A DNA stretch of 64,000 nt, from assembly GCA_028715055.1 (NCBI GenBank), contig JAQTLE010000002.1, positions 62,001 to 126,000 of the forward strand. The letters are read 5' to 3'. Below are positions 1 to 64,000 of this stretch, piece after piece. The notes beneath the pieces are model-generated. The model was given only the letters and a program-made list of their open reading frames with translations. It was not told the origin of the DNA and did not search any database. The stretch comes from Sulfurovaceae bacterium (lineage in GTDB: Bacteria; Campylobacterota; Campylobacteria; Campylobacterales; Sulfurovaceae). The translations under genes and the position numbers were made by a program. The stretch's first letter is position 1. Each line of letters begins with the position of its first letter.

Positions 1-19
1 ATCACCACAAGGATAGATA

Positions 20-919
20 ATGCAAAGGATCGAGGCAGAAACACTAGAAGATGCATACGCAAAAGCCTCTCAGTTTTTTGGATGTTCATTATTGCAATTA
101 CAATGCGAAGTAGTGCAGTATCCATCCAAAGGATTTTTAGGCCTCGGTAAGAAAAATGCCATTATTGTGGCCGATATTGTGAGTACTATCGATATTGTTA
201 AAAAAAATGAACCAATTATTGTCGAACCGACAAAACTCACCAAATCCCCAAAATCATATACTTTACCAAAGCAGACAAACCTACAAGCAAGTTCAAAAGA
301 AATTCATAAACATGTAATATCTGAAAAATCTGATACAAGCAGCCATTTAAAACAGTATGACGATTTGGTAAGTGAACAATTTTTTAAAAACAAAGAAGAG
401 TTGCCAACGAGCTATGTGGACACCAAGTGTAGTGAGTCACAACAAGAACCAATTGCAAATGTTGCTTTGGCTCAAGAAATAGAAAATGAATTAAAAAGAC
501 TTTTTGCGACCAGTTGTTTTTCCATAGATGTAGTGGAAGTGGATGTCATGGATAATACGGCTTTGATTTTTATTGATGGTGAAGATGCTGCGCTCCTAAT
601 TGGCAAAGAAGGATATAGATACAATGCATTGTCCTATATGATATTCAATTGGCTATATTCCAAATATGAGCTTTTTGTCAAGCTTGAAATCGCTCGTTTC
701 TTGACATCTCAACAAGAAATGATATGTTATACAATCAAGCCAGTCATAGAAGCGGTACATCGCGGAGGCAGAGGAAAAACAAGACCATTGGACGGAATAT
801 TGGTTCAAATTGCCCTGGAACAGTTAAGGGAAGAATTTCCAAATAAATATGTTGCCATCAAAACGAATAAAGACGGTAATAAATATATAGTGATCAACGA
901 CTTTATACAAAAAATGTAA
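20..919 (+). CDS. jag: Jag/KhpB-like RNA-binding protein (Jag N-terminal, KH and R3H-like regions)
   Basis: N-term MQRIEAETLEDAYAKASQFFGCSLLQLQCEVVQYPSKGFLGLGKKNA is typical of Jag_N; KH-like LIGKEGYRYNALSYM; directly upstream of mnmE. Confidence 0.88.
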   Translation: MQRIEAETLEDAYAKASQFFGCSLLQLQCEVVQYPSKGFLGLGKKNAIIVADIVSTIDIVKKNEPIIVEPTKLTKSPKSYTLPKQTNLQASSKEIHKHVISEKSDTSSHLKQYDDLVSEQFFKNKEELPTSYVDTKCSESQQEPIANVALAQEIENELKRLFATSCFSIDVVEVDVMDNTALIFIDGEDAALLIGKEGYRYNALSYMIFNWLYSKYELFVKLEIARFLTSQQEMICYTIKPVIEAVHRGGRGKTRPLDGILVQIALEQLREEFPNKYVAIKTNKDGNKYIVINDFIQKM

Positions 920-2262
920 TGAACGAAACTATAGTAGCCACTGCAACATCACATGGGATCGGCTCTATCGCCATAGTGAGACTCAGCGGTGTCGATGCGC
1001 TTAAAATAGCCCTTCGTATATCCCATAAAACCAATATTACTCCTAGATATGCACATCTTGCATCTTTGTATACCGTTGATGGAAGTCTCATAGACCAAGC
1101 TATCATAATTTATTTTCAAGCACCAAAAAGTTTTACAGGCGAAGATGTAGTAGAGTTTCAGTGTCATGGCGGAATTGTTGTGGCCGAAGAAATCATACAG
1201 GCCACACTTCATTATGGAGCAAGATTGGCAACAGCCGGAGAGTATAGCAAAAGAGCTTTTTTAAACGGCAAGATAGAACTCACTCAAGCAGAAGCAATAG
1301 CAAAACTAATAGAAGCAAAAAGTGTCGATGCGGCAAAAATATTGGCCAGACAACTCAAAGGATCTTTGGCAGTATTTGTCGAAGAAAGCAGGGATATGCT
1401 ATTGTTGGCACTTGCTCATACTGAAGTGATGATAGATTATGCAGAAGAAGATCTGCCAAAAGATATTATCGATTCACTTTCAAATAAACTAGACGACTTG
1501 GAGCATAAGTTAATCGAACTTTTAGAAAGCAGTAAGCGCAGAAAAGGATTGATAGAGGGTTTTAGAGTGGCTATCATAGGCAAACCAAATGTAGGCAAAA
1601 GTTCTTTGTTAAATGCATTGCTCAGTTATGAGAGAGCCATTGTAAGCAATATAGCAGGAACCACTAGAGATACAATAGAAGAACAAGTGTGCATAGGTTC
1701 TCATGTGATTCGCCTTATTGATACTGCCGGTATTCGTGAAGCTAGTGACGAAATAGAAAGAATAGGCGTGGAACGCTCGATCGCATCTTTGAATGAAGCT
1801 GACATTATAATATCTCTTTTTGACGGCAGTCAAAAATGGGATGATGAAGATGAGCGTATAGCATCTATCATAAAAGAAATGGATAGTTCAAAACATTTGA
1901 TAACAGTTATAAATAAAACAGATTTACATAGGGAGCTATACAATACATTCTTAGATTCTTTGGATATCATTAATATGAGTGTGAAATCAGATTTTTCTAT
2001 ATTACTAGATAAGCTGCAGACGCTTTTAGACAGTATTTCATCTGGAGATGAGTTAATGCTGGTTTCATCAAGACAAATACAAGCAGTACAAAATTCACTA
2101 CAAGCAATAAGAGAGGCCAAGCTTCCTTTGCAAAAAGGTGAATTGGAATTTTTTGCTTATCATCTTACAGAAGCCATAAAAGCCATCTCGTCAATATCAA
2201 AGCCGTATAGCAATGAAGATGTACTAGACAAGATGTTCGGAGAATTTTGTCTTGGCAAGTGA
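919..2262 (+). CDS. mnmE: tRNA uridine-5-carboxymethylaminomethyl modification GTPase MnmE
   Basis: G1 GKPNVGKSSLLNALL, G3 DTAG, NKTD motif, C-terminal FCLGK. Confidence 0.97.
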   Translation: MNETIVATATSHGIGSIAIVRLSGVDALKIALRISHKTNITPRYAHLASLYTVDGSLIDQAIIIYFQAPKSFTGEDVVEFQCHGGIVVAEEIIQATLHYGARLATAGEYSKRAFLNGKIELTQAEAIAKLIEAKSVDAAKILARQLKGSLAVFVEESRDMLLLALAHTEVMIDYAEEDLPKDIIDSLSNKLDDLEHKLIELLESSKRRKGLIEGFRVAIIGKPNVGKSSLLNALLSYERAIVSNIAGTTRDTIEEQVCIGSHVIRLIDTAGIREASDEIERIGVERSIASLNEADIIISLFDGSQKWDDEDERIASIIKEMDSSKHLITVINKTDLHRELYNTFLDSLDIINMSVKSDFSILLDKLQTLLDSISSGDELMLVSSRQIQAVQNSLQAIREAKLPLQKGELEFFAYHLTEAIKAISSISKPYSNEDVLDKMFGEFCLGK

Positions 2263-2317
2263 TGTAAAAATTTGATATAATATCAATAATATTTTATAGA
2301 ATTAATTAGGATTAATA

Positions 2318-2971
2318 GTGTTAAAAATCATTTCATTTATTTTTTTGATATTTATATTTGTTGGATGTACCGATGGGCCAAAGCCAGGCAATAAAAAGAA
2401 TTTCCCTATGCCACCATCAGCACAAATAGAGCAATTTGATGATAATTGGCCGCCAAAAGATTCCCAAGAGGATAATGTAGATATCTCCGACCTGAGTAAT
2501 CAGACAGATATAAATGAAACAAATCATGAAGATAGAAAAATCGTAAATCATATTCCGTTTCCTGCAAAAGAATATAATAATCTTTCCTTGACAGGCAGCT
2601 CGGCAATCCAAGGTAAAATTGTCATCCAGACGAATGACGGCAAAATAGTTAGCGGTTCTGATGCTAGACTGTACCTAAATCCATATACTTCATATTCTAA
2701 ACAATGGTATAAAGAAAATTATCTGCACGGCAATCTAATGGATGGTACTGATGATAGATTGTATAAATATCTTAAATTTACCACCGCAAATGATAACGGT
2801 GGTTTTGTTTTGAATAACATTCCAAAAGGAAAATATTACTTAGTCGGCACTGTAGTTTGCGGTCAAGAGTGCGGATTCGATGGAATTAAAAATATTCGTA
2901 TTGTTTCTGAAGTATCCGTTGATAACAATGCTACCATTTCTGTAAATTTGGTTAAAGCGTTAAATAACTAA
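2318..2971 (+). CDS. Putative lipoprotein with carboxypeptidase-regulatory-like (beta-sandwich) domain
   Basis: GTG start; signal peptide with lipobox FIFVGC; C-terminal IQGKIVIQTNDGKIV...GGFVLNNIPKGKYYL. Confidence 0.6.
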   Translation: MLKIISFIFLIFIFVGCTDGPKPGNKKNFPMPPSAQIEQFDDNWPPKDSQEDNVDISDLSNQTDINETNHEDRKIVNHIPFPAKEYNNLSLTGSSAIQGKIVIQTNDGKIVSGSDARLYLNPYTSYSKQWYKENYLHGNLMDGTDDRLYKYLKFTTANDNGGFVLNNIPKGKYYLVGTVVCGQECGFDGIKNIRIVSEVSVDNNATISVNLVKALNN

Positions 2972-3000
2972 TATTTACTTTGCATCATTTATGAAGATTG

Positions 3001-3681
3001 TTACAGCTTTGGATATTCTGTTTTTAATGCATCATAAAGCTCATTTGGAGTAATAGAAGGATTGGCAGCAAGCAAGTTTTGCATTATTACGTTATCTTCT
3101 TTGCCATTCCAGATTTTTATATAACTTCCGTCTTTGTATCCATGGTCTTGGCGAAATTGATTGAGTATATTTTTGCCTATATAGAGTTGATATAAACTAT
3201 CTAGATTTAGTCCTGATTGAAGCACAACCTCAAAATATAAGCTCGCCATCTCTTCTAGGCTTTCATCGATAAAGACGCTTTTTATAAACCTTTCTATGTT
3301 TGCTATCTGATCAAAGTGCCTATCTGAGATATCATTAGCAGGCTCTTTTAGCATATCAAAGTTAGGCAAAGAAGAGATTTTATATGCCAATTCTTCCATT
3401 GATAATTTTTGGTTATTTGCATTAAGGCGCAGTATCTCACTCATCACAAAGTGCCAGATATCCACTACTTCTATCTTGATGTTTTCATTATCAGCTGTGG
3501 CGTCTATATTTTTCCAATGTTTCCATGGGTAGGATTCCACAAGCTCAGCACACTCTAGATATATACATCTTCTCCAATCTATCGGCTTGCCTTGCTTGGT
3601 TACTCCATTTTCCCAGCATGTGCCGTTCGTTGCATCATTTAGTTGTTGTTGAAGAGTTAGCATGGAGAGGATTTGAGACAT
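3001..3681 (-). CDS. dut: Dimeric all-alpha dUTPase
   Basis: MLTLQQQLNDATNGTCWENG...DWRRCIYLECAELVESYPWKHWKN...IEVVDIWHFVMSE, typical of the dimeric dUTPase family. Confidence 0.88.
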   Translation of the reverse strand: MSQILSMLTLQQQLNDATNGTCWENGVTKQGKPIDWRRCIYLECAELVESYPWKHWKNIDATADNENIKIEVVDIWHFVMSEILRLNANNQKLSMEELAYKISSLPNFDMLKEPANDISDRHFDQIANIERFIKSVFIDESLEEMASLYFEVVLQSGLNLDSLYQLYIGKNILNQFRQDHGYKDGSYIKIWNGKEDNVIMQNLLAANPSITPNELYDALKTEYPKL

Positions 3682-3939
3682 ATCTGACCTTTGAATGAAT
3701 TATCAAATTGTAGCTTTTTGTCGCTTTTGGAGTGGTTAGTTGCTGTTTAATAGGCTGAATTGAATAAAAAATATAAAAATATTTTTTTTGTATTTATTGG
3801 CAATATAACTTTTGTTTTATCTTGATATTATAGCAATTTACTATTTGCAAATCATGTCACTCTCGGTCTTTCATCACATTTTTAGTACTTTTTTACTATA
3901 ATATAAACATATTTTATTATCCTAAAAAGGAATACTTCT

Positions 3940-6156
3940 ATGTCAGCCATCGAAAATATCGAAAGTGTGCTTAAATCACACAAACTAAGCCCTGCTGAGT
4001 ATGAGCATATCAAAGAGATTTTGCATCGTGAGCCTAATATTGTTGAGATCGGTATATTTTCTGCTATGTGGAGTGAACATTGCTCTTATAAATCCAGCAA
4101 AAAATATCTAAACGGTTTCCCTACCAAAGCACCATGGGTTATCCAAGGACCAGGCGAAAATGCAGGTGTTATAGATGTAGGTGATGGCATCGCAGCGGTA
4201 TTTAAGATGGAGAGTCATAACCACCCTAGTTATATAGAGCCGTTTCAAGGTGCCGCTACTGGAGTAGGTGGAATACTAAGAGATGTATTTACAATGGGCG
4301 CTAGACCTGTAGCAAACCTCAATTCCCTTCGTTTTGGAAATATTAAAGGCAATGAGAATATAAATAAATACCAAAGACATCTGGTACGCGGAGTAGTAGA
4401 AGGTATCGGAAGCTACGGCAACTGCATGGGTGTTCCAACAGTCGGCGGAGAGGTAAGTTTTGATGAGAGCTATAATGGCAATATCTTGGTAAATGCATTT
4501 GCTCTTGGTCTTGTCAAGCAAGAAGATATTTTCCTTGGAGTGGCTAAAGGTATAGGCAATCCTGTTATATATGTAGGTTCAAAAACCGGCCGTGACGGAC
4601 TCGGTGGAGCCGTAATGAGTAGTGACAGTTTCACAGAAGAGAGCAAATCACTCAGACCTACCGTTCAAGTTGGAGATCCATTTACCGAGAAGTTGCTTCT
4701 TGAAGCATGTCTTGAGCTTTTTGCCACAGATCATGTAGTAGGCATACAAGATATGGGTGCTGCAGGGCTTACAAGTTCATCATTTGAAATGGCAGGTAAA
4801 ACAGGTGCAGGCATGATCATGCATCTTGATAAGGTGCCGGCACGAGAAGAGGGGATGACCCCGTATGATTTCATGTTAAGCGAATCCCAAGAGAGAATGC
4901 TAATTTGCGCTAAACAAGGAAGCGAACAAGCTATCATCGATATATTTGAAAAATGGGGCTTGGACGCGGCAGTTATCGGAGAAGTAACGGATACGGGCAG
5001 AATGGAGCTCTTTTGGCATGGAGAAAAATGTGCTGATATGCCGATAGCCCCTGTTAGCGAAGAGGCACCTATATTAGACCGTCCTACACTTAGACCGTCT
5101 TATCTGGATGCAGTTAATGCCAAAAATATTTCTGATTATCCAACCGTGTCAAACCAGGAAGCGTTTGAGAAACTATTATCTTCTCTTGAAGTTGTAGATA
5201 AAGCATGGATATATGAGCAATATGACTCTATGGTGCAAACAAATACCATCAAACGCCCGGGCAGTTTGGATGCCAGCGTGATCCGCGTAAAACAAAACGG
5301 CAAAGCGATCGCGATGAGCGCGGATTGTAATCCAAGATATTGTTATATCGATCCTTACAAAGGTGCAGCACTTGCAGTAATTGAGAGCGGAAGAAATGTT
5401 GTAATGAGCGGTGCTCGACCACTTGCAATTACCGATTGTCTAAACTTTGGAAATCCGGAAAATCCGGAAGTTATGTGGCAATTTGCACAAGCGTGCGAAG
5501 GCATCAAAGAAGCTTGTGCTACATTGAACACCCCGGTAGTTAGCGGTAACGTATCTTTGTATAATGAAACGAACGGTGTGAGCGTTTTCCCCACGCCTGC
5601 TATCGCGATGGTAGGGCTAAATGATGATTGCAATAAAGTACTAACAAGCTCATTTCAAAAAGAGGGCAACACGCTTTTGATGGTAGGTAATACAAAAGGC
5701 GAATTCGGCGGATCACTCTATATCAAAGAGCTTTTCGGAGAAACTACAGGCAAGCTTGGAGAGATCGATTATACTGCCGAGCTTAGACTTTGGGATCTTG
5801 TGATCAACGCAAACAAAAAAGGACTTCTAAAATCAGCAAAAGATCTAGGCATGGGCGGTATCGCAATAGCATTAGCCAAGATGTCAGCCGTTTCGGGTCT
5901 TGGTGTGGAAGTTGATGTTAAGTTGGGTAACGCAAACGAGATATTTGACGAGAGTCAAAGCAGAGCGATTTTGGAAGTAGCACCAGAAAATGTAAATGAT
6001 GTAGCAAAGATGGCAAGTGACCTTGGTCTACATATCGAGGCAATAGGAAGCATCAAAGGAGATAATTTCATTCTCAATGATGTAAGTATGCCAGTCAAAA
6101 AGCTTCAAAGTATCTATTTTGATACATTCGAAAAAACAATAGAACAAGATTTATAA
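3940..6156 (+). CDS. purL: Phosphoribosylformylglycinamidine synthase subunit PurL
   Basis: Full-length 738 aa; [38 protein letters not shown]. Confidence 0.97.
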
Positions 6157-6178
6157 TAAAGAGAGTAAAAGAAAGTAT

Positions 6179-7711
6179 ATGAGAGCATTATTAAGCGTAA
6201 GTGACAAAAGCGGAATTGTAGAGTTTGCACAAGGATTAGAAGCATTAGGATTCGAGATAATAAGCACAGGCGGTACATATAAAGCATTAAAAGATGCAGG
6301 GGTAAAAGTCGTAGAAGCTAGTGAAGTGACCAAATTTCCTGAGTGTTTCGAAGGACGTGTAAAAACGCTAAATCCATTCATCCATGGCGGCATTCTTCAC
6401 AAAAGAGGCGATGAAGCTCATTTGGCGCAAGCAAAAGAACTTGGCGTAGAAGGCATAGACCTTGTGTGTGTAAATCTATATCCGTTTAAAGCCACTATTG
6501 AAAGAACTGACGATTTTGAAGAGATCATTGAAAACATAGATATCGGTGGGCCTGCGATGGTGAGAAGTGCTGCTAAGAACTTCGAGAGCGTATATATAGT
6601 TACAGACAGCGCTGACTATGCAAGAGTACTTGAAAATATCGGCAGTCAAAAAGATGGCTTAGAGCTTAGACGCGAGCTTATGATAAAAGCTTTTGAACAT
6701 ACTGCAGCATATGACAGTATGATAGCAAATTATATGAATAGCAGATTCAATAAAGGTTTTGGCGATCATCAATTCATAGTCGGCAAAAAAGTATTTGACA
6801 CCAGATATGGAGAAAATCCGCATCAAAATGGAGCTCTTTATGAGTTTGACGGATTCTTTTCTAAGAACTTTAAACAGATCAAAGGAGAAGCAAGCTTCAA
6901 CAATCTAACAGATATCAACGGCGCTGTGAAGATCGCAGCGAGTTTTGGGGATAGAGGCGCGGTATGTATAGTCAAACACGGCAATCCATGCGGTTTTGCG
7001 CTCAATGAAGATCTGACTCAAGCTTACATCGATGCTCTTAAATGTGACAGTGTTTCTGCTTTTGGCGGCGTTGTCGCAGTGAACGGTATCGTAAGCAAAG
7101 AGTTGGCACTGAAAATGAACGAGATGTTCTTGGAAGTTGTTATAGCAGGCGATTTTGAACCTGCCGCACTTGAGGTTTTTGAAACTAAAAAAAGACTCAA
7201 GCTCTTCTCTTACGGAAGCGATAAACTTGTCCTTTCAAATGATAAAAATGATTTCAAACATATCGATGGCGGTTTTGTGTACCAAGACAGCGATATGGTC
7301 AAAGACTCTGAAGTTGCCAATGCGGCAAAACAAGGAACGCTTGAAGCAACAGATACTCAGATGAAAGATCTCGAGATCGCATATAAAATAGCCAGTTTGA
7401 CCAAATCAAACTGCGTAGTATATGTCAAAGATGCTATGATGGTAGCTGTCGGTATGGGTATGACAAGCAGAGTCGATGCTGCACAATGCGCACTCAAAAA
7501 AGCTAGTACTATGGGACTTGACGTGAGCGGTGCTGTCATGGCTAGTGAAGCATTTTTCCCATTTAGAGACAGCATCGATGCAGCTGCAAGTGCCGGCGTG
7601 AAAGCTATCATAGAGCCAGGCGGAAGTGTGAGAGATGATGAAGTGATAGCCGCTGCCAATGAGCATGGCATTGCGCTATATTTCACAGGCGTAAGACACT
7701 TCCTGCATTAA
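6179..7711 (+). CDS. purH: Bifunctional AICAR formyltransferase/IMP cyclohydrolase PurH
   Basis: [40 protein letters not shown]-term GVRHFLH. Confidence 0.97.
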
Positions 7712-7716
7712 AAATA

Positions 7717-7830
7717 CCCGTCATTCCTGCGAAGGCAGGAATCCACAACCATTTGTCATCCTGAACTCGTTTCAGGATCTCATATAAATATCCTCCCCTC
7801 GTCATTACGTACTTGATGCGGAATCCATTT
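7717..7830. repeat. Cluster of three dispersed hairpin repeats of the GTCATnCC type
   Basis: GTCATTCCTGC-GAAG-GCAGGAATCC (stem 7723-7730/7735-7742), GTCATCCTGAA-CTCGT-TTCAGGATCT (stem 7758-7765/7771-7778), and degenerate GTCATTACGTACTTGATGCGGAATCC (7801-7826). Confidence 0.75.
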
Positions 7831-7889
7831 TTTTACCTCAAATCTATTTTTAAAAATAATCAAATTAGTTATAATATTAAAAAATAAGT

Positions 7890-8603
7890 ATGCATTTCAT
7901 ATCTGAAGATATGGAACAAGATGAGGCTTCTAAAAAAATGTACAATTTATCTCACCTTAATGGCAAATTATTTGATGGGCTTGAGTTCTGTTCAGAGGTA
8001 TATACATTATTTGAAAAAATACGTTCCGAACCAGATGGTATAAAAAAGCTTCGATTAAGAGCCTCACCCACAGAGAAATTAATATTGGAGGAGTTGTTGC
8101 CCATCTGTCGTTATGTTCAAAAATACTATAGGACAGGTAGATACATTTCGGTATACTGGATTGATGGAAATCAATCTTATGACGCAAAGATTCTACAAAA
8201 AGGCTGTTATGTAGAGCACGGGCACTATCCTGCTCAGGCATATTTGGAAATTACGTCAGCCATGCATAAAAACGAACATTGGACATGGAAACTAGATATG
8301 TCGTTTGCTCCAGAAGGAATATCAGGAAATAAAAATAGCAAAGTTTCTTCGGAACCAGTGGTTTTTACCAACCAAGAGCATATTGAAAAATTTGCTCCTA
8401 TTGTACTAAAACAAATTAGTAAAAAGGCTAGTATTAACTATCCAGAAAATACTTCTTTGGTTGTGCAGTGCCATTTGAATAGTTTATATACCAGTGATGA
8501 TTGGGAGTTATTAATAGACCAAGTAACTAAAAAACTGCCAAAGCACAAATTTCAGGAAATTCTTATGTATGATAGTGTTACGGGAAAAGAATCTATCATA
8601 TAA
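7890..8603 (+). CDS. Hypothetical protein
   Basis: 237 aa intact ORF, no signal peptide, no family recognised; follows the repeat cluster. Confidence 0.6.
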   Translation: MHFISEDMEQDEASKKMYNLSHLNGKLFDGLEFCSEVYTLFEKIRSEPDGIKKLRLRASPTEKLILEELLPICRYVQKYYRTGRYISVYWIDGNQSYDAKILQKGCYVEHGHYPAQAYLEITSAMHKNEHWTWKLDMSFAPEGISGNKNSKVSSEPVVFTNQEHIEKFAPIVLKQISKKASINYPENTSLVVQCHLNSLYTSDDWELLIDQVTKKLPKHKFQEILMYDSVTGKESII

Positions 8604-8717
8604 AACTGAGTAAAAAGCCTAACAAACCAAATGTTCCCTTTCGCATTAACCCTCATTTAACTTTTTTTCGCTACCATTCTTATTTTAAAATCAAGAGCTA
8701 TAAAAAGGAACAATTAT

Positions 8718-9122
8718 ATGAAAAAAATATTATTGGCTATTTTGTCTATAACAGCAATTGTTAATGCAGACGTTACAAATATAGTAGTAGATAAAACATT
8801 TTTATCTAAGCCGATCAAGATCATAGATATCCGAACACCGGCTGAGTGGGCACAAACAGGCATCATCAAAGGTGCATATACTATAACATTCTTTAACGAA
8901 AAAGGTGAGGTAAATACAGATGCATTTTTGGCAAAACTAAGAAAAGTTGTCAAGCCAAACGAACGTTTCGCGCTTATTTGCCGTACAGGAAATCGCACAA
9001 CCATGGTATCGGAATATTTGTCCAATGAAAAAGATTATAATGTCATCAATCTAAAAGGCGGCATGATGAAATTGATACAGGATGGATATAAACCGGTACC
9101 TTATCGTGCATTAAAAAGTTGA
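8718..9122 (+). CDS. Exported rhodanese-like domain protein
   Basis: Signal peptide; KIIDIRTPAEWAQTGIIKGA and catalytic-loop ALICRTGNRT. Confidence 0.9.
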   Translation: MKKILLAILSITAIVNADVTNIVVDKTFLSKPIKIIDIRTPAEWAQTGIIKGAYTITFFNEKGEVNTDAFLAKLRKVVKPNERFALICRTGNRTTMVSEYLSNEKDYNVINLKGGMMKLIQDGYKPVPYRALKS

Positions 9123-9143
9123 TTTAATATATATCAACTTTTT
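9113..9143. terminator. Bidirectional hairpin terminator between convergent genes
   Basis: Perfect 11-bp stem AAAAAGTTGAT/ATCAACTTTTT with 9-nt loop; A-tract on one side, T-tract on the other. Confidence 0.8.
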
Positions 9144-9783
9144 TGCTTAGGGCTTCTATATTATTATTGTCTCCCAATACTACCAATATATCCCCATCTT
9201 CTAAAATATCATCATTTTCGAATTTAGTATGCCATATGCCTTGATGTTTGTATGCAATAGGTTTTACATTATAATCATTTTCAAAAGAAGAAGACAGTAT
9301 TGAGGTGCCGATCCAAAAACTTGGCACTAACAATTTAGCTAATTTCATGGTAATAGAAAGATCGATAGTCTCATAGTTCATATTTTTGACTATTTTTTTA
9401 ACCAGTTTTTTTGCTGTCTCCATTTCTGGATAAACAACTTTTGTTGCGCCGATTTTGGATAGAATTTGGCCATGTACTCGGGTGATCGCTTTGGCAATTA
9501 CTGTTTGTACTCCTATCTCTTTGAGTGCCATTACGGTTAATATGCTGGCTTCAATATTTTCTCCTATACTAACTATAGCCACATCAACTTGTCCGATACC
9601 GGCTTCATTTAGAGCATGCATATCCGTAGAATCCAAGATGATAGCATCTTGCACATACTCATTAACCTCTCTTACTTGGTCTTCATCTATATCTGCTGCA
9701 ATGACACTCATTCCTTGCTGTGCCAATCCTTTGGCTACATGAAATCCAAATTTGCCAAGTCCAATTATTGCAAAACTATTCAT
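9124..9783 (-). CDS. TrkA/KtrA-family K+ uptake regulatory subunit (RCK: TrkA-N/TrkA-C)
   Basis: FAIIGLGKFGFHVAKGLAQQGMSVIAADIDEDQV NAD-binding fold; overlaps the upstream KtrB-like gene. Confidence 0.9.
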   Translation of the reverse strand: MNSFAIIGLGKFGFHVAKGLAQQGMSVIAADIDEDQVREVNEYVQDAIILDSTDMHALNEAGIGQVDVAIVSIGENIEASILTVMALKEIGVQTVIAKAITRVHGQILSKIGATKVVYPEMETAKKLVKKIVKNMNYETIDLSITMKLAKLLVPSFWIGTSILSSSFENDYNVKPIAYKHQGIWHTKFENDDILEDGDILVVLGDNNNIEALSKKVDIY

Positions 9784-11075
9784 ATTATTATCCTTCCTTC
9801 AGCGTATTTGATACGACTTTGAGCCGCTTTGCCAATAATGGCTATAGTAAATGCAAAGACGCCAACACGTCCCATCAGCATAAGTAGCATAATATTTATT
9901 TTTCCTGCATCACTAAATAAAGCACTATAACTAAGCACTCCTCCGTTGCCGGTCGAAACTCCGACGGTACCGAATGCAGAACAGGTTTCATAAAGAGTGC
10001 GCAAGAATGACAATTTTTCGACTTCACTCAAGACAACTGTGGATAATACGATATATAGTGTTGCTATAAAAATACTTGTGTATGCTTTGTTAATATAATA
10101 AGGTGAAATAGAACGGTGAAAAATATGTACATGCGTATCACCTCTAAGAGTGTACCACATGCCCAAGATCGTCAAAGCCACGGTAGTGACCTTTAATCCC
10201 CCGGCGGTTCCCCCAGGCGCACCACCTGTCATCATAAAAAAAGTTCCAAAAAATAGATTTGAATCTGTGAGCTTGGATAAGTCGATAGTGTTAAATCCAG
10301 CCGTTCGATAGTTGACAGATGCAAACCAAGCAGCCATGATCTTATCATACCAAGGCATGTTCGCCAAAGCATTATCCCACTCAAGAGAAAGCAATAAAAC
10401 CATCCCTAAAATAATCAAAAATACAGTCATTAGAAGTACGATCTTGGTATGAGTCGATATACGAACAACTTCTTTTTTGTATAGGTTATAAAGTTCAACA
10501 ATTACAAGGTATCCAATACCTCCCAATATAATAAGCAAAGGTATAGTAAGATTTATGACCAAATCGTTTCGATATCCCATAAGATTATCACTAAAGAGTG
10601 AAAAACCTGCATTATTAAATGCCGATATGGCATGAAAGGTGCCAAACCATAATGCTTTTAAAAACGGCATATCGGACCAAAAACGAAGAGTCAAAATAAC
10701 AATACCGCTAATTTCAATAATAGCTATAGAAGCAAATACTATCTTCAAAAATCTGACCAATCCCTGCATTCCGGGGTAGTTAAGTGATTCTTGTAATATC
10801 AAACGATCGCGATGACCTAATTTTTGACGGCGCATAACAGTCAAAAAAGTAACAGCCGTCATATATCCAAGACCGCCTATTTGTATCAAAACCAATATGA
10901 TAAATTGTCCAAACATAGTAAAGTCGTTTGCCGTATCTTTGACTATAAGCCCTGTAACGCAAGTAGCGGAGGTAGATGTAAAAAGCGCATCTACAAATCT
11001 TAATTCGCCATTGTGGGCAAATGGCAATAGCAACAATAATGCACCTAATACAATAAGAAGTATAAAGCTGATCAA
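9780..11075 (-). CDS. TrkH/KtrB-family K+ transporter
   Basis: FTSTSATCVTGLIVKDTANDFTMFGQ; TGGAPGGTAGGLKVTT; CSAFGTVGVSTG. Confidence 0.92.
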   Translation of the reverse strand: MISFILLIVLGALLLLLPFAHNGELRFVDALFTSTSATCVTGLIVKDTANDFTMFGQFIILVLIQIGGLGYMTAVTFLTVMRRQKLGHRDRLILQESLNYPGMQGLVRFLKIVFASIAIIEISGIVILTLRFWSDMPFLKALWFGTFHAISAFNNAGFSLFSDNLMGYRNDLVINLTIPLLIILGGIGYLVIVELYNLYKKEVVRISTHTKIVLLMTVFLIILGMVLLLSLEWDNALANMPWYDKIMAAWFASVNYRTAGFNTIDLSKLTDSNLFFGTFFMMTGGAPGGTAGGLKVTTVALTILGMWYTLRGDTHVHIFHRSISPYYINKAYTSIFIATLYIVLSTVVLSEVEKLSFLRTLYETCSAFGTVGVSTGNGGVLSYSALFSDAGKINIMLLMLMGRVGVFAFTIAIIGKAAQSRIKYAEGRIII

Positions 11076-11317
11076 AATAATTTTTATTTCACGAGTATGC
11101 TGATTCGTATTTTATCCTTTTTTATAGCAAGACATATGGTTTGCCACTAAGATCTACTTGCATAATATTTAAATATTTTTAAATTACTTTTTGCTTCGAG
11201 TTAAGCGAGTATTATATCAAAGCTTTTATGAATTTAACAAACCATAAGTTAAAATCCAAACAAGTATAAATATACAATTCGATAAAATTTTATATTGTTT
11301 TTAAAGGATATTTTAAT

Positions 11318-12709
11318 ATGGCAAAAAAAATTGCATCTGCTAGAATCGGCACGGAGAGCTCTGAGTTATTAAAAGAGCTAAATAATTCATTTCCTTTTGA
11401 CAAAGCACTTTATCGTGAAGATATAGAAGGATCAAAGGCTCATGCTGCTATGTTGGCATATCAAGGTATCATTTCCAATGATGACCTTGCTAGTATCACA
11501 AATGGACTCAATAAAATCCTTATGGAAATCGAATCCGGAGAGTGGAAACTTGAAGGAGATGATGAAGATATCCATATGGCGATAGAAGGCCGCCTGACAA
11601 GCATGATAGGAGATGCAGGCAAAAGACTCCATACGGCAAGAAGCAGAAATGATCAAGTTGCACTTGATTTTAGACTTTTTGTGCAGCATCAAACCAAAGA
11701 AATATCATCATTGATATTGGATCTGATACAAACTTGTGTAGATATTGCCAAAGATCATACGACTACGCTTTTACCTGGGATGACGCACTTACAGCATGCA
11801 CAGCCTATTAATTTCGGATATCATATGATGGCTTATGTGAACATGTTCAAGCGAGATTATGAGAGATTTATGAGTAGCTTCGAGAGAAATAATCTCTCAC
11901 CTATCGGATGTGCCGCGTTAGCTGGGACTCCTCATCTGATCCATCGTAAAATGACAGCATCAACTCTTGGTTTTGATGCTCCGACTCTCAATTGTCTTGA
12001 TACAGTAAGTGATAGGGATTTCGCTTTGGAAATATTATTTAATATTTCGACATTGATGATGCATATCAGCCGCCTAAGTGAAGAACTTATATTGTGGAGC
12101 AGCAGCGAATTTCGCTGGATCACACTTTCTGATAGACATGCTACCGGAAGTTCGATCATGCCGCAAAAGAAAAATCCGGATATTCCAGAGCTTCTTCGCG
12201 GTAAAACAGGACGTGTAAACGGCAATCTGATCGGACTTTTGACTGTAATGAAAGGTTTACCGTTAGCTTATAATAAAGATATGCAAGAGGATAAAGAAGG
12301 TGTATTTGATAGTATCCGTACTGCTAAATTATCTGTTATGGTACTTGATGAAATGTTGGCTCAAATGAAAATAAACATTTCACGCATGGAAAGTGCATGC
12401 ATGGTGGGGCATTTGAGCGCAACGGATCTAGCAGATTATCTTGTGCGAAAAGTCGGCATGCCGTTTCGTGATGCTTATCATATAGTTGGTAATGTAGTCA
12501 ATCTCGCTGAAGATCAGGGTATAGACATATCAGAATTGTCATTAGAACAATTGCAAAGCATAGAAAGCCGTATAGAAGATGATGTAAAATCTATTTTAAA
12601 CAATCGCGCCTCTATGAATGCCCGTACTTCAGAAGGCGGCACAGCAACTGTTAGAACAAAAGAACAGATAGAGTTTATGCAACAATGGCTAGATAAAATA
12701 TCCGGCTAA
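11318..12709 (+). CDS. argH: Argininosuccinate lyase
   Basis: [26 protein letters not shown] signature; [12 protein letters not shown]. Confidence 0.97.
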
Positions 12710-12737
12710 AATATGTAAGACAGGTCTTACATATTTT
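12708..12737. terminator. Bidirectional hairpin terminator between argH and the HIT gene
   Basis: Perfect 14-bp inverted repeat AAAATATGTAAGAC-AG-GTCTTACATATTTT. Confidence 0.85.
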
Positions 12738-13080
12738 TGTGTGTATCTTCGTGTTGATAATCCCATTTTAACTTACCGCCGCCAAGTAGGTGGAAATGCA
12801 GATGATATATTTCCTGTCCACCATCTTTCCCATTATTCGTGATAAGCCTATATCCACTTTCATCTAATCCCATTTTGGCGGTCACTTCTTGTATAAAAGA
12901 AGTCAAACCGACCATAATATCCGGAGTCACTTCTTGAAAACATGATATATGAACTTTTGGAATGATCAATATATGTATAGGAGCTTTAGGATAGATATCA
13001 TGAAATGCCAAAAAATGTTCATTTTCATGAACCGTATTGCTTGGTATTTCTCCACCCACTATCTTACATAATATACACAT
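12727..13080 (-). CDS. HIT-family (histidine triad) protein
   Basis: CILCKIVGGEIPSNTVHENEHFLAFHDIYPKAPIHILIIPK; HLHFHLLGG triad. Likely start is the internal Met (MCILCK) rather than the ORF-track start at 13146. Confidence 0.93.
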   Translation of the reverse strand: MCILCKIVGGEIPSNTVHENEHFLAFHDIYPKAPIHILIIPKVHISCFQEVTPDIMVGLTSFIQEVTAKMGLDESGYRLITNNGKDGGQEIYHLHFHLLGGGKLKWDYQHEDTHKNM

Positions 13081-13217
13081 ATTTAACACCTCATTATTGT
13101 TTGTATTTGTATGATTATAGCACATTTTATGTCCGTGTACAATCATTCTATCAGCAATAATAAGATAAAATCACTTCACTTTAGCCTATAATTTATTAGG
13201 TTTGTAATTGAGGATAT

Positions 13218-14219
13218 ATGGAAGAATTAATTGTATTAGAAGCCAATATAACTGCATGTACTACACTAGATGAACTAGAAAAAGTAAGAGTAGATATTTT
13301 TGGCAAAAAGGGATTTTTGACAAAAGAGTTTGCTAAATTAGCAACACTTCAGGCAGAAGAAAAAAGGAGCTTTGCTCAAGTATTAAATCTTGCAAAAGAA
13401 CAATTGCAAGAAAAATTTGATATTCATTATGATGCTTTAAAATCAAAATTGATAGAGGCAAAATTAAAAGAAGAGAAAATAGATCTTTCTTTATATAATG
13501 CAACTCCTAATATTGGCGCATTACATCCGGTCATGGAGACTATGGATAAGATCATAGAGTATTTTGTAGCACTTGATTTTTCCGTAGAGAGCGGACCTAT
13601 GATAGAAGATGATTTTCATAATTTCGAAGCATTGAATCTTCCAAAACATCATCCGGCAAGAGATATGCAAGATACATTTTATTTTGCCGATGGGTCATTG
13701 TTGCGTACCCATACCTCTCCGGTACAAATACGTAAGATGCTTTCTTCTAAACCGCCTATTCGTATGATCGCCCCTGGGTCAGTATTTCGCAGAGATTATG
13801 ATCTTACTCATACTCCTATGTTTCATCAAGTAGAAGGATTAGTGGTTCAAAACAAAGGTGAGGTGAGTTTTGCAAATCTAAAATCTATATTAACGGAATT
13901 TTTACATTTTATGTTTGGTGAAGTTAAAGTTCGTTTTCGACCTAGTTTTTTCCCGTTTACCGAACCTTCTGCCGAAGTTGATATCTCGTGTATTTTTTGT
14001 AAAGGCGACGGATGTAGAGTTTGTTCTCATACGGGTTGGCTTGAAGTCTTGGGTTGCGGAATTGTAGATCCGAATGTATTTAAAGCTGTTGGTTATGATG
14101 ATGTAAGCGGATATGCTTTTGGTCTAGGAGTGGAAAGATTTGCAATGCTATTGCATAAAATTCCTGATTTAAGATCTCTATTTGAGGGTGATATTCGTTT
14201 GTTGGAGCAGTTTAGATGA
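13218..14219 (+). CDS. pheS: Phenylalanyl-tRNA synthetase alpha subunit
   Basis: [29 protein letters not shown]-like [10 protein letters not shown]. Confidence 0.97.
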
Positions 14220-16555
14220 TAGTTACTAGAAGTTGGTTAAATGAGTTTATTGACCTAAAAGATATTTCAAATGATAAACTTTATGAGACATTCAATGCCA
14301 TAGGGCTTGAAGTTGGTCGCATGGAGCATGTTTCAATGCCAAGCAGAGTAGTTATCGGACAGATACTTTCTTGTGAAAAACATCCAGATGCAGACAAATT
14401 AAATGTATGTCAAGTTAATATTGGTCTTGGCACAAGACAGATAGTATGTGGAGCTGCAAATGTTGTCAATGCTACATTTGTCGCGGTTGCTACTGTCGGT
14501 ACTGTTTTGCCGGATGGATTAGAGATCAAGCCGGCTAAGCTCAGAGGCGTTGAAAGCGACGGCATGATATGTTCTGCTAGTGAGCTTGGGCTTCCAAATA
14601 TCGGTAGCGGTATCATGATATTAGATGATAGTATTGGAGAGTTGGAGCCTGGTCGGGAGCTACGTGAATACGATACAGTAAATGATACTATTTTTGAATT
14701 AGAACTTACACCTAACCGTGGTGATTGTCTAAGCATTTATGGTGTTGCTAGGGATTTGTGCGCAGCTTTAGGTAAAAACCTTATAGAGCATAAGCCTGTC
14801 AGACATAATAAAAAAGTAAAACTAGGCATCTCAAGAGAAGCTTCATTAAATGCACAAGCAGATATTGATGCATATATAAATTGCAATCTTGTTGTTCAAA
14901 AAGAAGATAGCACATTGCCATTGATAGTTTATCTTCGTTTAGCAATGATAAACATACCTAGCAAAAATAAATTAGATGATGCATTAGAATATTTATTGCA
15001 TACTACAGGTGTTATTTTGCAAGCATATGATGCAGATTTTTTTAGAAATGTCGATGAAAAAATCGTTATTGAATTAAAATCTGATGAAAATAAAATGATC
15101 AATATATCTAATTCTACAGATACGGCATCTGTGCTTGGTGTTTATCAAGACCCAAAAAGTAAGCCTGATACACAAAATGGGCAGATCGTTTTAATTTCTA
15201 GCTATATACATCCAAATAAACTTGCTGAAATGCTGGGTGATTCTAAAATTCAAAAAGACTCTATATATTACAATACATCAAGAGGAAGTAATCCGGATTT
15301 TGCCTTTGGTTTATTGGTCGCTATTGATTTTTTTGAAAAATATGATCTTATGGATGTTTATGACGGAGTGCTAAGTCATGAGCCGAACAAAGAAGATAAA
15401 GCCTTGTTGATAGACATAAAAGAACTATATTCGATTATTGGACAAGATATCGAAAAATCAACAGTTACAAATGTGCTTCAAAGATTAGGTTTTAAAGTAG
15501 CAGGTATCGGAGATGATGCGATTGCGATCACGGTGCCTATGTTCAGGCCTGATATTTGCAATATTCAAGATATTGCCGAAGAAGTTGTACGTATAATCGG
15601 TATAGATCAAATAGAATCAAAACCTTTATGTTTCAATGAACATTATCATGCTGATAGTTCTATATCTTTATATAGAGCCAAGAAAGCAATTAGAAATCGT
15701 GCAGCATCAGTAGGATTTTTTGAAAGTATCAGTTATATATTTTCTGATAATGCACTCTTGGAGCAATATGGTTTCGAGACAATAAATAATGAAAATGCTC
15801 TTCTTAATCCTATTGTTCAGGAGATGAATACTTTACGTTCAACTCTTCTTGTGAATTTGCTTCTTTCGGCAAAAAGAAATATCAATTACACAAAAAAATT
15901 GATACCATTATTTGAAATAGGTAGAGTTTTTGATGTTAAAAGGAACGAAAAAGAAAAAATAGCATTTGTTTGGAGTGGACAGTCAGAACAAGAATCTATA
16001 ATAAATCACGGTAAGCCTTCTATGATTAATATGCCGTTATTTTTGCAAAAATTAGGATTTATACTTAGTGATTTTAGACTCGAAGAGTGCAGCCAAACAA
16101 ACAAACTTATTCATCCGTATCAATCTGCAAATATCTTGATCGACAATAAGGTTTGCGGATATGTCAGCAAATTACATCCGGTAGCTCAAGAAGAGTTCGG
16201 GCTTTACGAAACATTTATTGCTGAATTGGATTTCGAAGCTTTGATGCCTAAACATGTTTTGGCAAAATCGATTTCTAATTTTCAAGGTGTATATAAAGAT
16301 TTGAGCATTCTTATTTCAAGAGAAGTTGCTTATTCGCAAGTCAAACGTGCTATTGATGAATTATCTTTATCTATCTTGAGCAATGTTTACCCAATAGATA
16401 CTTATGAAGATAAATCATTGGGCAATAATATTAGTTTAACCATTAGATTGTTTATTCAATCGGGAGAACATACATTAGAAGACAGTGAAATAGAGCATGT
16501 TACTGAGGGCATTTTAACAACTTTGCAAAATAATTTTGGAGCATCATTGAGATGA
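14216..16555 (+). CDS. pheT: Phenylalanyl-tRNA synthetase beta subunit
   Basis: [18 protein letters not shown]-like tRNA-binding domain; [15 protein letters not shown] overlap with pheS. Confidence 0.97.
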
Positions 16556-17838
16556 AAAAAGTAAATATTGCTTCTATCTCTGGTGGTTTTAATATAGTAT
16601 GCGATGATATAGCATCAGATAAATCAATATCTCATAGATGTGCTATGTTTTCGCTTCTTAGCGACAAACCCTCGATAATAAGGAATTTTTTACAAGCAGA
16701 AGATACGTTAAATTCTCTTCATATAGCATCAATGCTTGGTGCAAATATAATCCAAAATGAAAATAGTATAACCATTATTCCGCCTTTGCAATTAGAAGAA
16801 GCTGATGATGTGCTTGATTGCGGCAATGCGGGTACGGGTATGCGTCTTTATTGTGGGTTACTAGCCGGAGTAGACGGAGCATTTGTACTAACCGGAGATA
16901 AATATCTTCGTTCCCGCCCCATGAAGAGAATAGTAGAGCCTTTACGAAGTATTGGCGCCAAAATAGATGGAAGAAAAAATGGAAATTTAGCCCCATTATT
17001 CATAAGGGGCGGCAAGTTAAAAGCTTTCAGATATCATTCTTCTATTGATTCGGCTCAAGTGAAATCCGCAATGATCTTAGCAGCACTCAAAGCTGACGAT
17101 GTAAGTTATTACAAAGAAAATCTTTTAAGCAGAGATCATACAGAGCGTATGCTTCGTGGTATGGGTGCAAAACTTGACATAAATAATGATGGATGGATAG
17201 AAATTTATCCACCGAATAAACCATTAAATCCACTTGATATTACAGTACCTAGTGATCCATCGAGCGGTTTTTTCTTTGCCGTAGCCGCAGCTATTATTCC
17301 AAATGCAAAAATACATTTAAAAAATCTAACTCTAAACCCAACCCGCATAGAAGCATACAAAGTGCTTGAACGCATGGGAGCCAATATCGAATATATTTTA
17401 AAAGAAGATATATATGAACCAATTGGAGATATCATAGTATCATATAACGGTAAATTACAAGCAACAAATGTAGATAAAAATATAGCATGGCTCATAGATG
17501 AGCTTCCGGCTCTCTCGATAGCTATGGCAGTTGCGGATGGCGTCAGTAAAGTTAGTGATGCAAAAGAACTTCGCGCAAAAGAGAGCGATCGCATAAGCTC
17601 AGTGTTAAACGGGTTGAAAGCTTGTGGTATAAAATATATAGAATTTGAAGATGGCTACGAAATTATAGGCGGAAACATAAATAAAGCGACCATAAATAGT
17701 TTTGGAGATCACCGTATAGCTATGAGTTTTGCAATTGCTGGGCTTATTTGTGGTATGGAGATAGAAGATATAGAATGCATAGATACATCTTTTCCTAATT
17801 TTTTTAAAATTTTAAATAATATCACCGAGGTTAAGTAG
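16552..17838 (+). CDS. aroA: 3-phosphoshikimate 1-carboxyvinyltransferase (EPSP synthase)
   Basis: [44 protein letters not shown]. Confidence 0.96.
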
Positions 17839-18677
17839 TGGAAATAGAATTAGCATCTTCATATGGATTTTGTTTTGGAGTCAAAAGGGCTATTAAAATA
17901 GCCGAAGAGCATCCAAACAGCAAAACATATGGCCCTCTAATTCACAACAAAGATGAGATAGATAGACTTAAAGCAGGATACAACATCGAATTAGCCGAAC
18001 AATTAAGTGATATTGTACCGCAAGAATCGGTAGTGATCAGAACACATGGAATTCCAAAGCATGAACTTCAAAGTTTAAAAGAACAAAATAATATAATTAT
18101 TGATGCAACATGCCCATATGTAACTACACCGCAACAAATAGTACAAAAAATGAGCTCTGAAGGCTATGATATTGTTATTTTTGGTGATATAAGCCACCCG
18201 GAGATCAAAGGTGTTATGAGCTATGGAGTAGATTCGTCTAGAGTATTCGTGGTATCAAATGAACAAGAAGCACAATCTCTTCATCTTAGAAATAAGATCG
18301 CAGTTGTAGCTCAGACTACTAGAAAACCGGAAGATTTTATTAAAATAGTTAATTCTTTGATGTTTACATGCAAAGAAGTAAGAGTTTTTAATACTATATG
18401 TAATGCAACTTTTGAAAATCAAGATGCTGCAGCTTCATTGGCAAAAAGAGCAGATGTTATGATAGTAATAGGCGGCAAGCATTCTTCAAATACCAAACAA
18501 CTGCATTTTATTTGCAAATCCTATTGCAAAGACAGTTATTTAATAGAAAATTCATCCGAGTTAAACAGCCAATGGTTTGATGCAAAGAAATTGTGTGGTA
18601 TCTCAGCAGGAGCTTCAACTCCTGATTGGATTGTACATGAAGTAATTGATGCCATAAAAAAAATTGCTACAAAATAA
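17838..18677 (+). CDS. ispH: 4-hydroxy-3-methylbut-2-enyl diphosphate reductase
   Basis: SSYGFCFGVKRAI; IRTHGIPKHE; DATCPYVTTPQ; GKHSSNTKQL; AGASTPDWIV. Confidence 0.97.
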   Translation: MEIELASSYGFCFGVKRAIKIAEEHPNSKTYGPLIHNKDEIDRLKAGYNIELAEQLSDIVPQESVVIRTHGIPKHELQSLKEQNNIIIDATCPYVTTPQQIVQKMSSEGYDIVIFGDISHPEIKGVMSYGVDSSRVFVVSNEQEAQSLHLRNKIAVVAQTTRKPEDFIKIVNSLMFTCKEVRVFNTICNATFENQDAAASLAKRADVMIVIGGKHSSNTKQLHFICKSYCKDSYLIENSSELNSQWFDAKKLCGISAGASTPDWIVHEVIDAIKKIATK

Positions 18678-18742
18678 CATTAAATACTTTAAAATATTTA
18701 TTGTATAATATCGTCACATTAGGCAAATAATAAGGAAACGGC

Positions 18743-20407
18743 ATGAAGTTCGAAGATATCGAAATAGAAGATGTAGATTTTGGAGCAATGCTCGAGGAAT
18801 CTTTTAAGAGAGAAGAATCAAGTAATGATTTGATTGAAGGCAAAATTGTTAAGATTAATGAGAGCGATAATCAAGCATTAATTGATATTGGACGAAAAAA
18901 AGAGGCAGTTATCTCTTTGGATCAATTAAAAAATAGTGATGGCACACTTGCATTTAGCGAGGGAGATAATATAGATGTCGTCGTAACTGGTGCAAGAGGT
19001 GAACGACCTATCGTTTCCTATGAATTGGCAAAAAAACGAGTAGCACTAAATGCATTTATTGAAAGTTATGATGATACACAAGAGTATCTAATAGAAGGCG
19101 TAATAGCTAAGAAAAATAAAGGCGGATATGTAATAGAATGTGATGGACTTGAGTTCTTCATGCCTAGAACATTATCTTATTTGAATCAAAAGAATGATGC
19201 TGTTGGTAAAAAAATCAAAGCAATTATTACTAAAGTAGACAAAGAAAAAGGTTCTGTTGTAATATCTAGAAAAGAACTTATAGATAGAGAGGGCAGTAAA
19301 ATTGATGAAATCGCCAATAAACTTCTAGAAGACAAAGTAATCGTAGAAGGTTCAGTAAAAATGATAACAAGCTACGGTATTTTTGTTGATGTTGGTGGCG
19401 TTGACGGACTTGTTCATTATTCTCATATTTCACACAAAGGTCCGGTTAACCCATCCAAATACTATAAAGAAGGCGATAAAGTAAATGTAATCGCGCTTGA
19501 GTATGACAAAAAGAAAAAACATCTTTCTCTTTCAATTAAAGATGCTCACAATGATCCATGGAAAGAAATTAGCAATATCATTTCAGTTGGCGATACTGCA
19601 ACGGCAGTTATCAGTAATATAGAAGCTTACGGTGCATTTGTTGATCTAGGAGAAGACCTAGAAGCATTTTTACATGTTTCTGAAATTTCATGGGATAAAA
19701 ATGTAAAACACCCTAGCGATTATCTTACTATCGGTGATAATATCAAAGTAGAAGTAATTGAAATAGATAGAGATAAAAAAAGACTCAGAGTCAGTTTGAA
19801 AAATTTGGTAGATAAACCTATTGATGCATTCGCCACAGCACATAAAATTGGTGACATTGTTAAAGGTGTTGTGACTTCTGTTACTGATTTTGGCGCATTT
19901 GTAAAAATCGGAGCAATTGAAGGATTGTTGCACAATCAAGAGATTTCTTGGGATAAATCTGTCAATGCAAAAAACACATTCCATGTCGGCGATGAAGTAG
20001 AAGTAAAAATTATAAATATCGATACTAAAACAAGCAAAATCTCACTTAGTAAAAAAGCGTTGGAAGACTCTCCGCTTAAAAAGTTTTCATTGAATCACAA
20101 AGTAGGTGATATTGTAACCGGTACAGTTAAAGATAAAAAAGATTTTGGTGTATTTATTTCATTGGGAGATAAAGTAGATGCTCTTATTCGTACAGAAGAC
20201 CTTGCTCCATTAAATATTGATGAGATTGAAAAAGGGCAAGAGATTAAAGGCGTTATCGTATTGATAGATCAAGCGAATGATAAAATCCGTGTATCTGTCA
20301 AAAGACTTGAGCGACAACAAGAAAAAGATGCTGTTGCAAACGTAAATAGTAAGCAAGATGATAGCATGACACTTGGTGATATTTTAAAAGACCAACTTAA
20401 AAAATAA
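18743..20407 (+). CDS. rpsA: 30S ribosomal protein S1
   Basis: Six tandem S1 motifs (e.g. GIFVDVGGVDGLVHYSHIS, GAFVDLGEDLEAFLHVSEISW, GAFVKIGAIEGLLHNQEISW). Confidence 0.96.
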   Translation: MKFEDIEIEDVDFGAMLEESFKREESSNDLIEGKIVKINESDNQALIDIGRKKEAVISLDQLKNSDGTLAFSEGDNIDVVVTGARGERPIVSYELAKKRVALNAFIESYDDTQEYLIEGVIAKKNKGGYVIECDGLEFFMPRTLSYLNQKNDAVGKKIKAIITKVDKEKGSVVISRKELIDREGSKIDEIANKLLEDKVIVEGSVKMITSYGIFVDVGGVDGLVHYSHISHKGPVNPSKYYKEGDKVNVIALEYDKKKKHLSLSIKDAHNDPWKEISNIISVGDTATAVISNIEAYGAFVDLGEDLEAFLHVSEISWDKNVKHPSDYLTIGDNIKVEVIEIDRDKKRLRVSLKNLVDKPIDAFATAHKIGDIVKGVVTSVTDFGAFVKIGAIEGLLHNQEISWDKSVNAKNTFHVGDEVEVKIINIDTKTSKISLSKKALEDSPLKKFSLNHKVGDIVTGTVKDKKDFGVFISLGDKVDALIRTEDLAPLNIDEIEKGQEIKGVIVLIDQANDKIRVSVKRLERQQEKDAVANVNSKQDDSMTLGDILKDQLKK

Positions 20408-20417
20408 AGGTCAAAAA

Positions 20418-22007
20418 ATGTCAAGAAAAACAATCGTAGTATGTGACCATATTCATGAAAATGGTCTAAAACTTCTAATCCAAGATCCTGATATCATGAT
20501 GATTAATGCATCTGATGAGCCAAAAGATAAACTTATTAATGAGATATTGCCACTTGCCGATGTTGCTATTACTCGTAGTTCAACAGATGTTGACGAAGAA
20601 TTATTGGTAAAAGCTACGAAACTTACAGCAGTAGTGCGAGCCGGTGTCGGTGTTGATAATGTTGATATAGACGGGTGCAGCAAACGTGGTATTGTTGTAA
20701 TGAATGTTCCTACTGCAAATACAATAGCAGCAGTCGAACTTACAATGACTCACATGCTTTCTTGTGTCCGTCAGTTTCCTTATGCGCATAATAATCTAAA
20801 AATCGATCGCGTCTGGAGAAGACAAGATTGGTATGGTACAGAGCTCAAAGGAAAAAAACTAGGTATTATCGGTTTCGGTAATATCGGTTCTCGTGTTGGA
20901 GTAAGAGCTAAAGCTTTTGAGATGGATGTTGTGGCATATGATCCATATATCGATTCATCAAAAGCAACAAATGTTGATATCGCTTACACTACTAATTTTA
21001 ACGATATTTTATCATGTGACATCATCACGATTCATACTCCAAAAACTGAAGAAACCATAGGTATGATCGGTGCAAAAGAAATTGCAAAGATGAAAGATGG
21101 TGTGATTCTTATTAATTGCGCTAGAGGCGGATTATATGAAGAAGCGGCATTGTTTGAAGGTTTAAAATCCGGCAAAATTGCAATGGCAGGAATAGATGTT
21201 TTTGATAAAGAGCCAGCCACTAATAATCCTTTATTGGATTTGAATAATGTAACAGTTACACCGCATTTAGGTGCAAATACGCTTGAATCTCAAGAAAATA
21301 TAGCTATTCAAGCAGCTGAAAATGCTATTTTGGCAGTCAAGGGTATAGCTTACCCAAATGCTCTAAATTTGCCGATCAAAGAGAATGAATTGCCTGACTT
21401 CGTTAAACCATATTTGGAATTAACGCAAAAAATTGGACATTTAAGCGCTCAGATTACAAAAAGTGCAATCAAATCAATAAAAGTTATAGCAGAGGGCGAT
21501 ATCGCACCTTTTGTTGAATCATTAGGTACTTTTGCAACGGTTGGAGTATTGACTGAATCATTAGCCGATCAAGTAAACTATGTAAATGCAGAGTTTGTTG
21601 CCAAAGACAGAGGAATAGAAATAGTTAAAGAAACCAAACCCAATACAAGTGGTTTTACAAATAAAATTAGTCTAAAACTTACTACTCAAAACGGTACTAT
21701 CCGCCTGGCCGGTACTGTTTTTGACGGTACTGTTCAACGAGTTATCGAGGTTGATGATTATACATTGGATTTTGAGCCAAAAGGTGTGATGATCTTCTTT
21801 AGAAATACCGACACTCCCGGCGTCATAGGTGATGTTGGACACTTGATCGCACAACATAATCTTAATATTTCTGACTTTAGATTAGGAAGAGATAAAAAGA
21901 AACAAGCTCTCGCAGTAGTAAGAGTTGATGGTGTTGTAAGCAAGGACTTGCTTGAAGAGTTATCAAAATTAGAAGCATGCATCAGCGTGGCATCTGCAAC
22001 ACTTTAA
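20418..22007 (+). CDS. serA: D-3-phosphoglycerate dehydrogenase
   Basis: GKKLGIIGFGNIGSRVGVRAKAF; INCARGGLYEE; C-terminal ACT domain; 529 aa. Confidence 0.96.
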   Translation: MSRKTIVVCDHIHENGLKLLIQDPDIMMINASDEPKDKLINEILPLADVAITRSSTDVDEELLVKATKLTAVVRAGVGVDNVDIDGCSKRGIVVMNVPTANTIAAVELTMTHMLSCVRQFPYAHNNLKIDRVWRRQDWYGTELKGKKLGIIGFGNIGSRVGVRAKAFEMDVVAYDPYIDSSKATNVDIAYTTNFNDILSCDIITIHTPKTEETIGMIGAKEIAKMKDGVILINCARGGLYEEAALFEGLKSGKIAMAGIDVFDKEPATNNPLLDLNNVTVTPHLGANTLESQENIAIQAAENAILAVKGIAYPNALNLPIKENELPDFVKPYLELTQKIGHLSAQITKSAIKSIKVIAEGDIAPFVESLGTFATVGVLTESLADQVNYVNAEFVAKDRGIEIVKETKPNTSGFTNKISLKLTTQNGTIRLAGTVFDGTVQRVIEVDDYTLDFEPKGVMIFFRNTDTPGVIGDVGHLIAQHNLNISDFRLGRDKKKQALAVVRVDGVVSKDLLEELSKLEACISVASATL

Positions 22008-22021
22008 TTACACAATTATAT

Positions 22022-22062
22022 ATATTATAACCATTTTTTATAGGCAAATTTGGTTATAATAT
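22022..22062. promoter_or_regulatory. 12-bp inverted repeat (operator or terminator candidate) upstream of the RND efflux operon
   Basis: ATATTATAACCA (22022-22033) ... TGGTTATAATAT (22051-22062); right arm contains TATAAT. Confidence 0.55.
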
Positions 22063-22102
22063 TTTACTACGTTTAACTATATTTTATATCTAAGGAGTAA
22101 AC

Positions 22103-23473
22103 ATGAAGATGAGAATATATCTCATACTCATGTGCGTTACTTTTCCTGTTTTTGGAGATGTAACAAATCTTGAGCTTAAAGAAGCATTAGCAATGCTTAA
22201 AGAAAAAAATCTTGAAATCAAAGTAGCACAGTTTGATGCCCAGATGAAACAATTGGAATCCAAACTTCCAATGGCTAGCCGTCTGGGAAAAATAGATGCT
22301 ACGCTTGGCGCAATGCGTTCAAATGATGCAGGAAGTGTGTTTGGGTTTAAACTTCAAAGTAGAGAAGCTACATTTGGAGATTTTGGTTTTAGTGATTTTT
22401 TGTCACCACCACCTGATTGTGCATCAAATATACTAAATTGTCAACCACATGATCTCAATTATCCAAAAGCAAGAAATCATTATCTGACTAAATTTACATA
22501 TTCTGTTCCATTATTTACCGGTGGCAAAATAACTCAATACAGCCGTATAGCGCACGATATGTATGAGATGAGCAAGATAGACAAAGACAAAGTAGTGGCT
22601 CAAAAAGTTTTTGAGACCAAAAAAACATTTTATGATATCACTCTTATAGAAAACTATATAAACAATTTGTCAAAAATAAATAATAATATCTCTCGCTTGG
22701 AAGATACCGTAAAAGAGATGACAAAAGAAGGTTTTGCCATTAAAACCGATCTATTGGAAGTTCAAGCTCATAAAGCTGAAGCCCAAAGCTTGCTTATACA
22801 AGCTAAACTTAACCGCGACCTTGCATATCAATATCTTTCATTTTTATTAAATAATGAAGTTAAATCAATTAAAAAAATTGATGAAATGGCTCCACTTAAC
22901 ATGCCAACAAAAGATGAAATACAAAATAATAGTTTTGATATTCAAAAAGCACTTTTAGGTTTACAAATAACTGAAAATGCAGTATGGATCCAAAGAGCTT
23001 CATTTTTGCCGATGATCGGAGGATTTGCAGAATATGGAAGTGCCGATAATGTAATATTTAACGATTTCCATAATCATGATTTTTATACTATCGGTTTACA
23101 AGCTAGCTGGAATATTTTTAACGGATTTGCTGATAAGATAAATTTAGAAAAAGCAAAATTAGAAAATCTTAAAACCATAGACCAAGTTGAGCTTGCAAAA
23201 AGCGGGACCGAGCTAAAAGCCAAACAGTTACAAACAGCAGCACTTAGTGCATTTGAAATGACAAGAAGTGATGAAAAAAGCTTGGCTTTTGCTTCGCAAG
23301 TGTATGAAAATTATTTGGCAAAATACAAAGAAGGCTTAAGTCCAGTAGGTGATGTTTTGATCAAGCAATCAAAAGAACTTGAAGCGCTTTTGAAGCTCTT
23401 AACGGACAAAAATACATACAATGCCAAAGTATTTGAGCTTGATAGTTTAACAAAAAAAGGAGAGGAACAATGA
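22103..23473 (+). CDS. TolC-family outer membrane efflux protein
   Basis: Signal peptide; NLELKEALAMLKEKNLEIKVAQ; periodic coiled-coil regions; first gene of an adaptor/RND operon. Confidence 0.9.
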   Translation: MKMRIYLILMCVTFPVFGDVTNLELKEALAMLKEKNLEIKVAQFDAQMKQLESKLPMASRLGKIDATLGAMRSNDAGSVFGFKLQSREATFGDFGFSDFLSPPPDCASNILNCQPHDLNYPKARNHYLTKFTYSVPLFTGGKITQYSRIAHDMYEMSKIDKDKVVAQKVFETKKTFYDITLIENYINNLSKINNNISRLEDTVKEMTKEGFAIKTDLLEVQAHKAEAQSLLIQAKLNRDLAYQYLSFLLNNEVKSIKKIDEMAPLNMPTKDEIQNNSFDIQKALLGLQITENAVWIQRASFLPMIGGFAEYGSADNVIFNDFHNHDFYTIGLQASWNIFNGFADKINLEKAKLENLKTIDQVELAKSGTELKAKQLQTAALSAFEMTRSDEKSLAFASQVYENYLAKYKEGLSPVGDVLIKQSKELEALLKLLTDKNTYNAKVFELDSLTKKGEEQ

Positions 23474-24183
23474 AGATAAAATTAGCAATTATATTTTTAC
23501 TAACATCTATATACGGCTTTGGGTCAAATCTTAGTCTAAGTGGTAGCGTAGTGTCAGATAATCAAAAGATGCTCGCAAGCCGTAATATGGGATATGTTAA
23601 AAAGATGTTGGTTTCTGAAGGTGATTTTGTAAAAAAAGGACAACTACTTTATGTTATTGATCCAACTGAGACTAACGCAGCGGAACAAATGAATAAAAAT
23701 CAACTTGACAATACACTAGCCAACCTAGCTAGATATGAGAGATTGTACAAAAAAGATATGGTATCAAGATATGACCTTGAAAATATGAGACTTGCTGCCA
23801 AAAATCAAAAAGAGATGCTCAAGATTTCCCAAGGACAAGATGATTATCTCAATGTAAGAGCTCCAAATGATGGAATAATAGTAGCCAAAAAAATCAATCA
23901 AGGCGAGATGATAGCTCCTGGAATGCCGACTATTATACTGACTGATCTAAGCAAACTTAGAATTGTTGTTGAAGTAAGCGAAAGTAGTTTGCGTCAGATC
24001 AAAATTGGAAAAACTGTAAAAATAGATATTCCATCAGCTGATCTTAAAACCACAGGAACTATAAGCTCTATTATACCGTCATTAAATCCGATGACTCATA
24101 AATTTACTGTTAAAATCAAATTTAACAAAGGTGATACTAAAATTTATCCTGGTATGTATGCCAGAATTACTATTCCCGTATAA
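23470..24183 (+). CDS. RND efflux periplasmic adaptor (membrane fusion protein)
   Basis: Biotinyl-lipoyl-like GYVKKMLVSEGDFVKKGQLLYVID; VRAPNDGIIVAKKINQGEMI; ATGA overlap with the TolC-like gene. Confidence 0.9.
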   Translation: MKIKLAIIFLLTSIYGFGSNLSLSGSVVSDNQKMLASRNMGYVKKMLVSEGDFVKKGQLLYVIDPTETNAAEQMNKNQLDNTLANLARYERLYKKDMVSRYDLENMRLAAKNQKEMLKISQGQDDYLNVRAPNDGIIVAKKINQGEMIAPGMPTIILTDLSKLRIVVEVSESSLRQIKIGKTVKIDIPSADLKTTGTISSIIPSLNPMTHKFTVKIKFNKGDTKIYPGMYARITIPV

Positions 24184-24185
24184 AA

Positions 24186-25802
24186 GTGATGATTATGCAA
24201 ACACAACACGAGGTATATAAAACAAAAGATATAGCCGGTCGTCTGGCTAGTGGTTTTTTAAAAAATCCACTCACTGCGCTTTTAGGGGCTTTTTTGCTTT
24301 TGATGGGATATTTGGCGCTTAGTATAATGCCAAGAGAGGAAGACCCGCAGATAGCAATTTCCGGCGGAACCATAATGGTCGCTATGCCTGGTGCTACTGC
24401 CAATGAAGTAGAAAAAGTTATTGTTAATCCTTTGGAAAGAAGACTTAGAGAGATTAAGGGTATCGAACATATCCAGGGTATGGCTATGGATAATGTCGGT
24501 ATCGTCAACGTTATGTACTACATAGGCCAAAACAGGGAAGATTCCAATTTAAAACTTTATGATAAAGTTATGCAAAATATGGATGAATTGCCAAAAGGCG
24601 CTATGCAACCAATAGTAAAACCTTTTGATATAGATATAGATATTCCAATCGTTACTGTTGCATTTTATGCAAAGGATCCAAAAAAGATCAATCAAGTGCA
24701 ACTTTATAATAAAATCCGCTCTATCCAGCAAGAACTTAATGGCATAGATAGCGTATCCAAAACTACACTAAAAGGAGATCACAGAGCTCAATATAATGTG
24801 CAAGTTGATCTCAATAAACTTAGTGGGTATAATCTTTCTCTTGGACAAATTATGCAAGGAATACAAGCTGTTGCCAATGGTGTTCCTAGTGTTAAAAGCC
24901 GTACAAGCAATGGCGGCATGGTTGTGCTTGGTGTCAAAAATGCTATAGAGAGCGTTGAAGACGTGGGAAATATTGCAGTTGCTGATTACGGCGGATCATT
25001 GATATATTTAAGAGATGTAGCTACCGTTACTGAAGGCACAGATATTCAAAATTTTAAAAATGCCACTATTATGTTTAGAGACGAAAGCGGTTCTAAAATG
25101 AGTAATGAATATGCTCAGACAACATTGAGTATATCAAAATTAGCCGGTACAAATGCAGTTAATGTTGCCAATGATGTTTTGGATGTATTAAAAAATAATG
25201 ATAGAATGCTTCAAGATGCAGGTATAGGATATGTAGTTACTAGAAACTATGGCACAAGAGCAGATAATGCAGTAAATGAGCTTATGCAACATCTCATCAT
25301 TACAATTATTATTATTTCGATTATGCTGATATTTGCACTTGGATGGAGAGAATCTCTTATTGTTACCTTTACGGTTCCGGCTATTTTGGCTATAACACTT
25401 TTTGTGGCATATCTTGGAGGACAAACAATCAACCGTATTACTTTGTTTGCATTTTTGCTGTCACTAGGATTATTGGTAGATGCTGCGATTATTGTAATCG
25501 AGAATATCCATCGTCATCTTCATAGTCATACGGCCGAAAATCAAAGCATGGAAGAACTTCTTGTGGAAGCTACTGACGAGATAGGACCGCCTACAAATAT
25601 AGCAACATTGGCTATCATTTTGACAATGGTCCCGATGGCATTTGTCGGCGGAATGATGGGATCATTTATGAAACCGATCCCGCTTAACGTACCTGTTGCT
25701 CTCGTGGCATCGTTGTTTGTAGCTTATATATTTACACCGTATTTGAGTTTAAAATTACTTAAAAAACCGACACATAATAGTACACACAAGGAGACAAAAT
25801 GA
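24186..25802 (+). CDS. RND efflux permease, N-terminal half (TM1 to about TM6)
   Basis: NPLTALLGAFLLLMGYLALSIMPREEDPQI; PGATANEVEKVIVNPLERRL; LLSLGLLVDAAIIVIENIHRH (motif A-like); ends just after the TM6-like segment. Confidence 0.92.
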   Translation: MMIMQTQHEVYKTKDIAGRLASGFLKNPLTALLGAFLLLMGYLALSIMPREEDPQIAISGGTIMVAMPGATANEVEKVIVNPLERRLREIKGIEHIQGMAMDNVGIVNVMYYIGQNREDSNLKLYDKVMQNMDELPKGAMQPIVKPFDIDIDIPIVTVAFYAKDPKKINQVQLYNKIRSIQQELNGIDSVSKTTLKGDHRAQYNVQVDLNKLSGYNLSLGQIMQGIQAVANGVPSVKSRTSNGGMVVLGVKNAIESVEDVGNIAVADYGGSLIYLRDVATVTEGTDIQNFKNATIMFRDESGSKMSNEYAQTTLSISKLAGTNAVNVANDVLDVLKNNDRMLQDAGIGYVVTRNYGTRADNAVNELMQHLIITIIIISIMLIFALGWRESLIVTFTVPAILAITLFVAYLGGQTINRITLFAFLLSLGLLVDAAIIVIENIHRHLHSHTAENQSMEELLVEATDEIGPPTNIATLAIILTMVPMAFVGGMMGSFMKPIPLNVPVALVASLFVAYIFTPYLSLKLLKKPTHNSTHKETK

Positions 25803-27526
25803 TGAATAAATTTGAAAATTTTGTCTTTGGCATATTGGATAATCCTAAGAAAAAAAAGATGGTTTTGATCCTTACGGCTGTTGCATTTGTACTTTCGCTG
25901 CTTATGTTTCCTACTAAGATAGTATTGGCAAAAATGCTTCCAGGCAAAAGCGATAATACATTTTCAGTGTATGTAGATACACCTTCTGGAACATCTATTG
26001 AACAAACAAATCGCGTAAGTCAATGCGTAATTGATTTGATGAAAAAAGAAAATGAAGTTTTAAATATCGAACTTTTTTTAGGTCAAGGTATGCCGCTTGA
26101 TTATGCAGGGTTAGTTAAAGGTTCGGGCATGAAGCAGGCAGAAAATGTTGCTGAGATCGCAGTTAATTTAACAGATAAGCATGAAAGAGATGAACCGTCA
26201 TATCTCATGGTAAAACGTCTAAGACCGATTGTGCAAAAGCAATGTGAAGGTATAATAAAAAATACATCAATTAAGTTTGTTGAACAACCGGCCGGTCCAC
26301 CGACTATGGCATCAATCGTTGTAGAAGTTCATGGTGATAATATACAAAAAGATCGTGATATTTCATCAGATGTGGTTAAGATTCTTAAATCTACCAATGG
26401 GCTTGTTGATGTTGATATATTTGGAGACAAGATGTATCAACAATACCAACTTATTCCGGATAAAGAGAAAATCGCTGGGAGCGGAGTAAGTGTTGAACAG
26501 CTTAATAATATATTGTATCTAGCATTTGAAGGTATGATTGTAGGAGAAAAAAATACTCAAGAATATTCTGATCAGATCCCTATATTTTTATCTCTTGACA
26601 AAGAAAGTAAAAGCATGGAATCATCAGATGAGCTAGATGTACAAAATAAGCTATCATCTCTCAACCTAATGAGCCCAACCGGCGCTATGGTATCGGTTAG
26701 TGATTTAGTTACATTGAAGAAAGTTGATTCAAATCCTGTAATTATGCATAAAGATCTAGATCGCATGATAAATGTAGTAGCTGAAACAGATATGGTTTCG
26801 CAAGTTTATCCGTTACTAGATGCAAGAAGCAAAATGATAGATTATTTTTCGAAAAACTATGAAGTAACTAAAGTACCCGGTATGTCGACATATATGTTCG
26901 ACCTCAATCTTAAAGATAAAAAAACCGGAGAAAAGTTTTTGTTAAGATGGGATGGCGAAATGAAGGTAACACTAGATACTTTCCGTGATCTTGGCGGTGC
27001 ATTTATAGCTGCATTGGTTCTTATTTTCTTACTTTTGGTAGTTTACTATAAGAGTTTTACACTAAGCGGAATAGTTCTTTTGGGTTCATTTTTATCTTTG
27101 ATAGGCGTAATAGTAGGGCATTTTGTAGCCAATTTAGTAACACGAGATACGTTCTTTTTGACTGCCACTTCTCTTATCGGGTTTATCGCTCTTATGGGCA
27201 TAAGTTCTAGAAATTCGCTTTTGCTTATAGATTTTGCTAAATCACTTATGGAATGCCATGGCATTCCAAAGAGAAAAGCAATAGCTGTAGCAGCTGCTAC
27301 AAGAGCTAAGCCGATTGCTTTAACTGCTGTTGCTATTATCTTGGGTTCTGCTTTGTTGGCAAGTGATCCAATATTTGGTGGGTTGGGAGTTGCTCTAATT
27401 TCAGGAACAATTGCGGCTGTGTTCGTATCTTTGTTGTTTGTACCAATACTAATGGATAATGCCAAAGCTATGGATTTTGAGCCAGAGGTTTGTGATATAA
27501 AAGAAGACATCTCAATAACTAAATAA
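25799..27526 (+). CDS. RND efflux permease, C-terminal half (about TM7-TM12)
   Basis: Begins at a TM7-like segment (KKKKMVLILTAVAFVLSLLMFPTKIVLAKMLPG...FSVYVDTPSGTSIEQT); TM10-12 FIALMGISSRNSLLLIDFAKSLM; RBS AAGGAG 5 nt before ATG. Confidence 0.92.
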   Translation: MMNKFENFVFGILDNPKKKKMVLILTAVAFVLSLLMFPTKIVLAKMLPGKSDNTFSVYVDTPSGTSIEQTNRVSQCVIDLMKKENEVLNIELFLGQGMPLDYAGLVKGSGMKQAENVAEIAVNLTDKHERDEPSYLMVKRLRPIVQKQCEGIIKNTSIKFVEQPAGPPTMASIVVEVHGDNIQKDRDISSDVVKILKSTNGLVDVDIFGDKMYQQYQLIPDKEKIAGSGVSVEQLNNILYLAFEGMIVGEKNTQEYSDQIPIFLSLDKESKSMESSDELDVQNKLSSLNLMSPTGAMVSVSDLVTLKKVDSNPVIMHKDLDRMINVVAETDMVSQVYPLLDARSKMIDYFSKNYEVTKVPGMSTYMFDLNLKDKKTGEKFLLRWDGEMKVTLDTFRDLGGAFIAALVLIFLLLVVYYKSFTLSGIVLLGSFLSLIGVIVGHFVANLVTRDTFFLTATSLIGFIALMGISSRNSLLLIDFAKSLMECHGIPKRKAIAVAAATRAKPIALTAVAIILGSALLASDPIFGGLGVALISGTIAAVFVSLLFVPILMDNAKAMDFEPEVCDIKEDISITK

Positions 27527-27689
27527 AATAATAGTTAATCATTGATTATTTGCGGGGCTTTTGTTCCGCTTTTGTACATCCTTGCACTTGTTGCGGGGAT
27601 TCTATTGATCCATCTGCTTAATTTTTCTATTTTCTCTCTTTTAATCAACCATTTGTTATAATAATATAATTATTTTACAAGGAGTAGTT

Positions 27690-28256
27690 ATGGCTACAAT
27701 AGGAATGGGCGAGATTAAAAAAGGTGCAAGGCTGGAAATAGACGGTAACCCATATAGGGTTATAGAGTTTCAACACGTTAAGCCTGGAAAAGGTGCTGCA
27801 TTCGTTCGCACCAAGATAAAAAATCTTGGCACAGGCAAGGTTATCGAAAAAACAGTTCATGCCGGGGATAAATTTGAAGTACCTGCATTAGAACAAAAAA
27901 CTATGCAATATCTATATGATGATGGACAGTTTTTGCAATTTATGGATACTACAACTTATGAGCAAATAGGACTTACAAAAGAACAAGTAGGTGAAGATAC
28001 ATTTAGCTTTATGATAGATGGAATGGAGGCTGATATATTATTCCATAACGGCAAAGCCATCTCAGTAGAGATACCACAAACGGTCGTGCTTAAAGTTGTA
28101 GAAACACCACCAAACTTCAAAGGTGACTCACAGGGTGGTAAAAAACCGGCTACTTTGGAGAGTGGCGCAGTTGTTCAAGTCCCTTTTCATATACTTGAAG
28201 GTGAGATGATAAAAGTAGATACAGTCGAAGGCGTTTATTTAGAAAAAGCAAAATAA
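27690..28256 (+). CDS. efp: Elongation factor P
   Basis: [74 protein letters not shown]. Confidence 0.97.
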
Positions 28257-28273
28257 TCCATTTGATTAATGCT

Positions 28274-28300
28274 CTAATTTGAAGCAAAGCTCCAAATTAG
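28274..28300. other. Hairpin after efp
   Basis: CTAATTTGAAGC-AAA-GCTCCAAATTAG, one mismatch in a 12-bp stem; no following T-run on the + strand. Confidence 0.5.
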
Positions 28301-28388
28301 GTATTCAGCATACGGCTCTCGCGACTAGTCGCTCTTTTGAAATTTTGATGATTCAGAAATTTTAATAATCTTTTAAAAAGGTTTTCTT

Positions 28389-28952
28389 ATGGCAAAAGTT
28401 CTAGTTCCTTTGGCAGAGGGTTTTGAAGAGATTGAAGCTGTTAGTCTGATCGATATTATGCGTAGAGGCGGAATAGATGTTGATATAGCATATTTGGGCG
28501 GTGAATTTGCGAGCGATCTTGTAGTTGGTGCAAATGGAATCATTATTAAAGCTCAATTAGATATCAATCTTGTTTCATCGGATAGTTATGATATGGTTGT
28601 TCTGCCTGGTGGTAATGGTGGCACAAACAGACTTGCTCAAAATGATAAAATACAATCTTTATTAAAAGAATTCGAATCTAAAGATAAACATATAGGTGCA
28701 ATATGTGCTGCGCCGTATGTGCTCCATATGGCAGGAGTATTAAGCCATAATTATACCTGCTATCCATCTGTTGAAAAAAATATCAGAGAGGAAGGTTACA
28801 ACAACAAAGATAAAATTGTGATCGATGGTAAAATTATGACATCCGCAGGTCCTGCAACCGCAATTTGTTTTGGTTTGGAAATAATTAAAACCTTAGTCGG
28901 ATACGAAACATACGAAGCAGTAAAAAAAGGCACTCTTAGCGATTTTTGCTAA
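28389..28952 (+). CDS. DJ-1/PfpI (ThiJ) family protein
   Basis: KVLVPLAEGFEEIEAVSLIDIMRRGGIDV; VVLPGGNGG; IGAICAAPYVL nucleophile elbow. Confidence 0.93.
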   Translation: MAKVLVPLAEGFEEIEAVSLIDIMRRGGIDVDIAYLGGEFASDLVVGANGIIIKAQLDINLVSSDSYDMVVLPGGNGGTNRLAQNDKIQSLLKEFESKDKHIGAICAAPYVLHMAGVLSHNYTCYPSVEKNIREEGYNNKDKIVIDGKIMTSAGPATAICFGLEIIKTLVGYETYEAVKKGTLSDFC

Positions 28953-29027
28953 TCAATCCACTTTTAATCTATCGGAGATTTTTCTTCGGTAAATCTTTTC
29001 ATCAAAATAACTATAACCAACTATTTA

Positions 29028-29118
29028 ATTGATTAACAAAATAAAATATATTGATTAACATATTTATATATTTATATTTTAATATAATAAAATATTATTT
29101 TTTAAAATAAAATATTAT
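29028..29118. promoter_or_regulatory. Very AT-rich leader with two pairs of direct repeats upstream of the DUF302-like operon
   Basis: ATTGATTAACA at 29028-29038 and 29050-29060 (22-bp period); AATAAAATATTAT at 29086-29098 and 29106-29118 (20-bp period). Confidence 0.5.
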
Positions 29119-29193
29119 ACTTTATAAAAAATACATATACTTATTATATAATAAATTGTAGATATCGAATTTCATTTACAGCAGGAGAAAAAA

Positions 29194-30204
29194 ATGTTTA
29201 ATAAATTTTTGATAAGTTCATCTATATTGTTGCTTGCAACATCGTCGGCATTTGGTGCTAGTGGTGTTAAGTTTTATGTTGGAAAGGGTGACAAAGAAGA
29301 ATCATTCATGAATATGATGAACAATAAAATCAGTAAAATCGGTTTTGTTCTTACGGACGCCCATGCGAGAATTAACGATGCATATAAAGCTAAATGGGGA
29401 GTTGAATTCAAAAATATAAAAGGTGTAAAAACAAAGAATAATGATTATGACAGTGAATTTAAAGAAACGCTGGATAATATCGGATTTTTTTCAATTGCAA
29501 ATAATAAAATTGTTGAACCATTACTGGCAAAGGAGCCCACGTTGGGAGTTTTTACGCCTTTTAATCTTCTAATATATAAGAAAAATGATGAAAATAAAAC
29601 TTACGTAGGCCACGTTATGCCTGAAACAATGTTAGATATTGCAGGTGTAAAAGATAAAAATGTTCGTTCAAAATTTATTGGCTCATTTATAAAACTAGAT
29701 CAAATGGTTCAAAAAAATATTGGTTCAGATATTAAAATATTGGATTATAAAGCTCTACCGGAAAAACCTATGATGACATTTGAAGTCGCATTTGATAGGG
29801 CAGGCGGAGTAGATAAATTTATAGAAGATTTTCAAGGTAAATTTGAAAAGAAATTTGAAGAACATAAATATATCATTGCCGGTTATAAAAATGTCAAAGA
29901 TGAGATGAACGCTGAGAATATTAAATTTGATCGTTTTGACGCATATTGGGTTTATTCGTTATGTCATTTTCGTTTTTCTGAAGGAATTTTCAATAAAGGT
30001 CGCCCGGATGCGGGTGTTTTTGCACCTTGTTCAATGTATATGTATATAGACAAGGATACTAATAAACTTATGATAGGCATGCCTCGTCTTACTACATGGA
30101 ATTCAGTTATGGATATGAAAGATAAAAAAATGGTAGATTCTCTTTATGCTTTGGATAAAGAAATAACACAAATCATGATCGAATTGGGAGCAAAAGAAAT
30201 ATGA
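29194..30204 (+). CDS. Exported DUF302-like protein with internal duplication
   Basis: Signal peptide; two halves align around LGVFTPFNLLIYKKNDENKTYVGHVMP and AGVFAPCSMYMYIDKDTNKLMIGMPR, each followed by a helical segment, resembling DUF302. Confidence 0.6.
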   Translation: MFNKFLISSSILLLATSSAFGASGVKFYVGKGDKEESFMNMMNNKISKIGFVLTDAHARINDAYKAKWGVEFKNIKGVKTKNNDYDSEFKETLDNIGFFSIANNKIVEPLLAKEPTLGVFTPFNLLIYKKNDENKTYVGHVMPETMLDIAGVKDKNVRSKFIGSFIKLDQMVQKNIGSDIKILDYKALPEKPMMTFEVAFDRAGGVDKFIEDFQGKFEKKFEEHKYIIAGYKNVKDEMNAENIKFDRFDAYWVYSLCHFRFSEGIFNKGRPDAGVFAPCSMYMYIDKDTNKLMIGMPRLTTWNSVMDMKDKKMVDSLYALDKEITQIMIELGAKEI

Positions 30205-31016
30205 ATAAAATTTTGATTTTTATATTTTTTACATTTAGTTTTGTTTTAAATTTTTGTTTTGCCGATACAATAAATGATAAAACGGTATCAGCATATAAAA
30301 TAGGTAAATATGTTGATGTAAAATCTGCTACAGAAAAGCTTGCGTCGGCTGGGTTTGAGGTAGTTGGAACATATCCATCATTTGATAACGGTACAACTAT
30401 TTTATATACTAATTCAACAATGAAAGCTGATGCAAGCAAAAATGATTTAGGTTTTGCTGCTGTAGGACGTATACTTATCGATGAAGAGAATCATCAAATC
30501 CATATTGATAATCCTGTATATTTTGGAGCAGCATTTTTACGATCAAATTATAATCATGCACACGCTTTGAATATACTTTCGTCTTTAGAAAAGGTGTTTG
30601 GTACCTTGAAGAACTCTGACGATGCTTATGAGTTTGAAGAACTGCCTAAATATCATTTTATGATAGGTATGCCGTATTATAATGATATGAATACAATAGC
30701 TCAAGATTCTACTACTAAACTTGTAGCTAAAGCAAAAGCATCAAAGGATACTATAAGTATAGTACAAATCGATAAAAATAGATATGTAGCATTTATGCAA
30801 ATAGATAAAAGAACAAGCAGTTTTGTTAAAAAAATCGGTGTACAAAACAGTGAAATTTTACCTTGGGCGGTTTTGATAGAGAACGGGAAAGCCAAAGCAT
30901 TAAATGCAAAATATTTAATTGCAATTAGCTATCCACTGCTTACAATGACAGAATTTATGACTATAGCAACTGTTCCAGATGCTATTACTCAAAGTCTTAA
31001 AAGATCTTTTAAATAA
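30201..31016 (+). CDS. Exported protein of unknown function, translationally coupled to the DUF302-like gene
   Basis: Signal peptide MNKILIFIFFTFSFVLNFCFA; ATGA overlap with the upstream ORF; NDLGFAAVGRILIDEENHQIHIDNPVYFGAAFL segment. Confidence 0.65.
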   Translation: MNKILIFIFFTFSFVLNFCFADTINDKTVSAYKIGKYVDVKSATEKLASAGFEVVGTYPSFDNGTTILYTNSTMKADASKNDLGFAAVGRILIDEENHQIHIDNPVYFGAAFLRSNYNHAHALNILSSLEKVFGTLKNSDDAYEFEELPKYHFMIGMPYYNDMNTIAQDSTTKLVAKAKASKDTISIVQIDKNRYVAFMQIDKRTSSFVKKIGVQNSEILPWAVLIENGKAKALNAKYLIAISYPLLTMTEFMTIATVPDAITQSLKRSFK

Positions 31017-31037
31017 GTTCCATCAATAAATACAAAA

Positions 31038-31068
31038 AAGATCGTTGCTAAATTTTAGCAACGATCTT
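31038..31068 (-). terminator. Hairpin terminator (T-tract on the minus strand)
   Basis: AAGATCGTTGCTAAA...TTTAGCAACGATCTT preceded by AAAAAA on the + strand. Confidence 0.75.
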
Positions 31069-31107
31069 CTAAAGTAGTCTTAATGCTGAAAAAATAATAT
31101 CTTATTA

Positions 31108-31965
31108 TTATTTGAAAGATGCAATTGCTTTTTTAATTGCCGGAAGCATTTTTATAGCAGACTTTTCCCCCTCTAAGATCGCTTGATGCTTTGAATCGAA
31201 AGAAACAGAACTAAGTCTTTCTAAATTTGGTTTGATGATAACATTGGCTTTTTTGAGCTCATTTGTGAGTGCAACTTGGCTCATTATATTGATAGTTTGA
31301 TCTAGTGTAGATAAGAGTCCGCTTGCCCCACTTTTAGGTTTTGCAGAGATATCGACCGCGATCACTATATCTGCGCCCATTTGTTTGGCTGCACTTACCG
31401 GAACAGGCTGGGTTAGTCCACCATCGACATAATAACTGTTTCCTATTTTGACGGGTTGAAAAATATTTGGCACACTTGCACTTGCTCTGACGGCTTGCCC
31501 TGTATTGCCAAATCTAAATACTGCCGTTGCACCAGTATCTTTGTTGGTTGCTACTATTCCAAGAGGGATTTTAAGATTTTGAATCTGTTTATTGCTGACT
31601 GATTTATTGATAAAGTTTTGCAATGCTTCGCCCTTGATAAAGCCATCTGTGGAGAGTGTGAAATCCATTAATCCGTCTGATTCAAGATCTATTGCTTTTT
31701 GTTGAAGTTCAATACTGTTCATGCCGGATGCGTATAGGGTTCCGATAACTGAGCCGGCACTTGTGCCAGTAATAATGTCGGGCTTGATGCCGTTTTGTTC
31801 TAATATTTTTATAACCCCGATATGCGCAAATCCTTTTGCAGCCCCGCCGCCTAGAGCAAGAGCTATTTTGGGTTTTTTAACCGGTTTAACCGGTGGTGGT
31901 GTTGTAGTGGTACATCCGGTAAAAATAATAGAAATTGTAATCATTATGATATATAATATGCGCAT
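31108..31965 (-). CDS. Patatin-like phospholipase family lipoprotein (RssA-like)
   Basis: Lipobox IIFTGC; ALALGGGAAKGFAHIGVIKIL oxyanion hole; GTSAGS nucleophile; DGGL Asp motif. Confidence 0.93.
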   Translation of the reverse strand: MRILYIIMITISIIFTGCTTTTPPPVKPVKKPKIALALGGGAAKGFAHIGVIKILEQNGIKPDIITGTSAGSVIGTLYASGMNSIELQQKAIDLESDGLMDFTLSTDGFIKGEALQNFINKSVSNKQIQNLKIPLGIVATNKDTGATAVFRFGNTGQAVRASASVPNIFQPVKIGNSYYVDGGLTQPVPVSAAKQMGADIVIAVDISAKPKSGASGLLSTLDQTINIMSQVALTNELKKANVIIKPNLERLSSVSFDSKHQAILEGEKSAIKMLPAIKKAIASFK

Positions 31966-32078
31966 TTAATAACCTTATTTGTCTTTTAAATTTGCAATTG
32001 TACTCTAAAATTGCAAAATATGATATACTATTGTCTTATTTTTTACATTAGACAAATGGATTTTAGGAGAATTTTTAT

Positions 32079-32816
32079 ATGGAAATAATGCTGATATTGC
32101 TTGGCGTTTTTGTCGGTATTCTTTCAGGTTTTTTTGGAATAGGCGGCGGCACTGTTAGCGTACCTATACTTTTATACATGGGATTTGGCATCAAAGAAGC
32201 AATAGGTATATCCGTCGTTCAAATGTTAATCGGTTCATTTTCTGCTTTTTTAATTCATCGCAAACAGCAAGTTTATGATGCTTGCGAAATGAAATATTTC
32301 GGATTTGGCGGTATATTGGGCGCAATAATTGGAGGATACTTAGTTAAAGTATTAAATGCAACAATATTGGAATGGTTTTTTCTATCTTTAGTAACTTTTA
32401 CATTGATAAGACTTTTTTTATCCAATCCGGAGCCTGAAAATAAAGAAATTATAAATCGCCCTTTATATATATTGATAGGTGCAGGAATTGGAATTTTTTC
32501 CGGTATGCTAGGGGTTGGTGGCTCTATACTTATGACACCGATATTGGTAAGTTTTCTCGGGTTTCCGCTCAAGAAGGCTTCTGCTGTCGGATTATTTTAT
32601 GTGATTTTCACATCTATTTCATCTTTTGTGACATTATCTTATTTGGGGATGATAAATTTCAAAGCCGGTGCCCTGATGGCACTTGGTTCTTTTGCCGGAA
32701 TTTGGGTTGGTATTTGGTTGATGCATAAAATGCATGTAAAACACTATAAGCGAATTTTGGTTATTTTTTATGTAATTATATTTGCAATTACAGTAAATAA
32801 ATTAATTTTAGGTTGA
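32079..32816 (+). CDS. TauE/SafE-family sulfite exporter-like membrane protein
   Basis: VGILSGFFGIGGGTVSVPILLYMGF and GIFSGMLGVGGSILMTPILVSFLGF repeats. Confidence 0.92.
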   Translation: MEIMLILLGVFVGILSGFFGIGGGTVSVPILLYMGFGIKEAIGISVVQMLIGSFSAFLIHRKQQVYDACEMKYFGFGGILGAIIGGYLVKVLNATILEWFFLSLVTFTLIRLFLSNPEPENKEIINRPLYILIGAGIGIFSGMLGVGGSILMTPILVSFLGFPLKKASAVGLFYVIFTSISSFVTLSYLGMINFKAGALMALGSFAGIWVGIWLMHKMHVKHYKRILVIFYVIIFAITVNKLILG

Positions 32817-32818
32817 TT

Positions 32819-35635
32819 ATGAATAGTATTAAAATATATGGAGCAAGAGAAAATAATCTAAAAAATATTTCTCTTGAAATTCCTAAAAATAAATTGGTGG
32901 TTGTAACAGGATTGAGCGGAAGCGGTAAATCAACTTTGGCTTTTTCTACACTGTATGCAGAAGGACAACGACGTTATATAGAGTCGCTGTCTAGTTATGC
33001 TAGACAATTTCTGGGTAAAGTAGGCAAGCCTGAAGTTGATAAAATTGAAGGTCTTACCCCGGCTATTGCCATAGATCAAAAGACTACTTCTAAAAATCCT
33101 CGTTCAACCGTTGGAACCATAACTGAGATCTATGATTATATAAGACTTCTCTTTTCAAGAGTTGGGAAGCAATATTGCTATGAATGCGGCAAGCCAATCT
33201 CGTCTATGAGCGCTAGCGATATTATAGCGGAGGTTCTTAAGCTTCCACTTGAAACAAAAGTGGTTATTCTAGCACCGTTAGTCAAAGAAAAAAAAGGTTC
33301 TTTTGTAGATTTATTAGAATCATTAAGGCATAAAGGTTATGTTAGAGCAATAATAGACGGAGTTATGGTTCGTCTTGATGAAGAGATAGAGCTCAGCAAA
33401 ACCAAAAAACATACCATAAAAGCTGTTATAGATAGGGTTGTTGTGCAAGAAGATAGCCGCGAGAGAATTGGGCAAGATGTCGAAAAAGCACTTAAAGAGA
33501 GTTATGGTGAAGTAGAAATAGAGATATTAAATCCTGACGAAGTGGGTTTAGACGCAACTCATATTCATTATTCAGAGCATTTGGCTTGTTTTGATTGCAA
33601 GATCAGTTTTGAACCATTGGAGCCTGTGAGTTTTTCATTTAACTCTCCCAAGGGCGCTTGTAATGTATGCGATGGACTTGGTATCAGATACGTACTGGAT
33701 CTAAAAAAGATTATTGATGGGTCTCTTAGTATTGATAAAGGTGCAATAAGAATTGTATACGGATTTAATAAGAGCTACTATGCTAAGTTTTTGAATGCTT
33801 TTTGTCAGTCGCAAAATATAAATATACATACTCCTTATGAAGAGTTAGAAGAATATGAACAAAAGGCCATATTGTATGGCAATGCTGAAGAGGTAAAATT
33901 TACATGGAAACATCATCCGATAAAAAGAGAATGGCCAGGAATAGTCAAGATAGCCTATGATATGTTCAAGGAGGAAAAAGACCTAGCTGAATATATGACT
34001 GAAAAAAAATGTGATAAATGCGGAGGACATCGACTCTCTCAATCGTCTCTGGCTGTGCGTATCGGAGATAAAAATATAGCATCTATCATAGATATGCCGA
34101 TCGAAGAAAGTTATAAATTTTTTAAAGATAATAATAACTTTTCTTTTTTGACATCACAGCAAAAACAAATTTCTGATCCGATCTTTAGAGAGATAAATGA
34201 GAGATTATTTTTCTTATATGATGTTGGGCTTTCGTATTTGACTCTTAGTAGAGATGCTAGGACTATTTCGGGCGGCGAAGCTCAAAGAATTAGAATAGCA
34301 TCACAGATAGGCTCAGGTTTGACCGGAGTTATGTATGTTTTGGACGAACCTAGTATCGGACTTCATGAAAGAGACACTATGAAACTAATTCGTACTCTAA
34401 AATCATTGCAGTCAAAAGGTAATAGCGTTATTGTAGTAGAGCATGATAAAGAAACAATTATGAATGCCGATTATATAGTTGACATTGGCCCGGGCGCTGG
34501 AGAATATGGAGGTGAGATTATATTTGCCGGTACGCTCGATGAACTAAAAAAGGCTAAAACTCTTACCGCTGATTATTTATTTGGCAGAAAAAAGATAGAG
34601 TATCCGCACAATAGACCTCAAGAAAGATGGATAGAGGTAAATAATGTCAGCATTAACAATATTTCATCGCTGTCATCCAAAATACCTCTTGGTAATTTTG
34701 TCTGCATAACAGGGGTAAGCGGAAGTGGTAAGAGTTCACTCGTGTTGCAGACACTTCTTCCTACAGCTCTTGAAATGTTAAACCGCGCAACCAAAGTGAC
34801 CAAAGTTGACGGAGTAGAGATATTAGGACTTGAGCAGTTGGATAAAGTAATATATCTTGACCAAAATCCAATAGGAAGAACTCCACGCAGTAATCCAGCC
34901 ACTTATACAGGCGTAATGGATGAGATAAGAAAACTATTTGTCAAGACGAAAGAAGCCGAAATACGAGGCTATCAAGTCGGTAGATTTTCTTTTAACGTAA
35001 AAGGCGGCAGATGTGAGAAATGCCAAGGAGATGGAGAGATAAAAATTGAAATGCACTTTTTGCCCGATGTGATGGTGCAATGTGATGCCTGTAACGGTCA
35101 AAGATATAATGCCCAGACGCTTGAAGTTACTTATAAAGGCAAAAATATAGCTGAAGTGTTAGCTATGAGTGTTACCCAGGCTTTGGAGTTTTTCAAAGCA
35201 GTACCTATGATAGCTACAAAACTACGCACTCTTGAAGCCGTAGGTCTTGGATATATTAAACTCGGACAAAATGCTACGACCTTGAGTGGTGGTGAAGCAC
35301 AACGTATAAAACTAAGTAAAGAGCTTAGCCGCAAAGATACCGGTAATACTTTATATATTCTTGATGAGCCTACAACAGGACTTCATTTCGCCGATGTTGA
35401 TAGACTCACGGGAGTATTGCACCATTTAGTTGAACTTGGTAATAGCGTGGTTGTCATTGAGCATAATTTGGATATGATCAAAAATGCAGACTACATCATT
35501 GATATGGGGCCAGAAGGCGGTAATAAAGGTGGAGATATAATAGCTGTAGGCACACCAAGCCAATTAGCACTGGATTATAAAAAAACCGGTAGTTATACAG
35601 GAGAGTATTTGGCCAAAGAAGATGGAGTTTTGTAG
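32819..35635 (+). CDS. uvrA: Excinuclease ABC subunit A
   Basis: GLSGSGKSTLAFSTLYAEGQRRYIESLSSYARQFLG; two ABC ATPase modules; zinc-finger CxxC pairs. ORF track starts at 32813 (TTG); MNSIKIYG at 32819 is a better start. Confidence 0.97.
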   Translation: MNSIKIYGARENNLKNISLEIPKNKLVVVTGLSGSGKSTLAFSTLYAEGQRRYIESLSSYARQFLGKVGKPEVDKIEGLTPAIAIDQKTTSKNPRSTVGTITEIYDYIRLLFSRVGKQYCYECGKPISSMSASDIIAEVLKLPLETKVVILAPLVKEKKGSFVDLLESLRHKGYVRAIIDGVMVRLDEEIELSKTKKHTIKAVIDRVVVQEDSRERIGQDVEKALKESYGEVEIEILNPDEVGLDATHIHYSEHLACFDCKISFEPLEPVSFSFNSPKGACNVCDGLGIRYVLDLKKIIDGSLSIDKGAIRIVYGFNKSYYAKFLNAFCQSQNINIHTPYEELEEYEQKAILYGNAEEVKFTWKHHPIKREWPGIVKIAYDMFKEEKDLAEYMTEKKCDKCGGHRLSQSSLAVRIGDKNIASIIDMPIEESYKFFKDNNNFSFLTSQQKQISDPIFREINERLFFLYDVGLSYLTLSRDARTISGGEAQRIRIASQIGSGLTGVMYVLDEPSIGLHERDTMKLIRTLKSLQSKGNSVIVVEHDKETIMNADYIVDIGPGAGEYGGEIIFAGTLDELKKAKTLTADYLFGRKKIEYPHNRPQERWIEVNNVSINNISSLSSKIPLGNFVCITGVSGSGKSSLVLQTLLPTALEMLNRATKVTKVDGVEILGLEQLDKVIYLDQNPIGRTPRSNPATYTGVMDEIRKLFVKTKEAEIRGYQVGRFSFNVKGGRCEKCQGDGEIKIEMHFLPDVMVQCDACNGQRYNAQTLEVTYKGKNIAEVLAMSVTQALEFFKAVPMIATKLRTLEAVGLGYIKLGQNATTLSGGEAQRIKLSKELSRKDTGNTLYILDEPTTGLHFADVDRLTGVLHHLVELGNSVVVIEHNLDMIKNADYIIDMGPEGGNKGGDIIAVGTPSQLALDYKKTGSYTGEYLAKEDGVL

Positions 35636-35679
35636 GCAAAACCTGATATAATGGTTTTTAAAAAGGAAAACTCCTCTTA

Positions 35680-38376
35680 ATGCCTACAATTACTATCATA
35701 GATACTTTCGGTTTCTTCTTCCGTTCTTATTATGCTTTACCACCTTTACGAAACTCAGACGGGTTTCCCACCGGATTGCTTACCGGCTTTATTAATCTTA
35801 TAGATTCTCTTCGACGCAACCATAGTACCGATTATATAGTTTTTGCACTTGATAGCAAAGGAGATACTTTTCGTAATGAATTGTATAGCCAATATAAAGC
35901 AAATCGTCAGCCACCACCGGAAGATTTGACACTTCAGCTTCCTATTGCTATAGAATGGATAGAAAAAATGGGGTTTGCGAGTTTAGCATTAGATAGATAT
36001 GAGGCAGATGACATCATAGCTACAATTACGGCTAAAGCAAAGGCTGACGGGATAAAAGTACGTATAATATCGCATGATAAAGATCTATATCAACTTATAG
36101 ATGACGGTATAGTAGTGCTTCATGACTCTGTAAAAAAAATTGATATAGATGAAGCCGGATGTGTGGCCAAATTTGGCATACATCCGCGTGACTTTACTAA
36201 TTTTCAAGCTATTTTAGGAGATAGCTCGGATAACATTCCAGGGATAAAAGGCATAGGACAAAAAGGCGCAAGTGATCTTATTAATCGCTACCATACATTA
36301 GAAGCTATATATGCCGATATCGAAAACGCCGGGACTCCTCGTATACAAAAATTACTCCTTGAAAGTAAAGGGCAGGCATTTTTGTCACGAGAGCTCGTGA
36401 CTATGAAAACAGACTTAATCGAGGGTTGCAATTGGGGTAATTATAGATTTGAAGACAAGAATTATTTAGCCTGTCTAAAAAATGAGTTTGAGAAATATGA
36501 GATGAAACAAGCTCTCAAAAAATCAGAGATTAGAAAACCAGAAGAAACACCGGTATGTTCGATCACTAATAATGCTTGCTCAACAATTCCAAAGTTTGAA
36601 GCTATTACACTAGATACAACCGATAAGCTTGAAGCAATAATTTCCAAGTTTACAAGCGATACAATAATAGCATTTGATACAGAAACAACTGATCTCGATA
36701 CAAAAGAAGCAAGCTTGGTAGGCTTTAGTTTTTGCACTGAAGAAAGTAAAGCATATTATGTGCCAGTAGCTCATAGTTATTTGGGCGTTGGCGAACAAGT
36801 AAGCTTGAACGATGCGCTAAAAGCTATAAAGAAAATTCTCTCTTGTAAAGTTGTTGGGCAAAATCTCAAGTTTGATCTGGGCCTTTTGTATAACCGTTAT
36901 AATTTTCAACCGATAGAGCCATTTGCGGATACTATGCTATTGGCGTGGCTTGCTGATCCAGGCAGTAGAGTAGGGCTTGATGCCTTAGCAAAAGAGTTTT
37001 TTGGCTATGAGATGGTTTCATTTAAAGACACAGTCAAAAAAGGTGAAAATTTTTCAACAGTAACCATAGAAGAAGCAACATTTTATGCTGCAGAAGATGC
37101 TTGGATGACATATCTGCTATATAATGCACTCATTAAAAAAATGGAATTAGCTTCTTTGGATTCACTTATCAAAGAGGCAAAAGCCGTAGAATATCCTTTT
37201 ATAGATGTTCTTATACGTATGGAAAGTGTGGGCATCAAAGTGGATCTAAGCAAACTTCAAACCTTGACCAGTAATCTTGGCACTATGCTAGAAGACCTTA
37301 CCAAAGAGATTTACACCCTTTGCGGCAGCGAATTTAATATACGTTCTACTCAACAGCTTGGTGTTGTACTATTTGGGCAATTGGGATTAAAAGGCGGTAA
37401 AAAAACAAAGACAGGCTACAGCACCAATGAAGCGGTCTTGGAAGAATTAAAGGACGAGCATCCTGTCATTGAAAAGCTTCTTTTGTATCGCGAATATTCC
37501 AAGCTATTATCTACTTATGCTCAGCCTTTGTACGCGCTTGGCAAAAAAGATGTCAATCATAGGATATATACATCATTTTTGCAAACCGGTACAGCCACAG
37601 GCCGTCTTAGCTCTAAAGATCCAAATCTACAAAATATCCCGGTTCGCACTGAGTTAGGAAGAAGTATCAGGGAATCTTTTATAGCCAAAGATGGATACAA
37701 GCTAGTCGGTATAGACTACTCTCAGATAGAATTGCGACTTTTGGCGCATTTTTCTGGCGATAAAGCTTTAAATGATGCATTTAATAACAGAGAAGATATC
37801 CACTACGCTACATCACACAAACTTTTTGGAGAAGAGTTGGCAAAGGCAAAAAGAAATGTAGCCAAATCTATAAATTTTGGTTTGCTATATGGGATGGGAC
37901 CAAAAAAACTTTCACTCGCGCTTGGCATATCACAAACAGAAGCAAAAGATATAATTGCCAGCTATTTTGCATCATTTCCTACCGTTAGGAATTTCCTAGA
38001 GTCAATCCAAAAAGAGATAATTAATATCGGATATGTAGAAACATTGCTTGGTCGTAGAAGATTTTTTAATTATGAGCTGGCTAACGGCATGGAAAAGGCT
38101 GCATATTTACGTGAAGGGGTCAATACCGTATTTCAAGGCAGCGCAGCAGATCTTATCAAGCTCTCTATGAACCAAATAGACAACATGATTATCGATGAAA
38201 AGCTTGATGCAAGACTTTTGCTGCAAATCCACGACGAACTTATATTTGAGATAGAAGCTTCAAAAGCCCAGGAGCTTAGTAAGCGTTTTGCCTATGCAAT
38301 GGAGAATATATATGAACTAAATGTGCCACTGGAATGTTCGGTTAGCATAGGAAACAACTGGGGTGAGTTGAAATAG
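35680..38376 (+). CDS. polA: DNA polymerase I
   Basis: N-terminal 5'-3' exonuclease fold (VFALDSKGDTFRNELYSQYKANR), 3'-5' exonuclease (AFDTETTDLD), polymerase motifs (GIDYSQIELRLLAH, KSINFGLLYGMG, QIHDELIFE). Confidence 0.97.
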   Translation: MPTITIIDTFGFFFRSYYALPPLRNSDGFPTGLLTGFINLIDSLRRNHSTDYIVFALDSKGDTFRNELYSQYKANRQPPPEDLTLQLPIAIEWIEKMGFASLALDRYEADDIIATITAKAKADGIKVRIISHDKDLYQLIDDGIVVLHDSVKKIDIDEAGCVAKFGIHPRDFTNFQAILGDSSDNIPGIKGIGQKGASDLINRYHTLEAIYADIENAGTPRIQKLLLESKGQAFLSRELVTMKTDLIEGCNWGNYRFEDKNYLACLKNEFEKYEMKQALKKSEIRKPEETPVCSITNNACSTIPKFEAITLDTTDKLEAIISKFTSDTIIAFDTETTDLDTKEASLVGFSFCTEESKAYYVPVAHSYLGVGEQVSLNDALKAIKKILSCKVVGQNLKFDLGLLYNRYNFQPIEPFADTMLLAWLADPGSRVGLDALAKEFFGYEMVSFKDTVKKGENFSTVTIEEATFYAAEDAWMTYLLYNALIKKMELASLDSLIKEAKAVEYPFIDVLIRMESVGIKVDLSKLQTLTSNLGTMLEDLTKEIYTLCGSEFNIRSTQQLGVVLFGQLGLKGGKKTKTGYSTNEAVLEELKDEHPVIEKLLLYREYSKLLSTYAQPLYALGKKDVNHRIYTSFLQTGTATGRLSSKDPNLQNIPVRTELGRSIRESFIAKDGYKLVGIDYSQIELRLLAHFSGDKALNDAFNNREDIHYATSHKLFGEELAKAKRNVAKSINFGLLYGMGPKKLSLALGISQTEAKDIIASYFASFPTVRNFLESIQKEIINIGYVETLLGRRRFFNYELANGMEKAAYLREGVNTVFQGSAADLIKLSMNQIDNMIIDEKLDARLLLQIHDELIFEIEASKAQELSKRFAYAMENIYELNVPLECSVSIGNNWGELK

Positions 38377-38390
38377 GCTCTTTGCTGCCG

Positions 38391-38420
38391 TTGACAAAAA
38401 TAGTTATTATGAGTTATACT
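38391..38420 (+). promoter_or_regulatory. Candidate sigma-70 promoter
   Basis: TTGACA, 18-nt spacer, TATACT upstream of the pseudouridine synthase gene. Confidence 0.55.
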
Positions 38421-38467
38421 TCGGCGCATAAAGATCAATTCATAAAAAATAAAAGAATCAAAATATC

Positions 38468-39172
38468 ATGCACACAATAGCAAATCAAAAAAAAGAACGA
38501 CTAGATAGATTGCTGTCAAATCTAGGTTATGGTAGCAGAAAAGACGTCCAATGGCTCATAAGAAGGGGTTGTGTGAAAGTAAATGGTGAAATAATCAAAG
38601 ATATTTCACTCAAAGTACTTCATGGCGATGTATTGGTAAACGATGAACCGTTAGATCCATTGGAGCTTACTGTGATCATCAATAAACCAGTCGGCTATGT
38701 GTGTTCTCATGACAATAATGAGGGTAAGACTATCTATTCTCTACTCCCTCACAGATGGCAGTGTCGCACTCCAAAGATCTCATCTGTTGGTAGACTAGAC
38801 AAAGATACTACAGGAGTGATAATTCTTACCACGGACGGCAAACTCAATCATACTCTTTCGTCACCTAAAAATCTGATAACCAAAATATATGAAGTGACAC
38901 TGGCATCGCCTTTGCGTGGCGATGAAGTAGAAGTATTTGGCAATGGAACTATGATATTGCACGGAGAGGACAAACCATGCTTGCCGGCAAAAATGTATAT
39001 TATAGATAATTATCACGCAATAGTTGAGATAGTAGAGGGCAGATATCATCAAGTCAAACGGATGTTTGGAGCCGTTGGCAATAAAGTTGTTGATCTGCAT
39101 AGAAGTAGATTTGGAGATTACACTTGCGATGGGCTTAAAGATGGAGAATATAAGACTTTAGAGATTTTATAG
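38468..39172 (+). CDS. RsuA/RluB-family pseudouridine synthase
   Basis: S4 domain ERLDRLLSNLGYGSRKDVQWLI; VGRLDKDTTGVIILTTDG; EGRYHQVKRMF. Confidence 0.94.
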   Translation: MHTIANQKKERLDRLLSNLGYGSRKDVQWLIRRGCVKVNGEIIKDISLKVLHGDVLVNDEPLDPLELTVIINKPVGYVCSHDNNEGKTIYSLLPHRWQCRTPKISSVGRLDKDTTGVIILTTDGKLNHTLSSPKNLITKIYEVTLASPLRGDEVEVFGNGTMILHGEDKPCLPAKMYIIDNYHAIVEIVEGRYHQVKRMFGAVGNKVVDLHRSRFGDYTCDGLKDGEYKTLEIL

Positions 39173-39440
39173 TTTAATGTATAGCAACTTACCTCAATAT
39201 TAAGCTTCATATCTTTATTAATTTACTACCAGAGTTGTTTTAGTTGCTGTGATGATAGTTATATAAAACATTAAAATGTTTTTATATTGGGGAATTTATG
39301 AAGATTTGATTAGATGAATATTCTCTTTGTATTTTAAATTTAAAAAACATTTTTACTGAATACGGATCTTAAGAATTGTAAATGGTCTCTTTACAAATTT
39401 CGCATATAATTTGCACAAATATAATAAATAGGATTTTAAC

Positions 39441-40343
39441 TTGAGCACAATAAACCCAAAGGAACAAGCTGCCAAGCTATCTGTAATTTCTAATACAGCC
39501 CTCGTTGTCGGGAAGCTCACTGTAGGTGTAGCCATAGGTTCTGTTGGAGTACTATCAGAGGGTATCCACTCGTCATTAGACCTTTTGGCTTCGATTATTG
39601 CATTTTTTGCAGTGAGACAAGCTTCACACCCTGCAGATGAAAAACACCGATATGGACATGGCAAGATTGAAAATCTTTCAGGTACACTTGAAGGTGTATT
39701 GATTTTAATAGCTGCATTTTGGATAGTTTTAGAAGCAATCCAAAAACTCTTACATCCCCAAGCAGTAGAGTTTGTGGGATGGGGGGTTGGTATTATGGCT
39801 GTATCTTCAATTGTGAACTTCTTTATTTCTCGTCATCTTCAAAAAATCAGCGAAGAAACCGACTCAATTGCTCTTAAAGCAGATGCTATGCATCTTAGAA
39901 CCGATGTATTGACATCACTCGGTGTTATGGCTGGTTTGCTTGGAATATACCTTACTGGTTGGCAGTGGCTTGATCCATTGGCAGCAATTGCAGTTGCCGC
40001 ATTGATAGTGCATGCGGCATGGGAATTGATACGTGAATCTTTTGCCCCACTCCTTGATGCAAGTTTATCGTACGAAGACGAGCAAAAAATCATTGGGAAA
40101 ATAAAAGATCACCAAGAGCATTTTATTGACTTTCATGATTTAAGAACAAGGAAAGCAGGTTCTGAACGTCATGTTGATTTTCATCTAACTGTTTGTAGAT
40201 ATCATTCCATTGAACATGCACATGGCCTTGCGGATAGAATTGAATATGATATTCAAACAATATTTAATGAAACCAGTATTCTCATTCATCATGAACCGTG
40301 CGATGAAGTGTGTGAGGGATGCCAAAAAGCGTGTAAGGCTTGA
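39441..40343 (+). CDS. Cation diffusion facilitator family transporter
   Basis: TTG start; SEGIHSSLDLLASIIAFFAVRQASHPADEKHRYGHGKIENLSG; C-terminal CDEVCEGCQKAC. Confidence 0.94.
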   Translation: MSTINPKEQAAKLSVISNTALVVGKLTVGVAIGSVGVLSEGIHSSLDLLASIIAFFAVRQASHPADEKHRYGHGKIENLSGTLEGVLILIAAFWIVLEAIQKLLHPQAVEFVGWGVGIMAVSSIVNFFISRHLQKISEETDSIALKADAMHLRTDVLTSLGVMAGLLGIYLTGWQWLDPLAAIAVAALIVHAAWELIRESFAPLLDASLSYEDEQKIIGKIKDHQEHFIDFHDLRTRKAGSERHVDFHLTVCRYHSIEHAHGLADRIEYDIQTIFNETSILIHHEPCDEVCEGCQKACKA

Positions 40344-40385
40344 ATTAAGTCTTATAAATAATTTAATCAAATCAACTATTTAGGA

Positions 40386-40658
40386 GTGAACATGAAATGT
40401 CCAGTATGTATAACTGAATCATTAGTTATATCAGAGAGAAGCGGAATTGAAATCGATTATTGTCCAAAATGCCGTGGAATTTGGCTTGATCGAGGAGAAC
40501 TTGATAAAATCATTGAGCGTGCCGAAAAACAAACATCTACACGCCCTTTATACAATGAAGAGAGAGGACCTCGCTATGACCATCATGATCGAAATGAATA
40601 TTCGCATCATCAAAAGCATTATAAGAAAAAGTCATTTTGGGGTGAATTATTTGATTAA
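40386..40658 (+). CDS. Small zf-TFIIB-like zinc-ribbon protein with His-rich tail
   Basis: MKCPVCITESLV...IDYCPKCRGIWLDRGELDKII; tail HHDRNEYSHHQKHYKKK. Confidence 0.88.
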   Translation: MNMKCPVCITESLVISERSGIEIDYCPKCRGIWLDRGELDKIIERAEKQTSTRPLYNEERGPRYDHHDRNEYSHHQKHYKKKSFWGELFD

Positions 40659-40731
40659 TAGCAATCATCAATAAATCAGTAGCATACTGACTTTAATCCA
40701 ATGTCTAAATTACAAGTTAATTGTAGTCAAT

Positions 40732-40755
40732 TTTAAAGTTTTATGAATACAATAT
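40732..40755 (+). promoter_or_regulatory. Upstream element, copy 1
   Basis: TTTAAAGTTTTATGAATACAATAT, near-identical to 41536-41560. Confidence 0.45.
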
Positions 40756-40788
40756 TATTGGTATATATGATGATCATGGAGAATTAAA

Positions 40789-40989
40789 ATGAGTAGCGGA
40801 TGGGGATGTCAGCATCTAGGTAGGAATAATAAAGAGTCAGATTGGTGTAATTTGTTAAAACACAAATGCGATCCTGGATGCAAAGGATGTGTGCTTTATA
40901 GTGCCGGTGTTTTTTCGACTAACAAACCAAATTTTGATGAAACAAAAAAGCCAAAAAATAGAAGTGATAATCCATTTGGCAGAAAGTGA
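40789..40989 (+). CDS. Small cysteine-rich protein of unknown function
   Basis: 66 aa; GCQHLG...DWCNLLKHKCDPGCKGCVLY; plausible RBS ggagaatta before ATG. Confidence 0.7.
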   Translation: MSSGWGCQHLGRNNKESDWCNLLKHKCDPGCKGCVLYSAGVFSTNKPNFDETKKPKNRSDNPFGRK

Positions 40990-41025
40990 TCTTCAAGATA
41001 CGCTAAAAGATGAGATAAAATAATA

Positions 41026-41457
41026 TCACCATTCTACGATATGGTCTTCTAGTATTATGTCATCTGTTTCTTCTATATGGTTTGAGGCATTGACACCGTA
41101 AGTTCTTGCGCTGTCTTTTGTGCCACTGATAAGAGGATGCCAAGAAGGAAGCGGTTTGCCGGCGTGACGTAGGCGATAAGCGCAAGTTTCCGGCAGCCAG
41201 TCAAACTTTTTAACCCTTTGTAGTGTAAGCTGCATACATTCAGGTACGATTTTGAAGCGATCTTCATAGTTTTTGCATCCGCCATTTTCTATGTCAAAGC
41301 ATTTGCATACGACATTTGTCGCGACTATGCTATCGTCGTCGCAAACTAATCTATGAAGACAACATAGTCCGCATCCATCACATAATGCTTCCCATTCATT
41401 ATGTGTCAGTTCTGTTAATTGTTTGGTTTCCCAGAAATTATCTCTTGTAGTTTTCAT
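41026..41457 (-). CDS. YcgN-family cysteine-cluster protein
   Basis: EALCDGCGLCCLHRL...CKCFDIENGGCKNYEDRF...CAYRL; pattern of the UPF0260/YcgN family. Confidence 0.88.
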   Translation of the reverse strand: MKTTRDNFWETKQLTELTHNEWEALCDGCGLCCLHRLVCDDDSIVATNVVCKCFDIENGGCKNYEDRFKIVPECMQLTLQRVKKFDWLPETCAYRLRHAGKPLPSWHPLISGTKDSARTYGVNASNHIEETDDIILEDHIVEW

Positions 41458-41535
41458 AAGCGAAAGTCTAGCACGAGAAGGATTAAAACCGGCAATTTAT
41501 TAAACACAAAAGTAATTGGACATTATTTATCCTAA

Positions 41536-41560
41536 TTTAAAGTTTTTGTGAATACAATAT
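41536..41560 (+). promoter_or_regulatory. Upstream element, copy 2
   Basis: TTTAAAGTTTTTGTGAATACAATAT, near-identical to 40732-40755. Confidence 0.45.
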
Positions 41561-41584
41561 CTTTTTTAAACAACAAGGAATTTT

Positions 41585-44500
41585 ATGAATATAATAAAAA
41601 AACTTTTTTCTATGAAAATGGCTGTTGTTATGATGGTGCTTTTTGGTGTCATTATAGGTGGTGCGACATTTATTGAAAACGATTACGGTACACAAACTGT
41701 TCAAGCATTGATATATAAAACAAAATGGTTTGAACTGTTTTTGTTTTATTTTATAGCTATTTTAATCTATCAGATGTCAAATTTCAAATCATATAAAAAT
41801 AAATTGCCGGTATTTTTATTCCACCTATCTTTCGTAATTATTGCACTTGGGGCAGTAATGACCAGATATATTGGATATGAAGGCAAATTGTCTGTCAGAG
41901 AAGGTAGCGCAACAAATCAAATGCTATCCATGGATACTTATTTGCAAATACAAGCTACAAATGGCAAGCAAACAGCATACGAAGAATATCCTTTGAGACT
42001 TTCATCATTATCAAACAATCATTTTGATAAGTCATTGCAAGTAGGCAATAAAAATGTTTCTATTGTTCTCAGAGAATATCTGCCGCAATTCGAATATAAA
42101 TTGGATCAAAATGTCACTGATGGCGTTAAAACGCTTGAGCTTATGGTAAGCAGTGCTAGCGGTGCCGGTGAAAAAGTATATATTCAAAAAGGCGAAACTA
42201 AAACTGTAGGCAGCATGATAGTATCTTATGATGCCAACGAAACCGCTCCAGGTGTATTTGCTGTCAAGGATACCACTGACGGCCTGGTTGCAAACTTTCC
42301 AAGCAATGCATTAACATTAAGCATGAACGACAGAAGCGAAGGGACCGTAAAAGCGGGAGAAAACAAATTTGAACAAAGAATGCTTTATAGATTTGACAGC
42401 AATGCTATAGTGCTTAAAGCTATTTATCCGAAAGCTAAATTTACAAAAGTATCAAGCAGTCTTAAACCAATGGCAAATAAACCTGAATATGTATCAATGG
42501 ATGTAAAAGTTGGAGATAAATCAACAAATATAGAATTTAATCCTATTCAAGGCACAGCCGGCGATATAAAAACAATAGAACTTGATGGAGTGAGCATATC
42601 CATGACCGTAGGAGCAAAAGTGATAGAACTTCCTTTTGAGATATTTTTAAAAGATTTCAAGCTTGATCGTTATCCTGGGTCTATGACTCCATCATCATAT
42701 GCCAGTGATGTCGTACTTACAGATAAGACGAATAATGTAACTATGCCTTATTCTATATATATGAATCACGTATTGGATTACAACAATTTTAGATTATTCC
42801 AGACATCTTATGATCCGGATGAAAAAGGCACTGTTCTTTCAGTAAATCATGACCCTGGAACAAAGATGACTTATTTGGGATACTTGCTTTTGGCTATCGG
42901 TATGATATGGTCTCTTTTTACAAAAAACGGAAGATTTCAAAAGTTACTTAAAGATACAAAATCTTTGCAACAGCTAAGTGTGGCACTTGTCATGATAGGA
43001 GCAGTTATCTATACTCCATTAAAAGCTAATGATATCAATGCTTCTCTTCCAAAATTTGATCAACAGCATATTGAGAAATTTAAACGACTTGTAGTACAAG
43101 ATACTCAGGGTCGAATGAAACCTATGGATACAATGGCAACAGAAGTTGTATCAAAGATTTCGGGTAAAACCTCTATGTTTGGTATGAATGCAAATGAATT
43201 ATTCTTGGGCATGATGTTGAAGCCTCAAGAATTTCAAGCTATTTCTATGATACAAATAAGCCATCCGCAAATTGCAAAAGATTTGGGCTTGAGCGAAGAC
43301 GCTAAATATGCCAAATTCACTGATTTTTTCAATAAAACGGGGCAATACAAACTTTTTGATGCCGTACAAAAGGCCAATCAAAAACCGCCATTGGAAAAAA
43401 ATCAATATGACAAAGAATTGATCAAAGTCGATGAAAGGCTTAATGTTGCTTATATGACATATATGGGAGATTTCTTCCGCGTATATCCAAAACCACAAGA
43501 TCCTAATAATTCATGGTTTTCGCCTGTAAATGCCATGAAGACATTTTCACCAAACGAGGCTGAAATGGTCAGAATGATCACAGCAAATTATTTTGGGCAA
43601 TTAGATAACGCTATTGGCAGCGGAAAATGGGATAAGGCAAATGAGGCATTAGATTTAATAGTAAAATTTCAAAATTTATTTGGAGCAAAAGTTATACCAA
43701 GCGCAACACATATTGATTTTGAGATAGCATATAATAATTATGGATTGTTTTCTAAGCTAGCTCCGTATTATTTGCTTTTGGGGCTATTGCTTATAATTGC
43801 TGCGTTTGTACACATAATAAGACCATTGTCATCTATTGGTTTGATAATGAAAGGTGCCGTTGTACTTTTAGGTCTTGGTTTTGTTGTACATTTGGCAGGA
43901 CTCGGCATCAGATGGTATATATCAGGCCATGCCCCATGGAGCAATGCTTATGAATCAGTAGTCTTCATAGCAGCATCCACTGTGTTGGCAGGGTTGCTAT
44001 TAGGCCGCAAAAGTATATTTGCTCTTGCTGCTACGGCTTTGTTGGCAGGAGCTACTATGGGTGTGGCTCATATGAATTTTATGAATCCAGAGATTACGCC
44101 TCTAGTGCCTGTACTTAAATCTTATTGGTTGATGATCCATGTAGCATTTATAGTTTCCGGGGATGGTTTCTTTGGATTAGGGTTTATACTTTCATTGCTA
44201 ACGCTAATTCTATTTATTTTTAGAAGTGATAGCAGGCCAAATATAGATAAATCTATCAAAGAATTGTCAGCACTATCCGAAATGTCATTATTTGTCGGAT
44301 TAACAGTATTTACGATAGGCAACTTTCTAGGTGGAGTATGGGCAAATGAAAGCTGGGGAAGATATTGGGGTTGGGATCCAAAAGAGACCTGGGCGGCAGT
44401 AACGATATTGATTTATGCAGCAGTTATCCATCTGAGATTTATTCCAAAACTAAAAAGCCTATTTGTATATAATGTAGCTGCTGTATGGGCATACAGTACT

Positions 44501-44659
44501 GTGCTTATGACTTATTTTGGAGTCAATTATTATCTATCAGGATTACATTCATACGCAGCAGGAGATCCAATGCCTATTCCAGAGTGGGTTTATATTGCTA
44601 TAGTTGTAGTGGGATTTTTGACGCTATCGGCAAGCTTTAAAAGAAAGATAAAATCTTAA
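41585..44659 (+). CDS. ccsBA: Fused cytochrome c biogenesis protein CcsBA (ResB-CcsA)
   Basis: 1024 aa; ResB-like N-terminal region; C-terminal WWD-type WANESWGRYWGWDPKETWAAVTILIYAAVIHLR. Confidence 0.94.
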   Translation: MNIIKKLFSMKMAVVMMVLFGVIIGGATFIENDYGTQTVQALIYKTKWFELFLFYFIAILIYQMSNFKSYKNKLPVFLFHLSFVIIALGAVMTRYIGYEGKLSVREGSATNQMLSMDTYLQIQATNGKQTAYEEYPLRLSSLSNNHFDKSLQVGNKNVSIVLREYLPQFEYKLDQNVTDGVKTLELMVSSASGAGEKVYIQKGETKTVGSMIVSYDANETAPGVFAVKDTTDGLVANFPSNALTLSMNDRSEGTVKAGENKFEQRMLYRFDSNAIVLKAIYPKAKFTKVSSSLKPMANKPEYVSMDVKVGDKSTNIEFNPIQGTAGDIKTIELDGVSISMTVGAKVIELPFEIFLKDFKLDRYPGSMTPSSYASDVVLTDKTNNVTMPYSIYMNHVLDYNNFRLFQTSYDPDEKGTVLSVNHDPGTKMTYLGYLLLAIGMIWSLFTKNGRFQKLLKDTKSLQQLSVALVMIGAVIYTPLKANDINASLPKFDQQHIEKFKRLVVQDTQGRMKPMDTMATEVVSKISGKTSMFGMNANELFLGMMLKPQEFQAISMIQISHPQIAKDLGLSEDAKYAKFTDFFNKTGQYKLFDAVQKANQKPPLEKNQYDKELIKVDERLNVAYMTYMGDFFRVYPKPQDPNNSWFSPVNAMKTFSPNEAEMVRMITANYFGQLDNAIGSGKWDKANEALDLIVKFQNLFGAKVIPSATHIDFEIAYNNYGLFSKLAPYYLLLGLLLIIAAFVHIIRPLSSIGLIMKGAVVLLGLGFVVHLAGLGIRWYISGHAPWSNAYESVVFIAASTVLAGLLLGRKSIFALAATALLAGATMGVAHMNFMNPEITPLVPVLKSYWLMIHVAFIVSGDGFFGLGFILSLLTLILFIFRSDSRPNIDKSIKELSALSEMSLFVGLTVFTIGNFLGGVWANESWGRYWGWDPKETWAAVTILIYAAVIHLRFIPKLKSLFVYNVAAVWAYSTVLMTYFGVNYYLSGLHSYAAGDPMPIPEWVYIAIVVVGFLTLSASFKRKIKS

Positions 44660-44747
44660 ATTTTTTTAATGCAATAACTAATGAACGATATTCAACTATG
44701 TAAATTTTATAATAGTTGGGTATTTTGATTGCTAAAAAGGATGAAGT

Positions 44748-45149
44748 ATGTTTAAAGAGTTTAAAAAGTTTCTTATCAAAGGCAATATGTTGGATATGGC
44801 AGTAGGTTTTATTACCGGTGCTGCTTTTTCTACTATGGTTAAATCGCTTGTTGATAATATCATAATGCCGCCGATCGGTATGCTGCTTGGCAAGGTTGAT
44901 TTTGTACAATTATATATTTCGCTTGATGGCAATAGCTATGCTACTTTAGACGCTGCTGCAAAAGCAGGAGCGCCTGTGATCAAATATGGTGCTTTTATAA
45001 ATGATGTTATTTCATTTGTTATTGTGGGGTTTGTAATATTTATAGCGATAAAAGCATACAATAAGATCAAAACAACACCAGAAGAAGAAAATATTCCAGA
45101 AGAAACAATACTTTTGCTTAGAGAGATCAGAGACAGTCTAAAAAAATAA
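44748..45149 (+). CDS. mscL: Large-conductance mechanosensitive channel
   Basis: FKEFKKFLIKGNMLDMAVGFITGAAFSTMVKSLVDNIIMPPIGMLLGKVDF. Confidence 0.97.
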   Translation: MFKEFKKFLIKGNMLDMAVGFITGAAFSTMVKSLVDNIIMPPIGMLLGKVDFVQLYISLDGNSYATLDAAAKAGAPVIKYGAFINDVISFVIVGFVIFIAIKAYNKIKTTPEEENIPEETILLLREIRDSLKK

Positions 45150-45161
45150 TATTTTTGCGCT

Positions 45162-45824
45162 TTATACTCTTCCCTTCTTTGGTATATTTAATATCTTTTT
45201 GACCGCTTCAGAACAAACCGTGAGTCCAAATGCTCCGGTTACGGCAACACATGATCCTTTATCCTTGCACTTTGCTTCCTCAGTAGAAAATACAACCGTA
45301 AAATTGCGATCGAACTTAGCTTTTTTTAATTCTCTTCGCATTTTATTTGCTAATGCTTCACCTTGAGTTTTCCAAATAGATGCTACAGATATTTTACTGG
45401 AATCATATCTCTTAGCAGAACCTACGGCCATTATAAGCTTTGGAAAACATTTTTTTGCTATTTCAAGCTTGACTTTTGTAGTATCACAAGAATCTATAAC
45501 TATATCATAAGGAGTAAAATCAAAATCTTTTACCCATGCAATATCCATTTTTTGATTTATGGTTTTAATGCCGGGATACAACTCTTCTAGTCTTTTGGTT
45601 TTAAATTCTCCGACCGCTTCGGAACCTATTTGTCTATTTTTATTACTTTCTTCATAGATATCATAATCTATTACGGTAATATGCTTTATGCCACTGCGAT
45701 ATAGACAGTCAAGTGCATAACTTCCTACGCCTCCGGCTCCTAATATTAGTACTGAGGCTTTTTGAAGTTTAGCAAATCCGCCTTCTCCAAAAAGCATACG
45801 GCATCTGTCAAATCTCATAGCCAC
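45162..45824 (-). CDS. ThiF/MoeB-family E1-like protein (TcdA-like)
   Basis: RCRMLFGEGGFAKLQKASVLILGAGGVGSYALDCLYRSGI; DYDIYEESNKNRQIGS. Confidence 0.88.
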   Translation of the reverse strand: MAMRFDRCRMLFGEGGFAKLQKASVLILGAGGVGSYALDCLYRSGIKHITVIDYDIYEESNKNRQIGSEAVGEFKTKRLEELYPGIKTINQKMDIAWVKDFDFTPYDIVIDSCDTTKVKLEIAKKCFPKLIMAVGSAKRYDSSKISVASIWKTQGEALANKMRRELKKAKFDRNFTVVFSTEEAKCKDKGSCVAVTGAFGLTVCSEAVKKILNIPKKGRV

Positions 45825-46594
45825 TGCTTTAATGCATCAATATCTATATGGCTTGTCATATCCAGATGAACAGGAGTGATGGATACATATCCTTGATCTA
45901 TAGCGTCAAAATCCGTTATTTCACCTTCTGTTTGTTCCCAATCAAGCCTTGGTAAACCTATCCAATAATGTTCTAAGCCTCTTGGATTTTTGTGAACTTC
46001 TGCATCATTTCCGTATAATCTTTTGCCAGCACGGGTTATCATAAATCCATTGCATACTTCTGAAGATATCGGGGGTATATTAACATTTAGAAATTTTCTA
46101 GGTCCTATGGGAAAACCATCTTCTAAGATACGCTTTGCCAATTTGACAACACTGTCTTTGGCCAATTCGTATCCAAAGTCATCTATATTTTGACATTGAC
46201 CATGACACACCTGAGATATGGCGATTGCCGGAATACCTTGCAATACAGCTTCCATTGCAGCTGCAGCAGTACCGGAATAGGTAATATCCTCTCCCATGTT
46301 TGAACCCTTATTTATGCCTGAGATGATAAGATCCGGTTTGCTATTTTCATTAAATAATTTATTGAGCGCCAAAAATATGCAATCAGTTGGTGTGCCATCA
46401 TCAAGCTTGAAAAAATCCTCCTCAATTTCAACAAACCTAAGAGGTCTAGTGAGCGTAAGAGAGTGTCCGCAAGCAGATTTTTCAACAGTAGGAGCTACTA
46501 CCGTAACTCTACCCAAAGGTCTTAATGCCTCAACTAATTCATGCAATCCTTTGGATTCAAAACCGTCATCATTGGTAACAAGTATGTGTTTCAT
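45815..46594 (-). CDS. surE: 5'/3'-nucleotidase SurE
   Basis: MKHILVTNDDGFESKGLHELVEAL; ISGINKGSNMGEDITYSGTAAAAMEA. Internal Met favoured over the ORF-track start at 46648. Confidence 0.96.
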   Translation of the reverse strand: MKHILVTNDDGFESKGLHELVEALRPLGRVTVVAPTVEKSACGHSLTLTRPLRFVEIEEDFFKLDDGTPTDCIFLALNKLFNENSKPDLIISGINKGSNMGEDITYSGTAAAAMEAVLQGIPAIAISQVCHGQCQNIDDFGYELAKDSVVKLAKRILEDGFPIGPRKFLNVNIPPISSEVCNGFMITRAGKRLYGNDAEVHKNPRGLEHYWIGLPRLDWEQTEGEITDFDAIDQGYVSITPVHLDMTSHIDIDALKQWL

Positions 46595-46670
46595 TATATC
46601 TCTTTGTAAAAATTCAAATGCTATTATAGCCTTTTTGGTATAATACAATAAATTAATCCAAGGAACTATA

Positions 46671-47165
46671 GTGCAAAAAGAACCAATGCTTCATGCTACA
46701 TATACAAAGTTAACTAAAGAACTAGAACATCTCAAAACAGTAGAAAGAAATGAAATAGCTAGAGTTATAGATGAAGCTAGAGCTTTGGGAGATCTAAAAG
46801 AAAATGCAGAGTATCATGCTGCCAAAGAGAAGCAAGGGCTTATGGAGGCTCGCATTATAGAAGTTGGCGATCTGCTCTCTCGTGCTCATATCATAGATCC
46901 ATCAACTCTAAGCCATACCAGAGTCTGTTTTGGATCTACTGTGAAACTTGTGGATCAAGACAATGACAATGTGATTAAATATACCATTGTAGGCACCCAA
47001 GAATCCAATCCGACGCATGGACTAATATCTCTTTTTTCTCCTCTGGCAAAGGCACTCATGGGCAAAGAAGAAGGTGACGAGATAGAAGTGTTGCTGCCTA
47101 ATGGTCAAAAATGCTATGAAATAACGACAGTATGTTATGAAGAGATTTGCATCAAGGAAAAATAA
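46671..47165 (+). CDS. greA: Transcription elongation factor GreA
   Basis: N-terminal coiled coil with ARALGDLKENAEYHAAKEKQGLMEARI; SPLAKALMGKEEGDEIEVLLP. Confidence 0.95.
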   Translation: MQKEPMLHATYTKLTKELEHLKTVERNEIARVIDEARALGDLKENAEYHAAKEKQGLMEARIIEVGDLLSRAHIIDPSTLSHTRVCFGSTVKLVDQDNDNVIKYTIVGTQESNPTHGLISLFSPLAKALMGKEEGDEIEVLLPNGQKCYEITTVCYEEICIKEK

Positions 47166-48169
47166 TGAGAGTAGGAATTGTAGGAGTAAGCGGCTATACT
47201 GGTTTGGAGCTTATCAAGCTTATTTTGAATCACCCATTTTTTTATCTTACATACTTGGCTACCACCACTGGTGATACTATGGTAGAATCCATACACCCTG
47301 CATTGCAAGATGTAATTACAATGGATGTAGAAAAAGCTTCTGTTGAGGGGATAAAAGCCCATTGCGATGTGGTATTTCTAGCTCTGCCGCATAAAGCATC
47401 TATGGGGTTTGCCAAAGATCTTTGGGATAGCTACATCAAAGTGGTTGATCTCTCAGCAGATTATCGCCTGCTGCAAGAAACTTATGAAAAACATTATTGC
47501 GCTCATGAAGATGCTCCAAACGCTCATAAAGGTGTATATGGACTTATAGAACATTATCGCGAAGATATAAAAAATGCCAAACTTGTAGCAAGCCCTGGAT
47601 GTTATCCTACGGCTACTTTGCTTGGCATATTGCCTTTTATACCGCATATAGATACAAATGCGCCATTGTTTGTGGATGCCAAATCAGGAGTGAGCGGAGC
47701 AGGCAAGAATTGTACGGAAACCACCCATTTTGTGAGTATTAATGATAATATATTTGCGTATAATCCACTCAAACATCGTCATGCGCCAGAAATTGCAGAA
47801 AAGATCGAGGATATTCATAACGTCAAAATGAATGTGCATTTTGTTCCCCATCTAGTTCCTATGACTAGAGGTGAGCTAGTAAGCGTATATGCAACACTCA
47901 AAAACGACATAGATCCGCTTGAAGTACTCAAAAAACATTATGCAAATGAACCTTTTATCCGTATTAGAGAAAAGCCGGTAGATACTAAAAGCGTATCAGG
48001 CACACATTTTTGTGATATTTTTGCAGCCAGAGAGGGTAATGCGCTTTTTGTAAGCAGCAGCATAGACAATCTTCTTCGTGGCGCAAGCTCACAAGCATTG
48101 GCTGCTGCAAACATTATGTGCGGGTTAGATGAGAGTGCCGGATTGCCAAGATTGGCTTATGTTCCATAA
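47165..48169 (+). CDS. argC: N-acetyl-gamma-glutamyl-phosphate reductase
   Basis: MRVGIVGVSGYTGLELIKLILNHP; ASPGCYPTATLLG; TAATG overlap with greA. Confidence 0.96.
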   Translation: MRVGIVGVSGYTGLELIKLILNHPFFYLTYLATTTGDTMVESIHPALQDVITMDVEKASVEGIKAHCDVVFLALPHKASMGFAKDLWDSYIKVVDLSADYRLLQETYEKHYCAHEDAPNAHKGVYGLIEHYREDIKNAKLVASPGCYPTATLLGILPFIPHIDTNAPLFVDAKSGVSGAGKNCTETTHFVSINDNIFAYNPLKHRHAPEIAEKIEDIHNVKMNVHFVPHLVPMTRGELVSVYATLKNDIDPLEVLKKHYANEPFIRIREKPVDTKSVSGTHFCDIFAAREGNALFVSSSIDNLLRGASSQALAAANIMCGLDESAGLPRLAYVP

Positions 48170-48863
48170 AATCGATATGGTCGAAATAAAAGAAGGTGCA
48201 TTATTTGTGGCCGATGCGCATTATCCGCATCATGGGCATGAATTTATGCATCTTTTGCACAAGATCGAAATCGGTGAAATAATTACTCCGCAGCTTTTTT
48301 TAATGGGTGATATTTTTGATCTGTTATTTGGGCACAATAAATATATTCAATCATTTTCCTATAAAGCCATATCATTACTCCAAAAATTATCGCATAAAAT
48401 AGAAATACATTACTTTGAGGGCAATCACGACTTTTGTCTTAAAAATGTGTTTCCGGACATGACGGTATATTCTAGAGATGAACAGCCAATAACCATGAAA
48501 CTCGGGAATAAAAAAGCATCACTATCTCATGGCGATAAGTACCAAACAGGATTTGGATATGGCGCATATTGCAAGCTGCTCAGAAACAAATTTACATTAA
48601 ATATCTTAAAACCTTTTCAAAAAAATATCATAAATTACCAAACCGGCAGATTATCCACAAAAACAATTTGCCGCAAGATGCCAGATTTTGGAAAAAAGGC
48701 AGAAGCGATCATGAGTCATTACAAAGATGCGGATCTTATTATTGAAGGCCATTTTCATCAAGCTATGAAATTAGGCAAATATATATCATTGCCATCTCTT
48801 GCATGTCAAAAAGAGATCGCAATAGTAAAAAACGGCGATATCGTTTTTGTGAACCTTCATTAA
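48129..48863 (+). CDS. Metallophosphoesterase, UDP-2,3-diacylglucosamine hydrolase (LpxH)-like
   Basis: LFVADAHYPHHGHEF; LMGDIFDLLFGHN; FEGNHDFCL; GHFHQAM. True start probably downstream of 48129, near the end of argC. Confidence 0.8.
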   Translation: MRVPDCQDWLMFHKIDMVEIKEGALFVADAHYPHHGHEFMHLLHKIEIGEIITPQLFLMGDIFDLLFGHNKYIQSFSYKAISLLQKLSHKIEIHYFEGNHDFCLKNVFPDMTVYSRDEQPITMKLGNKKASLSHGDKYQTGFGYGAYCKLLRNKFTLNILKPFQKNIINYQTGRLSTKTICRKMPDFGKKAEAIMSHYKDADLIIEGHFHQAMKLGKYISLPSLACQKEIAIVKNGDIVFVNLH

Positions 48864-48961
48864 ATAATTAAATATTTTTTATTTTGTATTCGTTATGTTA
48901 TCAATTGATGATATAATAATTTGTTAACTATTTTTCAAATTATCTTATAAGGATAAACAAA

Positions 48962-49936
48962 GTGAAGATCAATACAGTAGAAAAAGCATTGTCATCCATC
49001 AAAAACGATGGTTTATCATTAAAAAAAATTCCAGAATCACTGCTTGTCTATGAAGTCATTATAGAAGCAGTAAAAAAAGATGGTTTGGCATTGGAATATG
49101 TTCCAAAAGATATGAAAAACGATATTATTTGCCTGGCCGCAGTAAAACAGGATGGTTTAGCAATCGAATTTGTGCCAAAAAAGTTTAAAAACGAGATGTT
49201 ATGTCTTGAGGCTGTCAAACAAAATGGTTTGGCAATCGAATTTGTGCCAAAAAAGTTTAAAAACGAGATGTTGTGTCTTGAGGCTGTCAAACAAAATGGT
49301 TTGGCGCTAGAATTTGTACCAAAATCTTTGAGAACCGAAAAGTTGTCCAAAGCGGCAGTTGAGCAAGATGGTTTAGCCGTAGCATATACCAAAATAAAAG
49401 ATGGATCATTGTATCTGTCTGCAGTCAAACAAATCGGGCTAGCTCTTAAATATATACCAAAATCCTTAAGAACAAAAGAGATCTGCATAGAAGCAGTTAA
49501 GCAAAATGGTTTGGCATTAAAGTATGTGCCCAAACTTCTCAAAAGCGCTTCTGTTTGTCTGGATGCAGTAAAGCAAAATGCCATAGCCTTACATTATGTG
49601 CCCAAAGTATTTAAAAGCGACATATTATGCACTGAAGCGGTCAAGAAAAATCATTGGGTTTTTTTGGATCTAGATAATGAATATAGAGTTCCTGTTGTTT
49701 GTTTGGCCGCAGTGACTCAAGACGGTAATTTGCTTGAATATGCACCAAAATCTTCAAAGACTCCCGAAGTTTGTCTAGCAGCAGTTAAAAATAATGGTTT
49801 GGCTCTGGAATTTGTACCCAAATCTCGCAGAAGCGAAGAGATCTGTGTAGCTGCAGCCAAGCAGTATGGAAAAATATTCAAATACATCCCAAAAGAACAT
49901 AGAGAAGCTTGCCGCAAGGCGTTGACATTGGTATAA
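48962..49936 (+). CDS. DUF4116-like repeat protein (about 13 x 24-aa units)
   Basis: Tandem units of the form (D/N)GLALEFVPKxxKxxxLCLEAVKQ across nearly the whole ORF; GTG start with RBS aaggat. Confidence 0.85.
   Translation: MKINTVEKALSSIKNDGLSLKKIPESLLVYEVIIEAVKKDGLALEYVPKDMKNDIICLAAVKQDGLAIEFVPKKFKNEMLCLEAVKQNGLAIEFVPKKFKNEMLCLEAVKQNGLALEFVPKSLRTEKLSKAAVEQDGLAVAYTKIKDGSLYLSAVKQIGLALKYIPKSLRTKEICIEAVKQNGLALKYVPKLLKSASVCLDAVKQNAIALHYVPKVFKSDILCTEAVKKNHWVFLDLDNEYRVPVVCLAAVTQDGNLLEYAPKSSKTPEVCLAAVKNNGLALEFVPKSRRSEEICVAAAKQYGKIFKYIPKEHREACRKALTLV
49161..49304. repeat. 72-bp tandem duplication inside the DUF4116-like gene
   Basis: 49161-49232 and 49233-49304 differ at one base (ttatgt/ttgtgt). 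Confidence 0.95.
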
Positions 49937-49999
49937 TATTTTGTTTTTAGAATATAAATTTTGTATAATCAAGGTGCTTAATAAAAAAATTTACAAAAT

Positions 50000-50920
50000 T
50001 TACCCTATCAATTCACTGCACAGATCAAATCTATTATGCGTCATCAAGTGAACTTTCGGGTGCAATGCCATCACGGCATCATAGACTACTTTTGATAGTC
50101 CAAATCCTACTTCATGTTCTCTCTCGCTTCCATCCATGCTGGCTAGGTTCATTTCATCGATTATAGCCTTTGGCACAGAGATGCCAGGTACATGTTCGTC
50201 TATGAAATTAGCCGTTTTGGCACTCACGACAGGAAATTGTCCGAGTATGAGCTGAGCTTCTTTGGCAGTATGACGGATACTTTCCTTTTTTGCATTTTCA
50301 AAAAGTTCTAGCAATAGCTTGGCATTATCAACATCATATACCGGTTGAGTTATGATAGCCCTAGCACCATAATCAAGCTTCTTTACCATTCGTTTTTGAA
50401 GGGTTTTTGGGTCTTTGGCATGTGCATTGCTTACCGCAAACGGATAGATAGGTTTCGTAGATGGGCGTAGAGGCTTTTTGCTGTAATCAGTACCGCTATT
50501 TAGATGGTGTATGATACTTAGCAGCAGAGTAGAATCTCTCTCCAATACGCCTTTTACTTCCGGCTGGTCAGAATACTTCGCAGGATCTCCCGTCAGAGCC
50601 AATATGCATCTGATATCAAAATCATTAGCTCCAAGTAATGTTGATTGTAGTGAGAGTTTATTTTTGTCTCTCATGCTCATGGTGGCAATTACAGGTTTAT
50701 TGAACTTTTGCTGAAGCTTGATAGCAGCTAGCACGGTGTCCATTTTGAGCTTGGCTAGAGGATTATCCGTAGTAACAAAACCGCTAATTTTATTATGCAG
50801 GTCAAATTCTTCAATTTGACCTATAATATTATCAATTGAACCTCCATGAGGAGGAGTGACTTCTACTGTGATAAAAGGTTTAGGGCTGCATAAGGTAGCA
50901 CAAAAGGTATCAAACAACAT
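50000..50920 (-). CDS. metF: Methylenetetrahydrofolate reductase family protein
   Basis: FITVEVTPPHGGSI; RCILALTGDPAKYSDQPEVKGV; AIITQPVYDVDNAKLLLE. Confidence 0.85.
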   Translation of the reverse strand: MLFDTFCATLCSPKPFITVEVTPPHGGSIDNIIGQIEEFDLHNKISGFVTTDNPLAKLKMDTVLAAIKLQQKFNKPVIATMSMRDKNKLSLQSTLLGANDFDIRCILALTGDPAKYSDQPEVKGVLERDSTLLLSIIHHLNSGTDYSKKPLRPSTKPIYPFAVSNAHAKDPKTLQKRMVKKLDYGARAIITQPVYDVDNAKLLLELFENAKKESIRHTAKEAQLILGQFPVVSAKTANFIDEHVPGISVPKAIIDEMNLASMDGSEREHEVGFGLSKVVYDAVMALHPKVHLMTHNRFDLCSELIG

Positions 50921-51066
50921 ATATTAATTCTTTATTTTGGTTTTTACTATTTAAGATCAGATCATGGATTGCTTTGCCGGTTATATCGACATCACTAAAA
51001 GCTTTTTAAAAAGCAGCATAGAGCTCTATCTTATTAGCAATAATTTGATATAATTTTAGCTTAATT

Positions 51067-51726
51067 ATGCTTGAAAAACTATATAAAAGGTATTATGTGA
51101 AATTGGCTGTTTTTGATTTTGATTCTACACTGATGGATGGGGAGACGATAGATTTCCTCGCACGCGAACTTGGGTTTGAAGCTGAAGTGGCGGCCATCAC
51201 TCATGAAGCTATGGAAGGAAGATTAGATTTTTTTGCTTCATTGGTCAAAAGAGTAGCCCTGCTAAAAGGACTCCCTAAAAGCAAAGTAGATGAGATATGT
51301 ATGTCGTTGCCGCTTGTTAATGGAGCTGTAGAGTGCGTAAATGGGCTCAAAAGCAGAGGATATAAGGTAGTATGCTTTTCTGGGGGATTTCGTAATGCTA
51401 CTGCACATGCAGCAAATATACTTGGGCTAGATGCTGATTTTTCAAATACTTTACATCATGAAGACGGAATCCTTACAGGTAAAGTAGGAGGAGAAATGAT
51501 GTTTGGCTCTTCTAAAGGGGATATGCTGTTAAGACTTCAAGATCTACTTGGTGTAAGCGTAGAAAATACTGTAGCTGTTGGAGACGGTGCAAATGATCTA
51601 AGCATGTTTGCCCATGCCGGTACCCGTATAGCATTTTGTGCTAAACCTATATTAAAGGAAGCCGCTTCTCATTCTATAGATGAGAGGGATCTAACCCATG
51701 TTTTGGATATAGTTGATTCGCTATGA
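51067..51726 (+). CDS. serB: Phosphoserine phosphatase (HAD family)
   Basis: KLAVFDFDSTLMDGETIDFLARELG; FSGGFRN; VGDGANDLSMFAHAG. A GTG at 51097 with RBS aaaagg may be the real start. Confidence 0.93.
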   Translation: MLEKLYKRYYVKLAVFDFDSTLMDGETIDFLARELGFEAEVAAITHEAMEGRLDFFASLVKRVALLKGLPKSKVDEICMSLPLVNGAVECVNGLKSRGYKVVCFSGGFRNATAHAANILGLDADFSNTLHHEDGILTGKVGGEMMFGSSKGDMLLRLQDLLGVSVENTVAVGDGANDLSMFAHAGTRIAFCAKPILKEAASHSIDERDLTHVLDIVDSL

Positions 51727-53483
51727 CATTATGTAATATTTCTACACTTTTTAGAGATATATTTAAATTTAAAAAATTACTTTTTTGGGGACAGGTAGTA
51801 GCCATTCTTACTACTTTGCTTGTCTCGGTCATCCCTCTTTTTATCCCGCTTTTGGTTGATGAATTATTATTACATAAAAAACCTAGGCTAACGCTTTTAG
51901 TATCCAAATTGCTAGGAGATATGAGTGTAAGTGGATATGTGTTGAGCATTTTGGTCGTAATTATATTGTTGCGATTATCATCAGCCATGTTAGGCATATT
52001 GCAATCAAAGATTTTTACAACAATATCAAAACAAATAAGTTACAAGCTTCGCGTAGTTCTTTTGGATCATTTAAAATTGGTTTCGTTAAAGGAATATGAG
52101 AATTTTAGCGTCGGCTCTATTACATCCAAGCTGGTTACAGATATTGAAACAATAGACGGATTTATAAGTACTACTATTAGCAAGCTTGTTATTGCTGTAC
52201 TTACGCTTTTATTTTCAAGTATAATATTATTGTGGATCCATTGGCAATTGGCTCTTTTTATACTAATAACAAATCCTATAGTAGTATTTTTTACAGCCAA
52301 ACTCTCGCGCAATATCGGATCGCTCAAAAAAGAAGAAAATAGAGCCATAGAGGAATTCCAAGGCACTCTCTCAGAAACTTTGGAGCTTTTTCATCAGATA
52401 AAAGCCACAAACAAAGAAGAGTATTTTTTTGACAAAACCATAATCAAGGCAGACGAGCTTAAAAACTATGCGATCGCATACGGATATAAGAGCGAAGTGG
52501 CAATGAAGTGGTCTTATCTTTTGTTTTTAAATGGATATGAAGTATTTAGAGCGGTAAGCATTTTGGCCGTTGCATATAGTGATCTTAGTGTTGGGCTGAT
52601 GCTCGCGATTTTCTCTTATCTGTGGGTAATGGTAGGGCCTACTCAAGATATTATAAATTTTCAATACGCACTATCTACTGCAAAAGCGGCTTGCGGACGC
52701 ATAAATAGCATTTTTTTGATGGAGCAGGAACGACTTATCCCAAATCAAAAAGATCCTTTTGACGACAAAGAAAGTATAGGTATTGAGCTTAAAGATGTTT
52801 CATTTTCTTATAAAGAAGGTAAAGAGATATTAAAAAATATCAATATGGAATTTAAAGCAGGACAAAAGATAGCCATAGTTGGTGCCAGCGGCAGCGGCAA
52901 AACAACATTGGCAAATTTGATCGTTGGGTTTTATCATGTCGACAAAGGAGAGATTTTTTATGATGGCGAGTCAAGCGAAAATATAGCTTTGTCAACTATA
53001 CGAGAAAATATACATCTTATATTGCAACATCCTAAACTCTTTCATGATACAATACGCTTTAATTTGACATTGGGAAAATCTTATAGTGATGAAGAAATTC
53101 ATCAAGCACTTACCATTGCTCAATTAGATGATGTGGTAGCTAAGCTCGAAAATGGCTTAGATACTAAGGTAGGACGAGACGGTATCAAACTAAGTGGCGG
53201 GCAAAGACAAAGAATTGCAATTGCCAGAATGATTCTTAGCAATCCAAAAGTAGTTATATTTGATGAATCAACTTCAGCGCTTGATACTCATACTGAGGTA
53301 AGATTGTTTAAAGCACTTTCAAAGTTTTTGGCACAAAAAACTGTTATCACTATTGCACACAGGCTTAGTACGATACAGAATGCCGATATGATTTTTGTAC
53401 TCGAGCATGGTGAGCTTATAGATAGCGGTACACCGGAAATACTTTTGGCAAAAGAAAATAGTTACTTTGCAAATATGAAGTAA
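51723..53483 (+). CDS. ABC transporter, fused permease/ATP-binding protein
   Basis: Six-TM N-terminal region; Walker A GASGSGKTT; LSGGQRQRIAIARMIL; ATGA overlap with serB. Confidence 0.95.
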   Translation: MTLCNISTLFRDIFKFKKLLFWGQVVAILTTLLVSVIPLFIPLLVDELLLHKKPRLTLLVSKLLGDMSVSGYVLSILVVIILLRLSSAMLGILQSKIFTTISKQISYKLRVVLLDHLKLVSLKEYENFSVGSITSKLVTDIETIDGFISTTISKLVIAVLTLLFSSIILLWIHWQLALFILITNPIVVFFTAKLSRNIGSLKKEENRAIEEFQGTLSETLELFHQIKATNKEEYFFDKTIIKADELKNYAIAYGYKSEVAMKWSYLLFLNGYEVFRAVSILAVAYSDLSVGLMLAIFSYLWVMVGPTQDIINFQYALSTAKAACGRINSIFLMEQERLIPNQKDPFDDKESIGIELKDVSFSYKEGKEILKNINMEFKAGQKIAIVGASGSGKTTLANLIVGFYHVDKGEIFYDGESSENIALSTIRENIHLILQHPKLFHDTIRFNLTLGKSYSDEEIHQALTIAQLDDVVAKLENGLDTKVGRDGIKLSGGQRQRIAIARMILSNPKVVIFDESTSALDTHTEVRLFKALSKFLAQKTVITIAHRLSTIQNADMIFVLEHGELIDSGTPEILLAKENSYFANMK

Positions 53484-53486
53484 ATT

Positions 53487-53504
53487 ATTTTGCCTAGGCA
53501 AAAT
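53487..53504. promoter_or_regulatory. 18-bp perfect palindrome between the ABC transporter gene and uppP
   Basis: ATTTTGCCTAGGCAAAAT, 3 bp after the ABC transporter stop codon. Confidence 0.6.
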
Positions 53505-53561
53505 CTGAAATATTTATTATTTTTTTCAGAAGACCTCGCTAAATTAAATATAGGAATTTGA

Positions 53562-54335
53562 ATGACAATTATAGACGCACTAATCCTAGGCACACTAGAA
53601 GGCTTAACCGAGTTTTTGCCGATATCTAGTACAGGACATTTAATATTAGTTTCAGATCTTTTAGGGCTCAAGCAAACAGATGCTCAAAAAGCATTCGAGG
53701 TTTCCATACAATTAGGTAGCATATTGGCGGTATTATTTTTATTTGCCCAAAAACTATTGGTAGATAGATCATTATGGCTCAAAATCGGTGTAGCTTTTTT
53801 ACCTACTGCGATATTTGGATTTTTATTTTATAAAACAATAAAATCGTTATTCGGCATAGAAACAGTAGCTGTGATGCTTGTTCTTGGTGGTATTGTATTT
53901 TTGATCGTAGAATATCTCCATCGTAATCGCGATGATTCGAAAGACAAGACAGTTGAGGGTCTTACAATAAAAGAATCGTTAATGATAGGATTATTCCAAA
54001 GCATATCAATGATCCCAGGTACTAGCAGATCAGGAATGACTATGCTTGGAGGTATTTTTGCCGGACTTTCACGCAAGAGTGCGGCCGAATTTTCATTTTT
54101 GCTCGCAATCCCAACAATGTTCGTGGCAACGGCATATGATCTTTATAAAAATAGAACCACAATGGTAGTCGAAGATTATTCTTTGGTAGCTATAGGGTTT
54201 ATAGCGGCATTTGTAGTGGCTCTTATTACAGTAAAATGGATGATGCAATTTCTTACACGTCATACATTTGTGGTTTTTGGTATATATCGTATTATTGTCG
54301 GTTTATCATTTTGGTTTTTTGTAATACAACATTAA
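53562..54335 (+). CDS. uppP: Undecaprenyl-diphosphatase
   Basis: GTLEGLTEFLPISSTGHLIL; PGTSRSGMTMLGG. Confidence 0.97.
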   Translation: MTIIDALILGTLEGLTEFLPISSTGHLILVSDLLGLKQTDAQKAFEVSIQLGSILAVLFLFAQKLLVDRSLWLKIGVAFLPTAIFGFLFYKTIKSLFGIETVAVMLVLGGIVFLIVEYLHRNRDDSKDKTVEGLTIKESLMIGLFQSISMIPGTSRSGMTMLGGIFAGLSRKSAAEFSFLLAIPTMFVATAYDLYKNRTTMVVEDYSLVAIGFIAAFVVALITVKWMMQFLTRHTFVVFGIYRIIVGLSFWFFVIQH

Positions 54336-54357
54336 TTTAGATCTTGAATTTATTAAG

Positions 54358-54376
54358 CCCCATTAATTGGGGTTTT
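54358..54376 (+). terminator. Hairpin with U-tract after uppP
   Basis: CCCCATTAATTGGGG followed by TTTT. Confidence 0.7.
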
Positions 54377-54379
54377 ATT

Positions 54380-54399
54380 AAGTTCAAAAAGTTGAACTT
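54380..54399 (+). promoter_or_regulatory. Leader hairpin abutting the helicase RBS
   Basis: AAGTTCAA-AAAG-TTGAACTT immediately before GAAAGG and ATG at 54412. Confidence 0.5.
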
Positions 54400-54411
54400 G
54401 AAAGGTAATGA

Positions 54412-55794
54412 ATGAATTTTAATGAATTTAATTTTCACCCAGATATTGCAAAGGGTGTTAGAATAGCTGGTTTTAGTGAACCAAGTCCTATTCAAGAGAT
54501 GGCTATTCCTATCATAGAAAATGGAAAGGATATGGTTGGTCAAGCCCATACAGGTACAGGTAAAACAGCAGCGTTTGGTTTGCCGATTTTGGATAAGATA
54601 GCCAAGGGTAGCTGTGAGAGAGCCTTGATAATTACACCCACTAGAGAGCTCGCTACTCAAGTAAGTGATGAGCTCTATCATCTTGGCCGATTTGCCGGCA
54701 TTCGTACTTTGACTGTTTATGGCGGAGTAGGATATGGTAGACAAATAGCTCTTATTCACAAAGGTGTTCAGATAGTTGTAGCAACGCCAGGACGATTAAA
54801 AGATTTGTATAAAAAAGGTAAAATTGATACTTTTAATCCAGAAATTGTAGTTCTTGATGAAGCAGATGAAATGTTAGATATGGGTTTTTTGGATGATATT
54901 AAAGAAATTTTTGAATATATACCTCAAAACAGACAAACACTTTTGTTTTCTGCTACCATGCCAGAACCTATAAAAGATTTGGCAGAGAATATACTTTACC
55001 ATCCGGAATTTGTCTCAGTAGTTAATGAAGCTGAAACAGTTAATAATATAATTGAACAACGATATTACGTAATAGAAGAAAATCAAAGAGATGAGGCTAT
55101 AGTTAAACTATTGGAAACAGAAGATACAGAGAAATGCATAATATTTTGCCGTATGAAAAGAGAAGTAGATAGATTAAGCGAACATTTACAAGCACTTGGT
55201 TTCAGTGCCAAAGGTTTGCATGGAGATATGGAACAAGACGAGAGAGATGCTGTCATAAAAGCATATCGCAGAGGTGAAGTTAAGATAATGATAGCCACAG
55301 ATGTAGCTGCTAGAGGGCTTGATGTGAAGGGTGTAAGTCATGTATTTAATTACCATATACCTTTTGATCCTCAAAGTTATGTTCATCGTATAGGTCGTAC
55401 CGGCAGAGCAGGTAAAAGCGGTCAGGCTATTACTTTGGTTTCTACTGAAGAATTTAAAGAGCTTCAACGTATTCGAAAAGAAGTAGGGGCAGAGATGAAA
55501 TTGGCTACTATAGAAAATAGCTATGCTTTGCAACATGATGATTATGAAGCTATTATGACAAAGATAAATTCTATTAATATAACTCAAGATGCAAAAATTT
55601 TCACAGAATCTTATATATTAAATGATAAAGATTTGATTCTAGAAAAACTTTTAAGTTATTATTTAACAAGAGAATCTGGTGCATTTGGCGGAACTATTGG
55701 TTTTGATGAAACAGAGGTACAAGATCTAATGGCAAGTTATAACAACGAGCAAACCGTTATAAACAAACAAAATCGCCGTAAAAAGCGAAGATAG
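54412..55794 (+). CDS. DEAD-box RNA helicase
   Basis: Q motif; AHTGTGKTAAFGLP; DEAD in VLDEADEMLDMGF; SATMP; YVHRIGRTGRAG. Confidence 0.96.
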   Translation: MNFNEFNFHPDIAKGVRIAGFSEPSPIQEMAIPIIENGKDMVGQAHTGTGKTAAFGLPILDKIAKGSCERALIITPTRELATQVSDELYHLGRFAGIRTLTVYGGVGYGRQIALIHKGVQIVVATPGRLKDLYKKGKIDTFNPEIVVLDEADEMLDMGFLDDIKEIFEYIPQNRQTLLFSATMPEPIKDLAENILYHPEFVSVVNEAETVNNIIEQRYYVIEENQRDEAIVKLLETEDTEKCIIFCRMKREVDRLSEHLQALGFSAKGLHGDMEQDERDAVIKAYRRGEVKIMIATDVAARGLDVKGVSHVFNYHIPFDPQSYVHRIGRTGRAGKSGQAITLVSTEEFKELQRIRKEVGAEMKLATIENSYALQHDDYEAIMTKINSINITQDAKIFTESYILNDKDLILEKLLSYYLTRESGAFGGTIGFDETEVQDLMASYNNEQTVINKQNRRKKRR

Positions 55795-55838
55795 AATTTC
55801 TTTTTAACTTATAGTAAGTAAAAGTAGTTTACAATCAC

Positions 55839-55869
55839 GTACAAAATATCAATAGGGATATTTTAGTAC
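55839..55869. other. Hairpin in the leader of the biotin-dependent carboxylase gene
   Basis: GTACAAAATATC ... GATATTTTAGTAC, a 12-bp stem with a single bulge. Confidence 0.45.
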
Positions 55870-55923
55870 AAAACACTCAGAAAAAGAGATGTTTATTACA
55901 AAAAAAGGTCAAAGGTATCGGGG

Positions 55924-57711
55924 ATGGCTAAAAAGTATATTGATATTATGGACACAACCTTTAGAGACGGATTTCAATCCGTTTTTGGAGGTCGTGTGCT
56001 TATGGAAGATTTTCTTCCAGCAGTAGAAGCTGCCAAAAAAGCAGGAATTAATCATTTTGAATTCGGCGGTGGAGCAAGATTTCAATCACTTTTCTTTTAT
56101 TTGAGAGAAAATGCGTTTGACATGATGGATAAATTTAGAGAAGTAGTTGGCCCTAAGGCAAATTTACAAGTACTTTCTCGCGGTATAAATACCGTTATGC
56201 TTGATACAGGCAGCAGAGAGATGATCGATCTATTTGCTAAAATGTTTGCAAAACATGGTACTTCAACAGTAAGAAATTTTGACGCGCTTAATGATGTTAA
56301 TAATCTTATATATAGTGCCGAATGTATCAAAAAATATAACATGAACCATGAAGCAGTAGTTACTATTATGGATTTGCCTCCTGGATGTAACGGTGCACAC
56401 GATGTGGTTTTTTATGAAAAAACATTACGCAATATCTTGGATAGTGGTATGAGTTTTGATAGCGTTTGTTTTAAAGATGCAAGCGGCACATCAAATCCGC
56501 ACAAAGTTTTTGAAACAATAGCTATGGCTAGAAAACTTTTAGGTGAAAGCGTACATCTTAGATTCCATACACATGAAACCGCCGGAGTAAGCGTAGCTTC
56601 TTATCTTGCAGCTCTTGAAGCAGGTGCAAACGGTATAGATTTGGCTGCATCTCCCGTGAGTGGTGGAACAAGTCAACCTGATATTCTTACAATGATACAT
56701 GCTACAAAAGGTTCAGATTATAACCTCGGTGATTTAGATGTTCTAAAAATTCTAAAATATGAAGAAACTTTGAAAGATTGCCTCAAAGATTATATGATAC
56801 CACCTGAAGCTACTCAGGTTTCTCCAATTATTCCATTTTCTCCTATGCCAGGCGGTGCCTTGACTGCTAATACTCAAATGATGAGAGATGCCGGAAATCT
56901 TGATAAATTCGATGAAGTAATATTAGCTATGAAAGAAGTAGTTGAAAGAGGCGGATATGGTACTTCTGTAACTCCTGTTAGCCAGTTTTATTGGCAACAA
57001 GCTTACGCAAATGTAATGTTTGGTCCATGGAAACAAATTGCTCCTGGATATGGCCGTATGGTATTGGGATATTTTGGTAAAACTCCAGTACCTGCTGACA
57101 GTGAGATCATAAAACTAGCAAGTGAGCAATTGAAACTTGAGCCTACAACTGAAAATCCTTTGGATATTGCAGATAAAGACGAAACCAAATCAATAGCATA
57201 TTGGACAAATGTGCTTAATGAAGAGGGTCTTAAAGTCACAGATGAAAATATATTTATAGCAGCATCATGTGACAAAAAAGGTATAGCCTTCCTTAAAGGT
57301 GAAGGGCCATTAATGGTCAGAAAAGGTAAATATACAACTACACAGGGAGAAGATATGAGCGGTAATTACACAGTCATGGTTGACGGCAAAAAATATAGCG
57401 TACAAGTAGCAGAGGGCAATGCTGACATTCAGATCAAAGAAGTTTCAAAAACTGCCGAAACAACAGCACCGGTTGCTGCTAGCAGTAGTGCAGCGGGTAG
57501 TGTTAAAATAAATTCTCAAACACCTGGCAACGTATGGCAAATCTTGGTTAAAGTTGGAGATAGCGTAACTGAGGGACAAAAAATTATGATACTCGAAGCC
57601 ATGAAAATGGAAATCGATATCGTTGCTCCAAAAGACGGTGTGATCGCTTCTATTGATGTCGCATTAAATGATGCTGTTCAAGATGGTCAGCTTTTAGCTT
57701 CTTTGGAATAG
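55924..57711 (+). CDS. Pyruvate carboxylase subunit B / oxaloacetate decarboxylase alpha subunit
   Basis: DIMDTTFRDGFQSVFGGRV; C-terminal biotinyl motif LEAMKMEIDI. Confidence 0.93.
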   Translation: MAKKYIDIMDTTFRDGFQSVFGGRVLMEDFLPAVEAAKKAGINHFEFGGGARFQSLFFYLRENAFDMMDKFREVVGPKANLQVLSRGINTVMLDTGSREMIDLFAKMFAKHGTSTVRNFDALNDVNNLIYSAECIKKYNMNHEAVVTIMDLPPGCNGAHDVVFYEKTLRNILDSGMSFDSVCFKDASGTSNPHKVFETIAMARKLLGESVHLRFHTHETAGVSVASYLAALEAGANGIDLAASPVSGGTSQPDILTMIHATKGSDYNLGDLDVLKILKYEETLKDCLKDYMIPPEATQVSPIIPFSPMPGGALTANTQMMRDAGNLDKFDEVILAMKEVVERGGYGTSVTPVSQFYWQQAYANVMFGPWKQIAPGYGRMVLGYFGKTPVPADSEIIKLASEQLKLEPTTENPLDIADKDETKSIAYWTNVLNEEGLKVTDENIFIAASCDKKGIAFLKGEGPLMVRKGKYTTTQGEDMSGNYTVMVDGKKYSVQVAEGNADIQIKEVSKTAETTAPVAASSSAAGSVKINSQTPGNVWQILVKVGDSVTEGQKIMILEAMKMEIDIVAPKDGVIASIDVALNDAVQDGQLLASLE

Positions 57712-57756
57712 TCATTATATTGCATAAGGCAGTTAATAGGATAAAATAGAGTTTTT

Positions 57757-57786
57757 GAAGTAAAATTTTAAAATATTTTTTACTTC
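57757..57786. promoter_or_regulatory. 9-bp inverted repeat upstream of pckA
   Basis: GAAGTAAAA ... TTTTACTTC, ending 27 bp before the ATG. Confidence 0.4.
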
Positions 57787-57813
57787 TTCGTGATTTTTTA
57801 AAAAGAGGAAAAT

Positions 57814-59403
57814 ATGGACACCAAGTTACCAGTGGGGCTTGATAAATTAGGGCTAAAAGACATTAAAAATGTATACTATAATTTAGATTATGATACATTG
57901 CAAATGCACGAAATAAATCAATCGGAATGCAAGCTTTCAGAAAATGGAACAGCTATGTGTGATACAGGTATTTTTACCGGCAGAAGTCCAAAAGACAAAT
58001 ATTTTGTCAAACAACCACCATCAGAGTATGAAATTGCTTGGGGCGATGTAAATAAACCGATTAAAAAAGAAATCTATGATGAATTGTTAGAGCTCAGCAA
58101 AGAACAATTATCGGGCAAATCCATTTATATTATGGATGTATATGCCGGTGCGAGTCTTCAAAGTCGTAAAAAAATTAGATTTATATCAGAAGTTGCATGG
58201 CAAGCACATTTTGTGAAAAATATGTTTATTCGTCCGACCGAAGATGAATTGAAAGATTTTGAGCCAGACTTTGTAGTTTTCAATGCCTGTAAAACAGTCA
58301 ATGAAAAATACAAAGAACAAGGATTGAATTCTGATGTTTTCATTATTTTTAATATAGAAGACAATATCTCTATAATCGGTGGCACTTGGTATGGTGGAGA
58401 GATGAAAAAAGGTATATTCTCCATGATGAACTATTGGCTCCCATTGGAGGGAAAACTCTCTATGCATTGCTCGGCAAATGTTGGTGAAAAAGGTGATGTA
58501 TGTCTATTTTTTGGGCTCTCTGGCACAGGAAAAACAACGCTATCAACAGATCCACACCGCGCATTAATCGGAGATGATGAACATGGATGGGATGAAAGCG
58601 GTGTATTTAACTTTGAAGGTGGATGTTACGCGAAGGTTATAAATTTAGATCCTTCAAGTGAGCCGGAGATTTACGCTGCAATACGTAAAAATGCTCTTTT
58701 GGAAAATGTGGTATGCAATAACAACGGAATTATCGATTATAGCGATGATAGCAAAACGGAAAACACTAGAGTATCATATCCTATTGAACACATAGAAAAC
58801 TACCAAGAAAATCTACAAGCCGGACATCCTAATAATATAATATTTTTAACCGCGGATGCATTTGGGGTATTGCCTCCTGTAAGTAAACTTACTAAAGAAC
58901 AGGCAATGTACTATTTTCTTAGCGGCTACACAGCCAAAGTAGCAGGAACCGAACGAGGTATTAAAGAACCAGTAGCTACTTTTTCTGCTTGTTTTGGAGA
59001 AGCATTTCTGCCGCTCCATCCTACTAGATATGCTAAGTTGCTTGGAGAAAAAATTGATGACCACGGTGTTAATGTTTATCTGCTAAACACCGGTTGGACT
59101 GGTGGATCTTATGGCGCCGGCAAAAGAATGAGTATTAAAAATACAAGAGCTTGCATAGATGCTATTTTAAATGGAAATATATTGAATGCAGAGTTTGATT
59201 CATTAGATATCTTCGATTTGGCTATACCAAAAGCATTACCAGGTGTAGATACTAGTGTCCTAAATCCTCGCAATACTTGGGAAAATAAAGAAGAATATGA
59301 TGCAATGTTAAAAAAACTTGCCAATATGTTTATAGAAAACTTCCATAGATATGATGACAATGGCGGAGAGTTTGATTACGCATCTGCGGGCCCAAAACTT
59401 TAA
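57814..59403 (+). CDS. pckA: ATP-dependent phosphoenolpyruvate carboxykinase
   Basis: [61 protein letters not shown]. Confidence 0.97.
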
Positions 59404-59424
59404 ATACATTTTATTTTATCATAT

Positions 59425-59471
59425 AATAATCTATCCAGTTTCTGTCCATAACAAAAATTAGATAGATTATT
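59425..59471. terminator. Putative terminator hairpin downstream of pckA
   Basis: AATAATCTATC ... GATAGATTATT, 11-bp stem with 25-nt loop. Confidence 0.45.
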
Positions 59472-59667
59472 TGTGATATTTAGTTCATTACAAAATAGAT
59501 AATCTTCACTTTTTAATCTATTCAACACAACGCAAAGCATTATCATTAAAACCCTTATTTGTTATAAATGCCAATAAACTTCCTTTAAAAATATTAAAAT
59601 AATTAGATAAAATAATTTTTCATTACAAATACGATATAATAAATTATATAACTTAGCAAAGGCATTT

Positions 59668-60354
59668 ATGGATAAAACACGTAAAATCAGAATATTATTA
59701 GTTGAAGATGATAGCAATCTCAATAATACTATTATGGATTTTTTAGAATCAAAAGGCTATTATGTAGATGCTGTATTTGATGGAGAAGAAGCGCAAGATA
59801 AATTATATGAAACCAGATATGATTTATTGCTTTTGGATGTAAATATACCTCTAAAAAATGGATTTGTACTATTAAAAGAAGCTAGGGAAAATAATGTAGT
59901 TGCACCTGCTATTTTTATTACATCACTTAACAGCACGGATGATCTGGAAATAGGCTTTAAAAGCGGTTGTGATGATTATATAAGAAAACCATTCGAACTT
60001 AAAGAACTTTTTATTCGAATAGAAACACTTCTAAGAAGAGAGTTTTATCATGAGGTTAAAACTACTTTGCATATTGCAAATAAAATCGAATATAATATTG
60101 ACAATAATGATTTGATAATAAACGGAGTACATACATATCTTGGAAATAAAGAAGCCAAGCTTTTAAAGCTATTTATGCAGCATATCGGGGAAATATTATC
60201 TCATGAAAGAATTTATGAATATTTATGGGATTACGATGAAGAGCCAAGCGATACTGCTCTTAGAACATATATTAAAAATCTTAGAAAAATAATTGGGAAG
60301 GATTGTATTGCAAGCATTAAAAAGCAAGGCTACAAATTCATTACTTGCGAGTGA
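59668..60354 (+). CDS. OmpR/PhoB-family response regulator
   Basis: RILLVEDDSNLNNTIMDFLESKGYYVD; LLLLDVNIPLKNG; winged-helix C-terminus DTALRTYIKNLRKIIG. Confidence 0.95.
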   Translation: MDKTRKIRILLVEDDSNLNNTIMDFLESKGYYVDAVFDGEEAQDKLYETRYDLLLLDVNIPLKNGFVLLKEARENNVVAPAIFITSLNSTDDLEIGFKSGCDDYIRKPFELKELFIRIETLLRREFYHEVKTTLHIANKIEYNIDNNDLIINGVHTYLGNKEAKLLKLFMQHIGEILSHERIYEYLWDYDEEPSDTALRTYIKNLRKIIGKDCIASIKKQGYKFITCE

Positions 60355-61498
60355 AAAAAAATCTTTATTTAGATTTCTGACACTTTATATTCTTATGATG
60401 ATGAGTATTATCGTATTAATCTCACTTTTCTATTATCAAAATCAAGAAAAAACTATGTTCTTGAGCAAAAGAGATATGCTTTCTGATTATGCATACGAAC
60501 AAATTAAAAAATTAAAAATACTTCATGATTCATTTCCTGCTCATAATATATATCCTAGAGACCCGAGATTTAAAAGCGCTATTTATGATTTGGAATATGT
60601 CAAAATATTTTCACTTATTGATAGTAATGATATAGATTTCAATAAAGATATGTATATAACAGACGATAACAAGATACATTTTATAAAAACATTGTACGAA
60701 TACTATCTTGGGGCTAAATATCTTATTTTAGAAATTCCTGATGATGGACAATGGAAAGATGAAGCTTGGCAAAATATCTTTATTTTTGGTGGAATTGCCA
60801 TTATCCTATTTACTATAATTGGTTTTTATATTGCAAATCTTTTTTTAGATCCTATGAGATCTTCCATATTATTACTTGATAGATTTATAAAAGATACTAC
60901 ACATGAATTAAATACTCCGTTAAGTGCAATTTTGGCAAATATAGAAATGATAGATATGACTTCAATAACCAATGATAATAAAAAAAAGATCAATCGGATC
61001 AATATAGCAGCCAAAACCGTGTCACAACTATATCAAGATCTAACATATTTGACATTAGAACACGATATTCACAAGAATGATGAAAATGTAGAAAACAAGT
61101 CTTTAATAGAAAGTCGCGTAGAATGTTTTGATATTTTGGCAAAATCAAAAGATATAACTTTTATTCTTGATCTTGAGGAGAGTTATATCTATATTAATCG
61201 CCGTAAATGGACAAGAGTCATAGATAATCTGCTCTCAAATGCCATAAAATACAATACTAGAAAAGGTACAATTTATATAACTCTCGAACAAAATATGTTA
61301 ATAGTAAGTGACACCGGTATAGGTATAGAAACGACTAAAATACCTTTTGTATTTGATAGATATGCAAGGTTTAATAATAGTGAAGGCGGATTTGGTATAG
61401 GACTCAGTATTGTTAAAAAAATTATTGAGGAGTATAATATGCAAATTGAAATTAAATCCAGACCAAAATATGGAACTATAGTGAGCATTAAATGGTAA
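60293..61498 (+). CDS. Sensor histidine kinase
   Basis: Two TM segments flanking a periplasmic domain; H-box KDTTHELNTPLSAI; N/G boxes VIDNLLSNAIKYNTR, VSDTGIGI, GFGIGLSIVKKI. True start uncertain because the ORF overlaps the response regulator. Confidence 0.93.
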   Translation: MGRIVLQALKSKATNSLLASEKKSLFRFLTLYILMMMSIIVLISLFYYQNQEKTMFLSKRDMLSDYAYEQIKKLKILHDSFPAHNIYPRDPRFKSAIYDLEYVKIFSLIDSNDIDFNKDMYITDDNKIHFIKTLYEYYLGAKYLILEIPDDGQWKDEAWQNIFIFGGIAIILFTIIGFYIANLFLDPMRSSILLLDRFIKDTTHELNTPLSAILANIEMIDMTSITNDNKKKINRINIAAKTVSQLYQDLTYLTLEHDIHKNDENVENKSLIESRVECFDILAKSKDITFILDLEESYIYINRRKWTRVIDNLLSNAIKYNTRKGTIYITLEQNMLIVSDTGIGIETTKIPFVFDRYARFNNSEGGFGIGLSIVKKIIEEYNMQIEIKSRPKYGTIVSIKW

Positions 61499-61824
61499 GA
61501 ATGTTTATATTATGGTGTGCAATACTACTGTCATTAAATGCAACAGATGCTTATGATAAAAATTGTGTAAAATGCCATGCTTCATTGCCTATTTCTTTAG
61601 AGAAAATATTTATGCAATATCTTGCTGCATATGGTGGAAAAAATAATGTGAAAGTTGGTTTAGATCATTACTTTAGATATCCAGCAAAAGACATTTCTGT
61701 GATGCCAAGCGAATTTTTAAATAAGTATGGCGTATATTATCATTACAAAAACAATGATAATGAATTGAAAAAAGCAATAGATATTTATTGGGAAAAATAT
61801 AAAGTCATTGGGCGGTTAAAATAA
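61492..61824 (+). CDS. Small exported c-type cytochrome-like protein
   Basis: Signal peptide; single CVKCH; start overlaps the histidine kinase stop (ATGGTAA), alternative ATG at 61501. Confidence 0.75.
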   Translation: MVRMFILWCAILLSLNATDAYDKNCVKCHASLPISLEKIFMQYLAAYGGKNNVKVGLDHYFRYPAKDISVMPSEFLNKYGVYYHYKNNDNELKKAIDIYWEKYKVIGRLK

Positions 61825-61914
61825 TTTTAATATCTAAGTTAGCATTTTTTTCACAATACTCTCACGATTGTTATGCTAAAATACGATTATCAATATACAA
61901 CAAAGGACATAACG

Positions 61915-62235
61915 ATGAAAAAACTTATTACTGTTGCAGCTGCTGCATTGCTTGGATTGACTATGGTTTCTACTACAGCTTCGGCTGATGTAGCAAAAGG
62001 TCAAAAAATATTTGCTAAAAATCTTAAAGCTCCATGCGGTATGACCGGTGCTAAATTCGCTGCTAAACATACTCAAGACCAATGGGAAGCCATTAAAGAT
62101 GGTGGTAAATTTGGTGCTGAATTGAAAAAAATCTGCCCTAAAGCTTCTGCTGTTTATAAAGATGCATGGACAAATGATCTTTATGATTTCTCTTATGAAT
62201 ATGCTTCAGATTCAGGAAACGTACCAAGCTGCTAA
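61915..62235 (+). CDS. Exported cytochrome-c-like protein lacking a CxxCH haem motif
   Basis: RBS aaagga; signal peptide MKKLITVAAAALLGLTMVSTTASA; GQKIFAKNLKAPCGMTGAKFAAKHT. Internal Met favoured over the ORF-track start at 61873. Confidence 0.75.
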   Translation: MKKLITVAAAALLGLTMVSTTASADVAKGQKIFAKNLKAPCGMTGAKFAAKHTQDQWEAIKDGGKFGAELKKICPKASAVYKDAWTNDLYDFSYEYASDSGNVPSC

Positions 62236-62241
62236 TTTATT

Positions 62242-62277
62242 GCAGAATACCAATATCGGTATTCTGCTGGCATTTTT
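62242..62277 (+). terminator. Strong intrinsic terminator
   Basis: Perfect 10-bp stem GCAGAATACC-AATATC-GGTATTCTGC followed by TGGCATTTTTT. Confidence 0.85.
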
Positions 62278-62309
62278 TGGTAAAATTGAAAGGTTAATTA
62301 AGGTATTTA

Positions 62310-62615
62310 ATGAAAAAAATAATTTTTATATCTATGTTATCAGCTTTTACTTCTATTTTAATGGCGAACGGTGCATCGATATATGCAAGTAAATGTGCTA
62401 GTTGTCATGGTGCTCATGGCGAAAAATCTGCATTAGAAAAATCCAAAGTAATAGCAGGTGAAGATGAAGGTACATTGATTAAAAAAATTCAAGGTTATAA
62501 GTGTGGTATACTCAATCAATATGGAATGGGTGGCGCTATGAAAAACATGGTCAAAGGTCTTGATGATTCATCAATAAAAGAAATTGCAAATTATATTTCC
62601 AAACTTAAACAATAA
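62310..62615 (+). CDS. Small c-type cytochrome (c553-like)
   Basis: Signal peptide; YASKCASCHGAHGE; distal Met region YGMGGAMKNM; ANYISKLK. Confidence 0.92.
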   Translation: MKKIIFISMLSAFTSILMANGASIYASKCASCHGAHGEKSALEKSKVIAGEDEGTLIKKIQGYKCGILNQYGMGGAMKNMVKGLDDSSIKEIANYISKLKQ

Positions 62616-62915
62616 ATGTTTTTGTTAAATTAGTTTAGCATTTTCTACTTTTATTTTTATTATTATCTATGTTTCACTATAGGTTTATTACTATTTTCTA
62701 ACAAAAATATTTGATTTTAAAACCAGCATAGCTTAATGGGTCGATAGACTATTTTAGCTCCTTCTCAAATCAAAGTCATCGTAACATTCCAATGTATATT
62801 CTGTTTATGAAATATTAAATCATACAAAATATTTTTATACAGCCCGATAGTCTATCATCATTTCTTTAAGTCATTTTTGATATAGTCCATTATCATTTCT
62901 AAGGTAACATTATTT

Positions 62916-64000
62916 ATGTCTGAACCAAAATTTACACATCTCCATTTACATACCGAATATTCATTGCTTGATGGCGCAAATAAGATAAAAGCGTTAGCAA
63001 AAACTATAAAAAATCTTGGCATGAATGCTGTTGCTATGACTGATCATGGGAATATGTTCGGTGCTATCGATTTTTATACTACAATGAAAAAAGAAGGTAT
63101 CAAGCCAATAATAGGAATGGAGTGCTATTTACACAACCAAGATAGCATTGATGATAAGAGCATAAGGCAAAGATTTCATATGTGCCTGTATGCGAAAAAT
63201 GAGATCGGCTATAAAAATCTAATGTATTTGAGCTCTAAAGCATATATGGATGGATTTTATTATTATCCACGTATTAATAAAAAATTACTAAAAGAACATA
63301 GTGAAGGGCTAATATGTTCTAGTGCTTGTTTGCAAGGTGAGATAAATTGGCATCTAAATCAAAACGAAAGAAATGTAAGTTTTGGTGCAAAAGGGTACGA
63401 AGAAGCTAAAAGAATTGCTTTAGAATATAAAGAGATTTTTGGTGAAGATTTTTATCTTGAACTTATGCGTCATGGTATAAGTGATCAGTATCGTATTGAT
63501 GCGCAAATTATTCAAATATCAAAAGAATTGAGCATAAAAATTATTGCTACAAACGATACTCACTACAATAAACAAGAAGATGCAAATGCGCATGAAGCAT
63601 TTATGTGTATTGCTATGAATAAACTCTATGATGACCCAAATAGACTAAGACATTCCGTTCATGAATTCTATATCAAATCACCTAGAGAAATGGCTAATCT
63701 TTTTGCAGATATTCCTGAAGCTATCATCAATACTCAAGAGATAGTAGATAAATGTAATCTTGAAATACAATTGGGCAATCCCACACCGCCAAATTTTAAA
63801 TTTTGTCGAGAGCGCTCATCGATCCATGGCATAGAACTTCCTTTTCCAAATGAAGAATATTCTTTGGAAAACGACAAAATACTATTTGCATTTGAAGCGC
63901 AAAAAGGCTTAGAAAATCGTTTAAAATATATAAATGTTGAGCAACATGAAGTATACAAAAAGCGTTTGGCTGATGAGATAGAGATAATAAATTCGATGAA
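62916..64000 (+). CDS. dnaE: DNA polymerase III alpha subunit (5' part, truncated by window end)
   Basis: Open frame from ATG 62916 to the window edge: MSEPKFTHLHLHTEYSLLDGANKIKALAKTIKNLGMNAVAMTDHGNMFGAIDFY (PHP domain). Not in the supplied ORF track because no stop lies in the window. Confidence 0.96.
   Translation, partial: MSEPKFTHLHLHTEYSLLDGANKIKALAKTIKNLGMNAVAMTDHGNMFGAIDFYTTMKKEGIKPIIGMECYLHNQDSIDDKSIRQRFHMCLYAKNEIGYKNLMYLSSKAYMDGFYYYPRINKKLLKEHSEGLICSSACLQGEINWHLNQNERNVSFGAKGYEEAKRIALEYKEIFGEDFYLELMRHGISDQYRIDAQIIQISKELSIKIIATNDTHYNKQEDANAHEAFMCIAMNKLYDDPNRLRHSVHEFYIKSPREMANLFADIPEAIINTQEIVDKCNLEIQLGNPTPPNFKFCRERSSIHGIELPFPNEEYSLENDKILFAFEAQKGLENRLKYINVEQHEVYKKRLADEIEIINSM

Follow-up and report, generated by a model that had tools for sequence, protein, structure and literature searches.

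The permeases of the RND family are usually, though not universally, single polypeptides of about 1000 residues. A survey of Burkholderia describes most but not all RND permeases as single-chain (PMC2891726), the Are pumps of Aliarcobacter have been described with one inner-membrane gene each (PMC8300790), and a survey of HME, NFE and HAE-1 permeases makes no mention of splits into half-size chains (PMC10872679). A natural two-chain RND-type unit is represented by SecD/SecF, with six transmembrane helices (TMs) per chain (PMC8277102). According to the account that Eicher et al., 2014 (PMC4359379) give of Eda et al. 2003, MexB halved at the N-terminal end of helix Iα, between TM6 and TM7, was functional. 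In the open-access literature, with subscription journals lying mostly outside, our searches turned up no account of a tripartite RND permease that is split in nature, nor of the clade presented here.

The stretch of DNA analysed (the window, 64,000 nucleotides) harbors a complete four-gene RND operon on the + strand at positions 22103-27526, in which the permease, instead of a single polypeptide of about 1000 residues, is encoded by two ORFs that are conserved as such. The operon consists of an outer-membrane factor (OMF), an adaptor (MFP), and the N-half and the C-half of the permease:

22103..23473, + strand: TolC-family outer-membrane factor, operon gene 1; Pfam OEP 2.9e-39, NCBIfam TolC/AbuO models
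23470..24183, + strand: periplasmic adaptor (MFP), 237 aa; NCBIfam RND_mfp 146 bits against a cut-off of 94.9, HlyD_D23
24186..25802, + strand: RND permease N-half, 538 aa, with TM1-TM6 and the first periplasmic loop; Pfam ACR_tran 6.5e-73, profile 5-497
25788..25805, + strand: junction, with AAGGAG inside the N-half gene and a 4-nt overlap of ATG and TGA; coupling conserved over 112 loci
25799..27526, + strand: RND permease C-half, 575 aa, with Iα, TM7-TM12 and the second periplasmic loop; Pfam ACR_tran 2.9e-44, profile 526 onward

The outer-membrane factor and the adaptor adjoin the permease, as in a tripartite efflux operon, and are found in most of the homologous loci. The start of the adaptor gene overlaps the stop of the OMF gene (ATGA), and the adaptor (23470-24183) is short compared to the 322-position RND_mfp profile that it matches. 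The N-half starts with GTG and the C-half with ATG. Both ORFs score above the cut-off of PF00873, covering profile positions 5-497 (N-half) and from 514/526 on (C-half), and the match of the C-half to the NCBIfam RND models reaches profile position ~1003. The sequence-only reading of this DNA had described a permease made of ORFs of 538 and 575 residues; its coordinates are correct, and the comparison of each half with the RND families bears it out. The host genome, a draft of 1.76 Mb in 23 contigs, encodes two further RND permeases, both ordinary and single-chain (frames of 1048 and 1014 aa), as well as a separate SecD/SecF-like pair (frames of 524 and 329 aa) identified by size, order and a weak RND match.

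Alignment of the window permease with AcrB, MdtB, MdtC, CusA and 55 relatives located the cut at the TM6/TM7 repeat boundary, where the earlier reading had placed it. Relative to AcrB, the N-half extends past TM6 into a short hydrophilic linker and ends there, and the first element of the C-half is the amphipathic helix Iα, which lies at the cytoplasmic face before TM7; in the AF2 model of the C-half, these helices span residues 2-14 (Iα) and 16-35 (TM7). The TM-by-TM alignment against AcrB and the AF2 models together gave 12 TM helices, of which TM1 and TM7 are each followed by a large loop. In a mutagenesis study, AcrB was reported to be inactive when the TM6-TM7 amphipathic helix is swapped for Gly-Ser repeats (PMC5546932), in line with Iα having stayed with the C-half.

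The cut also divides the proton relay. Asp432 of the N-half corresponds to D407 of AcrB, whereas Arg471, Arg502 and Thr509 of the C-half correspond to K940, R971 and T978, respectively; thus neither half has the whole relay. The position of D407 is occupied by Asp in 38/38 split permeases and that of K940 by Arg in all 37 rows with a residue there, and R971 and T978 are kept wherever the alignment covers them. The position of AcrB D408 is Ala433 in the window N-half (about 25482-25484). Among the split permeases this position is Ala in 29 of 38, Asp in eight and Ser in one, compared to mostly Asp or Ser in the single-chain relatives. As judged from the alignment, many members of the split clade seem to have lost the second relay Asp, and with Ala in place of D408 the relay is not identical to that of AcrB.

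For the overall fold, we modelled the homolog L043, the halves of which are 77% and 75% identical to those of the window, as a 1097-residue chain with its in-frame TAG read as Gln. The read-through model adopts the structure of one RND protomer (pLDDT 83.3, pTM 0.76), and, being a tethered chain of a relative rather than the two free chains of the window, it is a weak test of assembly. It has a coil at the junction, directly followed by Iα at residues 534-546, and its best match in the PDB is AcrD, with a TM-score of 0.83. The C-half modelled alone had a poor global arrangement (pTM 0.47), and the fold search with it gave local matches only, with a TM-score of 0.35. By profile, topology, fold and relay, the protein is an RND permease.

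At the junction in the window, AAGGAG (25788-25793) is followed by a 5-nt spacer and the ATG of the C-half (25799-25801), which overlaps the TGA of the N-half (25800-25802), exactly as had been read from the sequence. A second in-frame ATG at 25802 is a possible alternative start of the C-half. Over 96 homologous loci, the C-half start lies mostly at -1 or -4 nt from the N-half stop (range -20 to +12 nt), the reading frame of the C-half relative to the N-half varies by locus (0, +1, +2), and the C frame is often open just 4-22 nt upstream of the N stop. Given the varied distances and frames, the split does not depend on one frozen sequence. A ribosome-binding match of at least 4 nt precedes the C-half start in 96% of 112 split loci, compared to 18% for internal ATGs. 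In L043, L096, L099, L103 and L112, the C-half lies in frame right after a TAG, the read-through of which could give a full-length chain.

The last 22 residues of the N-half (window 25734-25799) are His-rich throughout the clade, with 14.8% His against 1.9% elsewhere and at least three His in 74 of 112 loci. His also occurs in the same linker of single-chain relatives; hence the His-rich trait may predate the cut. It is conceivable but unlikely that the free ends left by the cut have acquired a function of their own, in which the His-rich tail of the N-half or the N-terminus of Iα would gate or regulate the pairing of the halves, with assembly setting pump activity.

The permease is split at the same break in all 96 homologous loci scored, which comprise the window, 80 loci of the genome_contigs set and 15 others that are mostly repeats of the same genomes, giving at least 81 distinct loci. 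In a wider set, 112 of 129 loci are split, and the other 17 are more distant single-chain relatives. Chance falls far short of accounting for such recurrence. A finished replicon, plasmid pSULKU01 of Sulfuricurvum kujiense, has the split as well. Strong purifying selection acts on both halves, with dN/dS values of 0.046-0.074 between the window and six relatives; these values are approximate, as dS approaches saturation in the more distant comparisons. The gene order serA-OMF-MFP-N-C-efp is conserved: among 40 loci with long flanking sequence, serA is present in 37 and efp in 31. A replicon of Sulfurovum mangrovi is annotated with this order too, and both halves carry the label of RND permease subunit there.

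An order-wide search with the N-half matched 275 of 399 genomes at E <= 1e-70, and among the matches listed all are in half-size open frames. The phylum-wide search with the C-half matched 163 of 397 genomes, all of those among the matches listed being Campylobacterales, in a sample whose out-of-order share is not visible. Junctions were read directly in families f1, f4, f6, f7, f8, f9, f11, f14, f16, f18 and f20. Single-chain relatives (frames of 1062-1238 aa) occur in families f5, f12, f15, f17, f20, f21 and f23 of the same order, and also on plasmids of Polaromonas, Kovacikia, Flammeovirga and Salinivibrio; two genomes, G039 and G058, carry a split and a single-chain copy together. Phyla beyond Campylobacterota were covered through the plasmid collection only, so that independent fissions elsewhere are possible.

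Other split pairs were also seen. The pair of plasmid pSULKU01 (L139:3425-6704) shows 46% identity in each half and lies immediately behind a TetR-type regulator; the stretch covered has neither an adaptor gene nor an outer-membrane gene. In addition, L122, L123, L124, L125 and L126 represent a second split paralog group of 55-59% identity with Asp-Asp in TM4, of which L124, L125 and L126 showed neither an adaptor nor an outer-membrane factor like those of the window in the stretch examined.

In a tree of 60 permeases, either concatenated N- and C-halves or single chains, the 38 split permeases, which represent at least 11 families, all lay on the same side of one branch (SH-aLRT 100). Owing to a long-branch warning among the references, the tree was rerun without the long rows and rooted on MdtB/MdtC. 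In the rooted tree, the 38 split permeases form one clade (bootstrap 100, SH-aLRT 100, 200/200 bootstrap trees examined), next to which stand the single-chain permeases of Campylobacterales, with those of Polaromonas, Kovacikia and Flammeovirga outside; no re-fusion was seen. One fission explains the data. Since the split clade is nested in single-chain relatives and each half matches its own half of the full-length profiles, the sequences point to a secondary fission long after the duplication. The kinship with a half-size ancestor of the duplicated RND fold, as suggested by the sequence-only reading, does not hold up: descendants of such an ancestor would branch outside the full-length permeases, whereas the split clade lies inside the single-chain ones and is derived rather than a relic.

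ORF splits of this kind are common artefacts in draft genomes, and the host genome of the window is such a draft, which would favor a sequencing or assembly indel, or a recent frameshift that left a pseudogene. The probability of this explanation is practically negligible, however, as 96 of 96 loci from many independent assemblies are split with different junction sequences, none of the close relatives has a continuous ORF, the finished plasmid pSULKU01 has the split too, and dN/dS is about 0.05 in both halves. Together with the ribosome-binding matches before the C-half starts, this upholds the earlier view of an established, translationally coupled split instead of a frameshift. It is also decidedly unlikely that programmed frameshifting or read-through of the stop codon fuses the two ORFs into one mature polypeptide. 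Low-level read-through is possible at several loci with an in-frame TAG (L043, L096 and L112), but the relative frames take all three values, the C frame is often open over a few nucleotides only, the junctions vary, and the conserved feature is the ribosome-binding match. A programmed frameshift was rejected, as neither the frame nor the overlap is conserved.

The halves of RND permeases are internal repeats, and half-size members exist in SecD and SecF (PMC8277102), so that each half might instead work separately as a homo-oligomeric, half-size transporter resembling the proposed RND ancestor. We consider this highly improbable, because the relay residues are conserved on opposite chains, the C-half comes after the N-half in 96/96 loci, and the tree derives the split from single-chain permeases. 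Very little probability is likewise left for a reversed history, with two chains as the ancestral state and the single-chain relatives produced by later fusion. A single change on an unrooted tree has no direction by itself; nevertheless, rooting on MdtB/MdtC nests the split permeases inside the single-chain ones, with the relatives from Campylobacterales, Polaromonas, Kovacikia and Flammeovirga branching outside, and the profile matches of the two halves agree with an origin from a full-length chain.

Altogether, we propose that the N-half and the C-half very likely depend on each other as the two chains of one protomer, which probably assembles as (N·C)3, and that the tripartite pump is ordinary in other respects. 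The permease gene was cut once, in an ancestor within Campylobacterales, and the two pieces have been kept since. The C-half would be translated separately, by reinitiation or coupling at the ribosome-binding site in the end of the N-half gene, and coupled translation would keep the two products at near equal amounts. In the membrane, the N-half, with TM1-6 and the first loop, would then pair with the C-half, which contributes Iα, TM7-12 and the second loop, to give one protomer, and three N·C pairs would make up the usual trimer, which would dock to the adaptor and the outer-membrane channel. In the putatively active transporter, protons would flow via the standard relay split over the chains, in which Asp432 of the N-half acts with Arg471, Arg502 and Thr509 of the C-half. 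The claim of the sequence-only reading that each protomer needs two different half-chains is judged right, with the assembly itself being what we infer.

The Asp-Asp in TM4 and the Lys in TM10 of the AcrB-type HAE-1 permeases are absent, as TM4 has VDA in 29 of 38 and TM10 has Arg; the NCBIfam subfamily scores are far below the cut-offs, which a half chain could not reach anyway. The VDAA motif of TM4 prompted a comparison with CusA-type metal pumps, which were rejected, as the HME site of CusA (Met573/Met623/Met672 and Glu939) is replaced by Tyr, Val and Ile at the Met positions and by Arg at E939. Because the permease lacks the tested features of both HAE-1 and HME, it is assigned to no substrate class.

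The split clade is evidence from nature that two chains can make up an RND protomer, divided where an artificial cut in MexB was reportedly tolerated, and offers a native system for studying the recognition between repeats R1 and R2 and a proton relay across a chain boundary. It is also a warning for annotation: the pairs go by the label of two permease subunits, and a count may mistake them for truncated genes or for two pumps.

Compared to MexB and AcrB of the HAE-1 type, the split permeases share the fold, the repeats, the operon partners and recognisable D407, K940, R971 and T978 positions. However, they have two chains instead of one, about 20% identity by structural alignment, and the substitutions D408 to Ala and K940 to Arg. 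The single-chain relatives from Campylobacterales and from the plasmids of Polaromonas, Kovacikia, Flammeovirga and Salinivibrio belong to the same subfamily, are similar in total length and fully cover both halves, but consist of one ORF, which is 31-49% identical to the N-half and 28-41% identical to the C-half. MdtB/MdtC also has two permease genes within one RND operon; these encode full-length homologous chains from a gene duplication, not halves (PMC7015380). Two-chain RND units are already known in SecD/SecF, which is a protein translocation factor without an adaptor or outer-membrane channel. A further parallel is the halved MexB of Eda et al. 2003, as related in PMC4359379: the natural cut is at the same place as the cut reported there to be functional. 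The halved MexB is a laboratory construct, whereas the split of the present clade is natural, translationally coupled and fixed in many families.
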